Origin: Paraburkholderia sp. Tr-20389
GTDB taxonomy: Bacteria; Pseudomonadota; Gammaproteobacteria; Burkholderiales; Burkholderiaceae
Assembly (NCBI RefSeq): GCF_017104565.1
Contig: NZ_JAAGPD010000014.1
Span: 124,001 to 188,000 of the forward strand
Direction: 5' to 3'
DNA: 64,000 nucleotides
Both the position numbers and the translations under genes were made by a program. A model generated the notes under the pieces. The model was not told the origin of the DNA and did not search any database. It worked only from the letters and a program-made list of their open reading frames with translations. This document shows, one piece after another, positions 1-64,000 of this stretch. How positions within the stretch are numbered: the stretch's first letter is position 1; every line of letters starts with the position of its first letter.

Positions 1-465
1 GCGCTGACGTCGCCCGTCGCAGCGAATGCGGCCGATCCCGCCCCACCCACACTCTCGCCTTCAGACGTCCAGACCTTCGCGGTCACGACGGCCACGGGCG
101 TGCAGATCTATAGCTGCGAATACGACAGCAGCCGTCATCTTGGCTGGGTGTTCCAGCATCCGAAGGCCACGCTCTACGATGCAGCCGGACGAGTGTCCAT
201 TCAGCATGACGCCGGCCCGTCCTGGGAAGCCGCCGATGGCAGCCGGATCGTCGGCCATGTGCTAGCGCAGGCACCGAGTGCCAACCCGAACAGTATTCCG
301 CAACTGCTGCTCGAAACTCACACTACGGCTGAAGGCAGCCTGTCTGCCGTGCGATTCGTGCAACGACTCGACACCGCAGGCGGCACCGCGCCGACCGAAT
401 CTTGCATCGACGAACATCAAACCGGTAGTTCCCCCTACTTTGCACGCTACATATTCCTGAGGTAA
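1..465 (+). CDS. DUF3455 domain protein, 5' end missing
   Basis: The frame is open from the first base of the window, so the start lies upstream. The first visible residues (ALTSPVAANAADPAPP) look like the end of a signal peptide followed by an Ala/Pro-rich linker, which suggests export. The rest, including an SCEYD segment, a WVFQHP segment and the YFARYIFLR C-terminus, matches the DUF3455 family as I know it. These are small secreted proteins of unknown function found in proteobacteria and fungi. Two cysteines, near the start and near the end of the visible part, could form a disulfide. The family call is recognition by eye and no function can be given. Confidence 0.75.
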   Translation, partial: ALTSPVAANAADPAPPTLSPSDVQTFAVTTATGVQIYSCEYDSSRHLGWVFQHPKATLYDAAGRVSIQHDAGPSWEAADGSRIVGHVLAQAPSANPNSIPQLLLETHTTAEGSLSAVRFVQRLDTAGGTAPTESCIDEHQTGSSPYFARYIFLR

Positions 466-827
466 CGCTGCCGCGTTACATGCGCCGTTGCCGACCAATT
501 CCGGCCTTAACGTCAGAACGTGGTAACTCCGCGCCTATTGCCGGCGTTGCGCATCTCGCACCGCGCCATGCTGGCGCTTCACGTCATCGAATCGTCGAAC
601 CCGATGAGAGTCACATCGGATTTTTGTGTCGAGCGGCCGCATTCGGCTCGCCACGTCCACGCCCTCCCCGGCGTCGCCCGATATGCCCGCTCGTTGGCCA
701 TAGCCGACGCTGGTGTGTCGACGCCGCCGAGCCTGCTTACGGCGCCGCAAGCGGAAGAGAATCGGAGAAGAGACAGTCCTGCAGGTCGGCTCGGCTATCA
801 TGGCGATCCTCTCCGAAGTAGCTTCTT
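466..827. other. Intergenic region, no gene seen
   Basis: No reading frame here has a convincing ribosome-binding site or protein character. A perfect 7-bp hairpin with a 4-nt loop (462-479) overlaps the stop codon of the DUF3455 gene. It has no T-run, so it is at best a weak terminator or RNA 3' end. The promoter of the ABC-F gene should lie in the downstream half, but I see no clear consensus. Confidence 0.5.
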
Positions 828-2507
<1,680 letters not shown>

Positions 2508-2611
2508 GTTGTCCCGCAAGCGGGCGCTGGGCGTTTCAGGTGTCCAGAGAATACACGGAGGCCGCTTCGCGACCTGATGCCGCTGGCCGTGCAGTTTGCG
2601 TCGCAGGTTTG

Positions 2612-2637
2612 GGGCCGTCTCGACCGGCCCGCTTTTT
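2612..2637 (+). terminator. Rho-independent terminator after yheS-like gene
   Basis: A GGGCCG/CGGCCC stem with a 7-nt loop is followed by GCTTTTT on the plus strand. It lies about 105 bases after the ABC-F stop codon and abuts the stop codon of the convergent gene. Confidence 0.6.
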
Positions 2638-2950
2638 ATGCGTCTTTTAGCCAGGGCATTTCCACGGGTGACACCACCAGATGTCGGAACTCGCGTTTCA
2701 GTTCGAAAATGAATCCGACGAGGATCATGGAGTCGGCATAGGGGATCGGGAATACGTGAGGATTTTCCGCGGCGCGGAGCGGGTGCGTGGGCGTGTCCGC
2801 CGTCGTCGCGGCGTTCTCGCGGACGCTTTCCAGCTCGTCAGCCATTGCCTGCCCACTGACTTTCAGGACGCGGGCACGAAGATCGTTGAAGGGTTCGATG
2901 CGCGCCCCGTCTTCGTTGTATTCAGGCACTTCGTAGATGAACCAGGACAT
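2636..2950 (-). CDS. Hypothetical protein, 104 residues
   Basis: I do not recognise this protein. The start at 2950 (MSWFIYEVPEYNEDG) is chosen because GGGAG lies about 8 bases upstream; a longer frame adds 15 unlikely residues. The product is soluble, without signal peptide or membrane segment, mixed in composition and slightly acidic. Segments include FNDLRARVLKVSGQAMADELESVREN, which looks helical, and a C-terminal FELKREFRHLVVSPVEMPW strand region. It is convergent with the ABC-F gene and divergent from the ArsR gene. Codon use is like its neighbours. No function is proposed. Confidence 0.7.
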   Translation of the reverse strand: MSWFIYEVPEYNEDGARIEPFNDLRARVLKVSGQAMADELESVRENAATTADTPTHPLRAAENPHVFPIPYADSMILVGFIFELKREFRHLVVSPVEMPWLKDA

Positions 2951-3159
2951 TTTCCGCTCCCAGGAAAAAGTTTGCGATTTTAACAGTGGGCGCAACGGAC
3001 TCGCTCCGGACAGCCACCTTACTCCCTCAATTCAACCATCGTCCAGCGAAGCCCGTGATAAGGCCGACGCGGGGAACGAAGCGAGCGGATCCGACGTCGC
3101 GTGCGGGCTCTTTTGTGTGCCGACACTATCACCCCCATTGCAAATAAGGCCATTCGTGC

Positions 3160-3179
3160 ATATCGTTAAAATCCGATAT
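3160..3179. promoter_or_regulatory. Candidate ArsR operator, inverted repeat ATATCG-N8-CGATAT
   Basis: A perfect 6-bp inverted repeat with an 8-base AT-rich spacer lies about 60 bases before the ArsR-family start codon. It is in the least GC-rich part of the intergenic region. ArsR-type repressors typically bind short AT-rich dyads overlapping their own promoters. The link to this regulator is inference from position. Confidence 0.4.
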
Positions 3180-3241
3180 AAGATTCGGCCCATAGCGATG
3201 CAGATGCCGACGTTCCGGCCAGAGAGTTTGCCCGCCATTTC

Positions 3242-3574
3242 ATGAGCACGAAGCCCAACCCCAGGAAGTCCACCGAAATCGACATCGACGCGATCCACAA
3301 GGCGCTGGCCAACCCGGCGCGTCGCGTGATTCTTGCGAAGCTGCGCGAGCCGGAGAAGTATTTTCCGGAGCAGGAGCTGTCGTACGAGCACGGCGTCTGT
3401 GCGGGTCAGTTCGACGACTGCTGCAGTCTGTCGCAGTCCACCGTGTCCGCGCATCTCGCCACGTTGCAGCGCGCGGGACTGATCACGTCGAAGCGTGTGG
3501 GCCAATGGGTGTTCTTCAAGCGGAACGAGGCCGTCATCGACGCGTTTCTCGCGCACATGAATGCGGATCTCTGA
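3242..3574 (+). CDS. ArsR-family winged-helix transcriptional regulator
   Basis: This 110-residue protein has the ArsR fold signature. A first helix region reads IHKALANPARRVILAKLREP. The recognition helix is SLSQSTVSAHLATLQRAGLITSKR (about 66-89). It ends with a wing strand, GQWVFFKRNE. Cysteines sit in the middle (VCAGQFDDCC), so thiol or metal sensing is possible but unproven. It lies 78 bases upstream of an Old Yellow Enzyme gene on the same strand and probably controls it; ArsR-type regulators commonly control ene-reductase genes. The ribosome-binding site is weak. Confidence 0.85.
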   Translation: MSTKPNPRKSTEIDIDAIHKALANPARRVILAKLREPEKYFPEQELSYEHGVCAGQFDDCCSLSQSTVSAHLATLQRAGLITSKRVGQWVFFKRNEAVIDAFLAHMNADL

Positions 3575-3652
3575 CAGCGCGCCCGCATCTTCGCTCTTCC
3601 TGAACGCAGTCTTGACATAGCCGGGCTATGCGCCCGCAAGGAATGAAACAAC

Positions 3653-4714
3653 ATGCCGACTCTTTTCGACCCGCTCCAGATTGGTGCTGTCACGCTGAAG
3701 AACCGTATCGTCATGGCGCCGCTCACGCGTCAACGCGCCGGCGACGTGCGCGTACCCAACGCGTTGATGGCGACGTATTACGCCGAACGCGCGAGCGCCG
3801 GCCTGATCATCTCGGAAGCCACCTCCGTCACGCCGCAAGGTCTCGGCTACGCGGACACGCCGGGCATCTGGTCGGATGAGCAGGTGGAAGGCTGGAAGCT
3901 CGTCACGCAGGCCGTGCACAACGCAGGCGGCAAGATTTTCCTGCAACTGTGGCACGTGGGCCGCGTGTCGGACCCTGTCTTCCTGAACGGCGAACTGCCC
4001 GTTGCGCCGAGCGCGATCGCGCCGGAAGGCCACGTGAGCCTCGTGCGTCCGCAGCGTGCGTACGTGACGCCGCGCGCGCTCGACATCTCGGAGATTCCGG
4101 GCATCGTCGCGGCCTATCGCAAGGGCGCGGAGAACGCGAAGAAGGCCGGCTTCGACGGCGTCGAAGTGCATGGCGCAAACGGCTATCTGCTCGACCAGTT
4201 CCTGCAGGACAGCACGAACAAGCGCACGGATGCGTATGGCGGCTCGATCGAAAACCGCGCTCGCCTGATGCTCGAAGTGACGGACGCCTGTATCGACGTG
4301 TGGGGCGCCGATCGCGTCGGCCTGCACCTCGCACCGCGCGGCGATTCGCACACAATGGGCGATTCCGATGCGGCAGCGACTTTCGGCTATGTCGCGCGTG
4401 AAGTCGGCAAGCGCAAGATCGCGTTCATCGCAGCACGCGAAGCGCTCGGCGACAACCGGCTCGGCCCGCAACTGAAGAAAGAATTCGGCGGCGTGTACAT
4501 CGCCAACGAGAAGTTCACGAAGGAAAGCGCGCAGAAGCTGCTGGATTCGGGCGAAGCGGATGCTGTTGCATGGGGCAAGCTGTACATCGCGAATCCGGAC
4601 CTCGTGCGCCGCTTCGAACTGGATGCGCCGCTGAACGAGCCGGTCCCGGCAACGTTCTACGCGGAAGGCGCGGAAGGCTATACCGACTATCCTTCGCTGG
4701 AAGCGGTGAACTAA
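3653..4714 (+). CDS. Alkene reductase (Old Yellow Enzyme, NADH:flavin oxidoreductase)
   Basis: This is an FMN-dependent ene-reductase of 353 residues that reduces activated C=C bonds (enals, enones, nitro-alkenes, quinones) with NAD(P)H in the cytosol. The TIM-barrel signatures are in order: LFDPLQIGAVTLKNRIVMAPLTRQRA at the N-terminus with the flavin-contacting Thr, ILQLWHVGR in strand 3, the catalytic pair His173 and Asn176 in HGANGYLLDQFLQD with Tyr178 nearby, the family segment NKRTDAYGGSIENR, and a C-terminal phosphate-binding GKLYIANPDLV. Length matches the NemA/morphinone-reductase group (about 360). It follows the ArsR-type gene, which is its probable regulator, and is followed by a strong terminator. 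The physiological substrate cannot be told from the sequence. Confidence 0.93.
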   Translation: MPTLFDPLQIGAVTLKNRIVMAPLTRQRAGDVRVPNALMATYYAERASAGLIISEATSVTPQGLGYADTPGIWSDEQVEGWKLVTQAVHNAGGKIFLQLWHVGRVSDPVFLNGELPVAPSAIAPEGHVSLVRPQRAYVTPRALDISEIPGIVAAYRKGAENAKKAGFDGVEVHGANGYLLDQFLQDSTNKRTDAYGGSIENRARLMLEVTDACIDVWGADRVGLHLAPRGDSHTMGDSDAAATFGYVAREVGKRKIAFIAAREALGDNRLGPQLKKEFGGVYIANEKFTKESAQKLLDSGEADAVAWGKLYIANPDLVRRFELDAPLNEPVPATFYAEGAEGYTDYPSLEAVN

Positions 4715-4750
4715 GACCACGCCACATCGGCAACGGCAGATAGCGGTGAG

Positions 4751-4784
4751 AACGCGGCGGGAGCGATTCCCGCCGCGTTTTTTA
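4751..4784 (+). terminator. Rho-independent terminator after alkene reductase
   Basis: A perfect 12-bp GC-rich stem (AACGCGGCGGGA pairing with TCCCGCCGCGTT) with a 5-nt loop runs into T6. It lies between two convergent genes and touches the stop codon of the acetyltransferase gene. It may work in both directions. Confidence 0.85.
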
Positions 4785-5348
4785 TTCCGCCGGTTTCACC
4801 GCGCGCCGCATGAAAACCCGCTTCGTTTCGTCGACGCCACGCGCGATCCGCAGCTTGCGGATGCGCAGCAGCGCGGCATCGAGTTCGTCGTCGTCAAGAA
4901 TGCTGAACCCGAGCCGCTGGTAATACGGCGCATTCCATGGCACATGGCGGAACGTCGACAGCTCGACCTGTGTCGCACCAGCCGCTCGCGCTCTTGTGTC
5001 GACCTGATCGAGCAACGCCGCGCCGATGCGGCGGCCGGCATGCTGAGGCACGACGTCGAGCGCTTCGACATAAACGCATGTGCGCAGCATCGCGAACATC
5101 ACAAAGCCGACGCACACGCCGTCGCATTGCGCGACGATCACTTCCGACGCACTCACCTTCTTCAGCACGAACGGCGCATCCATCGGCCGCGCGGCCGCGA
5201 TACCCGTCAGCCCGACGCTCACGAACCGCTGCGCCGCCTCGTATTCGACTACGCGAATGGAAGGAACGTCTTCGGGTACGGCGTTTCGATAGTGAACTGC
5301 GGGCATTGGCATCGGACGCAACATGCGAGGCTTTCGACAAGCGAACAT
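4782..5348 (-). CDS. GNAT-family N-acetyltransferase
   Basis: The product is a 188-residue (or slightly shorter) acetyl-CoA-dependent acyltransferase. The GNAT core is visible: strand 4 EALDVVPQHAGRRIGAALLDQV carries the acetyl-CoA pyrophosphate-binding pattern (variant HAGRRIG for QxxGxG/A). It is followed by ATQVELSTFRHVPWNAPYYQRLGFSILDDDEL, the usual ending in which the NxxYxRLGF segment contacts CoA. The acceptor substrate is unknown. The start is uncertain: ATG codons exist at 5348, 5324, 5312 and 5306, and only a loose GC-rich purine stretch precedes 5348, so the first 8-14 residues may not be translated. Confidence 0.82.
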   Translation of the reverse strand: MFACRKPRMLRPMPMPAVHYRNAVPEDVPSIRVVEYEAAQRFVSVGLTGIAAARPMDAPFVLKKVSASEVIVAQCDGVCVGFVMFAMLRTCVYVEALDVVPQHAGRRIGAALLDQVDTRARAAGATQVELSTFRHVPWNAPYYQRLGFSILDDDELDAALLRIRKLRIARGVDETKRVFMRRAVKPAE

Positions 5349-5468
5349 ATTGACACCGCCCGCCTGCGCAATTCAACCCGGCGCGCCCCGTTTTCTCGCG
5401 TCTCGAACGAACGCACACGACACGCCGATATAATCCAGCCAGAGACATTCTCGCAAAGGAGTCGTTCA

Positions 5469-6080
5469 ATGGCACTTTCCGGTCTTCTCGTCTTCGCGCT
5501 CGCGCTGATCGTCGCGGCCGGCTCGCCCGGCCCGAGTATCGCGGCACTCGTCGCGCGCGTGCTCACCAACGGCTTCCGGGACGTGCTGCCGTTCCTCGCC
5601 GCGATGTGGATCGGCGAAGCGCTGTGGCTCACCTGCGCGGTCGCCGGGCTTGCCGTCGTCGCGCAGACTTTCGCGCTGGTGTTCATCGCGCTGAAATTCG
5701 TGGGCGTCTGCTATTTGCTGTTTCTCGCGTGGAAGATGTGGTTCGCGCCCACCGACGTGCACGCAGGCACGTTGCCGCGCGGCCAGTCGCCGTGGCGCAT
5801 GTTCGTCGCGGGACTGATGGTCACGCTCGGCAATCCCAAGATCATGGTGTTCTATCTCGCGCTGCTGCCGACGCTCGTCGACGTGTCGCGCGTCGGCACG
5901 TTGGCGTGGCTCGAACTCACGTTGACGATGCTCGCTGTGCTGATGACCGTCGATTTCGTCTGGGCGCTGCTTGCCACCAAAGCGCGCACGCTACTGACCA
6001 GCCGCCGCGCGGTGAAGATCGCGAACCGCACCAGCGCGACGATGATGGCGGGCGCGGCAGCCGCGATCGCGACACGCTAG
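5469..6080 (+). CDS. LysE/RhtB-family amino-acid exporter
   Basis: This 203-residue inner-membrane protein has about six hydrophobic segments. The LysE-family hallmark SPGPSIAALVARVLTNGFR lies in the first 40 residues and a second hallmark, MVTLGNPKIMVFYLALLP, in the fourth segment. Family members export amino acids or homoserine-like metabolites, driven by the proton motive force. The start is fixed by AAAGGAG 7 bases upstream of ATG 5469; a longer open frame upstream is spurious. The next gene, a FUSC-type membrane protein, starts 29 bases downstream, so the two are probably cotranscribed as an efflux unit. Confidence 0.9.
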   Translation: MALSGLLVFALALIVAAGSPGPSIAALVARVLTNGFRDVLPFLAAMWIGEALWLTCAVAGLAVVAQTFALVFIALKFVGVCYLLFLAWKMWFAPTDVHAGTLPRGQSPWRMFVAGLMVTLGNPKIMVFYLALLPTLVDVSRVGTLAWLELTLTMLAVLMTVDFVWALLATKARTLLTSRRAVKIANRTSATMMAGAAAAIATR

Positions 6081-6109
6081 CGCCGCACTCCAATCCGACG
6101 GGAGCCTCG

Positions 6110-7264
6110 ATGCGCGCCCACATGTTCAGGCAGATCGGCCGCGATGCGATCGTCGCGCTCGGCCGCGAACTCGCCGCATGGAAGCCGACGCCCGAGCGCG
6201 CGCTGTTCGGCGTCGAAGCGGTGCTCTCGGTCGTGCTGTCGGTAGCGCTCGCGCATCTGCTGCATCTGCCCAATACGTGGTGGGCCGCGATCAGCGGCTT
6301 CGCCGTCATGCAGACGCGTTTCTCGGCCTCGGCCGAACGCGCGCTGCATCGCGTGCTCGGCACGATCGTCGGCGGGCTGCTCGGGACGCTCGTCGGCCCG
6401 CTCATCGGCGACCGTCCGTGGCTCTTCGTGCCCGCGCTGGGCGCCATCAGCGCCGTCTGCGTGTACCGCGCAAACGGTTCGTCGGCATCGTATGCATGGG
6501 TGCTCGGCGGCATCACGTGGGTGATGGTCACGTATCAGGCGCACGAACTGCTGACGTTCGGCCCGACGGCTTCATTCGCGACGCTCCGCGTGGCCGAGGT
6601 GTGCGTCGGCACGTTTGCATGCCTCGTCGTGTCGGGTGTATTCCACGTCGGCATACAGTGGTACGAACGACGACGCCCTGCGTCGAAAGTCGCGGCGGCA
6701 GCGGCGGCTTCCGCGAACGCCGCCCCGCCCACGTTCGAAACGCTGCGCCACGCGCGCATGGTGCTCGCCGTGCAGGCGGGTGTGGCGGTGGCGATTCTCG
6801 CGGCGCTCACGTATGCGCTCAAGCTGCCCGGCTTCGCGCAGGCGCTCGTGACGACGATCGCGGTGCTGATCTTGCCGCCGACGTCGATCGTCGTGCGCTC
6901 CCAGAAGCCTGTCGCCGACAAGATGGTGCAGCGCGTAGTGGGGTGCCTGATTGCGGGCGCCGTCGGCGTCGCGCTGCTGCCGCTGATGCAAGGCCGGATC
7001 CTGCCGTGCCTGCTCGCGCTGGCCGCGGGCGTGTGGGCCGGCTGTCACGTTCAGACGGGCACACAGGGCGCGAGTTATATCGGGCGGCAGTTCACCATCG
7101 CGTTCATCATGGTCTTCGTGCAGGACCACGCATGGTCCGCCGATCCGCACCCCGCGATGATGCGTCTCGCCGGTATCCTCACGGGCATCGCGATCCTCAC
7201 CTGCGTGATGCTGATCGCGTCGCGGCTGTCGTTCCTGCCCATCTCCGAAGAAGCGACGCCATGA
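6110..7264 (+). CDS. FUSC-family inner-membrane protein (putative aromatic compound efflux)
   Basis: This 384-residue protein has two blocks of hydrophobic helices, at about 35-175 and 220-370, separated by a short Ala-rich cytosolic linker (AAAAAASANAAPP). This is the half-size FUSC arrangement (fusaric-acid resistance/YccS/AaeB-like). The N-terminal segment AVLSVVLSVALAHLLHLPNTWWAAISGFAVMQ and the Arg-containing ALHRVLGTIVGGLLGTLVGP loop are typical of it. GGGAGC lies about 5 bases upstream of the ATG. It lies directly behind a LysE exporter. A role in exporting aromatic or organic acids is family knowledge; the substrate is unknown. Confidence 0.85.
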   Translation: MRAHMFRQIGRDAIVALGRELAAWKPTPERALFGVEAVLSVVLSVALAHLLHLPNTWWAAISGFAVMQTRFSASAERALHRVLGTIVGGLLGTLVGPLIGDRPWLFVPALGAISAVCVYRANGSSASYAWVLGGITWVMVTYQAHELLTFGPTASFATLRVAEVCVGTFACLVVSGVFHVGIQWYERRRPASKVAAAAAASANAAPPTFETLRHARMVLAVQAGVAVAILAALTYALKLPGFAQALVTTIAVLILPPTSIVVRSQKPVADKMVQRVVGCLIAGAVGVALLPLMQGRILPCLLALAAGVWAGCHVQTGTQGASYIGRQFTIAFIMVFVQDHAWSADPHPAMMRLAGILTGIAILTCVMLIASRLSFLPISEEATP

Positions 7265-7300
7265 ATGCGGTGCGTGCAAGGCGCCCTCTTGAGAGACGGC

Positions 7301-7609
7301 TCAAGGCTCGCCGAACAGCGCCTCGCAAAGCTCGCGGCCTTCGTCCGTCAACGTCGCCGTGCCGCGCCCTTCCTCGTCCATCTGCACGGCGATCACTCCC
7401 GCCGACTGCAACTGCGTCAGATAGCGCCGCAGCGTGCTCATCGGAAGATCGGTGCGCTTGCTGATCTTCGCAAGCGACCACGGCTTTTCCGGCGATTCGC
7501 TGGCCGCTTCCCACAGCAACTGCAACAACTGCTCGACGGTGGGATCGAGTTCGTTGTCGTCGTCATCGTCGTCGCAATGCTTGTCGTGTGCGGAATCGTT
7601 GGGGTTCAT
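7301..7609 (-). CDS. Small winged-helix DNA-binding protein with acidic N-terminus
   Basis: A 102-residue protein with a helix-turn-helix reading WSLAKISKRTDLPMSTLRRYLTQLQSAGVIAVQ (about 44-76), followed by a wing (RGTATLTDEGRELCEALF). This resembles IclR/MarR-like small winged-helix regulators. The first 20 residues are unusual: after a short MNPNDSAHDKHC lead come six Asp in a row. GAGGAGA precedes the ATG. It sits between the MocR gene upstream on the same strand and the convergent FUSC gene. The regulated target is unknown. Confidence 0.78.
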   Translation of the reverse strand: MNPNDSAHDKHCDDDDDDNELDPTVEQLLQLLWEAASESPEKPWSLAKISKRTDLPMSTLRRYLTQLQSAGVIAVQMDEEGRGTATLTDEGRELCEALFGEP

Positions 7610-7642
7610 GTGAGGTCTCCTCGTTCGCTGTTCATCGTCTGC

Positions 7643-9145
7643 TCATTGACGCGAGCTGGCGGCCGCCAGCTTGCCGACCGTCACCAGCGCATTCTCGATT
7701 TCCGGCGACCATGCATAGCTGTAATTCAGGCGGATGCAATGGCTGTACCCGTCGGTCGTCGAGAACATATAGCCCGGCCCGACCGTGATGCCGTGTTCCA
7801 GCGCGAGCTTGTATATCTGCATCGAATCGACGGTGGGCGGCAGTTCGATCCATAGCACGTAACCGCCCATCGGATGCGACACGCGTGTGCCTTCGGGAAA
7901 GAAACGCGTCACCATCGCGGTCATCAGTTTCGCGCGCTGCGCGAGGCCTTTGCGCAGCTTGCGCAGATGATGCTCATAGCCGTCCTGCTTCAGATACTCG
8001 GCGATGGCCAGCTGCGGAATCGACGGCGTGGTCAAGGTGTTGAGAAACTTGAGCTTCTCGACCTGTTCGCGGTAGCGGCCCGGCATCGCCCAGCCAATCC
8101 GGTACGCGGACGTCAGCGTCTTCGAAAACGACGCGCAATGCAGCACGAGTCCTTTTTTATCGAAGTTTTTCAGCGCGCCGGGATGCACCTCGCCGAAGTA
8201 CAGTTCGTGATACACGTCGTTTTCGATCACGGGCACATCGTGCCGCGCGAGCAGCTTCACGAGTTCGCGCTTTTTTTCGTCGGACATCTGGAAGCCGAGC
8301 GGATTCTGGAAGTTCGGCATCACCATGCACGCGGCGATCTTGCGTTTGTCGAGTATCTGCGAGAGCGCGCCGAGATCGATGCCTTCGCGCGGATGCGTCG
8401 CCACTTCGATCGCGCGCATGCCCATGCGCTCGATCGCGTGCAGCATCGCATAGAAAGTGGGCGATTCGACGGCCACCGTATCGCCCGGCTTCGCGACGGC
8501 CTGCAGGCACAGGTTGATCGCCTCCGTCGCACCGACCGTCACGACGATCTCGTTCGGATCGACGGCGATGCCGTTCTCCAGATAGCGCCGCGCAATCTGC
8601 CGGATCAGGTCGGGATTGCCGGGCGGCAACTCGTCGGTGACGCCCCATTGTGTCTTGCGCCGCCCGATCGCGTGCGCGTAGCGGTTGATCTTCTGGAACG
8701 GATACAGACTGGGATCGGGATAGGGCGAGCCGAGGGGCACGGCCTCATCGCTGCCGATCGAACGCAGGGTGGACAGCACGAGCCGGCTCACGTCGACCTG
8801 CGCCGACACGGCGATCGGCTTCGAGACGTCCAGCTCCTGCACGGGCGGCGGCGCATCGTTCGCGCCGAGCCGCACGAAGTAACCCGACTGCGGACGGCTC
8901 TGGATGACCCCCTTGCTCTCCAGCATCAGATACGCGCGCAGCACGGTCGTGATCGAGATCTGCCGATGCTGGCTGGTCTGACGCACAGACGGCACGCGCT
9001 CGCCGGGACGGAACACGCCGCGCCGGATCTGCCCTTCGATTTCCTTCGCCAGTTCTTCGTAGAGCTTCAATCGCTGCCTCTGCCTCACGCACAGCCGACG
9101 GGCACGGCGCCCAATTTTTGAGCACAGTTCACCGCAACGGGACAT
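7643..9145 (-). CDS. MocR-type regulator (GntR winged helix plus aminotransferase-like domain)
   Basis: A GntR-type winged helix (LYEELAKEIEGQIRRGVFRPGERVPSVRQTSQHRQISITTVLRAYLMLESKGVI) is fused to a fold-type-I PLP aminotransferase domain. The latter has NPDLIRQIARRYLENGI, the GATEAINLCLQAV cofactor-binding stretch, PNFQNPLG, and the Schiff-base lysine in SFSKTLTSAYRIGW (Lys342 from this start). MocR proteins use PLP or an amino-acid adduct as effector and often control a divergent neighbour, here the YdeP-type oxidoreductase. The N-terminus is uncertain. ATG 9145 has no ribosome-binding site and adds a basic tail, while GTG at 9088 would start right at the winged helix. Confidence 0.88.
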   Translation of the reverse strand: MSRCGELCSKIGRRARRLCVRQRQRLKLYEELAKEIEGQIRRGVFRPGERVPSVRQTSQHRQISITTVLRAYLMLESKGVIQSRPQSGYFVRLGANDAPPPVQELDVSKPIAVSAQVDVSRLVLSTLRSIGSDEAVPLGSPYPDPSLYPFQKINRYAHAIGRRKTQWGVTDELPPGNPDLIRQIARRYLENGIAVDPNEIVVTVGATEAINLCLQAVAKPGDTVAVESPTFYAMLHAIERMGMRAIEVATHPREGIDLGALSQILDKRKIAACMVMPNFQNPLGFQMSDEKKRELVKLLARHDVPVIENDVYHELYFGEVHPGALKNFDKKGLVLHCASFSKTLTSAYRIGWAMPGRYREQVEKLKFLNTLTTPSIPQLAIAEYLKQDGYEHHLRKLRKGLAQRAKLMTAMVTRFFPEGTRVSHPMGGYVLWIELPPTVDSMQIYKLALEHGITVGPGYMFSTTDGYSHCIRLNYSYAWSPEIENALVTVGKLAAASSRQ

Positions 9146-9190
9146 TTAGGTGGATAACAGTCGAAACTGTACTCTTTTTCTTTCGCACCT

Positions 9191-9200
9191 TGTGTACACA
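9191..9200. promoter_or_regulatory. Perfect 10-bp palindrome in the MocR/YdeP divergent promoter region
   Basis: TGTGTACACA lies about midway in the 116-base gap between the divergent MocR gene and the oxidoreductase gene, next to a pyrimidine-rich tract. GntR-superfamily regulators commonly bind short palindromes or direct repeats in such gaps. Binding by this MocR protein is inference. Confidence 0.35.
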
Positions 9201-9261
9201 CCGGCTACGCGTATTCCCCACTACCCTAGCATCAACGTAACGTCATACCGCACGCAAAGAC

Positions 9262-11586
9262 ATGGACAAGACCACCAAGCCTGGCCGCATCGAACCGTAC
9301 ACAGGGCCTGCCGCCGGTTGGGGCGCATTGAAGTACGTCGCGCTCAACCTGATGAAGGAGAAGGTTGCCGGCGGAAAGTACAAGACGCTGTTCAAACAGA
9401 ACCAGCCGGACGGCTTCGACTGCCCGGGCTGCGCATGGCCTGATCGTCAGCATGCGTCGACGTTCGAGTTCTGCGAAAACGGCGTGAAGGCCGTCGCAGC
9501 GGAAGCGACGAGCAAACGCGTGACGCCCGCATTCTTCGCGCAGCACACCGTCGACGAACTGATGAAGCAGGACGATTACACGCTCGAACAGCACGGCCGC
9601 CTGACCGATCCGATGGTGTTCGATCCTCTCACGGACAAGTACAGATCCATTTCGTGGGATGACGCGTATCGACTGATCGCAAAGCATCTGAAAGGACTCG
9701 ACAGTCCGCATCGCGCCGCCTTTTACACATCCGGCCGCGCGAGCAACGAAGCCGCGTTCCTGTATCAGTTGTTCGTGCGCATGTACGGCACGAACAACTT
9801 CCCCGACTGCTCGAACATGTGCCACGAGGCCACGAGCCGAGGCCTGCCGACGACCGTCGGCATCGGCAAGGGCACGGTGACACTCGAGGACTTCGAGCAC
9901 GCCGACACGCTGCTGATCTTCGGCCAGAATCCCGCGACGAACCATCCGCGCATGCTCGGCGAACTGCGCGAATGCGCGAAGCGCGGCGCGACGATCGTGT
10001 CGATCAACCCGCTGCGCGAGCGCGGGCTGGAGCGTTTCGCGAGCCCGCAGCACGTGACGGACATGATGACGATGTCGGGCGTGAAGATCGCGTCGACCTT
10101 CATCCAGCCGAAGATCGGCGGCGACTTTGCACTCATCAAGGGCGTCGCGAAGCGCGTGCTGGAACTCGACGACCTCGCCGTCGAACAGAATGCGGAGCGC
10201 GTGCTCGACGTTGCGTTTCTCGAAGAGCACACGGCCAACTTCGAGGCGTTCGCCGCCGATCTGCGCGCCGAGAGCTGGGCCGCGCTGGTCGAAGAAGCAG
10301 GCGTGCCGCGTGAAGACATCGAAGATCTTGCGCGCATCTACGTGAACGGCAAGCGTGTGATTTCGACGTGGGGCATGGGTATCACACAGCACAAGAATTC
10401 GGTGGCGACGGTGCACATGCTGTCGAACCTGATGATGATGCGCGGCAATATCGGCCGGCTCGGCGCGGGCTTGTGCCCGGTGCGCGGCCACTCGAACGTG
10501 CAGGGCAACCGCACGATCGGCATCGAGGAAAAGCCGACGGACGCGTTTCTCGACCGACTCGGCAAGGTGTTCGATTTCGAGCCGCCGCGCGGTCACGGCT
10601 ACGACGTGGTCGAAACGATCGAAGCGATGCTGGAAGGCCACGTGAAGGTGTTCATCGGACTCGGCGGCAATTTCTCGATCGCGACGCCGGACACGCCGCG
10701 CACGTGGGACGCGCTGCGTGCGTGCGACCTGACCGTGCACATCACGACCAAGCTGAATCGCAGCCATCTCGTGCATGGCAAGGAAGCGCTGATCCTGCCG
10801 ACGCTCGGCCGCACTGAAATTGATCTGCAGAACGGCATCGCACAAGGCGTGACCGTTGAAGACTCGATGAGCATGGTGCATGTGTCGTATGGGATGAATC
10901 AACCGGCGTCGGAAAATCTCGTGTCGGAGACGCGCATCGTTGCGCAGATCGCGCATGCGACGCTTGGCAGCGCGAAGGTCGACTGGCTCGGCTATGCGAA
11001 CGATTACGCGAAGATTCGCGATGCGATCGAATGGTCGATTGACGGCTTTTACGATTACAACGAGCGCATTGCTCAGCCGGGCGGTTTCCATCTGCGCGTT
11101 GCGTCGCGTGAGCGCGACTGGAAGACGGACACGGGCAAGGCGAATTTCGTCGTGCATCAGATTCAGCGCGACACGCCGATCCAACGCGCGAAGAAGCTGC
11201 ACGGCGAGCGTGCGATGACGTTGATGACCACGCGTTCGCATGACCAGTACAACACCACTATCTACGCGCTCGATGATCGCTATCGTGGTGTGTATAACCA
11301 GCGTCGTGTTGTGTTTGCCAACGCGGCTGACATTGCGATGCTTGGGTTCAGGGCTGGTGACTGGGTCGATATGGAAACCATCTGGGATGATGGGATCGAG
11401 CGGCGTGCTGAGCGGTTCTTGCTGGTTGAGTATGATATTCCGCGTGGATGTCTTGGGGCTTACTATCCTGAGACGAATCCGCTCGTGCCTTTGTCCAGCA
11501 CCGCTGATGTATGTAATACGCCTACATCCAAGTCAATTCCGGTTTTGTTGTGGCCGTCGGCCGCTGATGTGGGTGTCGCTGCTTGA
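9262..11586 (+). CDS. FdhF/YdeP-family molybdopterin oxidoreductase
   Basis: This 774-residue cytosolic enzyme of the formate-dehydrogenase-like superfamily uses a bis-molybdopterin guanine dinucleotide cofactor. The N-terminus has Cys54 and Cys57 (DCPGCAWPD) and Cys71 (FCENG), fewer cysteines than classical FdhF. This matches the YdeP branch (E. coli YdeP is about 759 residues, implicated in acid resistance). Core motifs include SWDDAYRLIAKHL, FYTSGRASNEAAFLYQLF, NMCHEATSRGLP, FGQNPATNHPRMLGEL and the C-terminal TRSHDQYNTTIYALDDRYRGV of the MopB C-terminal domain. There is no signal peptide. Codon use shifts over the last 300 bases, with more T-ending codons than upstream, just before repeat copy 1. 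The substrate is unknown. Confidence 0.9.
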   Translation: MDKTTKPGRIEPYTGPAAGWGALKYVALNLMKEKVAGGKYKTLFKQNQPDGFDCPGCAWPDRQHASTFEFCENGVKAVAAEATSKRVTPAFFAQHTVDELMKQDDYTLEQHGRLTDPMVFDPLTDKYRSISWDDAYRLIAKHLKGLDSPHRAAFYTSGRASNEAAFLYQLFVRMYGTNNFPDCSNMCHEATSRGLPTTVGIGKGTVTLEDFEHADTLLIFGQNPATNHPRMLGELRECAKRGATIVSINPLRERGLERFASPQHVTDMMTMSGVKIASTFIQPKIGGDFALIKGVAKRVLELDDLAVEQNAERVLDVAFLEEHTANFEAFAADLRAESWAALVEEAGVPREDIEDLARIYVNGKRVISTWGMGITQHKNSVATVHMLSNLMMMRGNIGRLGAGLCPVRGHSNVQGNRTIGIEEKPTDAFLDRLGKVFDFEPPRGHGYDVVETIEAMLEGHVKVFIGLGGNFSIATPDTPRTWDALRACDLTVHITTKLNRSHLVHGKEALILPTLGRTEIDLQNGIAQGVTVEDSMSMVHVSYGMNQPASENLVSETRIVAQIAHATLGSAKVDWLGYANDYAKIRDAIEWSIDGFYDYNERIAQPGGFHLRVASRERDWKTDTGKANFVVHQIQRDTPIQRAKKLHGERAMTLMTTRSHDQYNTTIYALDDRYRGVYNQRRVVFANAADIAMLGFRAGDWVDMETIWDDGIERRAERFLLVEYDIPRGCLGAYYPETNPLVPLSSTADVCNTPTSKSIPVLLWPSAADVGVAA

Positions 11587-11589
11587 TTT

Positions 11590-11682
11590 TTTTTTGTGTC
11601 TGCGACGCTAGTCGCGATTTTGGGGGTTTTGCTGGCGAGCGTTTTTTTTCGCTGGCATCCGCGCTATGTCTCTGGTTTGCTG
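11590..11682. repeat. Flank module of repeat copy 1 (T-rich, GCGAC hairpin)
   Basis: Directly after the oxidoreductase stop comes a T-run, then a GCGAC-GCTA-GTCGC hairpin (11602-11615) followed by GATTTT, then a second T-run and GCTGGCATCCGCG. Near-identical modules flank copies 2 (17173-17186) and 3 (34705-34717, inverted). It could act as a weak terminator. Confidence 0.65.
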
Positions 11683-12268
11683 GCGTTGCCCCTGTGCGGG
11701 GCGGCACCTACTTTTCTTTGCCGCGGCAAAGAAAAGTAGGCAAAAGAAAGCCGCTAACCCCGCCAGCCCGTGTTCTTGCCTGCGGGCCCCCAGCAGGTCC
11801 CGCACTCCACACGGTAACGCGCTATCTTCCGCCCGTTGCCAGCGCCTCGAACAGGCGCATCACCCACTCCAATCACCCGCAGGCAGCCAGCGGCAGCGAC
11901 CCGTCCGCGCCGCCCAGGTGGCAAACTGTGTGTAGGTAATCGCACCACATGCGTTCGCGATCCTACGACACCGATCCCGGTTTTCGGTCCGGAGTGGTGC
12001 ACTTCCATCGCGACGGCCTACACACAGTTTGCCACCTGGGCGGCCGCGAACGCCTGGTAACGCGGCCCGTGACGCGAGAGTGTGAAGCGGGTGATGCGTG
12101 AGTTAGCACGCTGGCAACGCGCGCAAACGGACGCGTTGCCGCGTGAAGCGTAAGAACTGTCGGGGGCCCGCAGGCAACAACAAGCACTGGCGGGGTTAGC
12201 CCGCTTTCTTTGCTTACTTTCTTTGCGGCGGCAAAGAAAGTAAGTGCCGCCCCGCACAGGGGCAACGC
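11683..12268. repeat. Nested inverted-repeat element, copy 1 (586 bp)
   Basis: The element begins GCGTTGCCCCTGTGCGGGGC and ends with the reverse complement of that sequence. Each end carries a small GCCCC/GGGGC hairpin and then a larger one: a perfect 34-bp palindrome at 11707-11740, and a 14-bp stem with a 4-nt loop at 12213-12244. Further in come arms with GCCTGCGGGCCCCCA-like segments and their inverted counterparts. At the centre is a 136-bp core. It separates two convergent genes. Copies 2 and 3 in this window have the same architecture and the opposite orientation. No reading frame in it is convincing; the peptides it encodes simply repeat from copy to copy. Confidence 0.9.
11909..12044. 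repeat. Core of repeat copy 1, MITE-like, 27-bp perfect inverted ends
   Basis: The left end (11909-11935) starts GCCGCCCAGGTGGCAAACTG and its perfect reverse complement is at 12018-12044, giving a 136-bp unit. The interior is the inverse complement of the interiors of copies 2 and 3, with scattered substitutions. It has no coding capacity. I see no obvious target-site duplication. Confidence 0.85.
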
Positions 12269-12385
12269 ATGAATCACGACATGAAACCGCGGACGCCAGC
12301 GAAAGCGAAAAACCAAAAACCAAAAACCGGCGACGCCGCGCCGCAGGCAAAAAACCAAACCGGCGAAGCCCGCGCCGAGAAGGCA

Positions 12386-13243
12386 CTACCCCTTGAGTAG
12401 CTGGCCGATCACCCGTTCCAGAGTGACACTACCCTTGACCACCGCCGAAGGCGATTCAAACTCGATCCATCCTTCATTAAACCCATCGATCATCTGCATC
12501 CGCGGCAGCGGATTCTGCATGCCTTGTGAGCAAAACAACGGCTCCCACTCCTCGCGAGGAACGACTTGCACACGCACCTCGCGCCCCAGCGCGACCGCAA
12601 ACGCATGAGCAATTTCGTTCGGCGTCACACGTCGAGGACCTTCCAGCTCAACGACCCGTACCCCCACCCAGGAATCCTGCAGCAATCCCGCGGCCACGCG
12701 GCCAATATCAGCAGTGGCGACCATCGGCACCGGCTTGTCGAGCGGTTGAAGAAAGCTCGGAATCACACCGTCCGCGCGTGCGGGCTCGACGTCCCACACA
12801 CAGTTCTCGAAGAACCACGCAGCGCGCAAAAACGCGACCGGCATCGGCAGCGTGCGCAACGCCTGCTCCATGAGTCCAAGCTGGTTCAGCAGATTCGGCT
12901 GCGTCGCCTGCGCACCGACCGTCGAAAGCACCACCACGCGCGACGGCTGAGCCGCGCTCAGCGCTTCACGCAACGCCGCAATAGTCCGACGCGACTCGGC
13001 GAAATCCGGCGACGGATCGAAGACTGGCGGCAACAGCACGAACACCCCTTCGACGCCCTCGAACGCACGCCGCAGCGCATCCGCGTCATGCATATCCGCA
13101 AGCGCCACCTCGCACCCCCTGGCGGCCCACGATGCACCCTTTGCTTCGCTGCGCACCACCGCCCGCACCGCCTGGCCCTGCGTCAATAGCGTATTCGCAA
13201 CTACACCGCCAACCTGCCCCGTAATCCCTGTAACAGCGAACAT
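12386..13243 (-). CDS. NmrA-family NAD(P)-binding protein
   Basis: This 285-residue protein starts with a Rossmann motif, MFAVTGITGQVGGVVANTLL (GxxGxxG). It continues with the atypical-SDR pattern AVVRSEAKGASWAARGCEVALADMHDADALRRAFEGVEGVFVLLPP, typical of NmrA/QOR2-like sensors or reductases. There is no SDR catalytic YxxxK. The start at 13243 is set by GGGAG about 9 bases upstream. It is divergent from a LysR gene, which probably regulates it. It may be a redox sensor or quinone/NADPH oxidoreductase; the substrate is unknown. Confidence 0.87.
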   Translation of the reverse strand: MFAVTGITGQVGGVVANTLLTQGQAVRAVVRSEAKGASWAARGCEVALADMHDADALRRAFEGVEGVFVLLPPVFDPSPDFAESRRTIAALREALSAAQPSRVVVLSTVGAQATQPNLLNQLGLMEQALRTLPMPVAFLRAAWFFENCVWDVEPARADGVIPSFLQPLDKPVPMVATADIGRVAAGLLQDSWVGVRVVELEGPRRVTPNEIAHAFAVALGREVRVQVVPREEWEPLFCSQGMQNPLPRMQMIDGFNEGWIEFESPSAVVKGSVTLERVIGQLLKG

Positions 13244-13312
13244 CTGCGTACTCCCGTTCAAATGAATGACCTGCAACGGGATTGATTCTGGGCCTCGCAG
13301 GCACTTGATACC

Positions 13313-13328
13313 ATGACATGAATGTCAT
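13313..13328. promoter_or_regulatory. Candidate LysR operator, ATGACAT-N2-ATGTCAT
   Basis: A perfect 7-bp dyad with a 2-base spacer lies in the 131-base gap between the divergent NmrA-like and LysR genes, 47 bases before the LysR start. Related half-sites (AATGAC, ATTCATGAC) flank it. LysR regulators usually bind such interrupted dyads between divergent genes. Confidence 0.45.
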
Positions 13329-13374
13329 TTGATTCATGACACAATGGCATCCAGACAAAACGCAGGAGCGCACG

Positions 13375-14307
13375 ATGTCCTTCGACGAACGGATTCTCAA
13401 CGGCATGGGCGTGCTGACGGCGATCGTCGAAAGCGGCAGCTTCGCGAGCGCGGGCGAGCGGCTCGACATGTCGCAATCGGGCGTGAGCCGCTCGGTCGCA
13501 CGGCTGGAAGCGAGGCTCGGCATCCGCCTGTTCGATCGCACGACGCGCATCGTCAAGCTCACCGACGAAGGCCGGCGCCTCTACGAGCAGATCGTCCCGC
13601 TGATGGACGGCCTCGAAGAAGCAGCCGCGTCGGCAGCCGGGGGCGCAACGGCCGTGCGTGGGCGGCTGCGCGTCAACGTCGATCCGTTCTTCTCGAAAAT
13701 CGTGCTGAGTCCGCGTGTGGGCGAGTTCGTCGCGCGCTACCCTGAACTGAATCTAGACCTGATCACGCGCGATCAGGCCGGCGATATGGTCGCCGATGGC
13801 TTCGATGTCGCGGTGCGTTTCGGCGAGCCGCGTCCATCGACGCTCATCGCGCGCAAACTGCTCGACACGCGCATTGTGACGGCCGCATCGCCGGGCTATC
13901 TGAAGAAATATGGCCGGCCGCTCAAGCCGACCGACCTCGAGCGCGAGCCGCACAGTTGCATCCAGTATCGCGATCCGGAAACGGGACGGCCGTTCGTATG
14001 GGAATTTCACCGGCCGCGCAAAAAAGTCATCATCGACGCGCGCGGCAGACTGATGGTCAACGACGTGTCGACGATGCATGGCGCTTGCCTCGCCGGTCAC
14101 GGCATCGCCCAGATCATGGCGCTCGGCACGCAACCGCTGTTCGACAGCGGCCGGCTCGTCGATCTCTTTCCCGATTGGCCCGACGAGCGCTTCCCACTTT
14201 ACGCGCTCTACCCTTCGCGACGTCATCCGTCCGCAAAGGTGCGCGCGTTTCTCGACTTCATCGTCAAGATCACAGGCTCGTCGCTCGACGACAAGCCCTG
14301 GTACTGA
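13375..14307 (+). CDS. LysR-family transcriptional regulator
   Basis: This 310-residue protein has the LysR N-terminal helix-turn-helix ILNGMGVLTAIVESGSFASAGERLDMSQSGVSRSVARLEARLGIRLFDRTTRIVKLTDEGRRLYE (about 5-70). A periplasmic-binding-protein-like effector domain follows (VRGRLRVNVDPFFSKIVLSPRVGEFVARYPELNLDL and onward). GGAG precedes the ATG. It is divergent from the NmrA-like gene, with a dyad between them, so local regulation is likely. The effector is unknown. Confidence 0.92.
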   Translation: MSFDERILNGMGVLTAIVESGSFASAGERLDMSQSGVSRSVARLEARLGIRLFDRTTRIVKLTDEGRRLYEQIVPLMDGLEEAAASAAGGATAVRGRLRVNVDPFFSKIVLSPRVGEFVARYPELNLDLITRDQAGDMVADGFDVAVRFGEPRPSTLIARKLLDTRIVTAASPGYLKKYGRPLKPTDLEREPHSCIQYRDPETGRPFVWEFHRPRKKVIIDARGRLMVNDVSTMHGACLAGHGIAQIMALGTQPLFDSGRLVDLFPDWPDERFPLYALYPSRRHPSAKVRAFLDFIVKITGSSLDDKPWY

Positions 14308-14692
14308 CGCTGCGGATACGCGCGCTCATTTGCTGTTCTTCGCGCGAGCCGGCCACGCAATCGCGTTGTAATCGTATGTCTAATAGCTCTCCACACTGCC
14401 GCTGATATATAGGGCCGTCCGCGTTGTCCATTCGACTGCGACGAGCAGAAGAATGGGTTAAAACAGGCCCCCCCATCATCCCGCCCAAACGGATAGGTTT
14501 GCCCTGAAATTTATCCGATCAAGATTCGCACAACACCACGAGGTTCTGGGCAACTCAGGTTGCGCCGAAGTCTCGATGACTGGTGTCCACTGTGAATCGC
14601 CGCCCCGCGCGATCAGGAACTCGCAAAAGCAAACCAGAAACCAAGCGACACGTTGATCGTCTGCTGGAAGCTGATTCTGGAAGGAAACAGCC
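14308..14692. other. Intergenic region, no gene seen
   Basis: This 385-base stretch is less GC-rich than average. It holds a weak inverted repeat, CGGATA (14490-14495) and TATCCG (14512-14517), about 180 bases before the next start. No reading frame is convincing. It probably contains the promoter of the two hypothetical genes that follow. Confidence 0.45.
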
Positions 14693-15298
14693 ATGTACCA
14701 GATCTACCGCTGCATTCGTTGTGGCATGTCGACACCGAATAGCGGCAATGGAAAGGACTGCGGTGCTTGCAGACGCGGCGTGATGCGGCCCATTTCGAGC
14801 GGCCGGCTCTCTCGTGGCGGCTTGATCAAGCAGGCGCGCCAGATCGAAGCTGCGAACCGCATTTCACACGCGCAGACAGTCTCGATCTACGGGCGAATCG
14901 CGATGCTGCTCGACCGGGGTCTCAAGGAATCTCGCGCAAAACGCACTACCGTCGAAAGCCTGATCGACAAGGCGCGTCACGAAGCGGCCGATGAATGTGC
15001 AATCGCGCCGGAGACCATCAGGCATCACATCCTGACCCAGCTGGCAGACGCGCTCGAAAGCGACCTCAAAAGCCGCTTCGAGACGGCGGCGGCGAATATG
15101 TCGACACCGTGCGGCTGGACCACCATCGACGAAATCCACCTCGTCGAACGTCTGGCGGGACGCAGAGACGCACCCAGCGTTCTGCGTCGATATCTCTGTG
15201 CGTTGGAACAGCGCACGAATTTTGAAGGCCTCGATGTCAAAGCCATCGAGCTGCGCGTCCAGACGCTTCTGCGCCTCGCCGAGCGCGAAGCAGAGTGA
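14693..15298 (+). CDS. Hypothetical protein with N-terminal zinc-ribbon-like motif
   Basis: A 201-residue protein not recognised as a named family. The N-terminus has two Cys pairs, CIRC (7-10) and CGAC (23-26), spaced like a small zinc ribbon, followed by a basic stretch. The remainder is predicted helical, with LIKQARQIEAANRISHAQTVSIYGRIAMLL and a C-terminal DVKAIELRVQTLLRLAEREAE. GGAAGG-like bases precede the ATG. It is followed after 19 bases by a second hypothetical gene, so the two probably form an operon. DNA or RNA binding through the ribbon is possible but not shown. Confidence 0.72.
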   Translation: MYQIYRCIRCGMSTPNSGNGKDCGACRRGVMRPISSGRLSRGGLIKQARQIEAANRISHAQTVSIYGRIAMLLDRGLKESRAKRTTVESLIDKARHEAADECAIAPETIRHHILTQLADALESDLKSRFETAAANMSTPCGWTTIDEIHLVERLAGRRDAPSVLRRYLCALEQRTNFEGLDVKAIELRVQTLLRLAEREAE

Positions 15299-15317
15299 TC
15301 TCTCACCGGAGTGAATC

Positions 15318-15665
15318 ATGCACTCACAATACACCGCACCGCAGGACACCTCATGCGCGACACGCTCGCCGAACGAAGTCGGTAACGAGGTGATCCAGGA
15401 CCCCATCACCTGCGCCGAGCTGCTCAAAGAAATATCGGGTGCCTTCACCAAGGCCGACGAACAATTGCTGATGTACTCGATCGCACGCGGCGAGCCAAAG
15501 GATGCGTGCGTGATCCTCTGCCAGCTCATCAGGATCAAGGAACGCATCGTCGAGCGACGCAAGGCGGAAGCCAAAGCGATTGCAAACAAGCAACGGCCCG
15601 ACAGCGATCGTGCCGCCGATGTCGTACCGCACCACCGCACCTTCGTGATCGGCCTCGTGCGTTGA
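15318..15665 (+). CDS. Hypothetical protein, 115 residues, partner of upstream gene
   Basis: I do not recognise this protein. It has a helical middle (PITCAELLKEISGAFTKADEQLLMYSIARGEPKDACVILCQLIRIKERIVERRKAEAKAIANKQ, about 30-92), with a charged stretch that may form a short coiled coil. The N-terminus is polar. CCGGAGTGA precedes the ATG. It lies 19 bases after the zinc-ribbon protein on the same strand and is likely cotranslated with it. Codon use is a little less GC-biased than in the flanking metabolic genes. Confidence 0.65.
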   Translation: MHSQYTAPQDTSCATRSPNEVGNEVIQDPITCAELLKEISGAFTKADEQLLMYSIARGEPKDACVILCQLIRIKERIVERRKAEAKAIANKQRPDSDRAADVVPHHRTFVIGLVR

Positions 15666-15780
15666 CGATTTTCCCCATCTGCAAGCCGTTCTGCCTGGTC
15701 GGCGCACACCACGTCGCGCCGACATCCCTTACCGCGGTAAGCGGCGCGCATTGCAGTGCAGCCCCCCAGGGTTAAAACAT

Positions 15781-15810
15781 ATGTTGCCATTATTTTTTTC
15801 ATGGCAACAT
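15781..15810. promoter_or_regulatory. 10-bp perfect inverted repeat upstream of GltI-type gene
   Basis: ATGTTGCCAT is separated from ATGGCAACAT by ten bases that include a run of T. The half-site centres are 20 bases apart, about two helical turns, which suits a dimeric or paired regulator. It could equally form an RNA hairpin. It lies 70 bases before the start codon of the binding-protein gene. Confidence 0.5.
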
Positions 15811-15880
15811 TCGTAAACACGCTACGGACCGCGCGCATGTCGGTCCGGACGACTCAACGGATTCAACCTGGGGACCTGCA

Positions 15881-16789
15881 ATGAACCGACTGACTTCGCT
15901 CGCGCTTGCCTTGTGCGTGGCAGCGCCTTGCCTGATGACGACGACGGGCGCCACGGCGCAGGAATCGCAGCCGACGCTGGCCAAGATCGAAGCTGCGAAT
16001 CTGATCGCGATCGGCCATCGCGAGACCTCGGTGCCGTTCTCGTATGTCGATTCGAACAATCAGGTGATCGGCTTTTCGCAGGATCTGTGCAACCGCATCA
16101 TCGATGCGGTGAAGGTGAAGACGCACAAGCCGAACCTGCAGGTGCGCTTCATTCCTGTGACGTCGCAGAACCGCATTTCGCTGGTACAGAACGGCACTGT
16201 CGATCTCGAATGCGGCGTGACGACGAACCTCACGTCGCGCCAGAACCAGGTGGCGTTCGGCGACACGTTCTTCGTCGCGACGACGCGGCTGCTCACGCGC
16301 AAGGATTCGGGCATCAAGGACTTTCCAGACCTTGCCGGCAAGACGGTCGTGACGAATCAGGGGACGACGTCCGAGCGCATCCTGCGCAAGATGAACGAAG
16401 AGAAGAAGATGAGCATGCAGATCATCAGCGCGAAGGACTATGGCGAGGGCCGCATGACGCTGGAAACGGGACGCGCCGCCGCTTACATGATGGACGACGT
16501 GCTGCTTGCCGGCACGCGGACGCTGACGGCGAAGCCTGCGGACTGGGTGATCGTGGGCACGCCGCAGTCGTCGGAAGCGTATGGTTTCATGCTGCGCAAG
16601 GGCGATCCTGCGTTCCTCAAGCTCGTCGATGACACGCTGGCGCAGGTGATGAAGAGCGGCGAAATCGACGCGATGTATGACAGGTGGTTCATGAAACCCG
16701 TGCCGCCGAAGAACATGAACTTCGACTTCCCGATGAGCGACAACCTGCGTACGTTGTACAAGAATCCGAACGACAAGGCATTTGAGTAA
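15881..16789 (+). CDS. Amino-acid ABC transporter substrate-binding protein, GltI-like
   Basis: A 302-residue periplasmic protein with a Sec signal peptide (MNRLTSLALALCVAAPCLMTTTGATAQ, cleavage near residue 26). The class-3 solute-binding fold motifs are clear: LIAIGHRETSVPFSYVD, QVIGFSQDLCNRI, VTSQNRISLVQNGTVDLECG, FFVATTRLLTRKDSGIKDFPDLAGKTVV and GRAAAYMMDD. It resembles glutamate/aspartate-binding GltI. No permease or ATPase gene is adjacent, so it is an orphan that may serve a transporter encoded elsewhere. A second paralogue lies at 52614-53513. An inverted repeat upstream may be its operator. Confidence 0.9.
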   Translation: MNRLTSLALALCVAAPCLMTTTGATAQESQPTLAKIEAANLIAIGHRETSVPFSYVDSNNQVIGFSQDLCNRIIDAVKVKTHKPNLQVRFIPVTSQNRISLVQNGTVDLECGVTTNLTSRQNQVAFGDTFFVATTRLLTRKDSGIKDFPDLAGKTVVTNQGTTSERILRKMNEEKKMSMQIISAKDYGEGRMTLETGRAAAYMMDDVLLAGTRTLTAKPADWVIVGTPQSSEAYGFMLRKGDPAFLKLVDDTLAQVMKSGEIDAMYDRWFMKPVPPKNMNFDFPMSDNLRTLYKNPNDKAFE

Positions 16790-16933
16790 GGTCGCTCGCA
16801 ACGGTGCTCGCGCTGCCCTTGCAGGGTGCTTTCACTCGCGGCGCGTGTGGTGCGGTCGCATTCCGTCATGTGCAGGCCGCCGGAGTAGAATCGAACGAAT
16901 GGAAACTCGTAACGGTCCTGCTCCGGAGCTGCA

Positions 16934-17155
16934 ATGAACCCGCCTTCGCCAAAAGAAGAAAAGACGCGCTGGAAACCGTCTCCCACGTTGTTGAACGTGC
17001 TGACCGCACTGATTGGGATTGGCACGTTGTGTGCCGGGATTGGCTGGCTCGTTTATAGCTGGTATGTCGATCTTGAAGTGCCTTACTTCGCCATCCCGCT
17101 CGTGATGTGTGTGCCTGTTATTGTTGCTGTTGCGTTTCGGAATATGTTTGATTAG
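16934..17155 (+). CDS. Small two-helix membrane protein, 73 residues
   Basis: Not a named family. The first 17 residues are polar (MNPPSPKEEKTRWKPSP). Two hydrophobic segments follow, LLNVLTALIGIGTLCAGIGWLVYSW (about 19-43) and YFAIPLVMCVPVIVAVAF (about 51-68), so both ends should face the cytosol. CGGAGC lies 7 bases before the ATG. The last third uses many T-ending codons, as do other gene ends next to the repeat elements. It stops just before repeat copy 2. Confidence 0.7.
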   Translation: MNPPSPKEEKTRWKPSPTLLNVLTALIGIGTLCAGIGWLVYSWYVDLEVPYFAIPLVMCVPVIVAVAFRNMFD

Positions 17156-17157
17156 GG

Positions 17158-17256
17158 TTGGTTTTTTTGTCTGCGACGCTAGTCGCCATTCTGGTTTTTT
17201 TTTGCTGGCGAGCGCCTTATTTTCGCTGGCGTCCGCGGTTTCATGTCGTGATTCAT
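17158..17256. repeat. Left flank module of repeat copy 2
   Basis: After the small membrane protein come a T-run, a GCGAC-GCTA-GTCGC hairpin (17173-17186), a second T-run and TTCGCTGGCGTCCGCGG. The last part matches the inverted right flank of copy 1, including the ATGTCGTGATTCATGC stretch next to the element. Confidence 0.65.
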
Positions 17257-17842
17257 GCGTTGCCCCTGTGCGGGGCGGCACTTACTTTCTTTGCCGCCGC
17301 AAAGAAAGTAAGCAAAGAAAGCGGGCTAACACCGCCAATTCTTGTGCTTGCCTGCGGGCCCCCAACAGTTCTTACGCTCCACGCGGCAACGCGCTTGTTT
17401 GCGCCCGTTGCCAGCGCCCTGAACAGGCGCATCACCCACTTCACACTCTCGCGTCACGGGCCGCGTTACCAGGCGTTCGCGGCCGCCCAGGTGGCAAACT
17501 GTGTGTAGGCCGTCGCGACGGAAGTGCACCACTCCGGACTGAAAAGCGGATCGGTGTCGTAGTATCGCCAACGCATACGGCGCGACAAGCTACACACAGT
17601 TTGCCACCTGGGCGGCGCGGACGGGTCGCTGCCGCTGGCTGCCTGCGGGTGATTGGAGTGGGTGATGCGCCTGTTCGAGGCGCTGGCAACGGGCGGAAGA
17701 TAGCGCGTTACCGTGTGGAGTGCGGGACCTGCTGGGGGCCCGCAGGCAAGAACACGGGCTGGCGGGGTTAGCGGCTTTCTTTTGCCTACTTTTCTTTGCC
17801 GCGGCAAAGAAAAGTAGGTGCCGCCCCGCACAGGGGCAACGC
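17257..17842. repeat. Nested inverted-repeat element, copy 2 (586 bp, inverted relative to copy 1)
   Basis: Same boundaries as copy 1 (GCGTTGCCCC at one end, its reverse complement at the other), but the two arm types are swapped. The 14-bp stem with 4-nt loop is on the left (17281-17312) and the perfect 34-bp palindrome is on the right (17785-17818). Length is identical to copy 1. It lies between the convergent small membrane protein and rdgC genes. Confidence 0.9.
17482..17616. repeat. Core of repeat copy 2, 135 bp with 27-bp inverted ends
   Basis: Perfect 27-bp inverted ends at 17482-17508 and 17590-17616. The interior includes TGCACCACTCCGGACTGAAA and GATCGGTGTCGTAGTATCGC, shared with copy 3 in the same orientation and with copy 1 inverted. 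Confidence 0.85.
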
Positions 17843-17933
17843 CAGCAAACCAGAAGCAAAACGCGGATGCCAGCGAAGAAGGCCGAAGGCAAAACCAAAA
17901 CCAAACAACGACTGCCTCGCAGCCAAAAGCACA

Positions 17934-18848
17934 TTAAGCAGCTTTAACGCCGTCCTCCAGCTCACCCCCGAGCGCCTCGACGACCCCGTCGAACAACTTG
18001 GCAAGCTCACCAGTCATCAAAGTAAAATCAGAATCAAACTGCTCATCATCATTCTGCGCGGTGGGATCACCCGCCTCTTTGATCACATCGAGCGCAGTCA
18101 CACGCTTGATAGTGAGCGAAGGCGTCATCACGAACGAAACACGATCGTTCCACGTCATCGCTAGCCGCATGCACTGCTTCCCCGCCTCGATATGCCGGCG
18201 CATATCTTCCGCTTCGAGCGCGTGACCGACATAACGCACGGTCGCGTTACCCTCGGCAGGCGAGCGCAGCTCAGTATCCTGATCCAGCGTGAAATTGACA
18301 GGGCCTTCACCCGCCAGCAGCCAGTCCGTCATGGCGGAAACCGGCGCCTGCGCGACGCGCACACTCGAAATCGGCAAACGGTCGACCGATTTGACCAGCA
18401 GCCCCAGCACATCGTCGCCCAGCGCCTGCGACGCGGCATCGATCACGAGCCATCCGTTGACGGTATCGATCCACACGCGCGTGTCGCGCTGGATGCTGAA
18501 TGCGCGCGGCAGCAGTTCGTCGGTGACCTGCTCCTTGAGGTCGCGCATCTGCTTGCGGCCGGGCTTGAAACCCTGCTGCTCTTCGAGTTCCTGCGCGCGC
18601 GCCTTCGTCACCTGCGTCACGACAGACGCGGGCAGCAGTTTCTTTTCCGCGCGGTACGTGAGCAGCATCTGCTTGTTGATGGAATAGACGAGCGAGCCGT
18701 CATTGCGCGGCGACGTCCACCCCTGACGCGTCGTCTCGACACTGTTGGCCGGCTGGAACGCATGTGGCGCGAGCCACTTTTCCATTTGCTCGACGCTCAC
18801 TTTCCACGGAGCGGGAAGACGGTGAAGCTGTAGATTCTTGAACCACAT
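17934..18848 (-). CDS. rdgC: Recombination-associated protein RdgC
   Basis: RdgC is a ring-forming, sequence-independent double-strand DNA-binding protein that limits RecA activity at recombination and replication sites. This 304-residue sequence begins [15 protein letters not shown], as in E. coli RdgC, and keeps the diagnostic stretches [52 protein letters not shown] and [26 protein letters not shown]. The start at 18848 gives the conserved N-terminus; an upstream in-frame codon adds five residues. The gene ends next to repeat copy 2 and is convergent with the small membrane protein gene. Confidence 0.96.
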
Positions 18849-18949
18849 GGCGAGAACGGGCAAAGCGCGTCATTCTATATGACGACGGCGGCGCAGCGGA
18901 TTTTCGTTTGCACCGCCCCGCCGTCATCACCCGTTCGAGCCGGACGAAC

Positions 18950-20017
18950 TCAGCCTGCCATCCCCGCCTGCACCTTCGCCGCAACATCGGCGGGCACCCA
19001 CGTCTTCCACATCTCAGGATGCGTGCGCAGGAACTGCGCGGCCATCGTCGATGCGTCCATTTTCTTGACGCTCATGTCGAGAATCGTCGCGTTCAGGAAG
19101 TCCATCGGAAACTTGACCTTCGAGAACATCGTCATCAGTTGCGGCTCGGCGTGGTAGAACGGCGTCGACGCGCCAACCGTCACGTGCGACACCATGTACG
19201 AAGACGCGCACTGCTGCGTGCTGCTCTCGTTGCGCAGCGTCTGCCAGCACGCATCGTTGAACGCGGGCATTTTCAGCTCGGTCAGCTTGTACTTCGCCAT
19301 CAACGCGGCCGGCCCCCAGTAGTAGAACAGGATCGGCGCGCCTCGCGTGTAGGCCGACGCGATTGCTGCATCGAGCGCCGCGCCCGTGCCGGGACGGAAG
19401 TTCGTGTACGAGTCATCGAGCTTGAGCACCTTCAGCAGACGCGTATTCACGCGCTCGCAGTCCCACCCGCTCGGGCAGTTCAGAAAGCGTCCCTTGTTCG
19501 GCTCTTCGTCGTCGCTAAACACGTTCTTGTACTTCGGCAGATCCGCCACCGACGCGAGCCCCGGCGCCGATGCCTTGATGCCGCGCGAGGGATCGCCCTT
19601 CACCACGTAGTCGGGCACGAACCAGCCCTCTTTCGTGCCGCCCGGCAACGTATCGCCAACGAGCTTCACGCTGCCCGACTCGACCGCCTTCGCGGTGATC
19701 TCGCTGCGACCCGTCCATTGCTCGGCCCAGATTTGCACGTCATTGTGCGCGAGCGCGGTTTCCGTCGCAGCCGTGCTGCCCGGCACGACGTCCGTCTTGC
19801 AGCCGTAGCCTTTCTCCAGAATCTGCCGCAGTACTTCCGTGGCAAACGCGCCGCTCTCCCATGTGATGCCCGCGAAGTGCACGGTCTTGCCCGTGCTGCA
19901 CCAGCTTCCGGGTTTCGCGGCGTTGCTGTCGGCAGCATGAACGCTGCCCGCCGTGAAGGTTGCGGCAGTCGTAACGGCGGCGAACAAGGCCGCGCGCAGC
20001 TTGATGGATCGCATCAT
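18950..20017 (-). CDS. Glycine betaine/proline-type ABC substrate-binding protein
   Basis: A 355-residue periplasmic OpuAC/ProX-type binding protein with a signal peptide (MMRSIKLRAALFAAVTTAATFTAGSVHAA). Typical motifs are VHFAGITWESGAFATEVLRQILEKGYGCKTDVVPGSTAATETALAHNDVQIWAEQW and FYYWGPAALMAKYKLTELKMPAF. Trp-rich segments in this family build the quaternary-amine cage. GGAGA about 7 bases upstream supports ATG 20017; a longer frame is spurious. No permease or ATPase is adjacent. The ligand (betaine, choline, carnitine or another) cannot be told. Confidence 0.9.
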   Translation of the reverse strand: MMRSIKLRAALFAAVTTAATFTAGSVHAADSNAAKPGSWCSTGKTVHFAGITWESGAFATEVLRQILEKGYGCKTDVVPGSTAATETALAHNDVQIWAEQWTGRSEITAKAVESGSVKLVGDTLPGGTKEGWFVPDYVVKGDPSRGIKASAPGLASVADLPKYKNVFSDDEEPNKGRFLNCPSGWDCERVNTRLLKVLKLDDSYTNFRPGTGAALDAAIASAYTRGAPILFYYWGPAALMAKYKLTELKMPAFNDACWQTLRNESSTQQCASSYMVSHVTVGASTPFYHAEPQLMTMFSKVKFPMDFLNATILDMSVKKMDASTMAAQFLRTHPEMWKTWVPADVAAKVQAGMAG

Positions 20018-20261
20018 CGAATGTCTCCTGTGCGAATGTCTCGGATCTTGTTGTGATCGGTCGCACGGCTTGCGCGACCCGCCGCGCCATCGCAGGGGCG
20101 TGACATGGCATCGCGATTGTGGGGTCCGTTTTTTTCGCCGATGAAGCGATGTTTTTTGATGCCGGGTATGAGTCCCGCTCAACTTCGGGTTTCTACGTTG
20201 GGGTTTGCGCGAATCTGTTCGCGCTTGTGTTTGCGCTTACGTTCGATCCACGCACAAGCGT

Positions 20262-20834
20262 TCAACCCGGCGGATAGCAGAAGCCGTAGTCTTCGCAACC
20301 GGGGCAGCCCGGTGCGGGCGCAGGCGCGCGGCCTTCGGCGAGCGCCAGTTCGCGCGCGAGGAATTTCTTCCATCGCATGCCGTCCGTGTTGCGCGCGACG
20401 AGCCGCGGATAGTGGCGTGTGAGGATCGCCGTGACGTCGTCGCGTCCATCGAGGCCAAGGTCGCGCCACAGATGGTCGGGACGCAGGCACGCCGTCGCGA
20501 TGATCGTCGCGAGGCATTGCGCGTCGTCGTCGGTCGCCGCGAGCGAGGACTCGTGTTGCAACAGCATCGCGTGCATCGCGTCGACGAATGCGCGATGCTC
20601 GCTCGCGGCGATGGGCTCGGGCGCGGCGTGAGGCAACGCGACGTGGGAAAAGTGACGCGAGAGCAGCGCGTCGAGCGCAGCGCGCGTCAAGCCGGGATGC
20701 AGCAGTTCATCGCTCGCGATCTTCGCGCCGATCAAGCGCGCGAACATCACCGTATCGGATGAGTCGCGATTCAACGCGCGATCCAGCAATCGCGCGACTG
20801 CCCCGTCACGCGCCTGATTCGAACCGGCTGCCAT
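20262..20834 (-). CDS. nifQ: NifQ-like protein (molybdenum handling), one cysteine ligand missing
   Basis: This 190-residue protein has the NifQ C-terminal half: CLRPDHLWRDLGLDGRDDVTAILTRHYPRLVARNTDGMRWKKFLARELALAEG, then a Cys cluster. NifQ carries a Mo-Fe-S cluster and donates molybdenum for FeMo-cofactor. Its signature is C-x4-C-x2-C-x5-C. Here Cys177, Cys180 and Cys186 are present, but the first position is Ala172. GGAGG precedes ATG 20834, which fixes the start. No other nif gene is in the window. It lies behind the FtrA regulator on the same strand. A role in molybdenum delivery to other enzymes is a guess. Confidence 0.85.
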   Translation of the reverse strand: MAAGSNQARDGAVARLLDRALNRDSSDTVMFARLIGAKIASDELLHPGLTRAALDALLSRHFSHVALPHAAPEPIAASEHRAFVDAMHAMLLQHESSLAATDDDAQCLATIIATACLRPDHLWRDLGLDGRDDVTAILTRHYPRLVARNTDGMRWKKFLARELALAEGRAPAPAPGCPGCEDYGFCYPPG

Positions 20835-20875
20835 GTGAACGCCTCCGTTTGCGTCGACAGGATGCAACGCCAATG

Positions 20876-21841
20876 CTACGTCACACCCGAGGCGCCGAAC
20901 TTCTTCCGGTACGCACCCGGGCTCGTCAGCGCAATGCGCCTGAAGTGCCGGCGCAACGACTCTTCGGAACCGAAACCCGCCAGTTCGGCGACGCGCGACA
21001 TCGGCAGATCGGCGGGCGATTCGAGGAGATCCCGCGCGATCGCCACGCGCTCGCGAATCAGCCATTCGTAAGGCGCCATTCCCGTCGCATCGCGAAACTG
21101 CCGCTGCAGCGTACGCGGACTCATCGCCGCCTGCCCGGCAAGCGACGCCAGCGTATGCTCCCGCGCAGGATTCGCGCGCACATAGTCCATCAGACGCGCG
21201 AGCCGGCTGCTGTCGTCCTGCGGCATCGGACGCGGCACGAACTGCGCCTGTCCGCCTTCGCGATGCGGCGGCACCACGAGCCGCTGCGCGACGCGATTCG
21301 CAATCGCGCTGCCGTAGTCACGCCGCACGAGATGCAGCAGCATGTCGAGTCCCGCCGCCGATCCCGCCGACGTGATCACCTGCCCTTCGTCGACGTAAAG
21401 CGCATCGGGCTTCACGCGCAGTTGCGGAAAACGCTGCTGCAACTTGTCCGCGTAGCGCCAGTGCGTCGTCACCGTCTTGTCGTCGAGCACGCCCGCCGCC
21501 GCCAGCACGAACACGCCCGAGCATATCGAACAGACGCGCGCACCGCGCGCGACCGCCGCGCGGATTTTCTTCAGCAACGGCTCGGGCGGACGTTCATCGG
21601 GATCGCGCCAGCCGGGCACGACGATCGTCGACGCGCGATCGAGCATCCTGAGCGTGTACGGCGCCGCGACGCTGATTCCGCCTGCCGCGCGAATCGGACC
21701 GGGTTCGACGGCGCACACGGCAAAGCGATACCACTCGACGCCCAGTTCCGGACGATCAAGCGCAAACAGTTCGGTCACACAGCCGAATTCGAAGGTGCAC
21801 AGGCGGTCATAGACGAGCGCCGCGACAAGGTGATCTCGCAT
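20876..21841 (-). CDS. ftrA: GlxA/FtrA-type AraC-family regulator with DJ-1/PfpI domain
   Basis: A 321-residue regulator. The N-terminal DJ-1/PfpI-like domain (LVAALVYDRLCTFEFGCVTELFAL through RGARVCSICSGVFVLAAAGVLDDKTVTTHWRYADKLQQRFP) carries the nucleophile-elbow segment CSGVFVLA, with Cys in the expected place. The C-terminal AraC DNA-binding domain has AREHTLASLAGQAAMSPRTLQRQFRDATGMAPYEWLIRERVAIARDLLE and MSRVAELAGFGSEESLRRHFRR. It matches the protein annotated FtrA. It is divergent from a rhodanese gene, a common arrangement in this group, and likely controls it. Confidence 0.92.
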   Translation of the reverse strand: MRDHLVAALVYDRLCTFEFGCVTELFALDRPELGVEWYRFAVCAVEPGPIRAAGGISVAAPYTLRMLDRASTIVVPGWRDPDERPPEPLLKKIRAAVARGARVCSICSGVFVLAAAGVLDDKTVTTHWRYADKLQQRFPQLRVKPDALYVDEGQVITSAGSAAGLDMLLHLVRRDYGSAIANRVAQRLVVPPHREGGQAQFVPRPMPQDDSSRLARLMDYVRANPAREHTLASLAGQAAMSPRTLQRQFRDATGMAPYEWLIRERVAIARDLLESPADLPMSRVAELAGFGSEESLRRHFRRIALTSPGAYRKKFGASGVT

Positions 21842-21939
21842 GGCGTGATATTACCGAAGATTGACGATCACGCCACTTACACCAATGGGAGCCGCTGCCG
21901 ATAATCGACACACCTTCAACGCACAACAGGAGAACACGC

Positions 21940-22374
21940 ATGCCCCCCTCCACCGTCAGCGCGGTACCCGCCGCCGACAGCGCAGCGGCACTCGCGCATT
22001 TCGAATCGTCTCTGCGCTTCGAGACCGACTGCTGGGACGTCTCGGACAGCCTCGCATCGGGCAACGCGGACTTCGTTCTGCTCGATGTGCGCGGTCCCGA
22101 GCAATTCGCGCGCGGCCATATTCCGGGTGCGATCAATTTGCCGCATAGGAAGATCACCCAATCTAAATTGCGCGAATATCCGGCCGATACACTATTCGTC
22201 ACCTATTGCGCGGGTCCGCATTGCAATGGCGCGACACGCGGCGCAATCCGGCTCGCGCAACTCGGCCGGCCCGTGAAGATCATGATCGGCGGCGTGACCG
22301 GCTGGCTCGACGAAGGCTTCTCGCTGGAAACGCAGGCGGCAAGCGGCTGTACAGAAATGCGACAACAACCCTGA
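21940..22374 (+). CDS. Rhodanese-like domain protein
   Basis: A 144-residue single-domain sulfurtransferase. Motifs are FVLLDVRGPEQFARGHIPGAINLPH (about 45-69) and the active-site loop with Cys90 in VTYCAGPHCNGATRGAIRLAQLG, followed by MIGGVTGWLDEGF. There is no signal peptide. A second Cys (95) in the loop could relay persulfide. It is divergent from the FtrA gene, its likely regulator. AGGAGA lies about 9 bases before the ATG. Confidence 0.92.
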   Translation: MPPSTVSAVPAADSAAALAHFESSLRFETDCWDVSDSLASGNADFVLLDVRGPEQFARGHIPGAINLPHRKITQSKLREYPADTLFVTYCAGPHCNGATRGAIRLAQLGRPVKIMIGGVTGWLDEGFSLETQAASGCTEMRQQP

Positions 22375-22586
22375 GCCAGGCCGGCGAGCGGCATGCAATT
22401 GTCTGCCGAATCGCTTCCGGGTCGCTTCACGTCATTACATGCCGTTGAAAGACTTCAAAAAAACTGAATGCGGCTTCAAAAAGGCTTCAATAAATTTTTC
22501 GAGCCGGCCCTTTAAAAAATTGCTCAATATTTTAATAATGCTGCCGATAACCAGTTGAGGGAACCTCCTTTCGCGACGGAACTGAC
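22375..22586. other. AT-rich intergenic region before cyclic-di-GMP gene
   Basis: After a normal GC-rich start, bases 22440-22555 are strikingly AT-rich for this genome, with runs of A and T (CTTCAAAAAGGCTTCAATAAA, then CTTTAAAAAATTGC). Such stretches usually hold promoters or bind nucleoid proteins. I cannot assign exact promoter boxes. Confidence 0.45.
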
Positions 22587-24656
22587 ATGCAGAGCACTTA
22601 CAATCTGGGTCTGGTTGTCGTGTCGCTCGCCGTCGCAACACTGGCTTCATACACGGCGCTCGACCTGGCCGGACGTATTTCGACGATGGCATCGGCACGC
22701 CTGCGCCGCCTGTGGCTCGCAGGCGGCGCAGCGGCAATGGGCACGGGCGTCTGGTCGATGCACTTCATCGGCATGCTCGCTTTCTCGCTGCCGATCCCGC
22801 TCGGCTACGACTTCTCGATCACCGGCTACTCGCTCGGCATTGCGATGGTTGTGTCGTACTTCGCGCTCTACCAGGTGGCGCGTCCGACACTCTCCATCAC
22901 GCGTCTCGTCACGGGCGGCGTGCTGATGGGCTTCGGCATCGCGGGCATGCACTACACGGGCATGGCCGCGATGCGGATGGAGCCCGGCATTCACTATCGT
23001 CCGGGCCTCTTCGCCGTATCCATCGCCATTGCCATCGCGGCGTCGATGGCCGCGCTGTGGATCGCGCATACACTGCGCGACTCGAGCCAGCATCGCGTGC
23101 TGCTCAAGCGCCTGGGCGCTGCATGCGTGATGGGCCTCGCGATCACGGGCATGCACTACACGGGCATGGCCGCCGCCGACTTCCTGCCCGGCTCGATCTG
23201 CGGCGCCGCGCGCGGCGTCAACGCGCAATGGCTCGCGACGACGATCATCCTGTTCACGTTCGCGATTCTGATCGTCACACTGATCCTGTCGCGCTTCGAC
23301 GCACGCACTACGTTCCTCGCCGGCTCCGTGTCGTTGCTGAACAACCAGATCGTGCGTCTTGCCACCTACGACACGCTCACCGATCTGCCGAACCGCCGCA
23401 CGCTGACCGAGCGCATCGAGCGTGCGATTCACGCGTCGAAGCTCAATGGCCGCGGCTTCGCGATCCTGTTCATGGATCTCGACGGCTTCAAGACCATCAA
23501 TGATTCGCTCGGCCACGCCTTCGGCGACGAAGTGCTGAAGTCGTTCTCGCACAGCCTGCGGCAATGCGTGCGCAACGTCGATACCGTCGCGCGGCTTGGC
23601 GGCGACGAGTTCGTCGTGCTCGCCGAAAACCTCGGCGCACCGCAGGACGCCGAGAAGATGGCGGAAGCCGTGCTCGACCGGATGCGCAAGGGCATCGAAA
23701 CGCAGAGCCAGACACTGCAGGTCATGCCGAGCATCGGCATTTCGTTGTACCCGCAGGACGGCCAATCCGTCGACGAACTCCTCAAGCATGCCGACGCCGC
23801 GATGTATGAAGCGAAGCGCGGCGGCCGCAGCACCTATCGCTTCTTCGAAGCGCACATGAACGAAGCCGCGATGCGCACGCTCAAGATCCAGAGCGCGCTG
23901 CACGAAGCGCTCGGCAAGGGTTATTTTTCGCTGCACTTCCAGCCGAAGTTTCGCGGCGACAGCGGCGAGGTCGCGGGCGCGGAAGCGCTGATCCGTCTGA
24001 ACCATCCGGAGATCGGCGTGCTCGCGCCGATGGACTTCATTCCGATCGCCGAACGCTCGGGGCAGATCGTGCAGATCGGCTATTGGGTCGTGCGCGAAAC
24101 GTGCCGCCAGATCCGCCGCTGGGAAACGTCCGGCCTGCCGTCGATGAAAGTCGCGATCAACCTGTCGCCGCGCCAGATGACGCAGCCCGATCTCGTCGCG
24201 AAGACGCTGGAGATCGTGCATACGGAAGGCGTCGATTGCAACCAGATCATGTTCGAGATCACCGAAACGGTGGCAATGCAGGACGCGGCCAAAACGACGG
24301 AAATGATTCGGGAGTTCCAGGACAGCGGCTTCGAGATTTCGATCGACGATTTCGGCACCGGCTATTCGAGCCTCGCCTATCTGCAACGCTTCCGTGTGAA
24401 GCAGCTGAAGATCGACCGATTCTTCACGAACGGACTCGATGCCGACGGCCACGAAGGCAGCGCGATCGTGCAGGCGATCATCGCGCTCGCGCACTCGCTG
24501 GAAATGGACGTGGTCGCGGAAGGCGTCGAAACCGCCTCGCAACTCGACAAGCTCAAAGACCTGCAATGCGACGAGATGCAAGGCTTTCTGCTCGGCAGGC
24601 CGCTCACGGCCGACGCTTTCAGCGAACTGCTTCAGGAGCGCATGACGGCCGCCTGA
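22587..24656 (+). CDS. MHYT-GGDEF-EAL membrane cyclic-di-GMP protein
   Basis: A 689-residue inner-membrane signalling protein. The first 250 residues hold seven membrane helices of the MHYT sensor, with its motif three times (MHFIGM, MHYTGM, MHYTGM), thought to bind copper and sense O2, CO or NO. A GGDEF domain follows with an intact GGDEF at 338-342 (RLGGDEFVV). Then comes an EAL domain with EAL at 466-468 in AEALIRLNHP, plus DDFGTGYSSLAYLQRF and EGVETASQ, which suggests intact metal ligands. Both diguanylate cyclase and phosphodiesterase activities are therefore possible. It is transcribed alone. Confidence 0.95.
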   Translation: MQSTYNLGLVVVSLAVATLASYTALDLAGRISTMASARLRRLWLAGGAAAMGTGVWSMHFIGMLAFSLPIPLGYDFSITGYSLGIAMVVSYFALYQVARPTLSITRLVTGGVLMGFGIAGMHYTGMAAMRMEPGIHYRPGLFAVSIAIAIAASMAALWIAHTLRDSSQHRVLLKRLGAACVMGLAITGMHYTGMAAADFLPGSICGAARGVNAQWLATTIILFTFAILIVTLILSRFDARTTFLAGSVSLLNNQIVRLATYDTLTDLPNRRTLTERIERAIHASKLNGRGFAILFMDLDGFKTINDSLGHAFGDEVLKSFSHSLRQCVRNVDTVARLGGDEFVVLAENLGAPQDAEKMAEAVLDRMRKGIETQSQTLQVMPSIGISLYPQDGQSVDELLKHADAAMYEAKRGGRSTYRFFEAHMNEAAMRTLKIQSALHEALGKGYFSLHFQPKFRGDSGEVAGAEALIRLNHPEIGVLAPMDFIPIAERSGQIVQIGYWVVRETCRQIRRWETSGLPSMKVAINLSPRQMTQPDLVAKTLEIVHTEGVDCNQIMFEITETVAMQDAAKTTEMIREFQDSGFEISIDDFGTGYSSLAYLQRFRVKQLKIDRFFTNGLDADGHEGSAIVQAIIALAHSLEMDVVAEGVETASQLDKLKDLQCDEMQGFLLGRPLTADAFSELLQERMTAA

Positions 24657-24686
24657 AGCGCGCCGGCGTACCAGCCATTTGCGGGG

Positions 24687-25133
24687 TCAGCGCCCCGCGC
24701 CCGCCTCGTCCGGGCTTTGCAACGCGAACGTCGCGGGCTCGATATGCGGACTCGCGACAGCGGGCAGCACATCGCGGCGCGTCAGCTTGCCGTCGACCGA
24801 CGCGCCCACATCCATCCGCAATTGCTGGTAGTAGATGTTGCCGGTGATATGCGCGTTCTCCTGCAACTCGACGAAGTGATCGGCGATTACATCGCCCGTG
24901 ATGCGGCCATTGACGATCACATCGTAGCCGTACACATTGCCCGTGATCGAGCCACGATCGCTCAGCACCAGCAGCGTCTCGCACCCCGGCTTGCCCGTGA
25001 CGTTGCCTTTCACGTGGCCGTCCATGCGCAGGCCGTCGCTGAACTCGAGGTCGCCGGTGAGGTGCACGTCGTGTGCAATGAGCGTCGCCAGTTTGTTCTG
25101 GGAAACGCCGGGTGACTTCTTCTTGCTGAACAT
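24687..25133 (-). CDS. Bactofilin (polymer-forming cytoskeletal protein)
   Basis: A 148-residue bactofilin. The central beta-helix repeats are visible: VHLTGDLEFSDGLRMDGHVKGNVTG, LVLSDRGSITGNVYGYDVIVNGRITGDVIADHFVELQENAHITGNIYYQQLRMDVGASVDGKLTRRD (about 22-125). Flexible tails flank them, as usual. Bactofilins polymerise without nucleotide and scaffold cell-wall enzymes at sites of curvature, stalks or poles. It is the last gene of an operon with an M23 peptidase and a small membrane coiled-coil protein. The start at 25133 (MFSKKKSP) is preferred over one nine codons upstream. Confidence 0.93.
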   Translation of the reverse strand: MFSKKKSPGVSQNKLATLIAHDVHLTGDLEFSDGLRMDGHVKGNVTGKPGCETLLVLSDRGSITGNVYGYDVIVNGRITGDVIADHFVELQENAHITGNIYYQQLRMDVGASVDGKLTRRDVLPAVASPHIEPATFALQSPDEAGAGR

Positions 25134-25170
25134 AATCGGTATCGAGTGAAGTTGAAACACGCCGCGCGCA

Positions 25171-25542
25171 TCAATGGCGCGAGCGGCTTTGCCCCTGCAG
25201 AAACAGCACTTGCGCCTGGAGCTGGCGCACTTCGGCGGTGAGCGCGTCGGCGGAGCGCTGCACGGTGGCGCGCGAAGCGCCTTCCTGCTTCAGCGCAAGT
25301 TGCGCGCGCGCCAGCGCGTCATCCAGTCCGTCGTGCGACGTGGACGCCACGCACGGCACGCTCTCCGACCTCGCGCGCGTCGCGTAGCCGTACATCGCTG
25401 CCGCGCCCGCCGCAGCGCACGCGACGCATACCGACACCCACGTCAAGACGCGCATCGCGCGCGAGCGCACCGGCCGCAGCGCATACGTGCCTTGCGTGAC
25501 GGCCCGGGCGCTCTGGCGTCCCGGGCGAAAAAAATCAGCCAT
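25171..25542 (-). CDS. Small membrane-anchored coiled-coil protein in bactofilin operon
   Basis: A 123-residue protein with a basic cytosolic N-terminus, one membrane helix (MRVLTWVSVCVACAAAGAAAMYGYA, about 30-54), and a periplasmic helical stretch ending LDDALARAQLALKQEGASRATVQRSADALTAEVRQLQAQVLFLQ, which looks like a coiled coil. The start overlaps the end of the M23 peptidase gene by 8 bases, so the two are translationally coupled. It is not a named family. Position suggests a partner linking the peptidase to the bactofilin scaffold. Confidence 0.75.
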   Translation of the reverse strand: MADFFRPGRQSARAVTQGTYALRPVRSRAMRVLTWVSVCVACAAAGAAAMYGYATRARSESVPCVASTSHDGLDDALARAQLALKQEGASRATVQRSADALTAEVRQLQAQVLFLQGQSRSRH

Positions 25543-26719
25543 GCGATGGCCCCATGAAAAGTGCGAGATAGTCGGTGGGATCGACCGGCGCGCCGTTGAC
25601 GAGCACTTCGAAGTGCAGATGCGGCCCCGTCGAACGGCCCGTCGAGCCGACATCGGCGATATGCTGGCGCGGCAACACCAGATCGCCTTCCTGCACGGCG
25701 ATCTTCGATGCATGCCCGTAGCGCGTGATCAGGCCATTGCCATGGTCGATCTCCACGGCGTTGCCGTAGCCGCCCTGCGGCCCCGCGTGTATCACGCGGC
25801 CGCCCGCCGCGGCGAGAATCGGCGTGCCCGTCATCGCGACGAGATCGACGCCCGGATGAAAGCTCAGATGATGCGTGAACGGATCGATGCGATTGCCGAA
25901 CGGCGAGCCGAAGCGCGCGCCGTCGACGGGCATGCGGCCCGGGAACGACTCCCAGTTCGCGACGTGCAGCGTGACCTCCTGTTCGAGCGCCGAGAGCGTC
26001 GCGGCGAGACAGGCGATCTGCTCGTGAACCGCGCCGGCATCGCGCGCAGGATGCGCGATGGACTCATCGCAGCGGCGCGGCGGCAGCGAAGGGCCGCCTT
26101 CGGCGTCTCCCGCCGCTGTTTCGCTGGCCTTGTCGTTTGGCTTGGCGCTTGGCTTGTCGTTTGGCTTGTCGGTTGCGTTGCCTTTGGCCTTGTCGCTTTC
26201 CTTGTCGGCTTTGTCGACTGGCTTGCCGGACGGTTCATGCTTCTCATCCGCAGCGGGCCGCGCCCCACGTCTGGCCGGCAGCCCGGCCGCCTGGGCTTTT
26301 TTCGGCGTGCCGTCGACCACATCGTCGCCTGCATCGTCACCCAGCACATCGCTCGTGGGCAGCACGGGCGGCGCGAACACGGGACGCGGCAAAGTCTTGA
26401 TGGTTTGCAGGCGCGTTTCGAAGTCGTGCAGCGTCGCCACTTGCGACGCGAGCCGGGTCAGCCGCGGATCCATTTGTTCGATGGCCGCATTCAGCCTGCC
26501 GAGTTCCGTAATCGTGTAGTCGAGTCTGACGCGGCTGTCGCCGCTCCCGCCCGCCTCGTCGAGCTTAGGATGATCGCGGCCGATCGCGATGCCCGCCGCC
26601 AGCGCCAGCGCCGCGCCGCCGCAGGCAGCACAGGCGGCGATCGTGAGCGCCGTACGCCGCGTGACGAAGCGCACCGAGCCGTTCGCCAGGTTCCTGCCGG
26701 TTCCCCAGATCGGCGACAT
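25535..26719 (-). CDS. M23-family peptidoglycan endopeptidase, bactofilin-associated
   Basis: A bitopic inner-membrane protein of 394 residues (or 409 from an ATG at 26764). One membrane helix (TALTIAACAACGGAALALAAGIAIG, about 24-48) is followed by a helical stalk. A low-complexity Lys/Asp/Pro linker (KPNDKPSAKPNDK type) comes next, then a C-terminal LytM domain. Zn ligands are intact: FHPGVDLVAMTGTPI and GPHLHFEVLVNG. M23 enzymes cut peptidoglycan cross-links. Bactofilins often pair with such peptidases to localise wall remodelling, and the overlap with the next gene supports joint action. Confidence 0.9.
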   Translation of the reverse strand: MSPIWGTGRNLANGSVRFVTRRTALTIAACAACGGAALALAAGIAIGRDHPKLDEAGGSGDSRVRLDYTITELGRLNAAIEQMDPRLTRLASQVATLHDFETRLQTIKTLPRPVFAPPVLPTSDVLGDDAGDDVVDGTPKKAQAAGLPARRGARPAADEKHEPSGKPVDKADKESDKAKGNATDKPNDKPSAKPNDKASETAAGDAEGGPSLPPRRCDESIAHPARDAGAVHEQIACLAATLSALEQEVTLHVANWESFPGRMPVDGARFGSPFGNRIDPFTHHLSFHPGVDLVAMTGTPILAAAGGRVIHAGPQGGYGNAVEIDHGNGLITRYGHASKIAVQEGDLVLPRQHIADVGSTGRSTGPHLHFEVLVNGAPVDPTDYLALFMGPSHG

Positions 26720-26942
26720 CAGCAGCCGCCCTTCGTCGCGATCCCGCGATGTTGCCGCAAGCATCCACGGCGTACGGCAAATGTCTGCGTGCGCTCAGCG
26801 GACAACACAAAGTAACAATGAACCAGCATACGCAGGATGACGAATCGATCTCGTAGATGTCGGAAAACGGTGGCGCGCATTATCACGCCACCCGCCAGAG
26901 CCGCATCTCAAATTGGACGATATCGGAATCGTCGCAAGCGCT

Positions 26943-27806
26943 TCACATCGCGAGCATTTGCTGCAAGCGCGCCCGCAACGTTTCGCTTGCTTGCGTCATG
27001 GGCGCGCGCAACACACCTGCCAGCATGCCCTGCGCCGCGAGCGCGGCCTTCACGGGCGCGGGATTCGACTCGGACGTCAACGCGCGGATCAGCGGCACGA
27101 GCGCATGGAACAGCGCGCGCCCTTCAGCAAGATGCCCCGCCTTCAGCGCGCGATCGAGCGCGACGAAGCGCTCCGTCCAGATGTGTGCCGACGCTGCGAT
27201 CGCGCCGCTGCCGCCCATGCAAAGCGTGTCGAAGATGCGCATGTCGTCGCCGGCGAGTACCTGCAGCCGTCCGTCGAGAATCAGCGCGTGCGTGGTGTCG
27301 AGCGAACCCGCGCAATCCTTGATCGCCTGAATGCGCGGATGCGCGGCGAGCTGCAACAGCGTGTCCAGTTCGATGCGCACGCCCGTGCGCGCCGGAATGT
27401 CGTACAGCACGACGGGCTGTTCGCTGGCGTCGGCGAGCATCGCGAAGTGATCGGCAATGCCCGCTTGCGACGGCCGCACGTAGTACGGCGCGGAAATCAG
27501 CAGGCCCGCAAGCGGCAGCGCGTTCAGGCGCAACACGCGCTCGCGCATGCTGCGGGCATTGTTGCCCGACACGCCGACGATCACGGGCAACGCGCCGCCG
27601 GCGGCATCGAGCGTGGTCGCGAGCACGGCCTCCTGTTCGTCGGCATCGAGCGACGACGGCTCGCCCGTCGTGCCGAGCGCAACGACACCCGCGATGCCCG
27701 CTTCGGCATACGACGCGATCAAGCGACGCAGTGCGGCATGGTCGACGGCGCCGTCAGCGGAAAACGGCGTGACAAGGGGAATCCAGATACCCGAAAAATT
27801 GGACAT
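26943..27806 (-). CDS. dapA: 4-hydroxy-tetrahydrodipicolinate synthase (DapA family)
   Basis: A 287-residue class I aldolase. DapA condenses pyruvate with aspartate semialdehyde in lysine and diaminopimelate synthesis. Key residues are visible: Thr46-Thr47 in GTTGEPSSL, Tyr109 in APYYV, Tyr135 in VVLYDIPARTGV with Arg140, and Schiff-base Lys163 in IKDCAGS. The Arg that binds the aspartate-semialdehyde carboxylate argues for true DapA over sialate or keto-acid lyases. Burkholderiaceae often carry several DapA-like genes, so a paralogous role is possible. The start at 27806 has GAGGT upstream. Confidence 0.88.
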   Translation of the reverse strand: MSNFSGIWIPLVTPFSADGAVDHAALRRLIASYAEAGIAGVVALGTTGEPSSLDADEQEAVLATTLDAAGGALPVIVGVSGNNARSMRERVLRLNALPLAGLLISAPYYVRPSQAGIADHFAMLADASEQPVVLYDIPARTGVRIELDTLLQLAAHPRIQAIKDCAGSLDTTHALILDGRLQVLAGDDMRIFDTLCMGGSGAIAASAHIWTERFVALDRALKAGHLAEGRALFHALVPLIRALTSESNPAPVKAALAAQGMLAGVLRAPMTQASETLRARLQQMLAM

Positions 27807-27895
27807 GACTAACCTCAAACGCGACCGTACGAGAACCGTTCAGCGGCGAGGAAGCAGTATCGGAGCGGGAGTTTCGAGAACCGGGCTAGATAAGA

Positions 27896-27923
27896 CTGTT
27901 CCGTCGCACATCTGACGGAACAG
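27896..27923. promoter_or_regulatory. 10-bp stem-loop in the dapA/pyrB divergent region
   Basis: CTGTTCCGTC and GACGGAACAG are separated by eight bases. The hairpin lies in the 379-base gap between divergent genes, about 90 bases from dapA and 263 bases from pyrB. It could be an operator or a leader hairpin. No T-run follows directly. Nothing else in 27807-28100 is interpretable to me. Confidence 0.35.
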
Positions 27924-28110
27924 CGGCTCCGGTCAGATGAGCAACTGTTTTTTGGCTTTGGAAACGGCGCGTGCCGGTGCGGCCAGCGAGCGCAGACCGG
28001 TTTCTACACGACGAAGGAGCATCGAGCCGTTTTCCATGTCCGGCAGTGTAACCGGAAACGGCCCTTTTTGAGATCCGACCCGCACGCGGCGCATCGACCG
28101 GAGAAATTCC

Positions 28111-28153
28111 TTGACTTCCTCGCTCGGCGAATTAATATACGCACCGCGTATAT
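28111..28153 (+). promoter_or_regulatory. Sigma70-like promoter with overlapping palindrome, upstream of pyrB-type gene
   Basis: TTGACT (28111-28116) and TAATAT (28133-28138) are spaced by 16 bases. A perfect 8-bp inverted repeat, ATATACGC (28135-28142) and GCGTATAT (28146-28153), overlaps the -10 box and the predicted start site. A protein bound there would block transcription. The downstream gene itself encodes a helix-turn-helix-like domain. Confidence 0.65.
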
Positions 28154-28185
28154 CAACCAATCCATCTGACCAAAAGAGGCAGCCC

Positions 28186-29478
28186 ATGAGCGTCCCGCAA
28201 CAAGCTTTTCTCCGTGACGCGATGCGGCGTCTGAACCTCACCCGCGACGGCTTCGCGACGCGCATCGGCGTGTCGAAGCGCGCGCTCGACACGTGGCTCT
28301 TGCCCGACGATTCGCAGGAATCGCGCGCGATGCCGGAAATCGTCGAGCGCTTCGTGTCGGAGATCGTCGTCAACGGCGCGCCCGCCGAAAAACATACGCA
28401 AAGCGTAGATTCCCAGTCGCTCGCCAGCCAGATGCTGTTCGAGGGCAAGCCGCAGCTGCTGTCCGTCGACCAGTTCTCGCGCGACGCCGTCGAAGCACTG
28501 TTCCGCGTCGCCGACATCATGCAGCCCATCGCGCGCCGCCGGAAAATCTCGCGCGTGCTGGAAGGCGCGGTGCTCGGCAATCTGTTCTTCGAAGCCAGCA
28601 CGCGGACCCGCGTGAGCTTCGGCGCGGCGTTCTGCCGTCTGGGCGGCTCGGTGTGCGACACGACGGGCTTCACGTTTTCGTCGATGGCGAAGGGCGAGTC
28701 GATCTACGACACGAGCCGCGTGATGTCCGGCTACGTCGACGCCCTCGTGATCCGCCACCCCGAACAGGGCTCGGTGGCCGAATTCGCGCGCGCGACCAAC
28801 ATTCCCGTGATCAACGGCGGCGACGGCCCCGGCGAGCACCCGAGCCAAGCGCTGCTCGACCTGTACACGATCCAGCGCGAATTCTCGCGTCTCGGCAAGA
28901 TCGTCGACGGTGCGCATATCGCGCTGGTCGGCGACCTGAAGTACGGGCGCACCGTGCATTCGCTGGTCAAGCTGCTGGCGCTGTATCGCGGCATCAAGTT
29001 CACGCTCATTTCGCCGCCGTCGCTCGAAATGCCCGCGTACATCGTCGATCAGATCTCGCGCAACGGTCACGTGGTCGAGCAGACCCACGATCTCGCCAAC
29101 GGCCTGCGCGGCGCGGACGTCGTCTACGCGACGCGGATCCAGAAGGAGCGCTTCGCCGACGAATCGTTCGAAGGCTACACGCCCGACTTCCAGATCAACC
29201 AGGCGCTCGTCGACACCGTGTGCGGCGCGGACACGCTGATCATGCACCCGCTGCCGCGCGACAGCCGCCCCGGCGCGAACGATCTGAGCACCGACCTGAA
29301 CCACGATTCGCGTCTCGCGATCTTCCGTCAGACCGACAACGGCATTCCCGTGCGGATGGCGATCTTCGCGGTGCTGCTCGGCGTCGAGAAGCTGGTTCAG
29401 CATTCGATGCGCGATGCCGCGTGGCGCCCGCCCGCGTATCTCGGACCGGACGACGCTGTCTTTCACGGCATCGATTGA
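28186..29478 (+). CDS. pyrB: Aspartate carbamoyltransferase with N-terminal HTH-like extension
   Basis: A 430-residue protein. From about residue 85 it is a carbamoyltransferase: FFEASTRTRVSFG (carbamoyl-phosphate site), the mobile-loop Lys in SSMAKGES, GEHPSQALLDLYTI and HPLPRDSRPGANDLSTDL. The first 75 residues are extra compared with about 310-residue PyrB. They read AFLRDAMRRLNLTRDGFATRIGVSKRALDTWLLPDDSQESRAMPEIVERFVSEIV, which resembles an XRE-type helix-turn-helix. The start has AGAGG about 8 bases upstream. It could be a self-regulating ATCase, or a structural extension replacing a regulatory subunit. Extended ATCases are known in related genera; the DNA-binding idea is mine. Confidence 0.88.
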   Translation: MSVPQQAFLRDAMRRLNLTRDGFATRIGVSKRALDTWLLPDDSQESRAMPEIVERFVSEIVVNGAPAEKHTQSVDSQSLASQMLFEGKPQLLSVDQFSRDAVEALFRVADIMQPIARRRKISRVLEGAVLGNLFFEASTRTRVSFGAAFCRLGGSVCDTTGFTFSSMAKGESIYDTSRVMSGYVDALVIRHPEQGSVAEFARATNIPVINGGDGPGEHPSQALLDLYTIQREFSRLGKIVDGAHIALVGDLKYGRTVHSLVKLLALYRGIKFTLISPPSLEMPAYIVDQISRNGHVVEQTHDLANGLRGADVVYATRIQKERFADESFEGYTPDFQINQALVDTVCGADTLIMHPLPRDSRPGANDLSTDLNHDSRLAIFRQTDNGIPVRMAIFAVLLGVEKLVQHSMRDAAWRPPAYLGPDDAVFHGID

Positions 29479-29514
29479 CGGTCTCAAGCCTGATTCGCAG
29501 CACGCTCTTGCAAA

Positions 29515-29545
29515 ACGCGCGTCGAAGTTCGACGCGCGTTTTTTA
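29515..29545 (+). terminator. Rho-independent terminator after pyrB-type gene
   Basis: A perfect 12-bp stem (ACGCGCGTCGAA pairing with TTCGACGCGCGT) with a minimal loop is followed by T6, 37 bases after the stop codon. Confidence 0.88.
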
Positions 29546-29812
29546 TTCTGCGCTCCATGCGAACGATCGCACATGGCGCTACAGACAGCGTGGCGCCATC
29601 TTCGCGCCATCTACCCGTCACGGCTGCGCCACGCCCGATATGCCACGATGAAGACTCGCAGCAGTTCGCCGCGCGTGCGCGTGCTCCTGTGATGTTCCGC
29701 ACGAGCGGCATCGAAATTGCTCAACGACAAGGCTTGCCATGCACCGTCCGCCTGCTTCGGCTGCGATGCGGCGCAAGCCTGCATCGATCTTTCACGGAGC
29801 AAGCAGAACATC
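29546..29812. other. Intergenic region before the aldehyde oxidoreductase operon
   Basis: No convincing gene. An upstream in-frame ATG at 29717 would extend the first operon gene by 32 residues that do not look like a signal sequence, so I treat it as non-coding. The operon promoter should lie here but is not clear. Confidence 0.4.
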
Positions 29813-30592
29813 ATGTCCCACCACATCGACTGTCAGGGCTCGTGTTCGCAACATGACGCGGACACGAACCGCCACGACGAGCATGACGCCACGCCTTCGA
29901 GCGCCGCACGGCGCCGCTTCCTGCAATCGGCGGCGGCTGCCGCAGCCGTGGGCGCCGCGCCCTACGCTCATGCGCAGACGCAAACGCCACAGCAACAACC
30001 GGTTGCACGCGCAACGGTGCCGCCGCGCCCCGTCAAGCTCAACATCAACGGACGCGATTACGCGCTGCACCTCGAACCGCGCGTGACGCTGCTCGACGCG
30101 CTGCGCGAATACGCCGGACTCATGGGCACGAAGAAAGGCTGCGACCGCGGACAATGCGGCGCGTGCACGGTGCTCGCGAACGGACGCCGCATCAATTCAT
30201 GTCTGACGCTCGCCGTGATGCACGAAGGCGACAGGATCACCACGATCGAAGGGCTCGCGAGCAACGGCACGCTGAACCCCGTGCAACGCGCATTCATCGA
30301 ACAGGACGCGTTCCAGTGCGGCTACTGTACGCCGGGGCAAATCTGTTCGGCGACGGCTTTGCTCTCGGAATTCGACGCCGGCGCAGCCAGCACGGTCACA
30401 GCGGATGTGCGGCGCCGTCCGCCGCAACTCTCTGACGAAGAAATCCGCGAGCGCATGAGCGGCAACATCTGCCGCTGCGGCGCGTATGTGAACATCGTCG
30501 CGGCCGTGCAGTCCGCTCATCGCGGCACGGTCGGCAGCGGCACGGGCGATACCTATACGACGTTCGTCATCAAGACGAGCGACGTCGCGTAA
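29813..30592 (+). CDS. paoA: Periplasmic aldehyde oxidoreductase, 2Fe-2S subunit (PaoA-like)
   Basis: A 259-residue iron-sulfur subunit of a xanthine-oxidase-family enzyme. The N-terminus has a twin-arginine signal (ARRRFLQSAAAAAAVGAAPYAHAQ, about 32-55), so the folded complex is exported by Tat. The first 2Fe-2S site has Cys110, Cys115, Cys118 and Cys130 (GCDRGQCGAC and NSC). The second, in the helical domain, has Cys169, Cys172, Cys220 and Cys222 (CGYC and CRC). It is the first gene of three. The complex oxidises aldehydes to acids in the periplasm, as PaoABC does in E. coli. A short Cys/His-rich stretch before the Tat motif is unusual. GGAG is about 13 bases from the ATG. Confidence 0.93.
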   Translation: MSHHIDCQGSCSQHDADTNRHDEHDATPSSAARRRFLQSAAAAAAVGAAPYAHAQTQTPQQQPVARATVPPRPVKLNINGRDYALHLEPRVTLLDALREYAGLMGTKKGCDRGQCGACTVLANGRRINSCLTLAVMHEGDRITTIEGLASNGTLNPVQRAFIEQDAFQCGYCTPGQICSATALLSEFDAGAASTVTADVRRRPPQLSDEEIRERMSGNICRCGAYVNIVAAVQSAHRGTVGSGTGDTYTTFVIKTSDVA

Positions 30593-30605
30593 CGGGGAGA
30601 CCATC

Positions 30606-31616
30606 ATGGAAGCGATCTCCTACGAACGCGCCGCCGACATCGCGGGCGCTGTGCGCGCCGCGCAGCAGCCGGGCACGATGTTCATCGGCGGCGGCACCAA
30701 TCTGCTCGATCTGATGAAGGGCGGCGTGACGCGGCCCGTGAAGCTCGTCGATATCACGCGCATACAAGGACTCGATGCCGTATCGACGCTGCCCGATGGC
30801 GGGCTGCGGATCGGCGCGCTGGTGCGCAACAGCGACGCCGCGAATCATTCGCTGGTGCGCGAGCGCTATCCGCTGCTGACACAGGCGCTGGTCGCGGGGG
30901 CCTCAGCGCAGTTGCGCAATATGGCGACCGTCGGCGGCAATCTGATGCAGCGCACGCGCTGCCCTTACTTCTACGACACCGCGTTCACCGCCTGCAACAA
31001 GCGTGAACCGGGCAGCGGCTGTGCCGCGATCAACGGCCACAACCGCATGCACGCGATCCTCGGCGCAAGCACGCAATGCATTGCCGTGAATCCGTCGGAT
31101 ATGAGCGTCGCGCTCGCGGCACTCGATGCGAACGTACGCGTGACCGGCCCGCAAGGCGAGCGCGTGATTCCGTTCGGCGAGTTTCATCGCCTGGCCGGCG
31201 AGCGTGCCGATCTCGACACGACGCTGCGTCCCGGCGAACTGATCACGGCCGTCGATCTGCCGCCGCCCATCTACAGCGAGCACGCGCATTACCTGAAGGT
31301 GCGCGACCGCGCGAGCTATGCGTTCGCGCTGGTGTCGGTCGCGGCCGCGCTGCAGATGGACGGCAACACCGTGCGCAGCGCGCGCATCGCGCTGGGCGGC
31401 GTCGCGCACAAGCCGTGGCGCGCGACGGCGGCCGAACAGATGATCGCGGGCAAGCCGCTCGACAGCGCGACGCTGCGCAACGCAGCGAATGCCGCGTTGA
31501 GCGATGCAAGACCGCTGCGCGACAACGCGTTCAAGGTGCGCCTCGCGCAGAACGCGATCGTGCGCGCGGTGAACCAGGCAGCGCTCGGCACGAGCGGCGC
31601 GGGAGGTTTCGCATGA
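30606..31616 (+). CDS. paoB: Periplasmic aldehyde oxidoreductase, FAD subunit (PaoB-like)
   Basis: A 336-residue FAD-binding subunit of the xanthine dehydrogenase family. The FAD motif FIGGGTNLLDLMKGGVTRPVKLVDITR is at about 26-52, and ATVGGNLMQRTRCPYFYD follows at about 107-124. Cysteines in RTRCPYFYDTAFTACNKREPGSGC match the extra 4Fe-4S cluster known in E. coli PaoB. No signal peptide is present; it is expected to be exported together with the Tat-bearing subunit. It starts 13 bases after paoA and its stop overlaps the start of paoC by 4 bases. Confidence 0.93.
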   Translation: MEAISYERAADIAGAVRAAQQPGTMFIGGGTNLLDLMKGGVTRPVKLVDITRIQGLDAVSTLPDGGLRIGALVRNSDAANHSLVRERYPLLTQALVAGASAQLRNMATVGGNLMQRTRCPYFYDTAFTACNKREPGSGCAAINGHNRMHAILGASTQCIAVNPSDMSVALAALDANVRVTGPQGERVIPFGEFHRLAGERADLDTTLRPGELITAVDLPPPIYSEHAHYLKVRDRASYAFALVSVAAALQMDGNTVRSARIALGGVAHKPWRATAAEQMIAGKPLDSATLRNAANAALSDARPLRDNAFKVRLAQNAIVRAVNQAALGTSGAGGFA

Positions 31617-33826
31617 GCACGATCGTTGGACATCCGCTGGACCGCACCGACGGTCTGCTGAAGGTCACGGGCGAGGCGCGCTACGCGGCCGAGTTTCCCG
31701 AAGCGCGCCTCGCGCATGGCGTGCTGGTGACGAGCGCGATCGCGCGCGGTTCGATTGCTTCGATCGACATGAGCCGCGCGTCGGCATTGCCCGGCGTACT
31801 GCTCGTGATGACGTATCAGAACGCGCCGCGTCTGCCGAACGGCGGACGCCCTACGCTCGCGCCGCCTGCCGGGCGGCATCTGTCGCTGCTGCAGGACAAC
31901 CAGATTCACTACAGCAACGAGCCGATCGCGATCGTCGTCGCGGATACGCTCGAACACGCGACCGATGCCGCGCGTCAGTTGCGCGTGACCTACGCTGCCC
32001 AGCCGCCGGCGCTCGATTTCACCCAGGCCAAAGCAGGCGCGCACGCACCTGACAAGCCGCAAGGCCGGCAGACCGACACTTCTCGTGGCGACTATGACGC
32101 GGGGCTCGCGGCGGGCGTGGTGCGCGTCGATGCCGTCTATACGACGCCGATGGAGCATCACAATCCGATGGAGCCGCACGCGACGATGGCCGTGTGGGAC
32201 GGTCCGCAACTGACGCTCTACGATTCGACGCAGGGCGTGACGGGCACGCGCACGGCTGTTGCGAAGACGCTCGGCATGTCGCCCGACGACGTGCGCGTGA
32301 TCTCGCCGTTCGTCGGCGGCGGCTTCGGCTGCAAGGGCTCGGCGTGGTCGCACGTCGTGCTGTGCGCGATGGCTGCGAAGCAGACGGGACGTCCCGTGCG
32401 GCTCGCGCTGGAGCGTCCACAGATGTTCGGGCCCGTCGGCGGACGGCCGTACACCGAGCAGCGCATGGTGATCGCCGCGAAGCGCGACGGCACGCTCACC
32501 GCGATGCGGCACGACAGTTTCTCGAACACGTCGATGATCGAGGACTGGACGGAGACCTGCTGCATGGTCACGCGGATGATGTACGCGGTGCCGAATCAGG
32601 TGACGACGCATCGCCTCGTGCAGTTGAACGTCGGCACGCCGACCTTCATGCGCGCGCCGGGCGAGACGACGGGTTCATGGGCGCTCGAAACGGCGATGGA
32701 CGAGCTGTCGTATCAGCTGAAGATGGACCCGCTTGCGCTGCGTCTGAAGAACTATGCCGAAAGCGATCCGCAGGAGAACAAGCCGTGGTCGAGCAAGGCG
32801 TTGCGCCAGTGTTATCGCGTCGGCGCGGAGCGTTTCGGCTGGTCGCGCCGCAAGCCGCAGCCGCGTTCGATGCGCGACGGCAATACGCTGATCGGCCTTG
32901 GCATGGGCACGGCCACGTATCCTGCCAATCGCAGCGAAGCGGCGGCGCTTGCACGCATCCTGCCGGACGGTACGGCGATGGTCGTGTCGGGCACGCAGGA
33001 TCTCGGCACGGGAACCTACACGGTGATGACGCAGGTCGCGTCGGACGCGCTCGGCATCGCGCCGGAGAACATCCGCTTCGGGCTCGGCGATTCGTCGCTG
33101 CCGAAGGCGCCCGTGTCGGGTGGCTCGCAGTCGGTCGCGAGCGTGTCGCCTGCCGTGCGCGACGCGTGCGAGCAGGTGCGCGGCAAGCTCGTCGCGATGG
33201 CGCTGGCGGATCATGGCTCGCCGGTGTTCGGCTTATCTCCTGACGACGTGAGTGTGCAGAACGGCTGGGTGACGAGCAGGTCCGACTCTGCGAAGCGCGA
33301 TCCTGTTGCGGCCATTCTCGCGCGCGCGGGCGGGCAGCCTGTCGAGGCTGCGGCCAGCACGAAACCGGGCGATGAAAAGCAGCGCTACTCGTTTCATTCG
33401 TGGGGTGCCGTGTTCGCGGAGGTGCACGTCGATGCGGATCTCGGCACGCTTCGCGTCGCCAGGATTACCGCCGTTTATAACGTCGGCACGATGCTCAATG
33501 TGAAGACTGCCCGCAGTCAGCTGATGGGCGGTCTGGTGTGGGGAATCGGCGCGGCCCTCGAGGAGGAGACCCTGCTCGATCCGCAGTATGGGCGGTTTAT
33601 CAATGCGAATCTGGCCGAGTATCACGTGCCGGTTAATGCCGATGTCGGCGCTCTCGATGTTGTGGTGCTCGATGAGCCGGATCCTTTCATCAATTCGCTT
33701 GGCTCCCGAGGCATTGGGGAGATTGGCATCACTGGCGTTGTTGCCGCTATTGGCAATGCCGTTTATCACGCTACCGGCGTGAGGGTTCGGGATTTGCCTG
33801 TTACTCTCGATAAGGTTCTAGTTTGA
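31613..33826 (+). CDS. paoC: Periplasmic aldehyde oxidoreductase, molybdopterin subunit (PaoC-like)
   Basis: The 737-residue catalytic subunit of the family binds molybdopterin cytosine dinucleotide. Motifs are RYAAEFPEARLAHGVLV, the cofactor-binding FVGGGFGCKGSAWSH, FMRAPGETTGSWALETAMDEL, GTQDLGTGTYTVMTQVA, and the catalytic base Glu703 in GSRGIGEIGITG. Length fits PaoC (732). ATG 31613 overlaps the paoB stop (ATGA), so translation is coupled. The last 350 bases drift to T-ending codons before repeat copy 3. A MocA-type cytidylyltransferase, which makes its cofactor, lies beyond the repeat. Confidence 0.94.
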   Translation: MSTIVGHPLDRTDGLLKVTGEARYAAEFPEARLAHGVLVTSAIARGSIASIDMSRASALPGVLLVMTYQNAPRLPNGGRPTLAPPAGRHLSLLQDNQIHYSNEPIAIVVADTLEHATDAARQLRVTYAAQPPALDFTQAKAGAHAPDKPQGRQTDTSRGDYDAGLAAGVVRVDAVYTTPMEHHNPMEPHATMAVWDGPQLTLYDSTQGVTGTRTAVAKTLGMSPDDVRVISPFVGGGFGCKGSAWSHVVLCAMAAKQTGRPVRLALERPQMFGPVGGRPYTEQRMVIAAKRDGTLTAMRHDSFSNTSMIEDWTETCCMVTRMMYAVPNQVTTHRLVQLNVGTPTFMRAPGETTGSWALETAMDELSYQLKMDPLALRLKNYAESDPQENKPWSSKALRQCYRVGAERFGWSRRKPQPRSMRDGNTLIGLGMGTATYPANRSEAAALARILPDGTAMVVSGTQDLGTGTYTVMTQVASDALGIAPENIRFGLGDSSLPKAPVSGGSQSVASVSPAVRDACEQVRGKLVAMALADHGSPVFGLSPDDVSVQNGWVTSRSDSAKRDPVAAILARAGGQPVEAAASTKPGDEKQRYSFHSWGAVFAEVHVDADLGTLRVARITAVYNVGTMLNVKTARSQLMGGLVWGIGAALEEETLLDPQYGRFINANLAEYHVPVNADVGALDVVVLDEPDPFINSLGSRGIGEIGITGVVAAIGNAVYHATGVRVRDLPVTLDKVLV

Positions 33827-33837
33827 GTTTGGCCTGC

Positions 33838-33975
33838 GTGGCGCGGGCTTCGCCGGTTTGGTTTTTGGTTTTTGGTTTTTGGTTTTTGGTTTTTGCCTGC
33901 GGCGCGGCGTCGCCGGTTTTTGGTTTTTGGTTTTTCGCTTTCGCTGGCATCCGCGTTTTGGTGTTGGTAGTTCAT
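33838..33975. repeat. Left flank of repeat copy 3 with GGTTTTT tandem heptamers
   Basis: Five tandem GGTTTTT units (33860-33894) and three more (33915-33935) flank a GGCGCGGCGTCGCC hairpin-forming module. The inverse of this arrangement, with three AAAAACC units at 12308-12328 and the same hairpin module, lies right of copy 1. The tracts could act as slippery sequence or transcript-end signals. Confidence 0.75.
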
Positions 33976-34557
33976 GCGTTGCCCCTGTGCGGGGCGGCAC
34001 TTACTTTCTTTGCCGCCGCAAAGAAAGTAAGCAAAGAAAGCGGGCTAACCCCGCCAGTGCTAGTTTTTGCCTGCGGGACCCCAACAGTTCTTACGCTCCA
34101 CACGGCAACGCGCTTGTTGGCGCCCATTGCCAGCGTGCTAACTCACGCATCCCCCGCATCACACTCCCGCGTCACGAATTGCGTTACCAGAAGTCGACGG
34201 CCGCCCAGGTGGCAAACTATGTGTAGGCCGTCTCGACGTAGATGCACCACTCCGGACTGAAAGCGGATCGGTGTCGTAGTATCGCCAACGCATACGGCGC
34301 GACAAGCTACACACAGTTTGCCACCTGGGCGGCGCAGACGGGTCGCTGCCGCTGGCTGCCTGCGGGTGATTGAAGTGGGTGATGCGCCGGTTCAAGGCGT
34401 TGGCAACGGGCGGAAAACAACGTGTTGCCGCTAGAAGGACGGGGACGTCGGGGCTCCTGGGCAATCACACGGGCTGGCGGTGTGAGCGGCTTTCTTTTGC
34501 CTACTTTTCTTTGCCGCTGCAAAGAAAAGTAGGTGCCGCCCCGCACAGGGGCAACGC
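33976..34557. repeat. Nested inverted-repeat element, copy 3 (582 bp)
   Basis: Same orientation as copy 2. The left end has the 14-bp stem with 4-nt loop (34000-34031). The right end has the 34-base palindrome with one central mismatch (34500-34533). Both ends carry GCGTTGCCCC. It lies between paoC and the mocA-type gene, which point the same way, unlike the convergent settings of copies 1 and 2. Confidence 0.9.
34200..34333. repeat. Core of repeat copy 3, 134 bp
   Basis: Inverted ends at 34200-34226 and 34307-34333, with one mismatch in the left end (CTATGTG for CTGTGTG). The interior is nearly identical to that of copy 2. Confidence 0.85.
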
Positions 34558-34734
34558 TAGCAAACCAGAGCAAAACGCGGAGGCCAGCGAAAGCAAAAGC
34601 AAAAGCAAAAGCGAAAGCAAAAAACCAAAACCGGCAACACTGCGCCGCAGGCAAATCGCGAATGCCAGCGAAGAACGGGCGCTCGCCAGAAAAAAACCAG
34701 AACGGCGACTGCGTCGCAGACAAAAACCAAAACC
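34558..34734. repeat. Right flank of repeat copy 3
   Basis: GCAAAA tandem hexamers near 34590-34620, then a CTGCGCCGCAGG module, GCCAGCGAAGAACGGGCGCTCG and an inverted GCGAC hairpin (34705-34717) with flanking A-runs. This is the inverse of the left flanks of copies 1 and 2, in an expanded form. Confidence 0.65.
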
Positions 34735-34809
34735 GTGCAAGCAAACAGCTTGCACCCCTTCCCGGTTGCGCCGCACAATCACCGCTATTCCCTCCTTCTG
34801 GTGCCGCCA

Positions 34810-35397
34810 ATGGCTTACGCCTCGCTCGCCACCGGCGTGTTGCTCGCCGCCGGCTACGGATCGCGCTTCGACCCGGAAGGCATCCACAACAAGCTCCTCG
34901 CCCGCCTCCCCGACGGCATGCCCGTCGCTCACGAATCCGCACACCGCCTCCTGCTCGTCGTCCCGCATGTGATCGCGATCGTCCGCCCCGGCTCCGAACT
35001 GCTCGCCCGCGAACTCAACGACGCCGGCTGTCACGTAATCTTCTCGGCCGACGCCGAGCGCGGCATGGGCGCCAGCCTCGCCGCCGGCATCGAAGCAAGC
35101 GGCGACTCGGACGGCTGGATCGTCGCCCTCGCCGACATGCCGCGCATCGCCATACCCACCATCGAAGCCGTCGCGCGCGCAGTCGACGACGGTGCGTCGA
35201 TCGTCGCACCCTACTATCAGGGACAACGCGGTCATCCGGTCGGCTTCGGCATCGAACACCGCGACGCGCTGATCGCACTCGACGGCGACACCGGCGCGCG
35301 CGCCCTCTTCGCCACACACGCCGTCACACGAATCGACGTCGACGATAAAGGCATACTCAGCGACGTCGACACGCCCGACGACCTGCGCAACGTCTAG
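34810..35397 (+). CDS. mocA: MocA-like molybdenum cofactor nucleotidyltransferase
   Basis: A 195-residue member of the MobA/MocA fold. The nucleotide-binding N-terminus reads TGVLLAAGYGSRFDPEGIHNKLLARL, a form of the LAAGxSxRxG...K motif. The Mg-binding acidic motif is IVALADMPRI. GHPVGFGIEHRDALIALDGDTGAR and DVDTPDDL close the domain. MocA makes the molybdopterin cytosine dinucleotide used by PaoC-type enzymes, and the gene lies behind paoABC in the same direction, which supports this role over MobA. The start at 34810 has no strong ribosome-binding site; an in-frame ATG at 34735 lies in repeat-flank DNA. Confidence 0.82.
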   Translation: MAYASLATGVLLAAGYGSRFDPEGIHNKLLARLPDGMPVAHESAHRLLLVVPHVIAIVRPGSELLARELNDAGCHVIFSADAERGMGASLAAGIEASGDSDGWIVALADMPRIAIPTIEAVARAVDDGASIVAPYYQGQRGHPVGFGIEHRDALIALDGDTGARALFATHAVTRIDVDDKGILSDVDTPDDLRNV

Positions 35398-35673
35398 GCG
35401 CCACACCCCTCACGCTTTTGAAATATCCGTGCGCTTGAATTAAAAGAATGCCCCGGCACACGGCGAGCAAATCGTGGATCGCGGCGCCCGCCGCCGATGC
35501 GCCGCGCACTGCCGCGGGCACGCCGCTTGCACGCTGCTGCGGCGCGGCGAAACGGCCGAGCACGCTTCGCATCGTTGGTCTAAGCTGTTCACGGTGCAGC
35601 GCGACAAAGCCGGGCCGTGCACCACACACTGCCTCTCGCCGGACGACTCATCCCGCATTCGACCCAGGATCCC
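35398..35673. other. Intergenic region, nothing identified
   Basis: No reading frame here looks like a gene. An in-frame ATG at 35617 would add 19 unlikely residues to the following deacetylase. No clear promoter or terminator. Confidence 0.35.
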
Positions 35674-36390
35674 ATGAGCGAAACCAGCCCGCGTCTTTTC
35701 ATCGTATCGCCGCATTTCGACGACGCCGTCTTCGGTTGCGGCGCATTACTCGCCGCGCATCCCGATGCCGCCGTCTGCACCGTGTTCGCCGCGCCGCCCG
35801 CGCAGGACATGCAGACCGACTGGGACGGAAAGGCGGGCTTTGCAAGCGCGTACGAATCGATCCATGCGCGCACGATCGAAGACAACAACGCGCTCTCCGT
35901 GCTCGACGCGATTCCCGTACGTCTGCCGTTTCGCGACGCGCAATATGGCGACTCGCCGTCGATCGGCAAGCTCGCCGCCGCGCTCGAAGAAGCAATCTAC
36001 GGTTCGACGGCCAACACGCTGCTGATGCCGCTCGGCCTCTTTCACGACGATCACGCGCGTGTGTTCGACGCGTGCTGCGAAATCCTGCCGCGCATGTCAC
36101 ACCTGCTGTGGTTCGCGTACGAGGAAGCGATCTACCGGCCGATACCGGGGCTCGTGCAGCAGCGGCTCGTCGATCTGGCCGGGCGCGGCATCGTCGCGAC
36201 ACCCGCAAGTCCCGCCGACGATCACACGCTCGACCATGAGCGCCAGGCTCTGCTCAAACGCGAGGCCGTGTCCGCGTATGAGAGCCAGTTGCGCGCGTTC
36301 GGTCCGCATGGCTGCGACGACGTGTTCGCCGCCGAGCGCTACTGGCGCCTCACCGTCGACCGGAAACTCACGCGCCGGGTGTGGCATTGA
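35674..36390 (+). CDS. PIG-L family deacetylase (LmbE-like)
   Basis: A 238-residue zinc deacetylase. The Zn site is PHFDDAVFGCGALLAAHPDA (motif HxDD, about 12-15), with a second set at LGLFHDDHARVFDAC. The family removes acetyl from N-acetylglucosamine-type sugars or from small thiol conjugates (MshB, BshB), but the substrate here is unknown. AGGA precedes the ATG. It is followed by a small proline-rich frame and by the convergent nitrile hydratase operon. Confidence 0.88.
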   Translation: MSETSPRLFIVSPHFDDAVFGCGALLAAHPDAAVCTVFAAPPAQDMQTDWDGKAGFASAYESIHARTIEDNNALSVLDAIPVRLPFRDAQYGDSPSIGKLAAALEEAIYGSTANTLLMPLGLFHDDHARVFDACCEILPRMSHLLWFAYEEAIYRPIPGLVQQRLVDLAGRGIVATPASPADDHTLDHERQALLKREAVSAYESQLRAFGPHGCDDVFAAERYWRLTVDRKLTRRVWH

Positions 36391-36534
36391 ATGGGTGTCG
36401 CAGCCGATCGCGTCAGCAGTCTTCGCGGCCATCGCCTACGCTAGTGAAAGCACGACGCTTCGTTTCTCGCCGCCAGAGCAGCACGAAACGTCCACCGCCG
36501 ATTGCGACATCGGCCATCGCCACGAGGTCACACC

Positions 36535-36681
36535 ATGCACACCAGTCCGATTCCCGACCCGCACGCCGATCCGACGCGCGACCCTGAAGGCGATCCGCTC
36601 ACGCCGCCGTCGCCGGGTCATCACAACGACGAGCCGCAGCGTCCCGAAGCGCCACCCGACAAAGATCCCGTCATTCAATGA
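36535..36681 (+). CDS. Small proline-rich hypothetical protein, 48 residues
   Basis: A short frame with GAGG 8 bases before the ATG. The peptide (MHTSPIPDPHADPTRDPEGD at its start) is rich in Pro, Asp and His, ends DKDPVIQ, and should be disordered. No membrane segment or Cys. It looks like the small acidic proline-rich proteins often seen in this genus, but I cannot name a family. It stops 56 bases before the end of the convergent nitrile hydratase operon. Confidence 0.5.
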   Translation: MHTSPIPDPHADPTRDPEGDPLTPPSPGHHNDEPQRPEAPPDKDPVIQ

Positions 36682-36736
36682 CAGTGACGGTTCTGTGACG
36701 ATCCGCCGGTGCGCCGGTGCGCCGGCAACGTGGAAT

Positions 36737-37123
36737 TTATTCAAGTTCGATCGGCTGACCGTGCGGCGTGCGGCGCGCCGCCGCGTCCCACGCATCCCGG
36801 CGCTCGCTCAGTCCGTCGCGCGTCACGCAGCCTTTGGCCGTCGCGATTCGTTCGAGCGCCGTCAGCCAGTGCGCATAGTACGTATCGCCGAGATCGGCAT
36901 CGCCGTGCGCCTGCGCATCGCGGATCGCATCGGCGAGCGTCGCGGCCCATTCCGGCCACGTGAACACGCCCCGCTCGTAAAGCGCGAGCGTCATCGCAAA
37001 GGCTGCCGCCTGCCAGGGCGCGGCGAACACCGGGCCGGCGTCGTCGCGCGGCAAGTCGGGTAGCGCATCCAGCAATTCGCGCGCACCGGCCGATTCCGTC
37101 GACATGAAAACGTGCGCGCTCAT
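36737..37123 (-). CDS. Nitrile hydratase accessory protein (activator)
   Basis: A 128-residue protein resembling the N-terminal part of nitrile hydratase beta subunits: VFAAPWQAAAFAMTLALYERGVFTWPEWAATLADAI, then DTYYAHWLTALERIATAKG. Such small proteins act as activators that help insert cobalt or oxidise the active-site cysteines. It is the third gene of the operon. Its ATG (37123) overlaps the beta-subunit stop codon by 4 bases, so translation is coupled. Confidence 0.88.
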   Translation of the reverse strand: MSAHVFMSTESAGARELLDALPDLPRDDAGPVFAAPWQAAAFAMTLALYERGVFTWPEWAATLADAIRDAQAHGDADLGDTYYAHWLTALERIATAKGCVTRDGLSERRDAWDAAARRTPHGQPIELE

Positions 37124-37785
37124 TCCGCGTCGTCCGCTTCGAGATACGGCTCCCAGCAGTCGGCGCACACCGACGACGCCGTCGTGTCCTTGCCCCACAA
37201 CTCGACGGCATCGAAGCGCACCGTGTACAGCCATCGCGGATCCTCACCGCGTCCGAGCGCGTTCGAATCCGGAAACACATGCGCGCCGTGCACGGCGACA
37301 ATCCGGCAGCGCTTGCCACGGCAATAGCGCGGCAGACGCGTGTGGGTCGGCGGATTGAGCGTCAGCGTGCGCACCGCATCGCCGACGGCAAAGCGCGCCG
37401 GTTGCGGCGCCGGCCGTGACGCGGGACTGCCGCGAAACAGCATCGGATTGACCTGGTCGGCGGCCAGCACACGCGCGAGCGGTACGCCCGCCTGCTGCGA
37501 CACGCCGCGCTCGATCTCATCGGCCGTCGCGAGGCCCTTTTCGATCAGCAGCTTGCGCAGCCCGGCGAACCAGATCTCGTAATAGCTGCTCGACAGATAC
37601 TGCGCGGGCGGCAGACTTTCGCGCGCCGCGCGCGACATGTCGATATTCCATGTGCCCGTCGCGCCCATCGCGATCGTCAAGGCCAGTGCGTGGCGCTCCC
37701 AGTCCGCGTGGAAATACGGCTCGCCGGCTTCGGACACAACAGGCCCGAACGATTGCATGCCGCCCAGATCCTGTGCGCCGTTCAT
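37120..37785 (-). CDS. nthB: Nitrile hydratase subunit beta
   Basis: A 221-residue structural subunit. It begins [16 protein letters not shown], the family start, and has [33 protein letters not shown]. The C-terminal SH3-like barrel, [10 protein letters not shown]...[51 protein letters not shown], closes over the active site and supplies the Arg residues that contact the modified cysteines. Start and stop overlap neighbouring genes by 4 bases on both sides. With the alpha subunit it hydrates nitriles to amides. No amidase gene is adjacent. Confidence 0.94.
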
Positions 37786-38459
37786 GACTGGACTCCCTGA
37801 GCCGGCGTCGTCGGTTTCGCTTCATGCGGCGCGAGCGCGAGACCCGTGCCGATCATCGAATCGCGTGTGACGAGATCGGCCAGTTCTTCTTCGCTCAGCG
37901 TGTCCGCGCCGGGCGGACGCATCGGCAGCACGAGATAGCGCACTTCCGCCGTCGAATCCCAGACGCGGATCTCGGTGTCGTCGGGCAAGGTAACGCCGAA
38001 TTCCCCGAGCACACCGCGCGGATCGATCACGGCACGCGACCGGTACGGCGCCGATTTGTACCAGATGGGCGGCAGGCCGAGCACGGGCCACGGATAGCAC
38101 GAACACAGCGTGCACACGACCATGTTGTGCACACCTGGCGTGTTCTCCAGCGCGACCATGTGCTCGCCCTGCCGCCCCGTGAACCCGAGCGACGCGATCG
38201 CGGCTGTGGCATCGTCGAGCAGCCAGCGACGAAAGCCGGCGTCGCTCCACGCCCTCGCGACCACGCGCGCGCCGTTGCGCGGACCGACCTTGTGTTCGTA
38301 GGTGTCGATCAGCACATCGAGTGCCTTCGGATCGACGTAGCCCTTTTCGATCAGCAGCGATTCCAGCGCGCGAACGCGCAGATCCATCTCCGGCAGCTCG
38401 CTGCCGTCGTGCGCGTGATCGTGCGTATGCGTGTGATCGTGAGATGCGTCGTGACTCAT
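37782..38459 (-). CDS. nthA: Nitrile hydratase subunit alpha, cobalt type
   Basis: A 225-residue catalytic subunit. The metal claw is [17 protein letters not shown], with Cys116, Cys119 and Cys121. Thr in CTLCSC marks the cobalt form; iron enzymes have Ser there. The N-terminus is His-rich ([12 protein letters not shown], about 7-18), which may help metal capture. [19 protein letters not shown] and [18 protein letters not shown] are family segments. ATG 38459 is preferred; ATG 38486 would add nine residues. The operon order is alpha, beta, activator, with 4-base overlaps. Confidence 0.94.
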
Positions 38460-38585
38460 CGGTCCGTGCCCCAAGGATGACGACATGCCCGCAGTATGGT
38501 CGGGCAAATTATCGAATGCAAACGGACCAACGCGGACCAACGCGGACCCGCGCCGACCTGAACACAACACACAAACGGCACCGCC

Positions 38586-40508
38586 TCAGATTTCCACGCG
38601 CGCCCCCACCTCGATCACGCGATTGGCAGGCAGCTTGAAATACGCCGCCACGTTGCCGACGTTGTGCAGCATCACCGCAAAGAGCCGCTCGCGCCACATC
38701 GCCATGCCCGAGCCAGGTGTCGGCACGACGGTCGCGCGGCTCAGGAAGTACGACGCCTCGTCCGGTTCGACATCGAGACCGAGCGACTTCGCCGCAGCGA
38801 GCGCTTTCGGCAGATCGACTTCGTCCTTGAAACCATAGCGGATCGTGAGCTGATAACCGCCCTCGCACACAGTCTTCAGACTGACGCGGTCCTGTTCCGC
38901 GACCCAAGGTATCTCGTCGCTGATTACCGTGAGAAACACCACGCGTTTGTGCAGCACATGGTTGTGGATCAGGTTGTTGACGAGCGCGTGCGGCACGCTG
39001 TCCGGGCTCGGCGTGAGAAAGATCGCCGTGCCGCCGACGCGCACGGGTTCCCGCGCGACCAGCTTCTCCAGATATGTCTTGAGCGGCATCGTGCCCGCCC
39101 GCACGCGCGCCTCGGCCAGCATGATTTCCCAGCCTCGGCCCCACGTCGCCATGATCGTGAACACCACGAAGCCGATCATCAGCGGGAACCAGCCGCCTTC
39201 GACGATCTTCAGCAGGTTCGCCGAGAAGAACGTCGCGTCGATCACGAAGAAGAACGCAGTTGCGAACACACACAGCGCCCAGTTGTAGTGCCATGCATAG
39301 CGCACGACGAAGAAGGTCAGCAGCGTGGTGATCAGCATCGTGCCCGTCACCGCGATGCCATATGCGGACCCGAGCGCCGTCGACGATCCGAAGCCGAGCA
39401 CGGCCGCGACCACTGCAGCGAGCAGCGTCCAGTTGATGCCCGGCACGTAGATCTGGCCGATCTCTTTCTCCGACGTGTAGACGACGTTCATGCGCGGCAG
39501 GAAGCCGAGCTGCATCGCCTGCTTCGTCATCGAGTAAGTGCCGGAAATCACGGCTTGCGATGCGATCACCGTCGCGACCGTCGCGAGCACGATCATCGGA
39601 TACAGCGCCCATTGCGGAAAGAGCAGGTAGAACGGGTTCTTCAGCGCGGCGGGATTCGAAATCAGCAGCGCGCCCTGACCGAGGTAGTTCAGCGCGAGCG
39701 CGGGGAAGACGAGACCGAACCACGTGAGACGGATCGGCCGCGCGCCGAAGTGCCCCATGTCGGCATAGAGCGCCTCCGCGCCCGTCAACGACAGCACGAC
39801 GGCGCCCAGCGCGACGAACGCGAGCCACTCGTGACGCAGACAGAACGCGAGGCCGGCGAGCGGATCGAGCGCGGCGAGAATCGCGGGCGCTGCGACCACG
39901 TTGGTCACGCCCGTCACGGCCAGCACGATGAACCACAACACCATCACCGGCCCGAACACGGCACCGATGCCAGACGTGCCGTGCTTCTGCATCACGAACA
40001 ACGTGACGAGCGCGACGAGCGTGACGGGTATCACGCAGCTCTTGAGAAACGGGGCGGCGACTTCCAGTCCTTCGACGGCGCTCAGCACGGAAATGGCGGG
40101 TGTGATGATACTGTCGCCGTAAAAGAGCGACGCGCCCATCACGCCGACGATCAGCAGCGCATGCCGCAGCCGCGGACGGTCCGCCACCGACGACGCCGCC
40201 AGCGCGAGCAGCGCCATGATCCCGCCTTCGCCGTGATTGTTCGCGCGCAGAATCAGCGCCACATACTTGAGCGACACGACGATGGTGAGCGACCAGAAGA
40301 TCAGCGACACGATGCCGATCACGTTCAACGGCGTGAGCGGCAGTCCGCTCGACGTCGCGAAGACAGTCTGCAGCGTGTACAGCGGACTCGTGCCGATATC
40401 GCCATAGACGACACCCAACGCGGCAAGCGCCAGCGAACGGAGCGCCGGCTTGTGCGGCGCAGGCGCGCCAATCGGATCAGCGCCGGGATGCGCAGCTGAC
40501 AGGCTCAT
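38586..40508 (-). CDS. kup: KUP-family potassium uptake protein
   Basis: A 640-residue inner-membrane K+/H+ symporter. The first helix carries the hallmark LALAALGVVYGDIGTSPLYTLQ. Further signatures are NNHGEGGIMALLALA, FYGDSIITPAISVLSAVEGLE, FFVIDATFFSANLLKIVEGGWFPL and a cytosolic C-terminal domain of about 170 residues (AGTMPLKTYLEKLV onward) ending in PANRVIEVGARVEI. E. coli Kup has 622 residues. Kup supports low-affinity K+ uptake, best under hyperosmotic acid conditions. It is divergent from the Nramp-type gene across a long gap. Confidence 0.96.
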   Translation of the reverse strand: MSLSAAHPGADPIGAPAPHKPALRSLALAALGVVYGDIGTSPLYTLQTVFATSSGLPLTPLNVIGIVSLIFWSLTIVVSLKYVALILRANNHGEGGIMALLALAASSVADRPRLRHALLIVGVMGASLFYGDSIITPAISVLSAVEGLEVAAPFLKSCVIPVTLVALVTLFVMQKHGTSGIGAVFGPVMVLWFIVLAVTGVTNVVAAPAILAALDPLAGLAFCLRHEWLAFVALGAVVLSLTGAEALYADMGHFGARPIRLTWFGLVFPALALNYLGQGALLISNPAALKNPFYLLFPQWALYPMIVLATVATVIASQAVISGTYSMTKQAMQLGFLPRMNVVYTSEKEIGQIYVPGINWTLLAAVVAAVLGFGSSTALGSAYGIAVTGTMLITTLLTFFVVRYAWHYNWALCVFATAFFFVIDATFFSANLLKIVEGGWFPLMIGFVVFTIMATWGRGWEIMLAEARVRAGTMPLKTYLEKLVAREPVRVGGTAIFLTPSPDSVPHALVNNLIHNHVLHKRVVFLTVISDEIPWVAEQDRVSLKTVCEGGYQLTIRYGFKDEVDLPKALAAAKSLGLDVEPDEASYFLSRATVVPTPGSGMAMWRERLFAVMLHNVGNVAAYFKLPANRVIEVGARVEI

Positions 40509-40723
40509 GTCTCCCTCCAGTGATCGCCATGTAATCGTTGGCTATTAGCGGGCGATCTGAAAGCCGGATGAATGGTCGGACGTATCACGGACGCGCGACC
40601 TGTATTGGCGGCTCAATCCAGTATAGAAAGCCCCGCGAGAAAAGCGCAGCGAACGGACGTGAACGTTGCGCGACAGCGGATGTGCGTTGCCCCGCATATT
40701 TCGGTTCTGCTTAAGAAAGTGCA

Positions 40724-40753
40724 TTGACGAGACTTTGCGTAAGAGCATAAAAT
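40724..40753 (+). promoter_or_regulatory. Sigma70-like promoter for the Nramp-related transporter
   Basis: TTGACG (40724-40729) and TAAAAT (40748-40753) with an 18-base spacer, in the most AT-rich part of the kup/transporter gap and pointing at the transporter. Transcription from about 40760 would give a 5' leader of about 775 nt before the transporter start and about 428 nt before the first small open frame. No gene is apparent between 40760 and 41187; a bulged hairpin lies near 40864-40886. Confidence 0.6.
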
Positions 40754-41187
40754 TCTTTTATCTTGAAATTTGAGGGGCGTTGCCTTGGACAGTTGCAGTA
40801 GTACGTTTTCGAACAGTTTCGCCGCCTGAACGGCAAGACGTCCGCGCCTTCCTCATCTAGCCGCCGTCTTGCCAGCAGGCAGACGGTGCGCGTCGCAGTT
40901 TCATCCCTCGTGCATCCTGTTTAGCGCCATCGGTTTGAACACCGTGAGTGCGCAGCGCGTTCGCGCGTGATACGCAGCCGCCATCGCGGCGTCGTTTCGC
41001 GTACCGGCGTGTGCGTGCTCATGCGTGCGACGGCGTTCCGACAGGCGCACGCGCGCTGATGCCCGCGCTGGTTTCATCGCTCACCGCCGCTTGCCGTTGC
41101 GAAAATTCGATACGTCCGTGGCCACGCATTGCACAGACGCGCGCATCGTAATGGGCGATGCGCTTCATCAATCAACCGGGAGCCGCC

Positions 41188-41241
41188 ATGCCTGACAGTG
41201 ACAGTCATCCCTTGAACACCGACATGCCTTTAATGAACTGA
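41188..41241 (+). CDS. Candidate leader peptide uORF1 (17 codons), acidic and proline-containing
   Basis: The peptide reads MPDSDSHPLNTDMPLMN and is preceded by CGGGAG 7 bases before the ATG. Asp and Pro at positions 2-5 resemble the N-terminus of Salmonella MgtL (MEPDPTP...), where acidic residues and prolines destabilise elongating ribosomes when Mg2+ is low. Its stop codon lies directly against the 5' strand of a downstream stem, so a ribosome finishing here would cover that strand. This is too short to be certain from one genome. Confidence 0.5.
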   Translation: MPDSDSHPLNTDMPLMN

Positions 41242-41323
41242 GGCAAGCGAGCCCACGGCTATTCGATCCCATCGATTCTCCGGCGCTTGCCGCCTCGCAC
41301 GCACGAGCCCTCGTGCCGGAGAA
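41242..41323 (+). promoter_or_regulatory. Mutually exclusive stems in the transporter leader (candidate Mg2+ switch)
   Basis: Stem A pairs GGCAAGCG (41242-41249) with CGCTTGCC (41284-41291). Stem B pairs TTCTCCGGC (41276-41284) with GCCGGAGAA (41315-41323). They interleave and share base 41284, so they should not form together. Stem B contains GGAGA, the ribosome-binding site of the small frame at 41329. A terminating ribosome on uORF1 would block stem A and favour stem B (off); early ribosome loss would allow stem A and free the site (on). A smaller GCACGAG/CTCGTGC hairpin (41301-41316) could compete. Pairing is read by eye, without energies. Confidence 0.5.
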
Positions 41324-41328
41324 CCGAT

Positions 41329-41493
41329 ATGTACTTCCTGCTTCTTTCGACCTTGCCTCGAACCCGCGAAGCACGCGCGCACTACGACGCGTTTCTTTCG
41401 CTGAAACACGAGCGACGCCTCGCATCCGCGCCGCTCGCGAACACGCTGCATCGCATCGCCGCCGCCCTGCTCAGAAAGCGCAGCGCTGCGTAA
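41329..41493 (+). CDS. Small protein uORF2, 54 residues, upstream of transporter
   Basis: GGAGA lies 6 bases before the ATG. The peptide has a hydrophobic start (MYFLLLSTLP) and a helical basic remainder (REARAHYDAFLSLKHERRLA, then ANTLHRIAAALLRKRSAA), so it may be an amphipathic or membrane-associated small protein. Its stop lies 41 bases before the transporter start. Its ribosome-binding site is inside a predicted stem, so its translation may gate the transporter. Family unknown. Confidence 0.55.
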   Translation: MYFLLLSTLPRTREARAHYDAFLSLKHERRLASAPLANTLHRIAAALLRKRSAA

Positions 41494-41534
41494 CGGAAAT
41501 CATTCGACCTATATCCGTTCAAGGGAGAATAACA

Positions 41535-43178
41535 ATGGCAACGCCACCACAAGCACTGCCGACGCGCTCCGCCGTTCTCGACGACGCGCATGTCGGCGAC
41601 ATCCGGGGCGCACTCGGCACGATCGCGCATCACGACACGGCACCGCGCAATAGCTGGGGCGCGCGGCTGCGCACCCTGCTGGCGATCGTCGGCCCCGGCC
41701 TCATCGTGATGGTCGGCGACAACGACGCTGGCGCCTTCGGCACCTATACGCAAGCCGGCCAGAACTACAGCACCACGCTGCTGTGGACGCTGCTGCTGCT
41801 CGTGCCCGTGCTGTACGTGAACCAGGAGATGGTGCTGCGTCTTGGCGCCGTGACGGGCGTCGGTCACGCGCGCCTGATCTTCGAACGCTTCGGCAAGTTC
41901 TGGGGCGCGTTCAGCGTGATCGACCTGTTCATCCTCAACGCGTTGACCATCGTCACCGAGTTCATCGGCATTACCTTCGTGCTCGACTTCTTCGGCGTAT
42001 CGAAGGTGGCGGGCGTGTGCATCGCGGCTGCACTGACAATGGCAGCCGTCAGCACCGGCGACTTCAAGCGCTTCGAGCGCTTTGCGATCGTACTGTGTCT
42101 GCTGAGCCTGCTGCTCGTGCCCGTGCTCGTGACGATCCATCCGCCCGTCTCGCAGATGACCCATCATCTCTTCATACCCGCATGGCCCGCGCACGCGAAG
42201 CTGTCGGACGTGATGCTGCTCGTGATCGGCATCGTCGGCACGACGGTCGCGCCGTGGCAGCTGTTCTTCCAGCAGAGCTATGTGATCGACAAGCGGATCA
42301 CGCCGCGCTTCATGAAGTACGAAAAGGCCGACCTGTGGATCGGCATCGTGTTCGTGCTGATCGGCGCAATCGCGATGATCTCGTTCAGCGCGGCGCTGTT
42401 CGGCGGCAAGCCGGAGTTCGGCCAGTTCACCGATTCAGGCGGCGTGATCGCCGGGCTCGAAAAGTATGCGGGCCGCACGCCTGCCGTCCTGTTCGCGATT
42501 GCGCTGATCGACGCATGCATCATCGGCGCGGCGGCCGTGTCGCTGTCGACGGCGTATGCGATCGGCGACGTGTTCAAGATCCGTCACTCGCTGCATCGCG
42601 GTGTCGCCGACGCAAAGGGCTTCTATCTCGTGTACTTCGGGATCGTCGCCGCGGCGGCGGGCCTCGTGCTGATTCCGGGCAGCCCGCTCGGCCTGCTGAC
42701 GGAAGCCGTGCAGACGCTCGCGGGCGTGCTGCTGCCGAGCGCGACCGTGTTCCTGCTTCTGCTGTGCAACGATCGCGCGGTGCTCGGGCCGTGGGTCAAC
42801 TCGAAAGGCCTGAATCTGTTCACGGGTGCCGTCGTGTGGGCGCTGGTGCTGCTATCCGTCGTGCTGACGGCGTCGGTGGTCTATCCCGACATCAGCGGCC
42901 ACGCGATCATTGACATTCTGGCGGGCGGCACGCTGCTCGCCGTGGTCGCACTCGTGGCCGCGAGCGCACTGCGCCGTCTGCGCGGCACGCCCGCGACGGA
43001 AAGCGTGCCCGCGATCAGCAAGGCAGAACGCACGACGTGGCGCACGCCGCCGCTCGACGAGTTGCCGAGGCCCGTGATGACGCTGTCGCGGCGCATCTGG
43101 ATGGGTGCGTTGCGCGGCTATCTGGTAGTGGCCGTCGCGCTGGTGATCGTGAAGGTCGTGCAACTCGCATTGACCTGA
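41535..43178 (+). CDS. Nramp-related divalent metal transporter, probable NRMT (Mg2+) clade
   Basis: A 547-residue inner-membrane protein with about 11-12 helices (WGARLRTLLAIVGPGLIVMVGDNDAGAFGTYTQAG onward). In classical Mn/Fe Nramp transporters helix 1 has DPGN and helix 6 has a metal-binding Met in MPH. Here helix 1 has Asp62-Asn-Asp-Ala-Gly-Ala, and helix 6 reads TTVAPWQ with Ala239 in the Met place. Loss of the soft Met ligand is the reported mark of Nramp-related magnesium transporters. GGGAGA precedes the ATG. The C-terminus has a soluble stretch (PATESVPAISKAERTTWRTPP) before a last helix. The long leader upstream suggests post-transcriptional control. Confidence 0.88.
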   Translation: MATPPQALPTRSAVLDDAHVGDIRGALGTIAHHDTAPRNSWGARLRTLLAIVGPGLIVMVGDNDAGAFGTYTQAGQNYSTTLLWTLLLLVPVLYVNQEMVLRLGAVTGVGHARLIFERFGKFWGAFSVIDLFILNALTIVTEFIGITFVLDFFGVSKVAGVCIAAALTMAAVSTGDFKRFERFAIVLCLLSLLLVPVLVTIHPPVSQMTHHLFIPAWPAHAKLSDVMLLVIGIVGTTVAPWQLFFQQSYVIDKRITPRFMKYEKADLWIGIVFVLIGAIAMISFSAALFGGKPEFGQFTDSGGVIAGLEKYAGRTPAVLFAIALIDACIIGAAAVSLSTAYAIGDVFKIRHSLHRGVADAKGFYLVYFGIVAAAAGLVLIPGSPLGLLTEAVQTLAGVLLPSATVFLLLLCNDRAVLGPWVNSKGLNLFTGAVVWALVLLSVVLTASVVYPDISGHAIIDILAGGTLLAVVALVAASALRRLRGTPATESVPAISKAERTTWRTPPLDELPRPVMTLSRRIWMGALRGYLVVAVALVIVKVVQLALT

Positions 43179-43188
43179 GGACAGTCAG

Positions 43189-43239
43189 AACAGTCCCACG
43201 TGACTTTCGAACAATCCTGATACCCCGGCGGGGACTGTT
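43189..43239 (+). promoter_or_regulatory. Long-loop stem after the transporter gene
   Basis: AACAGTCCC (43189-43197) pairs with GGGACTGTT (43231-43239) across 33 bases, starting 10 bases after the stop codon. There is no T-run, so it may be an RNA-stabilising 3' structure or chance. Confidence 0.3.
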
Positions 43240-43384
43240 GTGACACAGTATCGCCGCCGATCCACGGTGCAGGTTTCTGCCGACGCAATGTAAAGCAGCA
43301 GCGCATGCGATCAGCGTTGCATTGCGGTTGATGGGACGTGGATCGGTGTCCGCACGCGCCCGTCCAGTTCCCCTGAAATGAAAG

Positions 43385-43419
43385 CGCCGGGGCGAGCCTC
43401 GTGAGGGCTCGCCCCGGCG
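43385..43419 (-). terminator. Strong hairpin terminator for the double-glycine peptide gene
   Basis: A perfect 14-bp stem (CGCCGGGGCGAGCC with GGCTCGCCCCGGCG) and a 7-base loop. Read on the minus strand it is followed by CTTTCATTTC. It lies 19 bases after the stop of the minus-strand gene and also faces the end of the transporter gene. Confidence 0.7.
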
Positions 43420-43438
43420 TTCGCCGTCAGCCCGCAGG

Positions 43439-43717
43439 TCATTGCAGGCGCGGATCCAGCGGCGCTTCGGCGTGATACGGCACGATGTAGCCTGGGCCGC
43501 CGCCGTTACCGCCATCGTTGCAGCCGCCGCCCGCGTGCACGGGTGGAACCGGAAGACGCACCGGCATCCAGGGCATCGACGGCATGCCCGGGAAGCTCGG
43601 CCAAGGGCCCGGCTCCGTCGGCTTGCTGATGATGAGGATGCCGCCGCGCACGGCTTTCGCCGTTTGACGGTCGAGTTCGTCGACCCTCGACAGGTCTTTC
43701 ACAAGCAGGTGAGTCAT
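43439..43717 (-). CDS. Small peptide with double-glycine-type leader, Pro/Gly/Met-rich core
   Basis: A 92-residue product. The N-terminus MTHLLVKDLSRVDELDRQTAKAVRGG has the form of a double-glycine leader (hydrophobic positions, EL/LD pair, GG at 25-26), as removed by C39-peptidase ABC exporters from bacteriocins and microcins. The remaining 66 residues are rich in Pro, Gly and Met (PSFPGMPSMPWMPVRLPVPP) with a single Cys in a GGGCNDGGNGGGPG stretch. GGAGA precedes the ATG. No exporter, immunity or modification gene is in the window. It could be a secreted peptide of another kind. Confidence 0.65.
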   Translation of the reverse strand: MTHLLVKDLSRVDELDRQTAKAVRGGILIISKPTEPGPWPSFPGMPSMPWMPVRLPVPPVHAGGGCNDGGNGGGPGYIVPYHAEAPLDPRLQ

Positions 43718-44001
43718 GATGGTTCTCCAGCAACGATAAGGATGGCGAGCGCGGGCTGCGCCGCGCTCGCTGGACGTGCTGCACGCACCATGCCAAACGG
43801 GGCGAAGCCTGCTGCGACGGGCCTTTGATCGATAGAGGAGAAGCCGGCTGGTTGATCCTGACCAACTGTCGGGCGAACAAGTGTTGGCCGTTCGATGCGG
43901 TTCGACGGCGGCCGGCGATTGACGACCGGCGGGCGTGTGGCCCGCCGTGTGCGCTCCCGCCTGACGTTACCCGGAGATGATGAACGGCAGCCCAATCAGT
44001 A

Positions 44002-44748
44002 TCAGTGCGGCAGCCACGCCATCGGATCGACCGGCTTGCCGTCCTTGCGCACTTCGAACTGAATGGACGGCACGCCGTTGTTGTCGACGCCCACTTCGCC
44101 GATCGGCTGGCCTTGCGTGACGGCGTCGCCTTCCTGCACCAGCAGTCTGCTGTTCTGGCCGTAGGCGGTGATCAGCGTGTCGTCGTGCTTGATGATGACG
44201 AGCGGCCCGTACGCCTCGATGCCCGTGCCCGCGTAGACCACGCGCCCCGTCGCGGCAGCGCGCACCTGATCGCCGGGACGTCCGCCGATCACGATGCCCT
44301 TCGACTTGCCCGCCACGAACGGCTTGAGGATCGGGCCGCGCAGCGGCCACGCCAGCACGATCTGCGGCTGCGCGGCCGGTCCCGGCTGAACGGGCGTGGT
44401 GGAAGGCACGGGCGTCGGCACGGGCGTGGTCTGCGCATAGGTAGGCGGCCCGACGCGCAGCAACTGGCCGGGTGCGACGGCCGACGACGACGTCAACCCG
44501 TTCCACGCCGCGAGATCCTGCGTGCGCTGGCCGTACGCGCCCGCGATGCTTTGCAGCGTATCGCCCGGATTCACGCGATAGAACCCGGCGGGCACGCCGT
44601 TGGCGGCCGCGCCGCCAGGCGTCGTCCGGTAAGCGGGCGCGGACGTCTGCTGCGGTTCCCACGGGTACGTGGTGCACGCGCCCAGCATGCTCGCGACGGC
44701 GAGCGAGATCAAAGCCTGCGTGACGACGTATTGCCGTTTTACTGTCAT
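44002..44748 (-). CDS. NlpD-like lipoprotein: LysM plus degenerate LytM domain
   Basis: A 248-residue outer-membrane or periplasmic lipoprotein. The signal ends in MLGACTTYP, with lipidation expected on Cys. A LysM domain follows (YRVNPGDTLQSIAGAYGQRTQDLAAWNGLTSSSAVAPGQLLRVG), then a Pro/Thr-rich linker and a LytM/M23 domain. The Zn-binding His residues are missing: GIVIGGRPGDQV stands where HxxxD is expected and SIQFEVRKDG where HLHFEV is expected. This is the pattern of NlpD/EnvC amidase activators, which bind amidases rather than cut. ATG 44748 has AGGG upstream. Confidence 0.9.
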   Translation of the reverse strand: MTVKRQYVVTQALISLAVASMLGACTTYPWEPQQTSAPAYRTTPGGAAANGVPAGFYRVNPGDTLQSIAGAYGQRTQDLAAWNGLTSSSAVAPGQLLRVGPPTYAQTTPVPTPVPSTTPVQPGPAAQPQIVLAWPLRGPILKPFVAGKSKGIVIGGRPGDQVRAAATGRVVYAGTGIEAYGPLVIIKHDDTLITAYGQNSRLLVQEGDAVTQGQPIGEVGVDNNGVPSIQFEVRKDGKPVDPMAWLPH

Positions 44749-45020
44749 TTTTGTGGCCCTCGACGCGGTGTGGGACTGGACGGCGCTCAGGTTGGCCGCC
44801 CATCGTTCGAACGTGTAGCGGGTTATGCAGTGCAAATATTATGCCTCGGCCGCCGGTCGGAAAAATGACGGTCGGCAAACGCGAACCGGGCGGGCTCGAC
44901 AGGTTTCTTTTCAGGTGTGTCCGGACCGCGCAAAGCACCTGCGTGGATAGCTTCCCCGCCTGCCGGCGATATTCCTTCTGCAATCCAAATCAATTTATCG
45001 CACTCAGCGAGAGCACGAAT

Positions 45021-45332
45021 TCATACGCTGCCTTCGGCTTCGATCACGAGAATGCGCGCCTCGCCGATCGGATGCGCGACATGCTCGGTGCCGACCGATG
45101 CATGGAACACATCACCTGTTTCGAGCACCGTCGAATGCTCGACGCCCCCTTCGCGATAACGCATCTCCACACGTCCGTCCAGTACGGCGAAGACTTCCTC
45201 GCCATCGTTGACGTGCCACTTGTAGGGCTGGTCGGTCCAGTGAAGGCGAGTGGTGATGCCGTTCATGTTGGCGATATCGAGTGCGCCCCATGCGCGATCT
45301 GCGGTAAAGGTGCTGCTGCGGACGATCTTCAT
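45021..45332 (-). CDS. Cupin-domain protein
   Basis: A 103-residue single-domain beta-barrel. Cupin motif 1 region: WHVNDGEEVFAVLDGRVEMRYREG. Motif 2: LETGDVFHASVGTEHVAHPIG. The His and Glu metal ligands (WHVNDGEE and EHVAHP) appear present. Such small cupins bind metal or small ligands, and no specific role can be given. The start at 45332 is preferred over one five codons upstream, though neither has a strong ribosome-binding site. Confidence 0.85.
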   Translation of the reverse strand: MKIVRSSTFTADRAWGALDIANMNGITTRLHWTDQPYKWHVNDGEEVFAVLDGRVEMRYREGGVEHSTVLETGDVFHASVGTEHVAHPIGEARILVIEAEGSV

Positions 45333-45570
45333 GGCGAGCTTGCGCAATGATGGTGGTCGAACTGCTCATTATAGTGTTGCGCGCGAGCATGCACGTCTCT
45401 TGCTCACTTGCCCGGAGATGACCGTTGCATGCGGCTTGCGCGCCATTGCATAGCTGGAGTGCTCGCCTATACTGAACTTTGCCGCAGGCAATGAAATGCG
45501 CATGTCCGTAAGCCGATGCGCGGCGAGACGGTTCATCCACTTCAGCGTTTCCGTTTAACGAGGAGGTCTC

Positions 45571-45891
45571 ATGAACAAGGCGTTGTTTCTTGCCGTGCAG
45601 TTGAATGTCGACGAGATGACTTCATCGCCCGCGCTGGTCGAACTGCTCAATGCCCATCTCGTCTTTGCCGTCGATGTCGCCGAAGCCGCCGATGCCCTCG
45701 TGCAACTCGCAAGCGTGCGCCGTCTGTCGAGCGGCGTGGAAGCGAGTGTCGAGATTCCCGCTGTCGCGCTCGAGCAGCTGCGCCAGGCGCTCGAAACGCT
45801 CAGCGAATACGACCAGTCGTGGCTGTTCGCGCTGGAGCCGGACGGTGCGCTATTCGACGATATCGCGCGTGGGCAACGCACGCTGCATTGA
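45571..45891 (+). CDS. Hypothetical protein, 106 residues
   Basis: Not recognised. Soluble, acidic, largely helical: FLAVQLNVDEMTSSPALVELLNAHLVFAVDVAEAADALVQLASVRRL, then VEIPAVALEQLRQALETLSEYDQSWLFALEPDGALFDDI. No Cys or signal peptide. An excellent ribosome-binding site (GAGGAGG) precedes the ATG. It lies 55 bases before the DUF2968 gene on the same strand and may be cotranscribed with it. Confidence 0.72.
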   Translation: MNKALFLAVQLNVDEMTSSPALVELLNAHLVFAVDVAEAADALVQLASVRRLSSGVEASVEIPAVALEQLRQALETLSEYDQSWLFALEPDGALFDDIARGQRTLH

Positions 45892-45946
45892 TGCGCCCGC
45901 AAACCTGAAGAGGTATGGCTTCCCGGCCGCCTACCGAGGATCGATC

Positions 45947-46708
45947 GTGAAAAATCTTTTGAATATGCGCCGCACCGCCGTCAGCAATGGCGCAGCAGCT
46001 CACCTTCATTTTCCGCCGCAACGCCCTGTTCCATCCGCCTCCCAATCCGAACCCGCCCGGCTCGACGACCTCGCTGAAAGTGAGAGCGATGCGAGCGCAA
46101 CCATCGACGAGCGGCCCGCGAGTCAGTCCCCGCGCCCCGTCACGCCGCTGCATGCGGTACAGGTCACGCCTTCCGCGCCGAATGGGCGTGCCGTCCAACT
46201 GGCAGATGCAAACGATGTAGAACGCATGGCCGACGATGCGGAACTCAAGACGTTTCACACATTTCGCACTTTTGACTATTCCGTCAGCCTGCTGTTTTAT
46301 CCAAAAGAACTGAAATACTACGTCGCACTGTTTCAGGAGGACCGCATGTGGCGCGTGCTCACCACGAGCGACATGAACACGGCCAAGCAGCTGTTCCACC
46401 ACATGCAGGAACAGGCCACGCGGCTCGCCGACGGCGAAACGCGCCGCCTGCAGCTCGAAGCGCAGAACGAGCAGTTGAAGCGCCTGATCGCCGAGTCCGA
46501 AGCGCATGCGGAGCGGCTGCGGCAAGGCTTGCAGCGCACGACCGAGCAGGATCAGGCGGTGACGGGCAGACAGCACCAGTTGCGCAAGGATCTGGCGCAA
46601 CTCGAGGCGCAACGCACGGCGGCACAGGCGCAGTTGAACAAGGCGCACCGCCAGGTGCATCAGCTGAACGTCGCGAATAACGAGGCGATTCCGCATATTC
46701 CGCGCTGA
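45947..46708 (+). CDS. DUF2968 domain protein
   Basis: A 253-residue protein. GTG 45947 is chosen because GAGGA lies about 8 bases upstream; an ATG six codons later is the alternative. The first 85 residues are low-complexity (Pro, Ser, Ala, Asp). The middle, FRTFDYSVSLLFYPKELKYYVALFQEDRMWRVLTTSDMNTAKQLFHHMQEQ, matches DUF2968, known in Burkholderia. From about 160 a long charged coiled coil follows (RRLQLEAQNEQLKRLIAESEAHAERLRQGL and LRKDLAQLEAQRTAAQAQLNKAHRQVHQL). Function unknown. A bidirectional terminator follows. Confidence 0.85.
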   Translation: MKNLLNMRRTAVSNGAAAHLHFPPQRPVPSASQSEPARLDDLAESESDASATIDERPASQSPRPVTPLHAVQVTPSAPNGRAVQLADANDVERMADDAELKTFHTFRTFDYSVSLLFYPKELKYYVALFQEDRMWRVLTTSDMNTAKQLFHHMQEQATRLADGETRRLQLEAQNEQLKRLIAESEAHAERLRQGLQRTTEQDQAVTGRQHQLRKDLAQLEAQRTAAQAQLNKAHRQVHQLNVANNEAIPHIPR

Positions 46709-46769
46709 CGCTTTGCAAGTTTCTTCCGTGGCGCGTGTCTTTTTTCCAGCCGGAATGAACGTTGAATGA

Positions 46770-46808
46770 AAAAGACGCCCGTCAGGGTCAACCTGACGGG
46801 CGTCTTTT
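46770..46808. terminator. Bidirectional terminator, perfect 17-bp stem
   Basis: AAAAGACGCCCGTCAGG pairs perfectly with CCTGACGGGCGTCTTTT around a GTCAA loop. A-tract and T-tract ends serve both strands. It separates the convergent DUF2968 and DUF4148 genes. Confidence 0.92.
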
Positions 46809-46881
46809 ACATTGTCTGCCTGCTTGCGACGGCTGAAGCTCGCGGACCTCAGCCACCGTCTACGGCGCGGCTACTGCAAAT

Positions 46882-47202
46882 TTAGTTGCCGAAGAACACC
46901 GAACGCGGGCCCTTTTCATCGGCCAGCGAGCGGCCGGCTTGCGACGTGCCGTTCGTCTGCACGCCGTAACCCGTTGCAGTGGCTTGCGCGACGTCTTGCG
47001 CGTGGACCTTTGCTTCGGCGGCCTGGATGTTGTTCGGGTAGTTCTGGCGATCGGACAGCGGATCGTAGCCGGCCTTTTCCAGACGGGCGAGATCGGCGCG
47101 AACTTCGGCGCGCGTCAGCGGCTGCTGGCTCGATTGTGCGAACGATGCGACGGGAGCGGCAACAGCGGCGGCGAGAACGACTGCGGAAATCAGGGCTTTC
47201 AT
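46882..47202 (-). CDS. DUF4148 domain secreted protein
   Basis: A 106-residue exported protein with a Sec signal peptide (MKALISAVVLAAAVAAPVASFAQ, cleavage near 22). The DUF4148 segment LTRAEVRADLARLEKAGYDPLSDRQNYPNNIQAAEAKVHAQ follows. These small periplasmic proteins are very common in Burkholderiaceae and have no known function. GGAGG precedes ATG 47202; a longer frame adds 14 spurious residues. Confidence 0.92.
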   Translation of the reverse strand: MKALISAVVLAAAVAAPVASFAQSSQQPLTRAEVRADLARLEKAGYDPLSDRQNYPNNIQAAEAKVHAQDVAQATATGYGVQTNGTSQAGRSLADEKGPRSVFFGN

Positions 47203-47449
47203 GGACAACCTCCGAGAACTTGTTTTTTGATTCGCTGCGAACACCGTGTTCGTCAGCGTTGATGCAAGTTTATGGAAGAGAATGCCCTAGGGAAATCCCT
47301 TATCCGGCGAAACTATGTTGCGCCGATTGAAACAATTCGTCGCCTTTCCGGACCATGCTGCTTCTTTGGATCGGGTAATTGCAACACTGTGTTCCAGAAT
47401 TTGTGCACTTGCTGAAACAATCGTGCTCGGACGGGCCGCCACGCAAAGC

Positions 47450-47486
47450 AAAACGCCCCGGCGCCATGCAGGCGCCGAGGCGTTTT
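47450..47486 (-). terminator. Rho-independent terminator after gnd
   Basis: AAAACGCC...GGCGCC pairs with GGCGCC...GGCGTTTT (one internal mismatch) around ATGCA. Read on the minus strand it ends TTTTGCTTTG. It lies about 55 bases after the gnd stop. Confidence 0.82.
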
Positions 47487-47539
47487 GACCTTCACGAATC
47501 CCCGCCTCGAAGAAAGCGGGAATCCGTCAGCCGGTTCCG

Positions 47540-48949
47540 TCAGGACCAGTTCGCGTGGAAGCTGCCCGGCTTGTCGAGGCGCTCGAACGTATGCGCACCG
47601 AAGAAGTCGCGCTGCGCCTGCACCAGGTTCGCGGGCAGACGCGCCGAGCGGTAGCCGTCGAAGTACGCGATTGCCGACGAGAACGCCGGCACGGGTACGC
47701 CCGCCGTCGTCGCCGCGATCACGACGTCGCGCAGCGCCGTCTGATAGTTCGCCGCGATGTCGCGGAAGTAAGGATCGAGCAGCAGATTGGCGATCTGCTT
47801 GTCCTTTGTGTAGGCGTCCGTGATCTTCTGCAGGAAGCGGGCGCGGATGATACAGCCGGCGCGGAAGATCTTCGCAATCGTGCCGTAGTCCAGATCCCAC
47901 TTGTATTCGTCCGACGCCGCGCGCAGTTGCGCGAAGCCCTGTGCGTACGAAATGACCTTGCTGAAGTACAGCGCGCGGCGCACGGCTTCGATGAATGCGG
48001 CGCGGTCGCCCGAGAACGGCTTCGCAGCCGGGCCTTCCAGCACCTTGCTCGCGGCGACGCGCTGATCCTTCAGCGACGACAGCACGCGCGCAAACACGGC
48101 TTCCGTGATGAGCGGCAGCGGCGCGCCGAGATCGAGCGCGTTCTGGCTCGTCCACTTGCCCGTGCCCTTTTGCGCGGCGCGGTCCATGATCACGTCGACG
48201 AGATCCTTGCCTGTCTCTTCATCTTTCTTGTCGAAGATCTTCGAGGTGATCTCGATCAGGTAGCTGTCCAGCTCGCCCTTGTTCCATTCGGTGTAGACGG
48301 CGCCCAGTTCTTCGTTCGACAAACCGACCACCTGCTTGAGCACCGCGTAGCTTTCGGCGATCAGCTGCATGTCGCCATATTCGATGCCGTTGTGCACCAT
48401 CTTCACGAAGTGGCCCGCGCCGTCCGGACCCATATACGCGACGCACGGTTCGCCGTCCGGCGCCTTCGCGGCGATTTCCGTGAGAATCGGGGCAACGAGG
48501 TCATAGGCTTCGCGCTGGCCGCCCGGCATGATCGACGGGCCCTTGAGCGCGCCCTCTTCACCGCCCGACACGCCCGTGCCGATGAAGTGCAGGCCCGATT
48601 TCGCGAGTTCCTGGTTGCGGCGGATGGTGTCGGTGAAATGCGTGTTGCCGCCGTCGATCAGGATGTCGCCCTTCTCCAGCAGCGGACGCAGCGACGCGAT
48701 CGTCGCGTCGGTGCCTTCGCCCGCCTTGACCATCATCAGGATGCGGCGCGGCTTTTCCAGCGATGCGACGAACTCTTCCAGCGTGTAGGTCGGAACCAGC
48801 TTACGGTCGGGAAACTCCGCGATCAGTTCGTCGGTTTTCTCGCGGGTGCGGTTGAACACGGACACCGCGTGACCGCGGCTCTCGATGTTCAGCGCCAGAT
48901 TCCGGCCCATCACCGCCAGCCCCACTACGCCGATTGCCTGTTTGCCCAT
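47540..48949 (-). CDS. gnd: 6-phosphogluconate dehydrogenase, decarboxylating
   Basis: A 469-residue enzyme (E. coli Gnd has 468) that oxidises 6-phosphogluconate to ribulose 5-phosphate and CO2 with NADP+ in the pentose phosphate pathway. The Rossmann start is [33 protein letters not shown]. Catalytic segments include [23 protein letters not shown] and [21 protein letters not shown] with the catalytic Lys. The C-terminal helical domain has [28 protein letters not shown] and [27 protein letters not shown] precedes ATG 48949; a longer open frame upstream is not coding. Confidence 0.97.
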
Positions 48950-49313
48950 GTGAATTCTCCAGATTCCAGTAAGTCGTGAAGCTGCGCCCACCATCAAGGC
49001 GCAGCGTCGAGGATGAAAGAATAAAAGAAATGACGGGATGCCGCTCGCGTACTCCCCGCCCGTCATGCCCATGACGGGCACGGACGATGCATATCGGCTT
49101 TCGCCGCGCTTTCGCGCCGTCCGCCGCTGTGCCGGTGCTGTCGTGATGCCGCGCTGTCGACGCTGCGGTTCGCTCGACCGGCTGTGCCGTGCCGCGTTGC
49201 CCGCGCTGCTCCGTGCCGGTCTTCTACAGCTTAGTCCGCGAAACGCGCCATGCGCAGGCGCCGTGCAGGCAGTCCGGCAAGTGCGGACTCTAGCGTCAGA
49301 CCGAGCGCCGCTG
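48950..49313. other. Intergenic region between gnd and DUF938 gene
   Basis: No gene seen. It should hold the gnd promoter. GCCCGTCATG and CATGACGGGC form a perfect 10-bp stem with a 2-base loop (49058-49079), and a third ATGACGGG-like copy sits at 49030-49037. The stem may be a terminator without a T-run or a protein site. Confidence 0.45.
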
Positions 49314-49928
49314 CTAACGTTTCCGGAACACCAGGCTGAAGTTGTTGGCGGGCATCGCAACGGCTTCGTCGCCATCGAAACCCGCTGCGTCCGCCAGCGC
49401 CACCACGGCTTCCATGTCGCGCACACCCCATGCGGGATTGCGGCTTTGCAACTGCGCGTCGAACGCGGCGTTGCTCGGCGCCGTGTGCGCGCCGCCGCGC
49501 CGATACGGCCCGTACAGAAACAGCACGCTGCCCGGTCCCAGCAGCCGGCCCGCGCCGCTCATCAACCCCTGCGCGGATTCCCACGGCGAGATGTGGATCA
49601 TGTTGATACAGACGACGGCGTCGGCGGCATCGATGCCCCACGACGCATCGCGCACGTCGAGCGCGAGCGGCGCGCGCACGTTGGCGAGGCCGCTATGCGT
49701 CGTCCATGCGGCAATCGATGCGCGCGAGTCTTCGTCCGGATCGCTCGGCTGCCAGACGAGTTGCGGCAGTGCCGCGGCGAAATGGATGGCGTGCTGCCCC
49801 GTTCCGCTCGCGATCTCGAGCACGGTGCCCGTCGCGGGCAGCACCCGTTCGAGCACGGCGAGGATCGGCTCGCGGTTGCGTTCGGTGGCGGGCGCGTGCT
49901 GGCGCTGGTTCGGATCGGGCGTAGTCAT
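49314..49928 (-). CDS. DUF938 family protein, SAM-dependent methyltransferase-like
   Basis: A 204-residue protein. The SAM-binding motif I is [30 protein letters not shown]. Next come [44 protein letters not shown] and the family-typical [31 protein letters not shown]938 proteins are small class I methyltransferase-like proteins of unknown substrate. It starts 6 bases before the end of the preceding PPOX gene region on the same strand (stop at 49935), so the two are probably cotranscribed. Confidence 0.9.
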
Positions 49929-49934
49929 CGTGAT

Positions 49935-50540
49935 TCAGTACAGGCTGGTGCGGATGCGTTCTGCGAGGTCGCGATCATACGCGAGCGAATCGAAAGTCTC
50001 ACCGAAAATCCGCTTGTGCATGTCGCCCGCGCTCGGCAGCCGCGAGCGCTCGACATGGCGCGCCGGGTCCCACAGCTTCGAGCGCACGAGCGCTTTCGAG
50101 CAGTGAAAGTAGACGGCGTCGATATCGACGATCAGCACCGAACGCGGCAGCTTGCCGTCGACCGCGAAGCTCTCCAGCAGCGCCGGTTCGGCCGACACGC
50201 GCCCGCGACCATTCACGCGCAGCGTCTCGCCGACACCCGGCACGATGAACAGCAGCCCCACGTGCGGATTGACGATCACGTTGCGCAGGCTGTCGATGCG
50301 GTTGTTGCCGACGCGGTCGGGAATCGCCAGCGTGCGCTCGTCGAGCAGCCGCACGAAACCGGGTGCGTCGCCGCGCGGCGAACAGTCGAGTCCGTCGGGC
50401 CCCGCCGTCGCCAGCACGATGAGTGGCGCGTGTTCGATGAACGCGCGATAGCAGTCGTTGACGTACGGAATCTCCTTGCGCACCGAGCGCTCGTGCGGCT
50501 GTCCGTACAGCGCTTCCAGTTCTTCGATCGAGGTGAGCAT
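49935..50540 (-). CDS. Pyridoxamine 5'-phosphate oxidase family (PPOX) FMN-binding protein
   Basis: A 201-residue split-barrel flavoprotein of the type in which MSMEG_1061/DR2398-like proteins group. Segments are LIVLATAGPDGLDCSPRGDAPGFVRLLDERTLAIPDRVGNNRIDSLRNVIVNPHVGLLFIVPGVGETLRVNGRGRVS and VDIDAVYFHCSKALVRSKLWDP. Such proteins usually bind FMN or F420-like flavins and may reduce small molecules; the substrate is unknown. The start at 50540 (MLTSIEELEALYG) is chosen as the beginning of the conserved region; the upstream open frame is antisense to the sirtuin gene region and not coding. Confidence 0.88.
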   Translation of the reverse strand: MLTSIEELEALYGQPHERSVRKEIPYVNDCYRAFIEHAPLIVLATAGPDGLDCSPRGDAPGFVRLLDERTLAIPDRVGNNRIDSLRNVIVNPHVGLLFIVPGVGETLRVNGRGRVSAEPALLESFAVDGKLPRSVLIVDIDAVYFHCSKALVRSKLWDPARHVERSRLPSAGDMHKRIFGETFDSLAYDRDLAERIRTSLY

Positions 50541-50578
50541 CGGCGTTCCTGTTCGAATTGACAAATGATGGGCGCGCG

Positions 50579-51430
50579 TCAGGATCGACTGGCCGCCAGA
50601 CCCGCCGCGAGCGCAGCAAGCGCATCGCCGCACGGCGCTTCCACTTTCAGCGACAGCAACGCGTCGGCGCGTGTGCGTCCGAGGTTGATCGCGGCGATCG
50701 GCTTGCCCATCTTCTGCGCCCACATGCAGAAACGGTAGCCGGAATACACCATCAGCGACGAACCGACGACGAGCATTGCATCGGCGGCGTCGAGCGCGTG
50801 CGAGGCCGCCTCGACGCGCGGCTTCGGCACGTTTTCGCCGAAGAACACGACCGCGGGCTTCAGCAAGCCGCCGCAATTCGGGCAAGCGGGCACGCGAAAC
50901 GAGCCGAGATCGTGCCATTCGAGATGCGCGTCGCCATCGGCGGCAGGTTCGGCTATGACATCGAGCAGCGCGGGATTCTCGTTGATCAGCGTCTGCTGGA
51001 TCGACGCGCGACGGTGATGCGTGCCGCAATCGAGGCACGTCACTTCGCCGATGCTGCCGTGCAGTTCGATCACGTCGCTACTGCCCGCACGCTGATGCAG
51101 GCCGTCGACGTTCTGCGTGACGAGCGTGCGCACATGGCCGGCCGCTTCGAGCCGCGCGAGCGCGCGGTGGGCCGCGTTCGGCTCCGCCTTCGCAACGACG
51201 GGCCAGCCGACCGTGCTGCGCGCCCAGTAGCGCTGGCGCGATGCGATCGAGCCGAGAAATTCCTGCAGCGTAATGGGCGGCGAGCGCTTCCACTCGCCGT
51301 TCTCGTCACGATAACCGGGAATGCCGGAATCGGTGCTGATGCCCGCGCCCGTCAGCACGAAGAGCCGCGGATAGCGTTCGACGAAGTCTTGCAGCGCGGC
51401 GAGCGTGTGAGGTTCGATCAGCGTAGACAT
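50579..51430 (-). CDS. NAD-dependent protein deacylase, Sir2 family
   Basis: A 283-residue sirtuin. NAD site: FVLTGAGISTDSGIPGYRDENGEW (about 24-47). TQNVDGLHQRAGS and the catalytic His124 in ELHGS follow. Structural Zn is held by Cys132/Cys135 (CLDC) and a later CPNC pair. KPAVVFFGENVP and VVGSSLMVYSGYRF complete the fold. Length is like class II bacterial sirtuins. It deacylates lysines using NAD+; targets are unknown. The gene precedes the PPOX and DUF938 genes on the same strand. Confidence 0.95.
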   Translation of the reverse strand: MSTLIEPHTLAALQDFVERYPRLFVLTGAGISTDSGIPGYRDENGEWKRSPPITLQEFLGSIASRQRYWARSTVGWPVVAKAEPNAAHRALARLEAAGHVRTLVTQNVDGLHQRAGSSDVIELHGSIGEVTCLDCGTHHRRASIQQTLINENPALLDVIAEPAADGDAHLEWHDLGSFRVPACPNCGGLLKPAVVFFGENVPKPRVEAASHALDAADAMLVVGSSLMVYSGYRFCMWAQKMGKPIAAINLGRTRADALLSLKVEAPCGDALAALAAGLAASRS

Positions 51431-51469
51431 GAGGTCGATAGAGCGAGCGGACGTGGACGGGACGCAGGT

Positions 51470-51700
51470 TCAGCGCTTGCCGCGCGGCTTGCCGTCGCGC
51501 TTTGCGTGCCTGGCATGCCGCGCTTCCCATGCCGCCAGCGCCGCGCGATATCGCGTGACTTCCTCTTCGTACAGATCGAACACGCACGGATCGCAGCCGC
51601 TATGGCAGCAATCGTCGGGATCGGGCCGTGTGGGCGGCGTGGGGCGCGGGTCGTCGGCGGGCGCGTTCGGGCGCGGCGCCTCGTCAGCAGTCACATCCAC
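51470..51700 (-). CDS. Oxidoreductase-like domain protein, cysteine-rich
   Basis: A 76-residue protein. The conserved core is PPTRPDPDDCCHSGCDPCVFDLYEEEVTRYRAALAAWEAR, with the CCxSGCxPCV pattern of the small Oxidoreductase-like (PF09791-type) domain. The four cysteines probably bind a metal or cluster. The start and end are low-complexity (Pro/Asp, then Lys/Arg). It sits 39 bases upstream of the sirtuin gene and may be cotranscribed with it. Function unknown. Confidence 0.87.
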   Translation of the reverse strand: MDVTADEAPRPNAPADDPRPTPPTRPDPDDCCHSGCDPCVFDLYEEEVTRYRAALAAWEARHARHAKRDGKPRGKR

Positions 51701-51788
51701 TTCCAGTGGTTCGGGAGGCGTCCAGTATAAGTCGGGCGAGATTGCCGCGCTGTGTCATGCCTGCGTCATGTCTCGGGTCACGCGTGCC

Positions 51789-52565
51789 TTACCCGCGCCC
51801 GACGAACGGCATCTTGCTCGCCATGATCGTCATGAACTGCACGTTCGCCGAAAGCGGCAGGCTCGCCATGTGCAGCACGGCGTCGGCAACGTGTTCGACG
51901 TCCATCAGCGGTTCGACGGCGATCGTGCCGTTGGCTTGCGGCACGCCGCGCGCCATCCGCTCGGCCATTTCCGTCGACGCGTTGCCGATGTCGATCTGGC
52001 CGCACACGATGTCGTACGGCCGGCCGTCGAGCGACACCGATTTCGTGAGGCCCGTGATCGCGTGCTTGGTCGCCGTGTAGGCGATGCTCAAGGGCCGCGG
52101 CGCGTGTGCGGAGATCGAGCCGTTGTTGATGATGCGCCCGCCGCGCGGCGTTTGCGCCTTCATCATCGCGAAGGCCGCGCGCGTGCACAGGAACACGCCC
52201 GTCAAGTTCGTATCGACGACGGAGCGCCAGTCGTCGAGTTCGATCTGGTCGATTTCGACGGGCGGCGCATTGCGGCCCGCGTTGTTGAACAGCACATCGA
52301 GCCGGCCGTAACGCAACCGGATCGCGTCGAACAGCGCGGCGACGCTCGCCGCATCCGTCACGTCGCAAGCAACGGCGAACGCGTCCTTGCCCTGCTGTTC
52401 AGCTTCCGTTGCGAGCGCATCGAGCGGGGCCTGCCTGCGCCCCGTCAGCACGACGCTGTAGCCGCTGGCGAGCAGCTTGCGCGCCGTCGCACGGCCGATG
52501 CCGCTACCCGCGCCCGTCACGAGCGCCACCTTGTCCGTTTTCGTCGTTTCCGATGTCTGCGTCAC
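51789..52565 (-). CDS. Short-chain dehydrogenase/reductase
   Basis: A 258-residue classical SDR. The cofactor motif is [32 protein letters not shown], with Arg residues after strand 2 favouring NADP(H). NNAG is present in VLFNNAGRN. The catalytic set is Ser in [11 protein letters not shown] and Tyr/Lys in [15 protein letters not shown]. The C-terminal substrate region is [40 protein letters not shown]. It lies just downstream (48 bases) of the binding-protein gene on the same strand, in a cluster with a D-amino-acid dehydrogenase. Substrate unknown. Confidence 0.93.
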
Positions 52566-52613
52566 ACCTTATCTCCAGGTAGGCTGCGCGCGGCACCGCA
52601 CGACGCGGACACG

Positions 52614-53513
52614 TCAGTCGAGCGCCCGGTCGTTCGGCTTCGCGAACAGCTGTTTCATCTCCGCCGACAACGGGTAGTTCAGGTTGATGCCCTTCGGCGG
52701 AATGGGTTGCGTGAACCACTTCTGATAGAGATTCGCCGCTTCGCCCGAAGTTTGCAAGCGCGCGATCACGCCATCCGTGAGTTTCTTGAAGCCGGGATCG
52801 TCCTTGCGGAACATGCAGGCATAGACCTCGGACATCGGCGACGTGCCCGTGATCAGATACTCGTCCGCGTTCGCTTCCTTCGCCTTCGCGCCGTACAGCA
52901 GCGGATCGTCCATCACGAACGCAACGGCTCGCCCTGTCTTCACGTTGAGGAACGACTCGGCGTGATCCTTCGCGCTGATGAGGCGCATGTTCATCGACTT
53001 CTCGGCGTTCATCTGCCGCAACAGACGCTCTTCCGATGTGCCCGCCGTCGTTACCACCGTCTTGTTCGCGAGATCGCCGAAGTCCTTCACGCCCGAGTCC
53101 TTCTTCGCGATCATGCGCACGCCGTACTGGAAGAAGCTGTTCGAGAACGCGACCTGGTTGTCGCGCTCTTTCGTGTGCGTGGTCGAGCCGCATTCGATGT
53201 CAATCGTGCCGTTCTGCACGAGTGGGATCCGGTTCTGCGACGTGATGGGAATCTCGCGCACCTTGAGGTCGGGCAGGTTGAGTTCTTTCTTCACCTGATC
53301 GACGATCTTCAGTGCGATGGCCTGCGAATAGCCGATCACATGTTGCTCTTCGTCGTAGTACGAAAACGGCACCGAAGATTCGCGCACGCCCAGCGAAATC
53401 GCGCCCGTTTCGCGAATTTTCTTCAACGTCGCGCTCGGCTCCTGCGCTGAGGCGTTGCCGCCTGCGACGGCCAATGCGACGAATGCAGCGCACTTTACGA
53501 TGTTTGTTTTCAA
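52614..53513 (-). CDS. Amino-acid ABC transporter substrate-binding protein, GltI-like (TTG start)
   Basis: A 299-residue periplasmic protein paralogous to that at 15881-16789. No ATG fits. TTG at 53513 with AGGAGA about 6 bases upstream gives a good signal peptide (KTNIVKCAAFVALAVAGGNASAQ). Motifs are AISLGVRESSVPFSYYDEEQHVIGYSQAIALKI, ITSQNRIPLVQNGTIDIECGSTT and VVTTAGTSEERLLRQMNAEK. It is followed by an SDR gene and preceded by a D-amino-acid dehydrogenase and LysR gene, all on one strand, which suggests uptake and catabolism of an amino-acid-like compound. No permease is nearby. Confidence 0.9.
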   Translation of the reverse strand: MKTNIVKCAAFVALAVAGGNASAQEPSATLKKIRETGAISLGVRESSVPFSYYDEEQHVIGYSQAIALKIVDQVKKELNLPDLKVREIPITSQNRIPLVQNGTIDIECGSTTHTKERDNQVAFSNSFFQYGVRMIAKKDSGVKDFGDLANKTVVTTAGTSEERLLRQMNAEKSMNMRLISAKDHAESFLNVKTGRAVAFVMDDPLLYGAKAKEANADEYLITGTSPMSEVYACMFRKDDPGFKKLTDGVIARLQTSGEAANLYQKWFTQPIPPKGINLNYPLSAEMKQLFAKPNDRALD

Positions 53514-53551
53514 GTCGTGTCTCCTGTTGTGTGGGTGTATGTACAACGAAT

Positions 53552-54802
53552 TCAGCGGTCGTATGCGTAAGCCGCGATATCGACGGATGGCGGGCGGCCC
53601 GCGATCAAATCCGCGATCACGCGCGCGCTGCCGCATGCGAGTGTGAAACCCAGCGCGCCGTGACCCGTGTTGAGCCAGAGATTGCCGAAGGGCGTCCGGC
53701 CGATCAGCGGCTTCGAGTCGGGTGTGGCGGGGCGGTGCCCGCACCAGGTCTGCGCGTTCGCGTAGTCGCCGGCGGCGGGAAATATCTCTTGCGCCTGGCG
53801 TTTGAGCAAGTCGATGCGCGCTGCCCGCTGCGCGTCACGCAAGCCCGCGATCTCGACCATGCCCGCAATCCGCAAGCGCTCGCCAAGCGGCGCGTACACC
53901 ACCTTGCGATGCAGGTCCGTCACGCTGACGCGCGGCGCGTGCCGTGGATCGGCGCCGTCGATCGTCAGGCTGTAGCCCGTCAGCGGGTAGATGGGTAAAC
54001 GCACGCCGAGCGCAGCGAGCAGCGGCACGCTGCCGAGTCCCAACGCGACGACGAACGCATCGGCTTCGATATCGCCCGATGCCGTGCGCGCCGCGACGAT
54101 GCGCGGCCCCGCTGTGACGAGTTCGCGCACCGGCGTGTCATAGCGAAACGTCACGCGATGCCGCTCCCGCAGTGCATCCGCGAGCGCGACGCTGAAGCGC
54201 TGACAGTCGCCCGCTTCTTCCGACGGCGTATGAATGCCGCCCGCGATCAACGGTTGCGCATGCGCGAGCGCGGGTTCGAGCACGGTGCACTGGCTGCCGT
54301 CCAGCGCGCGCTGATCCGAGCCCGCCGCGACGAGCCGTTCCATCTTGTGCCGCGCGCGTTCGAACTCGTGCGGATCGCGATAGACGACGAGCTTGCCGTT
54401 GCGCACGTAGTCGAACGCAATCGACTCACGTTCGACGATCTCATGCAAGGCTGCCTTGCTGAGCGCACCGAGGCTCAGCATCTCGAGCGCCGTCTGCCGC
54501 GCGCGATGACTGCGGCACGCGAGCAGAAACGCGGCGCACCAGCGCCATTGCTGCGCATCGAAACGCGGAACGAAACGCAGCGCGGAATCGCGCTTCAACA
54601 GCCACGCGGGCAGCTTCGGCAGCACGGCGGGGTCGGCGAGCGGCGCGACATAGCTGTAGCTCAGCTGCCCGCCGTTGGCGAAGCTCGCTTCGAGCGCCGC
54701 GCCGCCGCGCGCTTCGACGATCGTCACGTCATGGCCGTCGCGGGCCAGACTCCAGGCCGTCGTCAGTCCGACGACGCCTGCTCCGAGAACACACACACGC
54801 AT
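53552..54802 (-). CDS. dadA: FAD-dependent D-amino-acid dehydrogenase (DadA-like)
   Basis: A 416-residue flavoprotein. FAD motif MRVCVLGAGVVGLTTAWSLARDGHDVTIVEARGGAALEASFANGGQLSYSYVAPLADP matches DadA, as do GDCQRFSVALADAL, YPLTGYSLTIDGAD and the C-terminal GHRPATPDSKPLIGRTPFGNLWLNTGHGALGFTLACGSARVIADLIAG. DadA oxidises D-amino acids to keto acids at the membrane with quinone. E. coli DadA is 432 residues. Its neighbours are an amino-acid-binding protein, an SDR and a LysR regulator, consistent with catabolism of a D- or hydroxy-amino acid. Confidence 0.9.
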   Translation of the reverse strand: MRVCVLGAGVVGLTTAWSLARDGHDVTIVEARGGAALEASFANGGQLSYSYVAPLADPAVLPKLPAWLLKRDSALRFVPRFDAQQWRWCAAFLLACRSHRARQTALEMLSLGALSKAALHEIVERESIAFDYVRNGKLVVYRDPHEFERARHKMERLVAAGSDQRALDGSQCTVLEPALAHAQPLIAGGIHTPSEEAGDCQRFSVALADALRERHRVTFRYDTPVRELVTAGPRIVAARTASGDIEADAFVVALGLGSVPLLAALGVRLPIYPLTGYSLTIDGADPRHAPRVSVTDLHRKVVYAPLGERLRIAGMVEIAGLRDAQRAARIDLLKRQAQEIFPAAGDYANAQTWCGHRPATPDSKPLIGRTPFGNLWLNTGHGALGFTLACGSARVIADLIAGRPPSVDIAAYAYDR

Positions 54803-54925
54803 GAATGCTCAAACCTTGCGATTGCATTGCAGGCGAGTGTCGCGCGCCGAAAACGGCGCATCAAATGACGAGATGCGATGCTGCATAACCTCAGGTTAAG
54901 GCCGGCGCATCCGTTGATATCGGTC

Positions 54926-55801
54926 TTACGCGAAGCGTGCGCGCAGTACGTCGACGAATGCGTTGCCCGCCTGCGAAGTCAAACCGCCGTCGCGCCACAA
55001 CGCAAACACGCCAATCGACAACGGCGGCGCAATGGGCCGCACGCTCACGGCTTCGGCACCGCTCTTCGCGGTCAACTCGTCCAGCAGCGCATGTCCGATG
55101 CCGCGCGCGGCCAGCGCACGGGCGACATGCCAGGTATGCGCCTCGACAGCCGGCGCGTGCCCGTCGAGTCCCAATGCTTCCAGCGCATTGCCGATCATCT
55201 CGCCCAGCGGATCGGTACTGCCAATGCCGATCCAGTCGCCTTCGACGAACGTCTGCAGCGTTATCGGCTGATCAGCGGCTGTCTCGTTGCGAGGACCGAC
55301 GCATACGACGGGCGTGCGCCCCAGTTCGACGGACGCGATGCCCGGCCGTGCGGGCGGGTTCAGCGCCACGGCCAGATCGAGGTCGCGCGTCAGCAGCGCG
55401 TTCAGCAGTTCCTCGGTGTGGCGCGTCTGGATGCGCAGCGACACACGCGGGTACGCCGCGCGAAACGCCTCGACGGCGGGCGGAATCAGGCTCAGGCCCA
55501 GGCTCGGCAGACAGCCGATGCGCAAATGTCCTTCCGGCTGCAGCGCCAGATTGCGCGCGAGGTCGCGGATGCTGTCGAGATTCGCCTGGAGCTTCTGCGT
55601 TTCGGAGAACAGCAGCTCGGCTTCGCGCGTCGGCTGAAGGCGGCCGTGCACGCGGTTGAACAGCGTGAGGCCCGCGCTGCGCTCGGCGTGGGCGAGCACC
55701 TTGCTGACGGCAGGCTGCGAAACGCACAACAGCTCGGCCGCTTTCGACAGCGAACCGGTGCGCATGATGGCGTGAAAGACTTCGATGTGGCGCAGGCGCA
55801 T
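54926..55801 (-). CDS. LysR-family transcriptional regulator
   Basis: A 291-residue regulator with MRLRHIEVFHAIMRTGSLSKAAELLCVSQPAVSKVLAHAERSAGLTLFNRVHGRLQPTREAELLF at the N-terminus and an effector domain (GHLRIGCLPSLGLSLIPPAVEAFRAAYPRVSLRIQ). It lies upstream of dadA on the same strand, 123 bases away, and probably controls that cluster. The start at 55801 is set by the conserved LysR beginning; the frame stays open further upstream without coding character. Confidence 0.93.
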   Translation of the reverse strand: MRLRHIEVFHAIMRTGSLSKAAELLCVSQPAVSKVLAHAERSAGLTLFNRVHGRLQPTREAELLFSETQKLQANLDSIRDLARNLALQPEGHLRIGCLPSLGLSLIPPAVEAFRAAYPRVSLRIQTRHTEELLNALLTRDLDLAVALNPPARPGIASVELGRTPVVCVGPRNETAADQPITLQTFVEGDWIGIGSTDPLGEMIGNALEALGLDGHAPAVEAHTWHVARALAARGIGHALLDELTAKSGAEAVSVRPIAPPLSIGVFALWRDGGLTSQAGNAFVDVLRARFA

Positions 55802-55989
55802 GGCGCGGATCCGCAGGCGGCGGAGCGGTGGAAAGGCGTCAAGGATACTGGGTTTCGGCGAGCACTTTCTCTTTCCAACCCTCCCAATTTCGAGACGGGA
55901 CGCGCGCGAATGGTATCGTTCGCGTTTGACGTGCATCAAGAAAGTCTGACGGTTCCCGCGAACGCGAAATCCGGCAGACCCAACGCATC

Positions 55990-56853
55990 ATGAATCCACC
56001 GAATCCGCCGCTGCCGCGCGCGGCCGCGCAATCGGCGCCCGCGCGCCGCTGGCCCAGCACGGGCAATCCGCCGATGTTCAACGCCACCATTGCGTGGCAT
56101 GTCGCGATGCTGGCCGGCTGGGCGCTCGCGCCTTCCGCGTGGCCGTGGTGGCTCGCGGGCATCTTCGCGAGCCATCTGGTCGTCGTATCGATCGGATTGT
56201 GGCCGCGCTCGTCGCTGCTCGGGCCGAACTGGACGCGCCTGCCCGACACGCCGCGCAACGCCGACGCCGTCGCGCTGACGATCGACGACGGCCCCGATCC
56301 CGTCGTCACGCCGAAGGTGCTCGCCCTGCTCGACGCGCATGGCGTGCGCGCAACCTTTTTCTGCATCGGCGCCCGCGCGCAGCGCCATCCCGCGCTGATG
56401 CGCGAGATCGTCGCGCGTGGGCACGACGTCGAAAATCACTCGCAGGTTCACGTGCACACGTTCTCAGTCACGCTGCCGGGCGGGCTGACGCGCGAAATCG
56501 ACGCCGCGCAGCACACGCTCGAAGCACTGACGGGCGAGCGTCCGATGTTCTTCCGCGCGCCGGCCGGCCTGCGCAACCTGTTTCTCGAACCGGTGCTGCA
56601 AAAGCTCGACCTGCGGCTCGCCGCCTGGACGCGCCGCGGCTTCGATACGCGTGAACGCAACCCGGAGCGCGTGCTGGAAAGGCTCGTCGATGGCCTCGCC
56701 GCGCGCGACATCCTGCTGTTGCACGATGCGAGCGCGGCAATAGGCGCGTCAGGCGAGCCCGTCGTGCTCGACGTGCTGCCGCGCCTGATCGACACCGTGC
56801 GCGCGCGCGGACTGCGCTTCGTGACGCTGCGCGACGCGGCCGGCGCCGCCTGA
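55990..56853 (+). CDS. Polysaccharide deacetylase family protein (NodB domain), membrane-anchored
   Basis: A 287-residue protein. Two hydrophobic segments at about 34-75 (MFNATIAWHVAMLAGWALA, then WLAGIFASHLVVVSIGLWP) anchor it. The NodB domain has motif 1 ALTIDDGPDPVVTP, motif 2 HDVENHSQVHVH (metal His residues), motif 3 FFRAPAG, and motif 5 ILLLHDAS. It should remove N- or O-acetyl groups from a glycan such as peptidoglycan, an exopolysaccharide or a lipid-linked sugar. It is monocistronic and divergent from the LysR gene. Confidence 0.92.
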   Translation: MNPPNPPLPRAAAQSAPARRWPSTGNPPMFNATIAWHVAMLAGWALAPSAWPWWLAGIFASHLVVVSIGLWPRSSLLGPNWTRLPDTPRNADAVALTIDDGPDPVVTPKVLALLDAHGVRATFFCIGARAQRHPALMREIVARGHDVENHSQVHVHTFSVTLPGGLTREIDAAQHTLEALTGERPMFFRAPAGLRNLFLEPVLQKLDLRLAAWTRRGFDTRERNPERVLERLVDGLAARDILLLHDASAAIGASGEPVVLDVLPRLIDTVRARGLRFVTLRDAAGAA

Positions 56854-56879
56854 TACGCGCCGCGCGACGGTGCGAAATG

Positions 56880-57131
56880 CTAGGTGCGTCGCCGGATCAG
56901 GTGATAGATGAGCAGCAGCACGATCGCGCCGACGATCGACGCGATCCAGCCCGCCGCCTGCCCCGGCTGATACCAACCGAGCGCGCGCCCGATATAGCCC
57001 GCCAGCAGCGAGCCGGCAATGCCGAGGATGATCGTCATGATGAGACCCATGCTGTCGTCGCCCGGTTTGAGCGCGCGTGCAATCAGACCGACGACCAGGC
57101 CGACGACTATCGTGCCAATGAGGGAAAGCAT
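56880..57131 (-). CDS. GlsB/YeaQ/YmgE-family stress membrane protein
   Basis: An 83-residue protein with three hydrophobic helices: IGTIVVGLVVGLIARAL, MGLIMTIILGIAGSLLAGYIGRALG and WIASIVGAIVLLLIYHLI. The Gly-rich helices and GRALGWYQPGQAAG loop fit the transglycosylase-associated (YeaQ) family, often stress-induced. GAGGTT-like bases precede the ATG. Exact function is unknown. Confidence 0.92.
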   Translation of the reverse strand: MLSLIGTIVVGLVVGLIARALKPGDDSMGLIMTIILGIAGSLLAGYIGRALGWYQPGQAAGWIASIVGAIVLLLIYHLIRRRT

Positions 57132-57309
57132 GCGAACCTCCAGTCAGAGTTAGCACTACGTTGCCCTGCTACTGCCTGCTACGGACGGGCTAACGGCTGA
57201 ACCGTCCGCCCATGGTGCCCTTGGCGACTGTACCGCGTCGCTGTGCACGCGATCGAACACAGCCCATCGAACGCGCGCCATCGTTCGCAGACGGCGGCGC
57301 GCACTCGAA

Positions 57310-58731
57310 TCAGACACGGAAATCGGCGGCCATGTCCTCGTCCGTGCGCGCATCGAGATCGCCGCTGCGACACGCTTTCATGAACACGTCATAATCGCGC
57401 TCGACCTGATCGGCATAGGCCGACGCATACTCCGCGAGCGCTTCCGCGAACTGGTCACTGCGTCCAATATACGCGCCGATCTCGATCGCCTTGCCGCCCG
57501 CCTTCGCATGCGCGCGCGCCAGCGCCCAGCCGCATAGCCGCGCGTAACCGTTCATCTGCTCGACGTCGAACAGCTCGATGCTCGGCGCCAGTTTCATGTC
57601 GCGCAACTGCCGGACATAGAACGGGCGCCCCGACGGTCCCGTCGACCAGCCCAGAAAGATATCGCTCGCGGCCTGCAGCATCCGCTGGCCCAGCACGACG
57701 CGCTCGCCCTCGTGCTTCGGCTCGGACTTGCGCGTCCCCGCGTTGAAATGTTGAGCGATCACCGAGCGCCGCGCCTCCTTGACCTGCAGAAAGAGCGGTT
57801 TGCCTTGCGGATCGGCCGTGAGCAGCACGAGACAACGCGTGCCCACGCCGCCGACGCCGGCCACCTTGAAGACGAGATCGTGCAGCGCGAACTGGCCGAG
57901 CAACTCGCGGCGGTCGTCGTCGAGCGTCCTCAGATAGCCCTGGTATGTCTCGTGGATCAGCTTGTGCCAGTCGCCGGTCTTGAACCAGTCGTCTTCCGGA
58001 TCGAACAGCGTGTTGGCCCCATGCACGTGGAAAAGACCGGGCGGCAGGTCGCGCATCACGTAACGCTCGCCGTCGCGCTCGGCCAGCTTGTCGAGCATGC
58101 TCTCGTGCGTGCGGGCGGCCGCCTTTTCCATCGCGCGCCGGATCAGCCGGCGGTTCTCGGCGTTCACGGCCGTATCGACCATACGGTCGAACGTGATCCG
58201 CTCGCACCACAGCTCCAGCGCACCGAATTGCGCGTACTGCGCGATGCGATCGCGATACTGCTTCACGGCCGTCATCACGAGATCGTGAGCGGCGCCGCGG
58301 CTGAAGCGCATGTGCCGCGCCGCGAGCACGAAACTCGCGGCGAGGCGCTTCAGATCCCATTCGAACGGCGCAGGCGACACTTCGTCGAAATCGTTCAGGT
58401 CGAAAATCAGCTGACGCTCGGGCGTCGCGAAGCCGCCGAAGTTCAGCAGATGCGCGTCGCCGCAGATCGGCAGCGTGAGCGTCGTGTGCGGCGTCAAGCT
58501 CAGATCGTGCGCCTGCAGGATCGCGCTGCCGCGAAAGAACGCGAACGGCGACGCCGTCATGCGCCCGTAACGAAGCGGCACGAGACGCTCGACGCGTCCT
58601 TCGCTGCTTTGCCGGAGCAGGTCGATGGGATGGCGATGCATGGGACCGATCGCGCGATGACTGGAGCGTCTTGCGTGTTCGCGGGCCGAGCGCCCGCTGG
58701 CTTCCCGTTCCGCGATGGTGCTGGCCTTCAT
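57310..58731 (-). CDS. DUF2252 domain protein
   Basis: A 473-residue soluble protein. The family pattern is clear: LVPLRYGRMTASPFAFFRGSAILQAHDLS, ICGDAHLLNFGGFATPERQLIFDLNDFDEVSPAPFEWDLKRLAASFVLAAR, then VKVAGVGGVGTRC-like VFKVAGVGGVGTRCLVLL and the C-terminal LCGWALARAHAKAGG. The HGD/DxxN-like GDAHLLNFG and DLNDFDE resemble the active site of aminoglycoside-kinase-like proteins, so phosphotransfer is a guess. GGAGA precedes ATG 58731. A 495-codon antisense frame opposite is a shadow. Confidence 0.9.
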   Translation of the reverse strand: MKASTIAEREASGRSAREHARRSSHRAIGPMHRHPIDLLRQSSEGRVERLVPLRYGRMTASPFAFFRGSAILQAHDLSLTPHTTLTLPICGDAHLLNFGGFATPERQLIFDLNDFDEVSPAPFEWDLKRLAASFVLAARHMRFSRGAAHDLVMTAVKQYRDRIAQYAQFGALELWCERITFDRMVDTAVNAENRRLIRRAMEKAAARTHESMLDKLAERDGERYVMRDLPPGLFHVHGANTLFDPEDDWFKTGDWHKLIHETYQGYLRTLDDDRRELLGQFALHDLVFKVAGVGGVGTRCLVLLTADPQGKPLFLQVKEARRSVIAQHFNAGTRKSEPKHEGERVVLGQRMLQAASDIFLGWSTGPSGRPFYVRQLRDMKLAPSIELFDVEQMNGYARLCGWALARAHAKAGGKAIEIGAYIGRSDQFAEALAEYASAYADQVERDYDVFMKACRSGDLDARTDEDMAADFRV

Positions 58732-59006
58732 GCTTTTCTCCGTTCTTGTGAATCGGCTTGCATCGGGAGCGCTGCGACCGCGTGCCGAAGGCGCGTCATG
58801 CGTTGGACGGCTTCGGGCTGGCGGACATGTTCGCCTCGGTCGTGTTGCGCTGCACAGCGAAAACGGGGCGCGCACGTCCATCGGATGGACTGTATTAAAT
58901 CTCGCGGCGCCCAGGCGCGCAAGTCCACGCGCCGCGGAACGGCGAACGGCAACGGGACAGGCAATAGGAAAGAAGCGATGGCGCGCGGCGCGCCATCGTG
59001 GCCGCA

Positions 59007-60449
59007 TCAGAAGAAACGCGGCGGCTGGAGGATCAACGCGATGCGCGGAGGCTGCGACGACAGCGCAGCCAGGCTCGTGCGCGCGGCCTCGGCGCGCTCG
59101 TTGAACGCGACGCGCGCGGCACCCGACAGCGGCGCGACGAACCGATGGGCGGTCAGCGTCATCGGATCGACGGGATGGTCGTCCTTGCGCACTTCGTAGT
59201 GCAGGTGCGGCCCCGTCGTCGTCCCGGTGCGGCCGACATAACCGATCACCTGCCCCTGTTCGATGCGCTGTCCTGGCTTCAACTCGCCCGCGAACAGCGA
59301 CAAATGCGCGTACCAGGTCGAATAGCCGTCGTCGTGACGCAGCACGACGTGCTTGCCATACCCGCGCCCGTCGACGGCCATCTCGACGATGCCGCCCGCC
59401 GCCGCGTAGATCGGCGTGCCGGCGGGCGCGGTCAGATCGACGCCCGTGTGGAAGCGGCGCTCGCCGTAGACGGGATGCCGGCGCATGCCGAACGGCGAAC
59501 TCACCCGGCCATAGTCCAGCGGCATCGTGAACGGCTCGCTTGCGATCCGCGCGCCGTCGAGCGTGTAGTACGCGCCTTGCTCCGCGCCCGGCGCGGCGAA
59601 CCAGAGCGCATCGTACGCACGTCCGTTCAGACGGACTTCGAGCGACGCAACGCGCGGTTCGGCCGAATCGCCGGCTGGCTCCATCACGATCCGATACTCG
59701 TCGCCCGCTTGCGCCGGTGCGTCCACGTCGACGCGGCCCGCGAATATCCCGGCGATCTGCTCGACGACGCTCGCGGCGAAACCCGCGTGTTCGAGCGACG
59801 CACGCAGCGACGTGTCGATCGGGCCGGCGCTCGACCGGACGTCGCCGCCCTGCATGCTGAAGCCCGCGACGTCGCCGAACGCTGTCGTCGCCTCGCCGGC
59901 GTCATCGGGCGCGCCTTGCTGCTTGACGCGGCCGGACCATTCGTGGACCTCACTCTGGTCATCGTGGGCGATGGGTACGCACATCGTCGGCGTGGTCGCG
60001 CAGACCGTGCCGAGCACCAGTGCGTTCGACGGCATGCGCAAACTGAGCGACGCCATCGAATAGCCCTGCATCTGCGTAGCAGCGTCGCTGCGGGCGGGCG
60101 GCGATACGGACGCGCCAGCCTTGGGCGGATTCACAATGGATTCGGCACGCGCGGCATCGGCGTCACGCGACGAACGCGGTACGGCATCGAACGAAGTGGC
60201 GGGTTGCGCGCCCGGCAACGTCATCTTCCGTGCAACAGCAAGATGGTGCCGCCGCTTGTGAGCGAAACCATGTTTGTGCGCCTTCTGGGCGGCGAGCGCG
60301 GTGGACGCACCGGGCGCCATCGAGGCCCCGATCCACAACGCCGAAAATGCGGCCACGCTGGAAAGCGTCTTGCGTTTGAATGGCAGCGGACGAACCGGTG
60401 CCACGGAGATGCCCTGCCCGCGCGCGAGGAATGATCGCAGGTGATTCAC
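59007..60449 (-). CDS. M23-family murein endopeptidase, MepM-like
   Basis: A 480-residue protein. GTG 60449 (GAGAT upstream) is preferred over TTG 60473. It has one membrane segment (LSSVAAFSALWIGASMAPGASTALA) and a low-complexity region. A degenerate N-terminal domain follows (SLRASLEHAGFAASVVEQIAGIFAGRVDVDAPAQAGDEYRIV), typical of MepM/YebA. The LytM domain has intact Zn ligands (FHTGVDLTAPAGTPIYAAAGG and GPHLHYEVRKDDHPVDPM). It should cut D-Ala-mDAP cross-links to allow wall growth. Confidence 0.92.
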   Translation of the reverse strand: MNHLRSFLARGQGISVAPVRPLPFKRKTLSSVAAFSALWIGASMAPGASTALAAQKAHKHGFAHKRRHHLAVARKMTLPGAQPATSFDAVPRSSRDADAARAESIVNPPKAGASVSPPARSDAATQMQGYSMASLSLRMPSNALVLGTVCATTPTMCVPIAHDDQSEVHEWSGRVKQQGAPDDAGEATTAFGDVAGFSMQGGDVRSSAGPIDTSLRASLEHAGFAASVVEQIAGIFAGRVDVDAPAQAGDEYRIVMEPAGDSAEPRVASLEVRLNGRAYDALWFAAPGAEQGAYYTLDGARIASEPFTMPLDYGRVSSPFGMRRHPVYGERRFHTGVDLTAPAGTPIYAAAGGIVEMAVDGRGYGKHVVLRHDDGYSTWYAHLSLFAGELKPGQRIEQGQVIGYVGRTGTTTGPHLHYEVRKDDHPVDPMTLTAHRFVAPLSGAARVAFNERAEAARTSLAALSSQPPRIALILQPPRFF

Positions 60450-60689
60450 GTCAAGATCTCGCGTTGGAAACAAAAGGCTGCGGGCATGAACAGCCGCGCC
60501 TGAGAGGCACGGCTGCGGCGCGTGGCGATAACGGATCGATCGATCCAGCGACCTGTCGATCGTTGCATCGCGCCGCGCGGCCCGGCAAGTGATCTTTGAA
60601 GTTTAAGGAGCGGACGCGTCCGGTTGAATCGCCAGATTCTTAATTTCTCTCAAGGCGATCTGAGACTCGTCGCGTCGATTATCGGACCG

Positions 60690-61622
60690 TCATGACAACA
60701 GGCTGCGCAGATACGCGTCCCACTCACCGATGCGCCTGTCCCACGAATAGAAGCGCGTGAAGTAGTCGACCTGCTGCGCGCGCAAGCGCTCGTCGTCGGC
60801 ATTGCGCGCCCGGACCGCCGCGATCGCCGCATCGAGCGCGGCAGCGAAACGCTGCGCGTGAACCTGCATGTTTTCGGTGAACGGATAGAGCTTCGCGTAG
60901 TTCGCGCAGGTCTCGGGCAGACCGCCATACGCCGCGCAGACGGTGAGACAGCCGGCCGACATCGCTTCGATGGCCGCAATGCAACTGGTCTCCGGCTCGA
61001 TGTTCGGATACGCGAAGATGTCGCATTCGCTCAGCATGCCGCGCACGACGGCATTCGGCTGCGCGCCGTGATAGCGGATACGCGGATGCGCGCGGCATCG
61101 CTCGAACAGCGACCGATAAGGCGCGTCGCGCTCCGCCCAGTCATAGATGCCGAAGCTTGAAAAAACGTCGAGTTCGATGTCGGCGTGGCGAGTCGCGAGG
61201 TACTCGAATACCGGCACGAGAATTTCGAGGCCGCGATCCGGCGTCGTGTGGTAGATCAGGCGGATGCGTTCGCCGCGCCGCGGACGATAGGCGTCGAACG
61301 GCTCGATTGCGTTCTGAAGCACCGTCATGTCCGCGTACGGCACGTTTGGAATCATCTGGTACAACGCCGCCTGATAATGCGACACGCACACGATGCCGGC
61401 AAACGCTGCGCGGTTCTCAGCGTGTTCCAGGAAGCTGGCCTCTTCCCGGCTCGGCTTGTCGTGCAGCCAGAGAATCCGCTTACGCTCAGGATCGAGCCGG
61501 CGCACGCGTGATGGAATGATCTGAAACTGTCGCGCCAGCTGCGGGTCGAGTCGCGCGTGAAGCGCGTGCAGCATCAATTCCGTGCCGCCGCGCGCACGCA
61601 CGCTCAATTCGTTGGCTTCCAT
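60690..61622 (-). CDS. Glycosyltransferase family 4-like protein
   Basis: A 310-residue protein. The C-terminal Rossmann half shows the GT4 pattern: RIRLIYHTTPDRGLEILVPVFEYLATRHADIELDVFSSF, RYHGAQPNAVVRGMLSECDIFAYPNIEPETSCIAAIEAMSAGCLTVCAAYGGLPE. The EPETSCIAAIEAM segment is the E-x7-E motif that binds the nucleotide sugar. The N-terminal half is short. It starts 3 bases after the stop of the upstream GT-A-type gene on the same strand, so they form an operon. Acceptor unknown. Confidence 0.88.
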   Translation of the reverse strand: MEANELSVRARGGTELMLHALHARLDPQLARQFQIIPSRVRRLDPERKRILWLHDKPSREEASFLEHAENRAAFAGIVCVSHYQAALYQMIPNVPYADMTVLQNAIEPFDAYRPRRGERIRLIYHTTPDRGLEILVPVFEYLATRHADIELDVFSSFGIYDWAERDAPYRSLFERCRAHPRIRYHGAQPNAVVRGMLSECDIFAYPNIEPETSCIAAIEAMSAGCLTVCAAYGGLPETCANYAKLYPFTENMQVHAQRFAAALDAAIAAVRARNADDERLRAQQVDYFTRFYSWDRRIGEWDAYLRSLLS

Positions 61623-61625
61623 GCG

Positions 61626-62420
61626 TCAGCACTCGCCGCCGATCGCCGTCTGCGGACTCGCCGCGAGCGACGCGCCGAAGTCGCCGTGCCACGTGTACAG
61701 CCCCTGATGCGACAGCTTCGATTGCGTATCGACGAACACCCGGCCGCCGATCTCGCGCCAGCGTCGGCAGAACGCATAGTCTTCCGACAGGTAGCGCTGG
61801 GTCGACGGTTCGACCATCACGTCGAAGAAGCGATAGCAGAGATCGTAGAGCGGCGAATCGGGCGGACCGTCTGGCACGTATTTCAGTTCGGGCAGGCGGG
61901 CGATCATCGTTTCGATCACGCTGCGCCGGATGCACATGAAGCCCGTCGGCGCTTCGCTGACTTCGAGAAATCCGTCGCCGTCGATCCCGGAAGACACGCC
62001 GTCGTGCGCATTCACGGGATAGCGCAAGTAGCGCGCCGCGAAGGTTTCCTGGGTGATGCCGGCGGGCAGCACGCCGGGCCAGTCGAAGCGCTTGAGCGGA
62101 TAGACGCCCGCCACGACATCGCGATCGGCCAGCAGCAGACGGAGCACCTGATCGACGGAAAAGCCGACGTCCGCGTCGATCCAGAACAGATGCGTAAAGC
62201 CCGGATCGAGCAGGAATTCGGCGACGGCTTCGTTGCGTGCACGCGTGATCAGGCTCTCGCCGGAACGGATCCGCACTGCCCCCTGCATGCCCGTCGTCCA
62301 TAACGCGTTATTGAGCGCAAGCATGCTGTTTGCGAAGTTCGCCGCGACGTTGCCGCCATAGCATGGCGTCATGAACAGCGGCTTCATCGATTGGAGTGCG
62401 GACGGTGGGAGCATGGACAT
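61626..62420 (-). CDS. GT-A-type glycosyltransferase-like protein
   Basis: A 264-residue protein. LFMTPCYGGNVAANFANSMLALNNAL and RIRSGESLITRARNEAVAEFLLDPGFTHLFWIDADVGFSVDQVLRLLLADRDVVAGVYPLKRFDWP carry a DAD (DxD-type) metal motif near residue 80. APTGFMCIRRSVIETMIARLPELKY and SEDYAFCRRWREIGGRVFVDTQSKLSHQG follow, as in GT2/Anp1-like transferases. ATG 62420 has AGGA 5 bases upstream. It is the first gene of a two-gene operon with a GT4-type transferase. Confidence 0.87.
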   Translation of the reverse strand: MSMLPPSALQSMKPLFMTPCYGGNVAANFANSMLALNNALWTTGMQGAVRIRSGESLITRARNEAVAEFLLDPGFTHLFWIDADVGFSVDQVLRLLLADRDVVAGVYPLKRFDWPGVLPAGITQETFAARYLRYPVNAHDGVSSGIDGDGFLEVSEAPTGFMCIRRSVIETMIARLPELKYVPDGPPDSPLYDLCYRFFDVMVEPSTQRYLSEDYAFCRRWREIGGRVFVDTQSKLSHQGLYTWHGDFGASLAASPQTAIGGEC

Positions 62421-62713
62421 GATTCCTGTCGAGTCGAAAGTGAACGTCGACGAGTATCACTGACCATCTAAAAAATAAATGTAGGAGCAATCTTAATGCG
62501 ATAAGCGGCGCGCGCTTTCGGGATCTGCACCAAGGCGCCTGCGATGCAAACTGGCCGCTTTGCGGGTAATCATCTCTTTGCTCGCTTTTCATCGCGTTCT
62601 GACGAAGCTGCACTCATTTTAGGATGCGTCTCATATTCGCCGGGATGTCTGCACGACAGACTCTCACGCTTTCGACCTTCATCACGCAGCGTCACGCCTG
62701 CTGCGCCATCGAC

Positions 62714-63271
62714 GTGAACCCGCTCCTGCTCAAACGCTCCAGCCTCGCCTGCTTCGCGCTCCTGACGTCCGCCTGCTCGTTCTTCGTGCCGCGCTCCGCG
62801 TCGTCGAACGAGACGCCCGCAAACAACGCGCTCGTCATCGCTCCCGCTCGCGGATTCGCCTACATGCCCGCGCTCGATGGCCATATCACCGCCGACCGGA
62901 TCGCCAACACGGCGACGACGTCGATCCTGCTGAAGAAGGGCGTCGGGACGGTCGTGCGCGACGCGGTCGTGTCCGCGTGGCGCAAGTCGGGCATCGCCGT
63001 GACCACGCACGACAGACTGGTGCTGAGCGGCCGGATCGAAGTGCTCTCGGTCGACGATGCGCGCTCGCCCGCCACATGGTCGATGACGGTCTGCTACTTC
63101 GTCACCAACGAGTCGACGAAGGAAACCGTCTACGTAAAGAGCAACACGGTGCATCTGTACCGGCAGAAGTTCACCAACCCCGCGTTCGCACTCGACGACG
63201 TCGTCAAGCTCAGCGTCGATACGCTCGTCAGAGACCCGTCGTTTCATCAGGCGCTTCAACCCGTGCAATAG
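62714..63271 (+). CDS. Putative lipoprotein, YajG-like
   Basis: A 185-residue protein from GTG 62714. ATGs at 62624 and 62645 would add up to 30 residues that do not look like a signal. From the GTG the protein starts MNPLLLKRSSLACFALLTSACSFF, a lipoprotein-type signal with a slightly unusual lipobox (TSAC). The domain HITADRIANTATTSILLKKGVGTVVRDAVVSAWRKSGIAVTTHDRLVLSGRIEVLSVDDARSPATWSMTVCYFVT resembles YajG-type outer-membrane lipoproteins. Function unknown. Confidence 0.7.
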   Translation: MNPLLLKRSSLACFALLTSACSFFVPRSASSNETPANNALVIAPARGFAYMPALDGHITADRIANTATTSILLKKGVGTVVRDAVVSAWRKSGIAVTTHDRLVLSGRIEVLSVDDARSPATWSMTVCYFVTNESTKETVYVKSNTVHLYRQKFTNPAFALDDVVKLSVDTLVRDPSFHQALQPVQ

Positions 63272-63419
63272 CGCGCGACACAACCCGCCCTCGCGCCGCA
63301 CCATCGCAGCGCGCTCCTTTCCGCTGCCGCCCATGCGCGGCCGACGTTTCGCTACAATCAGGAATTCCCCATCCGAATTCGCCGCCGCGCCGCGCGGCGG
63401 CTCATCCGAGCGAGCCGTC

Positions 63420-64000
63420 ATGTCCCTCACCGCCTGGCTGTTCTTTCTCCCCGCGTGCTTCGCGATCAACATGGCGCCCGGCCCCAACAACCTGCTGTCG
63501 ATCAACGTCGCGGCACGGCACGGTTTCATGACCGCTTTCGTCGCGGGAAGCGGGCGGCTGGTGGCGTTTGCCGGCATGCTGGTGCTGGCCGCAACGGGCC
63601 TTGCCGTCGTGCTGCATGCGTCCGAACTGTTTTTCCTCGCGATCAAGCTGACGGGCGCGGCCTATCTGATCTGGCTCGCCATCCAGCTCTGGCGCAGCGA
63701 CGCGGGACCGATGGACGCGCTCAAGCAGGACGACGCGTCGCTGTGGCGCATCGCGCGTCAGGAGTGCTTCGTGGCGGCGGGCAATCCCAAGGCGATTCTC
63801 GTGTTCACCGCGTTCCTGCCGCAATTCGTCGATATTTCGAAGCCGATGCTTCCGCAGTTTGCCGTGCTCGGCGCGAGCTTCCTCGTGCTCGAATGGTTCG
63901 CGATTGCGCTGTATTCGTGGGCGGGCATGCATCTCGGCAAGTGGTTGACGCGCGCCACCGTGCGCCGCTGGTTCAATCGCTGCTGCGGCGCGTTTCTGGG
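63420..64000 (+). CDS. LysE-family exporter, 3' end missing
   Basis: The frame runs off the window after 193 codons. MAPGPNNLLSINVAARHGFMTAFVAGSGRLVAF is the LysE/RhtB hallmark near the N-terminus, and CFVAAGNPKAILVFTAFLPQFVDISKPM is the second hallmark. Several hydrophobic helices are visible. It is unrelated in sequence detail to the exporter at 5469-6080 but of the same family. The substrate, probably an amino acid, is unknown. Confidence 0.9.
   Translation, partial: MSLTAWLFFLPACFAINMAPGPNNLLSINVAARHGFMTAFVAGSGRLVAFAGMLVLAATGLAVVLHASELFFLAIKLTGAAYLIWLAIQLWRSDAGPMDALKQDDASLWRIARQECFVAAGNPKAILVFTAFLPQFVDISKPMLPQFAVLGASFLVLEWFAIALYSWAGMHLGKWLTRATVRRWFNRCCGAFL

Follow-up and report, generated by a model that had tools for sequence, protein, structure and literature searches.

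The locus and its question

What does a long leader with several tiny reading frames do ahead of a transporter gene in Paraburkholderia sp. Tr-20389? The window analyzed here is the 64,000-nucleotide stretch at positions 124,001 to 188,000 of contig NZ_JAAGPD010000014.1. It contains the following transporter gene and candidate promoter.

40724..40753, + strand: candidate sigma-70 promoter, TTGACG-18-TAAAAT (consensus scan, 10/12 positions)
41535..43178, + strand: NRMT transporter gene, 547 aa (Pfam Nramp, 2.5e-75)

The nearest solved chain to the encoded protein was 7qia (1.2e-46), and the next chain scored 3.2e-16. We take 7qia to be EleNRMT. The TTVAPW of the window protein aligns with TTIAPW of 7qia, with Ala where the canonical Nramp chain shows the metal-binding Met. 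By homology, the transporter is an NRAMP-related magnesium transporter (NRMT). An earlier note, made from the sequence alone, had called it a Mg-type transporter. That assignment is now stronger than the note could know, with the same leader family also preceding MgtC and a TIGR01524 ATPase.

The candidate promoter block is mostly kept across six close relatives. If it is used, the leader would be about 775 nt long (about 40760-41534). Three tiny frames (uORF0, uORF1, and uORF2) and stems predicted to refold lie in this leader, 5' of the transporter, whose ATG at 41535 follows uORF2 after a gap of 41 nt. On rereading the sequence, uORF1, both stems, uORF2, and the gap were all where the note had placed them. 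The part of its leader from uORF1 to the transporter stands. Its 5' reach was too short, and it missed uORF0 and a conserved element, E1 (40774-40899).

We read the leader as an mgtL/mgtQ-type Mg2+ starvation switch to which E1 adds a further stage, at a probability of roughly 0.68.

uORF1 is a kept reading frame

41178..41182, + strand: Shine-Dalgarno sequence of uORF1, GGGAG (sequence)
41188..41241, + strand: uORF1, MPDSDSHPLNTDMPLMN, an MgtL/MgtQ-like acidic/proline leader frame (sequence and relatives)

An MPDSDS-like uORF1, acidic and proline-rich as is enteric MgtL, was retrieved from 148/199 loci with a loose pattern. This pattern itself demanded D3, an acid at position 5, and P8, so the invariance of these residues counts as no evidence. 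The corresponding DNA pattern was present in 96/145 genomes, and a reversed control pattern was present in none. GGAG lies 5 to 6 nt 5' of the start in 140/143 loci. Pro2, which is outside the search pattern, has all four codons in use (116/141 loci, omitting six plasmid duplicates and the odd-peptide loci L192 and L194). The distance from the uORF1 start to the stop at stem A ranges from 57 to 87 nt and is divisible by 3 in 75 of 80 loci. The window frame has D-x-D at positions 3 and 5, the two near-start acidic residues of the mgtL/mgtQ type. Judged by the in-frame distances and the four Pro2 codons, uORF1 is a kept reading frame. The earlier note had staked its reading on conservation of the peptide, which is borne out by the locus and genome counts.

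uORF2 is under selection

41329..41493, + strand: uORF2, 54 codons, consensus MNFGLLLSQLPHVQESRxHYDAMLSL family (frame, homologues, and dN/dS)

The uORF2 family is present in 100/145 same-genus genomes. Its median pairwise dN/dS of 0.46 indicates purifying selection. A spurious frame is ruled out by the conserved family and this ratio. Domain searches with uORF2 returned no known domain. A class-wide search of 369 genomes retrieved the own genome and six matches at E values of 0.002 to 0.009.

Stems A, B, and C

41242-41249 with 41284-41291, + strand: stem A (homologous stem kept in 80 relatives; 14-sequence window subgroup)
41240-41244 with 41292-41296, + strand: alternative outer register of stem A (unforced best fold)
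41276-41284 with 41315-41323, + strand: stem B, which hides the uORF2 Shine-Dalgarno sequence (relatives' alignment)
41301-41307 with 41310-41316 (41301..41316), + strand: stem C hairpin (homologous hairpin in relatives; window subgroup)

The 3' strand of stem B covers the GGAG of uORF2, as the note had proposed. Stem C overlaps this strand and competes with it. In 80 diverged relatives, stems A and C were paired in 92.9% of cells, versus 34 to 43% for slid partners, and stem B was paired in 80.7%, versus 34 to 50%. Double-sided changes were found in 61 cells for stems A and C (shuffle mean, 19.6) and in 35 cells for stem B (shuffle mean, 19.3). The alignment held 80/86 members of group M, which had itself been picked by the stem A motif; five long variants and L123 were removed. 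Both the stem and E1 sets exclude nine plasmid loci and identical sequences. The slid and shuffled controls rule out chance stems, and the covariation check proposed for both stems gave compensatory changes above shuffle. Pairing in 14 close relatives was 90.8% and 94.4%. These 14 contained essentially no covariation, with too little variation among them.

Base 41284 is the only overlap of stems A and B. Of the 14 close relatives, one (the window itself) retains the stem A pair that involves this base. Because the overlap is limited to this base and the topology is otherwise that of a pseudoknot, the claim that the two stems cannot coexist was too strong. Their existence and conservation hold.

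With stem A forced in the note's register together with stem C, the computed fold was -33.1 kcal/mol; with stem B forced, it was -38.0 kcal/mol. That register of stem A is about 5 kcal/mol less stable than stem B. The unforced best fold, at -38.4 kcal/mol, contains the outer register of stem A (41240-41244/41292-41296) and stem C. The computed probability that the Shine-Dalgarno sequence is unpaired, with the stem A 5' strand free and covered, respectively, was 0.16 and 0.00 in the 14 close relatives and 0.00 and 0.00 after rounding in the window alone. Over 86 main-type loci it was 0.14 and 0.07 and was higher when the strand was free in 69. It was not raised in 9/11 Burkholderia-type loci, where the masking point is arbitrary. 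RNAalifold over the entire span from uORF1 to uORF2 returned no structure, for which we blame the variable uORF1 tail. The computed folding lends only weak support to the predicted opening of the start site once stem A forms.

E1 and uORF0

40774..40899, + strand: E1, a 126-nt conserved element of the leader that has alternative stems (blastn and model R1)
40785..40829, + strand: uORF0, LDSCSSTFSNSFAA, 14 codons from TTG, with its stop TGA within the E1 stems (locus comparison)
40832..40886, + strand: E1 alternative pairing of CGTCTTGCC (40865-40873) with GGCAAGACG (40832-40840) or GGCAGACGG (40878-40886) (alignment)

At the nucleotide level, E1 is conserved more strongly than any other part of the leader. 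It was found by blastn 5' of uORF2 in 188/199 loci and was present in 134/143 same-genus genomes. Model R1 scored 134 bits at the window E1 and 81.6 bits at a second site in the own genome. Rfam contained no match for E1. A class-wide search of 158 genomes retrieved the own genome and one match at an E value of 0.008.

Both pairing states were paired in 89 to 90% of cells, versus 18 to 51% for slid partners, in an alignment of 62/75 diverse E1s; the 13 omitted were mainly orphan or degenerate, which favors conservation. One alignment column changes jointly with both its partners. With so little sequence variation, covariation is otherwise sparse, and the folding energy is ordinary (z, -0.31). 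The uORF0 start pattern is absent in 13/178 loci, and the frame is 14 codons long in 161 of the 165 loci that carry it. Entropy by codon position was ambiguous for uORF0.

E1 also precedes MgtC, with neither an MPDSDS-type uORF1 nor uORF2 found, in this genome and at nine other loci; one such E1-MgtC locus, L293, has a loose acidic match. The E1 search loci inspected were 25/40. E1 may already have been sighted as an unnamed RNA, for example among Bp1_Cand449/846. A figure legend in PMC3521395 places mgtC2 among the genes flanking homologues of these candidate RNAs, and one passage of the Burkholderia small-RNA literature gives an MgtC family gene as the computed target of a small RNA.

Gene partners

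We recovered 193 uORF2 loci (199 minus 6 plasmid duplicates). They are followed by NRMT (131 loci), an ABC transporter (20 loci), MgtC (6 loci), a Mg2+ P-type ATPase (5 loci), or CDF (1 locus). The fetched flank contained no such gene at 29 loci, and one locus ends at a contig edge. One leader-associated ATPase scored 1281.6 bits against the curated Mg2+ model TIGR01524 (cutoff, 610.75), and the leader-associated MgtC matched PF02308 at 8.3e-35. The ABC transporter contains an AAA_assoc_C domain. Among the 145 genomes, 102/115 NRMT hits have a uORF2 or uORF1 pattern within 700 bp upstream, and a further 4 carry MDSDSYP.

The leader is not a general trait of Mg2+ P-type ATPases: 18/26 of these genes, including that of the own genome, had no uORF2 match. 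We opened 16 of these 18 loci. Inspection showed the leader at one (G059); among the other 15, 13 contained no candidate uORF1 and 2 gave loose matches. Within the samples searched, the leader is confined to the Burkholderiaceae. It recurs before several unrelated magnesium uptake gene families and so looks like a magnesium starvation switch.

Proposed mechanism

Mg2+ would presumably be the signal. Ribosomes that finish uORF1 would cover the 5' strand of stem A. Stem B would then form and hide the uORF2 start, and uORF2 and the transporter would be off. At low Mg2+, ribosomes would be destabilized by acidic and proline codons near the start of uORF1 (M-P-D-S-D-S-x-P) and would probably drop off early. 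In this putative order of folding, stem A, with stem C, could then form and the uORF2 start would open. Translation of uORF2 would continue to the transporter if the two are coupled, as we infer. E1 with uORF0 may act as an earlier, similarly built control stage, and E1 may be a signature common to the Mg2+ genes of Burkholderia relatives. Conservation of the frames, the stems, and the gene partners is the directly observed part of this explanation. The mgtL-like reading of the earlier note keeps its frames, its stem covariation, and its Mg2+ gene partners and loses the strict exclusion of stems A and B.

Alternative readings

E1 could instead be the true Mg2+ sensor, as a riboswitch or a uORF0-driven attenuator, with uORF1 and uORF2 tuning or relaying its output. 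Its high conservation, its two conserved alternative pairings, and its occurrence before MgtC where neither uORF1 nor uORF2 was found argue for this. However, uORF1 is also present at most uORF2 loci that have E1, and sparse covariation and ordinary folding energy do not favor a sensor. In at least three loci (L079, L081, and L087), uORF1 and uORF2 are present but a search upstream found no E1, although all three lack a downstream Mg gene. We regard an E1 sensor as possible but somewhat unlikely. It is also unlikely, and a little more so, that uORF2 is a small protein acting in trans or on the transporter, with the stems merely setting its level. Purifying selection and the persistence of uORF2 at the 29 loci without such a gene in the fetched flank fit that proposal. 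Against it, uORF2 has no known domain, and the uORF0 start is lost in six of these 29 loci (L053, L054, L075, L089, L092, and L149), which suggests decay.

The leader might also sense another divalent metal (Mn2+ or Co2+) or general translation stress. CDF is the first gene behind it at one locus, and DmeF Co/Ni efflux genes are neighbors on three plasmids, one of which also has a CDF transporter. MgtC, the TIGR01524 ATPase, and NRMT all indicate Mg2+ instead, and we consider another signal quite improbable. Least probable is that stems A and B together form an H-type pseudoknot, stabilized by Mg2+, that hides the uORF2 start and leaves uORF1 secondary. The two stems abut, share one base in the window, have H-type topology, and are conserved together. 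However, stem C overlaps the 3' strand of stem B. The uORF1 frame persists through indels and has its end in the stem, features for which a sensor made of RNA alone would have no need.

Significance

A broader claim would make E1 an unrecognized class of Mg2+-sensing leader RNA of the Burkholderiaceae. With the stacked uORFs, it would define one posttranscriptional regulon of NRMT, MgtC, and Mg2+ P-type ATPases, and the AAA_assoc_C ABC transporter would be a new class of Mg2+ importer. We hold this tentatively and lean against it. We know of no Mg2+ carriage by the ABC transporter that bears this leader. If our main reading is right, the Mg2+ starvation regulon of Burkholderia relatives runs via a leader RNA that unites an MgtL-like uORF with a conserved structured element and with a further conserved small protein. 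Ribosome-destabilizing Mg2+ leaders would have arisen or spread far from enteric bacteria. The leader would also serve as a sequence marker for predicting Mg2+ genes, and this marker points to an ABC transporter.

Comparison with known systems

We did not find this leader described in the literature searched. Rfam Mg_sensor and M-box gave no gathering-level matches in the window and six relatives, and the region 40600-41560 gave two unrelated Rfam matches at E values of 1 to 1.2. These searches rule out an M-box or any described RNA family. M-box leaders before NrmT genes, as described in PMC4072509, are similar in placing an RNA leader ahead of NRMT. The mycobacterial M-box with uORFs (PMC12810186) is similar as a Mg2+ leader with a conserved small uORF2 as output and anti-Shine-Dalgarno pairing. 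Unlike M-box leaders, the leader here has no M-box, its E1 contains its own frame, and, among the samples searched, it is limited to Burkholderiaceae.

The transporter resembles EleNRMT and CabNRMT, with its best match to 7qia and Ala at the Met position. It differs in its greater length (547 aa), and its Mg2+ transport is predicted.

The MgtL papers (PMC11282234; PMC11552253) and the MgtQ paper (PMC8092293) describe how ribosomes are lost at acidic residues near the start, after which refolding follows. Like the mgtL leader of enteric mgtA (EPDP motif), the leader here contains a short uORF with an acidic and proline start, would refold, and has a predicted Mg2+ transporter downstream. Unlike mgtL, it belongs to another bacterial class, its peptide and RNA are different, and NRMT is mostly downstream. 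The site that would be hidden here is where another conserved uORF starts, and our model invokes no Rho step. In mgtQ, from the Salmonella mgtC-mgtB gap, near-start Asp/Glu codons abort translation and alternative stems free the start of a Mg2+ transporter, as we propose here. mgtQ has 8 codons and lies within an operon, whereas uORF1 lies in a long 5' leader, follows E1, and would open another uORF first.

The leader and its transporter

The leader and the gene behind it contain the following features, in window positions.

40774-40899, leader element E1 (126 nt)
40785..40829, uORF0, a 14-codon frame inside E1
41188-41241, uORF1
41242-41249 with 41284-41291, stem A
41276-41284 with 41315-41323, stem B, which hides the uORF2 SD
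41301-41307 with 41310-41316, stem C, a third stem that competes with stem B
41329-41493, uORF2, a 54-codon frame
41535..43178 (+), the NRMT gene, encoding the transporter P0001

Every feature named by the earlier note was read from the sequence where it had been placed. P0001 is an Nramp protein (PF01566 at 2.5e-75) and falls below the NCBIfam cut-offs for MntH and Nramp. Among solved structures, chain 7qia (EleNRMT) is its nearest relative (1.2e-46; next, 3.2e-16). It has Ala at the position of Met in a canonical chain. PMC8806188 singles out this swap as the most striking way in which the binding site of NRMTs differs. PMC4072509 describes NrmT as a magnesium transporter, preceded by M-box leaders in Clostridia and Deltaproteobacteria. 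The divergent neighbor of the leader (38586-40508) looks by eye like a Kup-type K+ transporter gene. Of the 16 closest loci, most have a Kup-like gene beside the leader.

uORF2 and the genes behind the leader

Close and diverged relatives of uORF2 were found by tblastn in 145 same-genus genomes. With E no higher than 1e-4, a profile of 15 sequences matched 100 of the 145 and, in the family, 130 of 398 genomes that span 9 of 25 genera. Across the class (369 genomes), the own genome alone was convincing, and six others matched at E 0.002-0.009. Named records include Paraburkholderia, Burkholderia, Caballeronia, Trinickia, and Pararobbsia. The median pairwise dN/dS was 0.46 (13,536 of 17,205 pairs). 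The window's uORF2 had no Pfam or NCBIfam match. uORF2 is a family.

There were 199 uORF2 loci, or 193 once 6 duplicate plasmid loci were removed. The first Mg-related gene after uORF2 was NRMT in 131 of the 193, an ABC gene (permease or ATPase) in 20, MgtC in 6, a P-type ATPase in 5, and CDF in 1. No Mg-related gene lay within the fetched flank in 29, and 1 more locus ends at a contig end. One leader-bearing P-type ATPase matched TIGR01524 (magnesium-translocating) with 1281.6 bits (cut-off, 610.75), and two leader-bearing MgtC proteins matched PF02308. The leader-bearing ABC pair contains BPD_transp_1 and ABC_tran with AAA_assoc_C.

Behind one leader (L039:5258-8194) is a 978-aa frame with an NRMT-like start followed by a winged-helix regulator, and L123 is alike; this is a fusion or remnant. 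At L188 and L199, uORF2-like frames precede genes that look by eye like TonB/ExbB/ExbD, with no uORF1 pattern and no E1 match.

The 145 genomes contained 115 NRMT hits, partly fragments, in 95 genomes. Within 700 bp, 86 hits had uORF2, 16 more had the uORF1 pattern, and 13 had neither. Four of those 13 loci were opened and contained MDSDSYPICRL or MDSDSYPIRRL. A uORF2 match was present at just 8 of 26 Mg2+ P-type ATPase genes, which counts against generality of the leader. Another of these genes (in genome G059), when opened, had E1, MPDSEIWPL, and a uORF2-like frame. Of the other 17, 15 were opened, including the own genome's L237; 13 had no candidate peptide, and L242 and L244 had loose uORF1 matches only.

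Several Mg2+ P-type ATPase genes without the leader (L237-L246, L249), among them that of the own genome, have TTGAYNNNNRTCAA-like sites upstream by eye. These resemble FNR/ANR boxes, hinting at oxygen-linked control.

uORF1

An MPDSDS-like frame was found in 148 of 199 loci by a loose pattern search; other lineages have MPDPEP or MNDSDSCP. The pattern itself required acidic residues and proline, so their invariance proves nothing. Pro at position 2, outside the pattern's demands, was present in 116 of 141 loci and used all four proline codons. GGAG lies 5-6 nt 5' of the start in 140 of 143 loci. This codon variety and spacing read as independent signs that uORF1 is translated. Among 86 loci picked by the stem A motif, a start was found in 80. 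In 75 of the 80, the distance from it to the stop inside stem A is divisible by three (range, 57 to 87 nt), and the stop is TAG in all 75.

Searched genome-wide, the uORF1 DNA pattern had matches in 96 of 145 genomes, and its reversed control had none. Twenty of its places were opened (17 without a uORF2 hit and 3 with MSDSDSYP). Sixteen precede NRMT; 15 of these have a second peptide of a different kind (MYIAVLVPTLQQT type), and one has none. Two MSDSDSYP places sit before an ABC permease, and two of the 20 places have none of these genes behind them.

Proposed alternative stems

Stems A and B had been described as mutually exclusive. They do overlap, but only base 41284 is common to both, and 1 of 14 close relatives retains the stem A pair in which this base takes part. 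Stem B is present in the fold of 41250-41345, which leaves out uORF1 (z -2.47), and in that of 41170-41345 (z -1.77). For 41239-41350, the best fold (-38.4 kcal/mol) combines stem C with stem A in an outer register. Forcing stem B gave -38.0 kcal/mol, and the earlier note's stem A register plus stem C gave -33.1 kcal/mol. Near-equal computed energies of the alternative folds make the region nearly bistable on paper, but not in the exact register first given to stem A.

An alignment of 80 of the 86 main-type loci was used for covariation. Stems A and C were paired in 92.9% of cells versus 34-43% with slid partners, and stem B in 80.7% versus 34-50%. Double-changed cells numbered 61 in stems A and C (shuffle mean, 19.6) and 35 in stem B (19.3), with 0 of 500 shuffles as high in either case; kinship among sequences can push such counts above shuffles, and the slid-partner control is safer. 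Shuffles were not clearly beaten for pairs with a double change (8 in A and C, 3 in B; 65 and 166 of 500 as high) or for further pair types (120 and 97 of 500). In the 14 close relatives, pairing is conserved at 90.8% and 94.4%, with no covariation.

With the 5' strand of stem A free, predicted accessibility of the uORF2 SD rose by a small amount in 14 of 14 close relatives and slightly in 69 of 86 main-type loci. It was about 0 in the window itself. Of 11 Burkholderia-type loci, for which the choice of masking point was arbitrary, 9 had no predicted rise.

Element E1

The earlier note's account of the leader lacked E1, a conserved upstream element. E1 came to light when close relatives were aligned upstream, as a block directly after a promoter-like site. 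By blastn, 188 of 199 loci have it ahead of uORF2, with 69-95% identity (window's own copy excluded). Among close relatives it is conserved better than the spacer 3' of it. At L079, L081, L082, and L087, uORF2 is present (three with the uORF1 pattern) and E1 was not found upstream. At G061:C34, the NRMT gene is before the uORFs, not after them, and E1 precedes that gene.

The start pattern of uORF0 (TTG to TGA) is present in 165 loci, and in 161 of these the frame is 14 codons long, with the consensus LD[ST][CS]SSR.SN.F.A. The pattern is absent in 13 of 178 loci. These include six orphan leaders (L053, L054, L075, L089, L092, and L149) that have lost the TTG-GA start and belong to the 29 uORF2 loci without a Mg gene in the fetched flank. 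Codon-position entropies were 0.61, 0.39, and 0.61, so coding is not proven by them. MgtC-type E1s, by eye, keep the uORF0 stop and change length in frame, some with ATG or GTG starts.

A strand within E1 has two possible partners, one upstream and one downstream. Each state is paired in 89-90% of cells versus 18-51% with slid partners, and a single column changes along with both alternative partners. RNAalifold gave just one double-changed pair, and the fold energy is ordinary.

The E1 covariance model, built from the very genomes it was searched against, matched 134 of 143 same-genus genomes and 66 of 170 family genomes (10 of 25 genera). Across the class (158 genomes), it matched the own genome and one other at E 0.008. 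The own genome has two strong matches, the window copy and C51:29178, and ten further matches at E 0.2 or worse. At C51:29178, an MgtC frame opens 599 nt past the E1 start, and neither uORF1 nor uORF2 was found. Two model searches yielded 40 loci, and 25 were inspected; they precede MgtC (10), ABC (7), NRMT (2), MgtA (1), or none of these (5). G031:C85:1651-2262 and G102:C150:313-1070 each contain a pair of oppositely oriented E1 copies, separated by a few hundred bases. E1 may act either as the main sensor or as a second stage placed upstream.

Comparison with known Mg2+ leaders

No description of such a leader was recognized in the literature searched, largely open-access and in excerpts. 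A betaproteobacterial copper uORF is on record (PMC9426467). PMC3521395 places two candidate small RNAs near mgtC2, and these could be earlier sightings of E1.

By analogy, the leader most likely works like MgtL/MgtQ. A ribosome that completes uORF1 would sit on the 5' strand of stem A and leave stem B to hide uORF2. Early ribosome loss from uORF1 would free the uORF2 start. The MPDSDSYP of uORF1 resembles MgtL, a likeness based on the EPDP motif and the proline positions of MgtL, which are given in part in PMC11282234. Early acidic residues are described as dislodging ribosomes, with the leader then refolding, in both MgtL (PMC11282234) and MgtQ (PMC8092293). According to PMC11552253, the mgtL leader has two exclusive folds and depends on Mg2+, with direct RNA sensing unsettled. 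A mycobacterial M-box, a Mg2+ leader, is also described with a conserved small uORF2 as its direct output (PMC12810186). mgtL is Rho-based, unlike the start-site release proposed here. mgtQ releases a hidden start site, as proposed here, and is the closer of the two.
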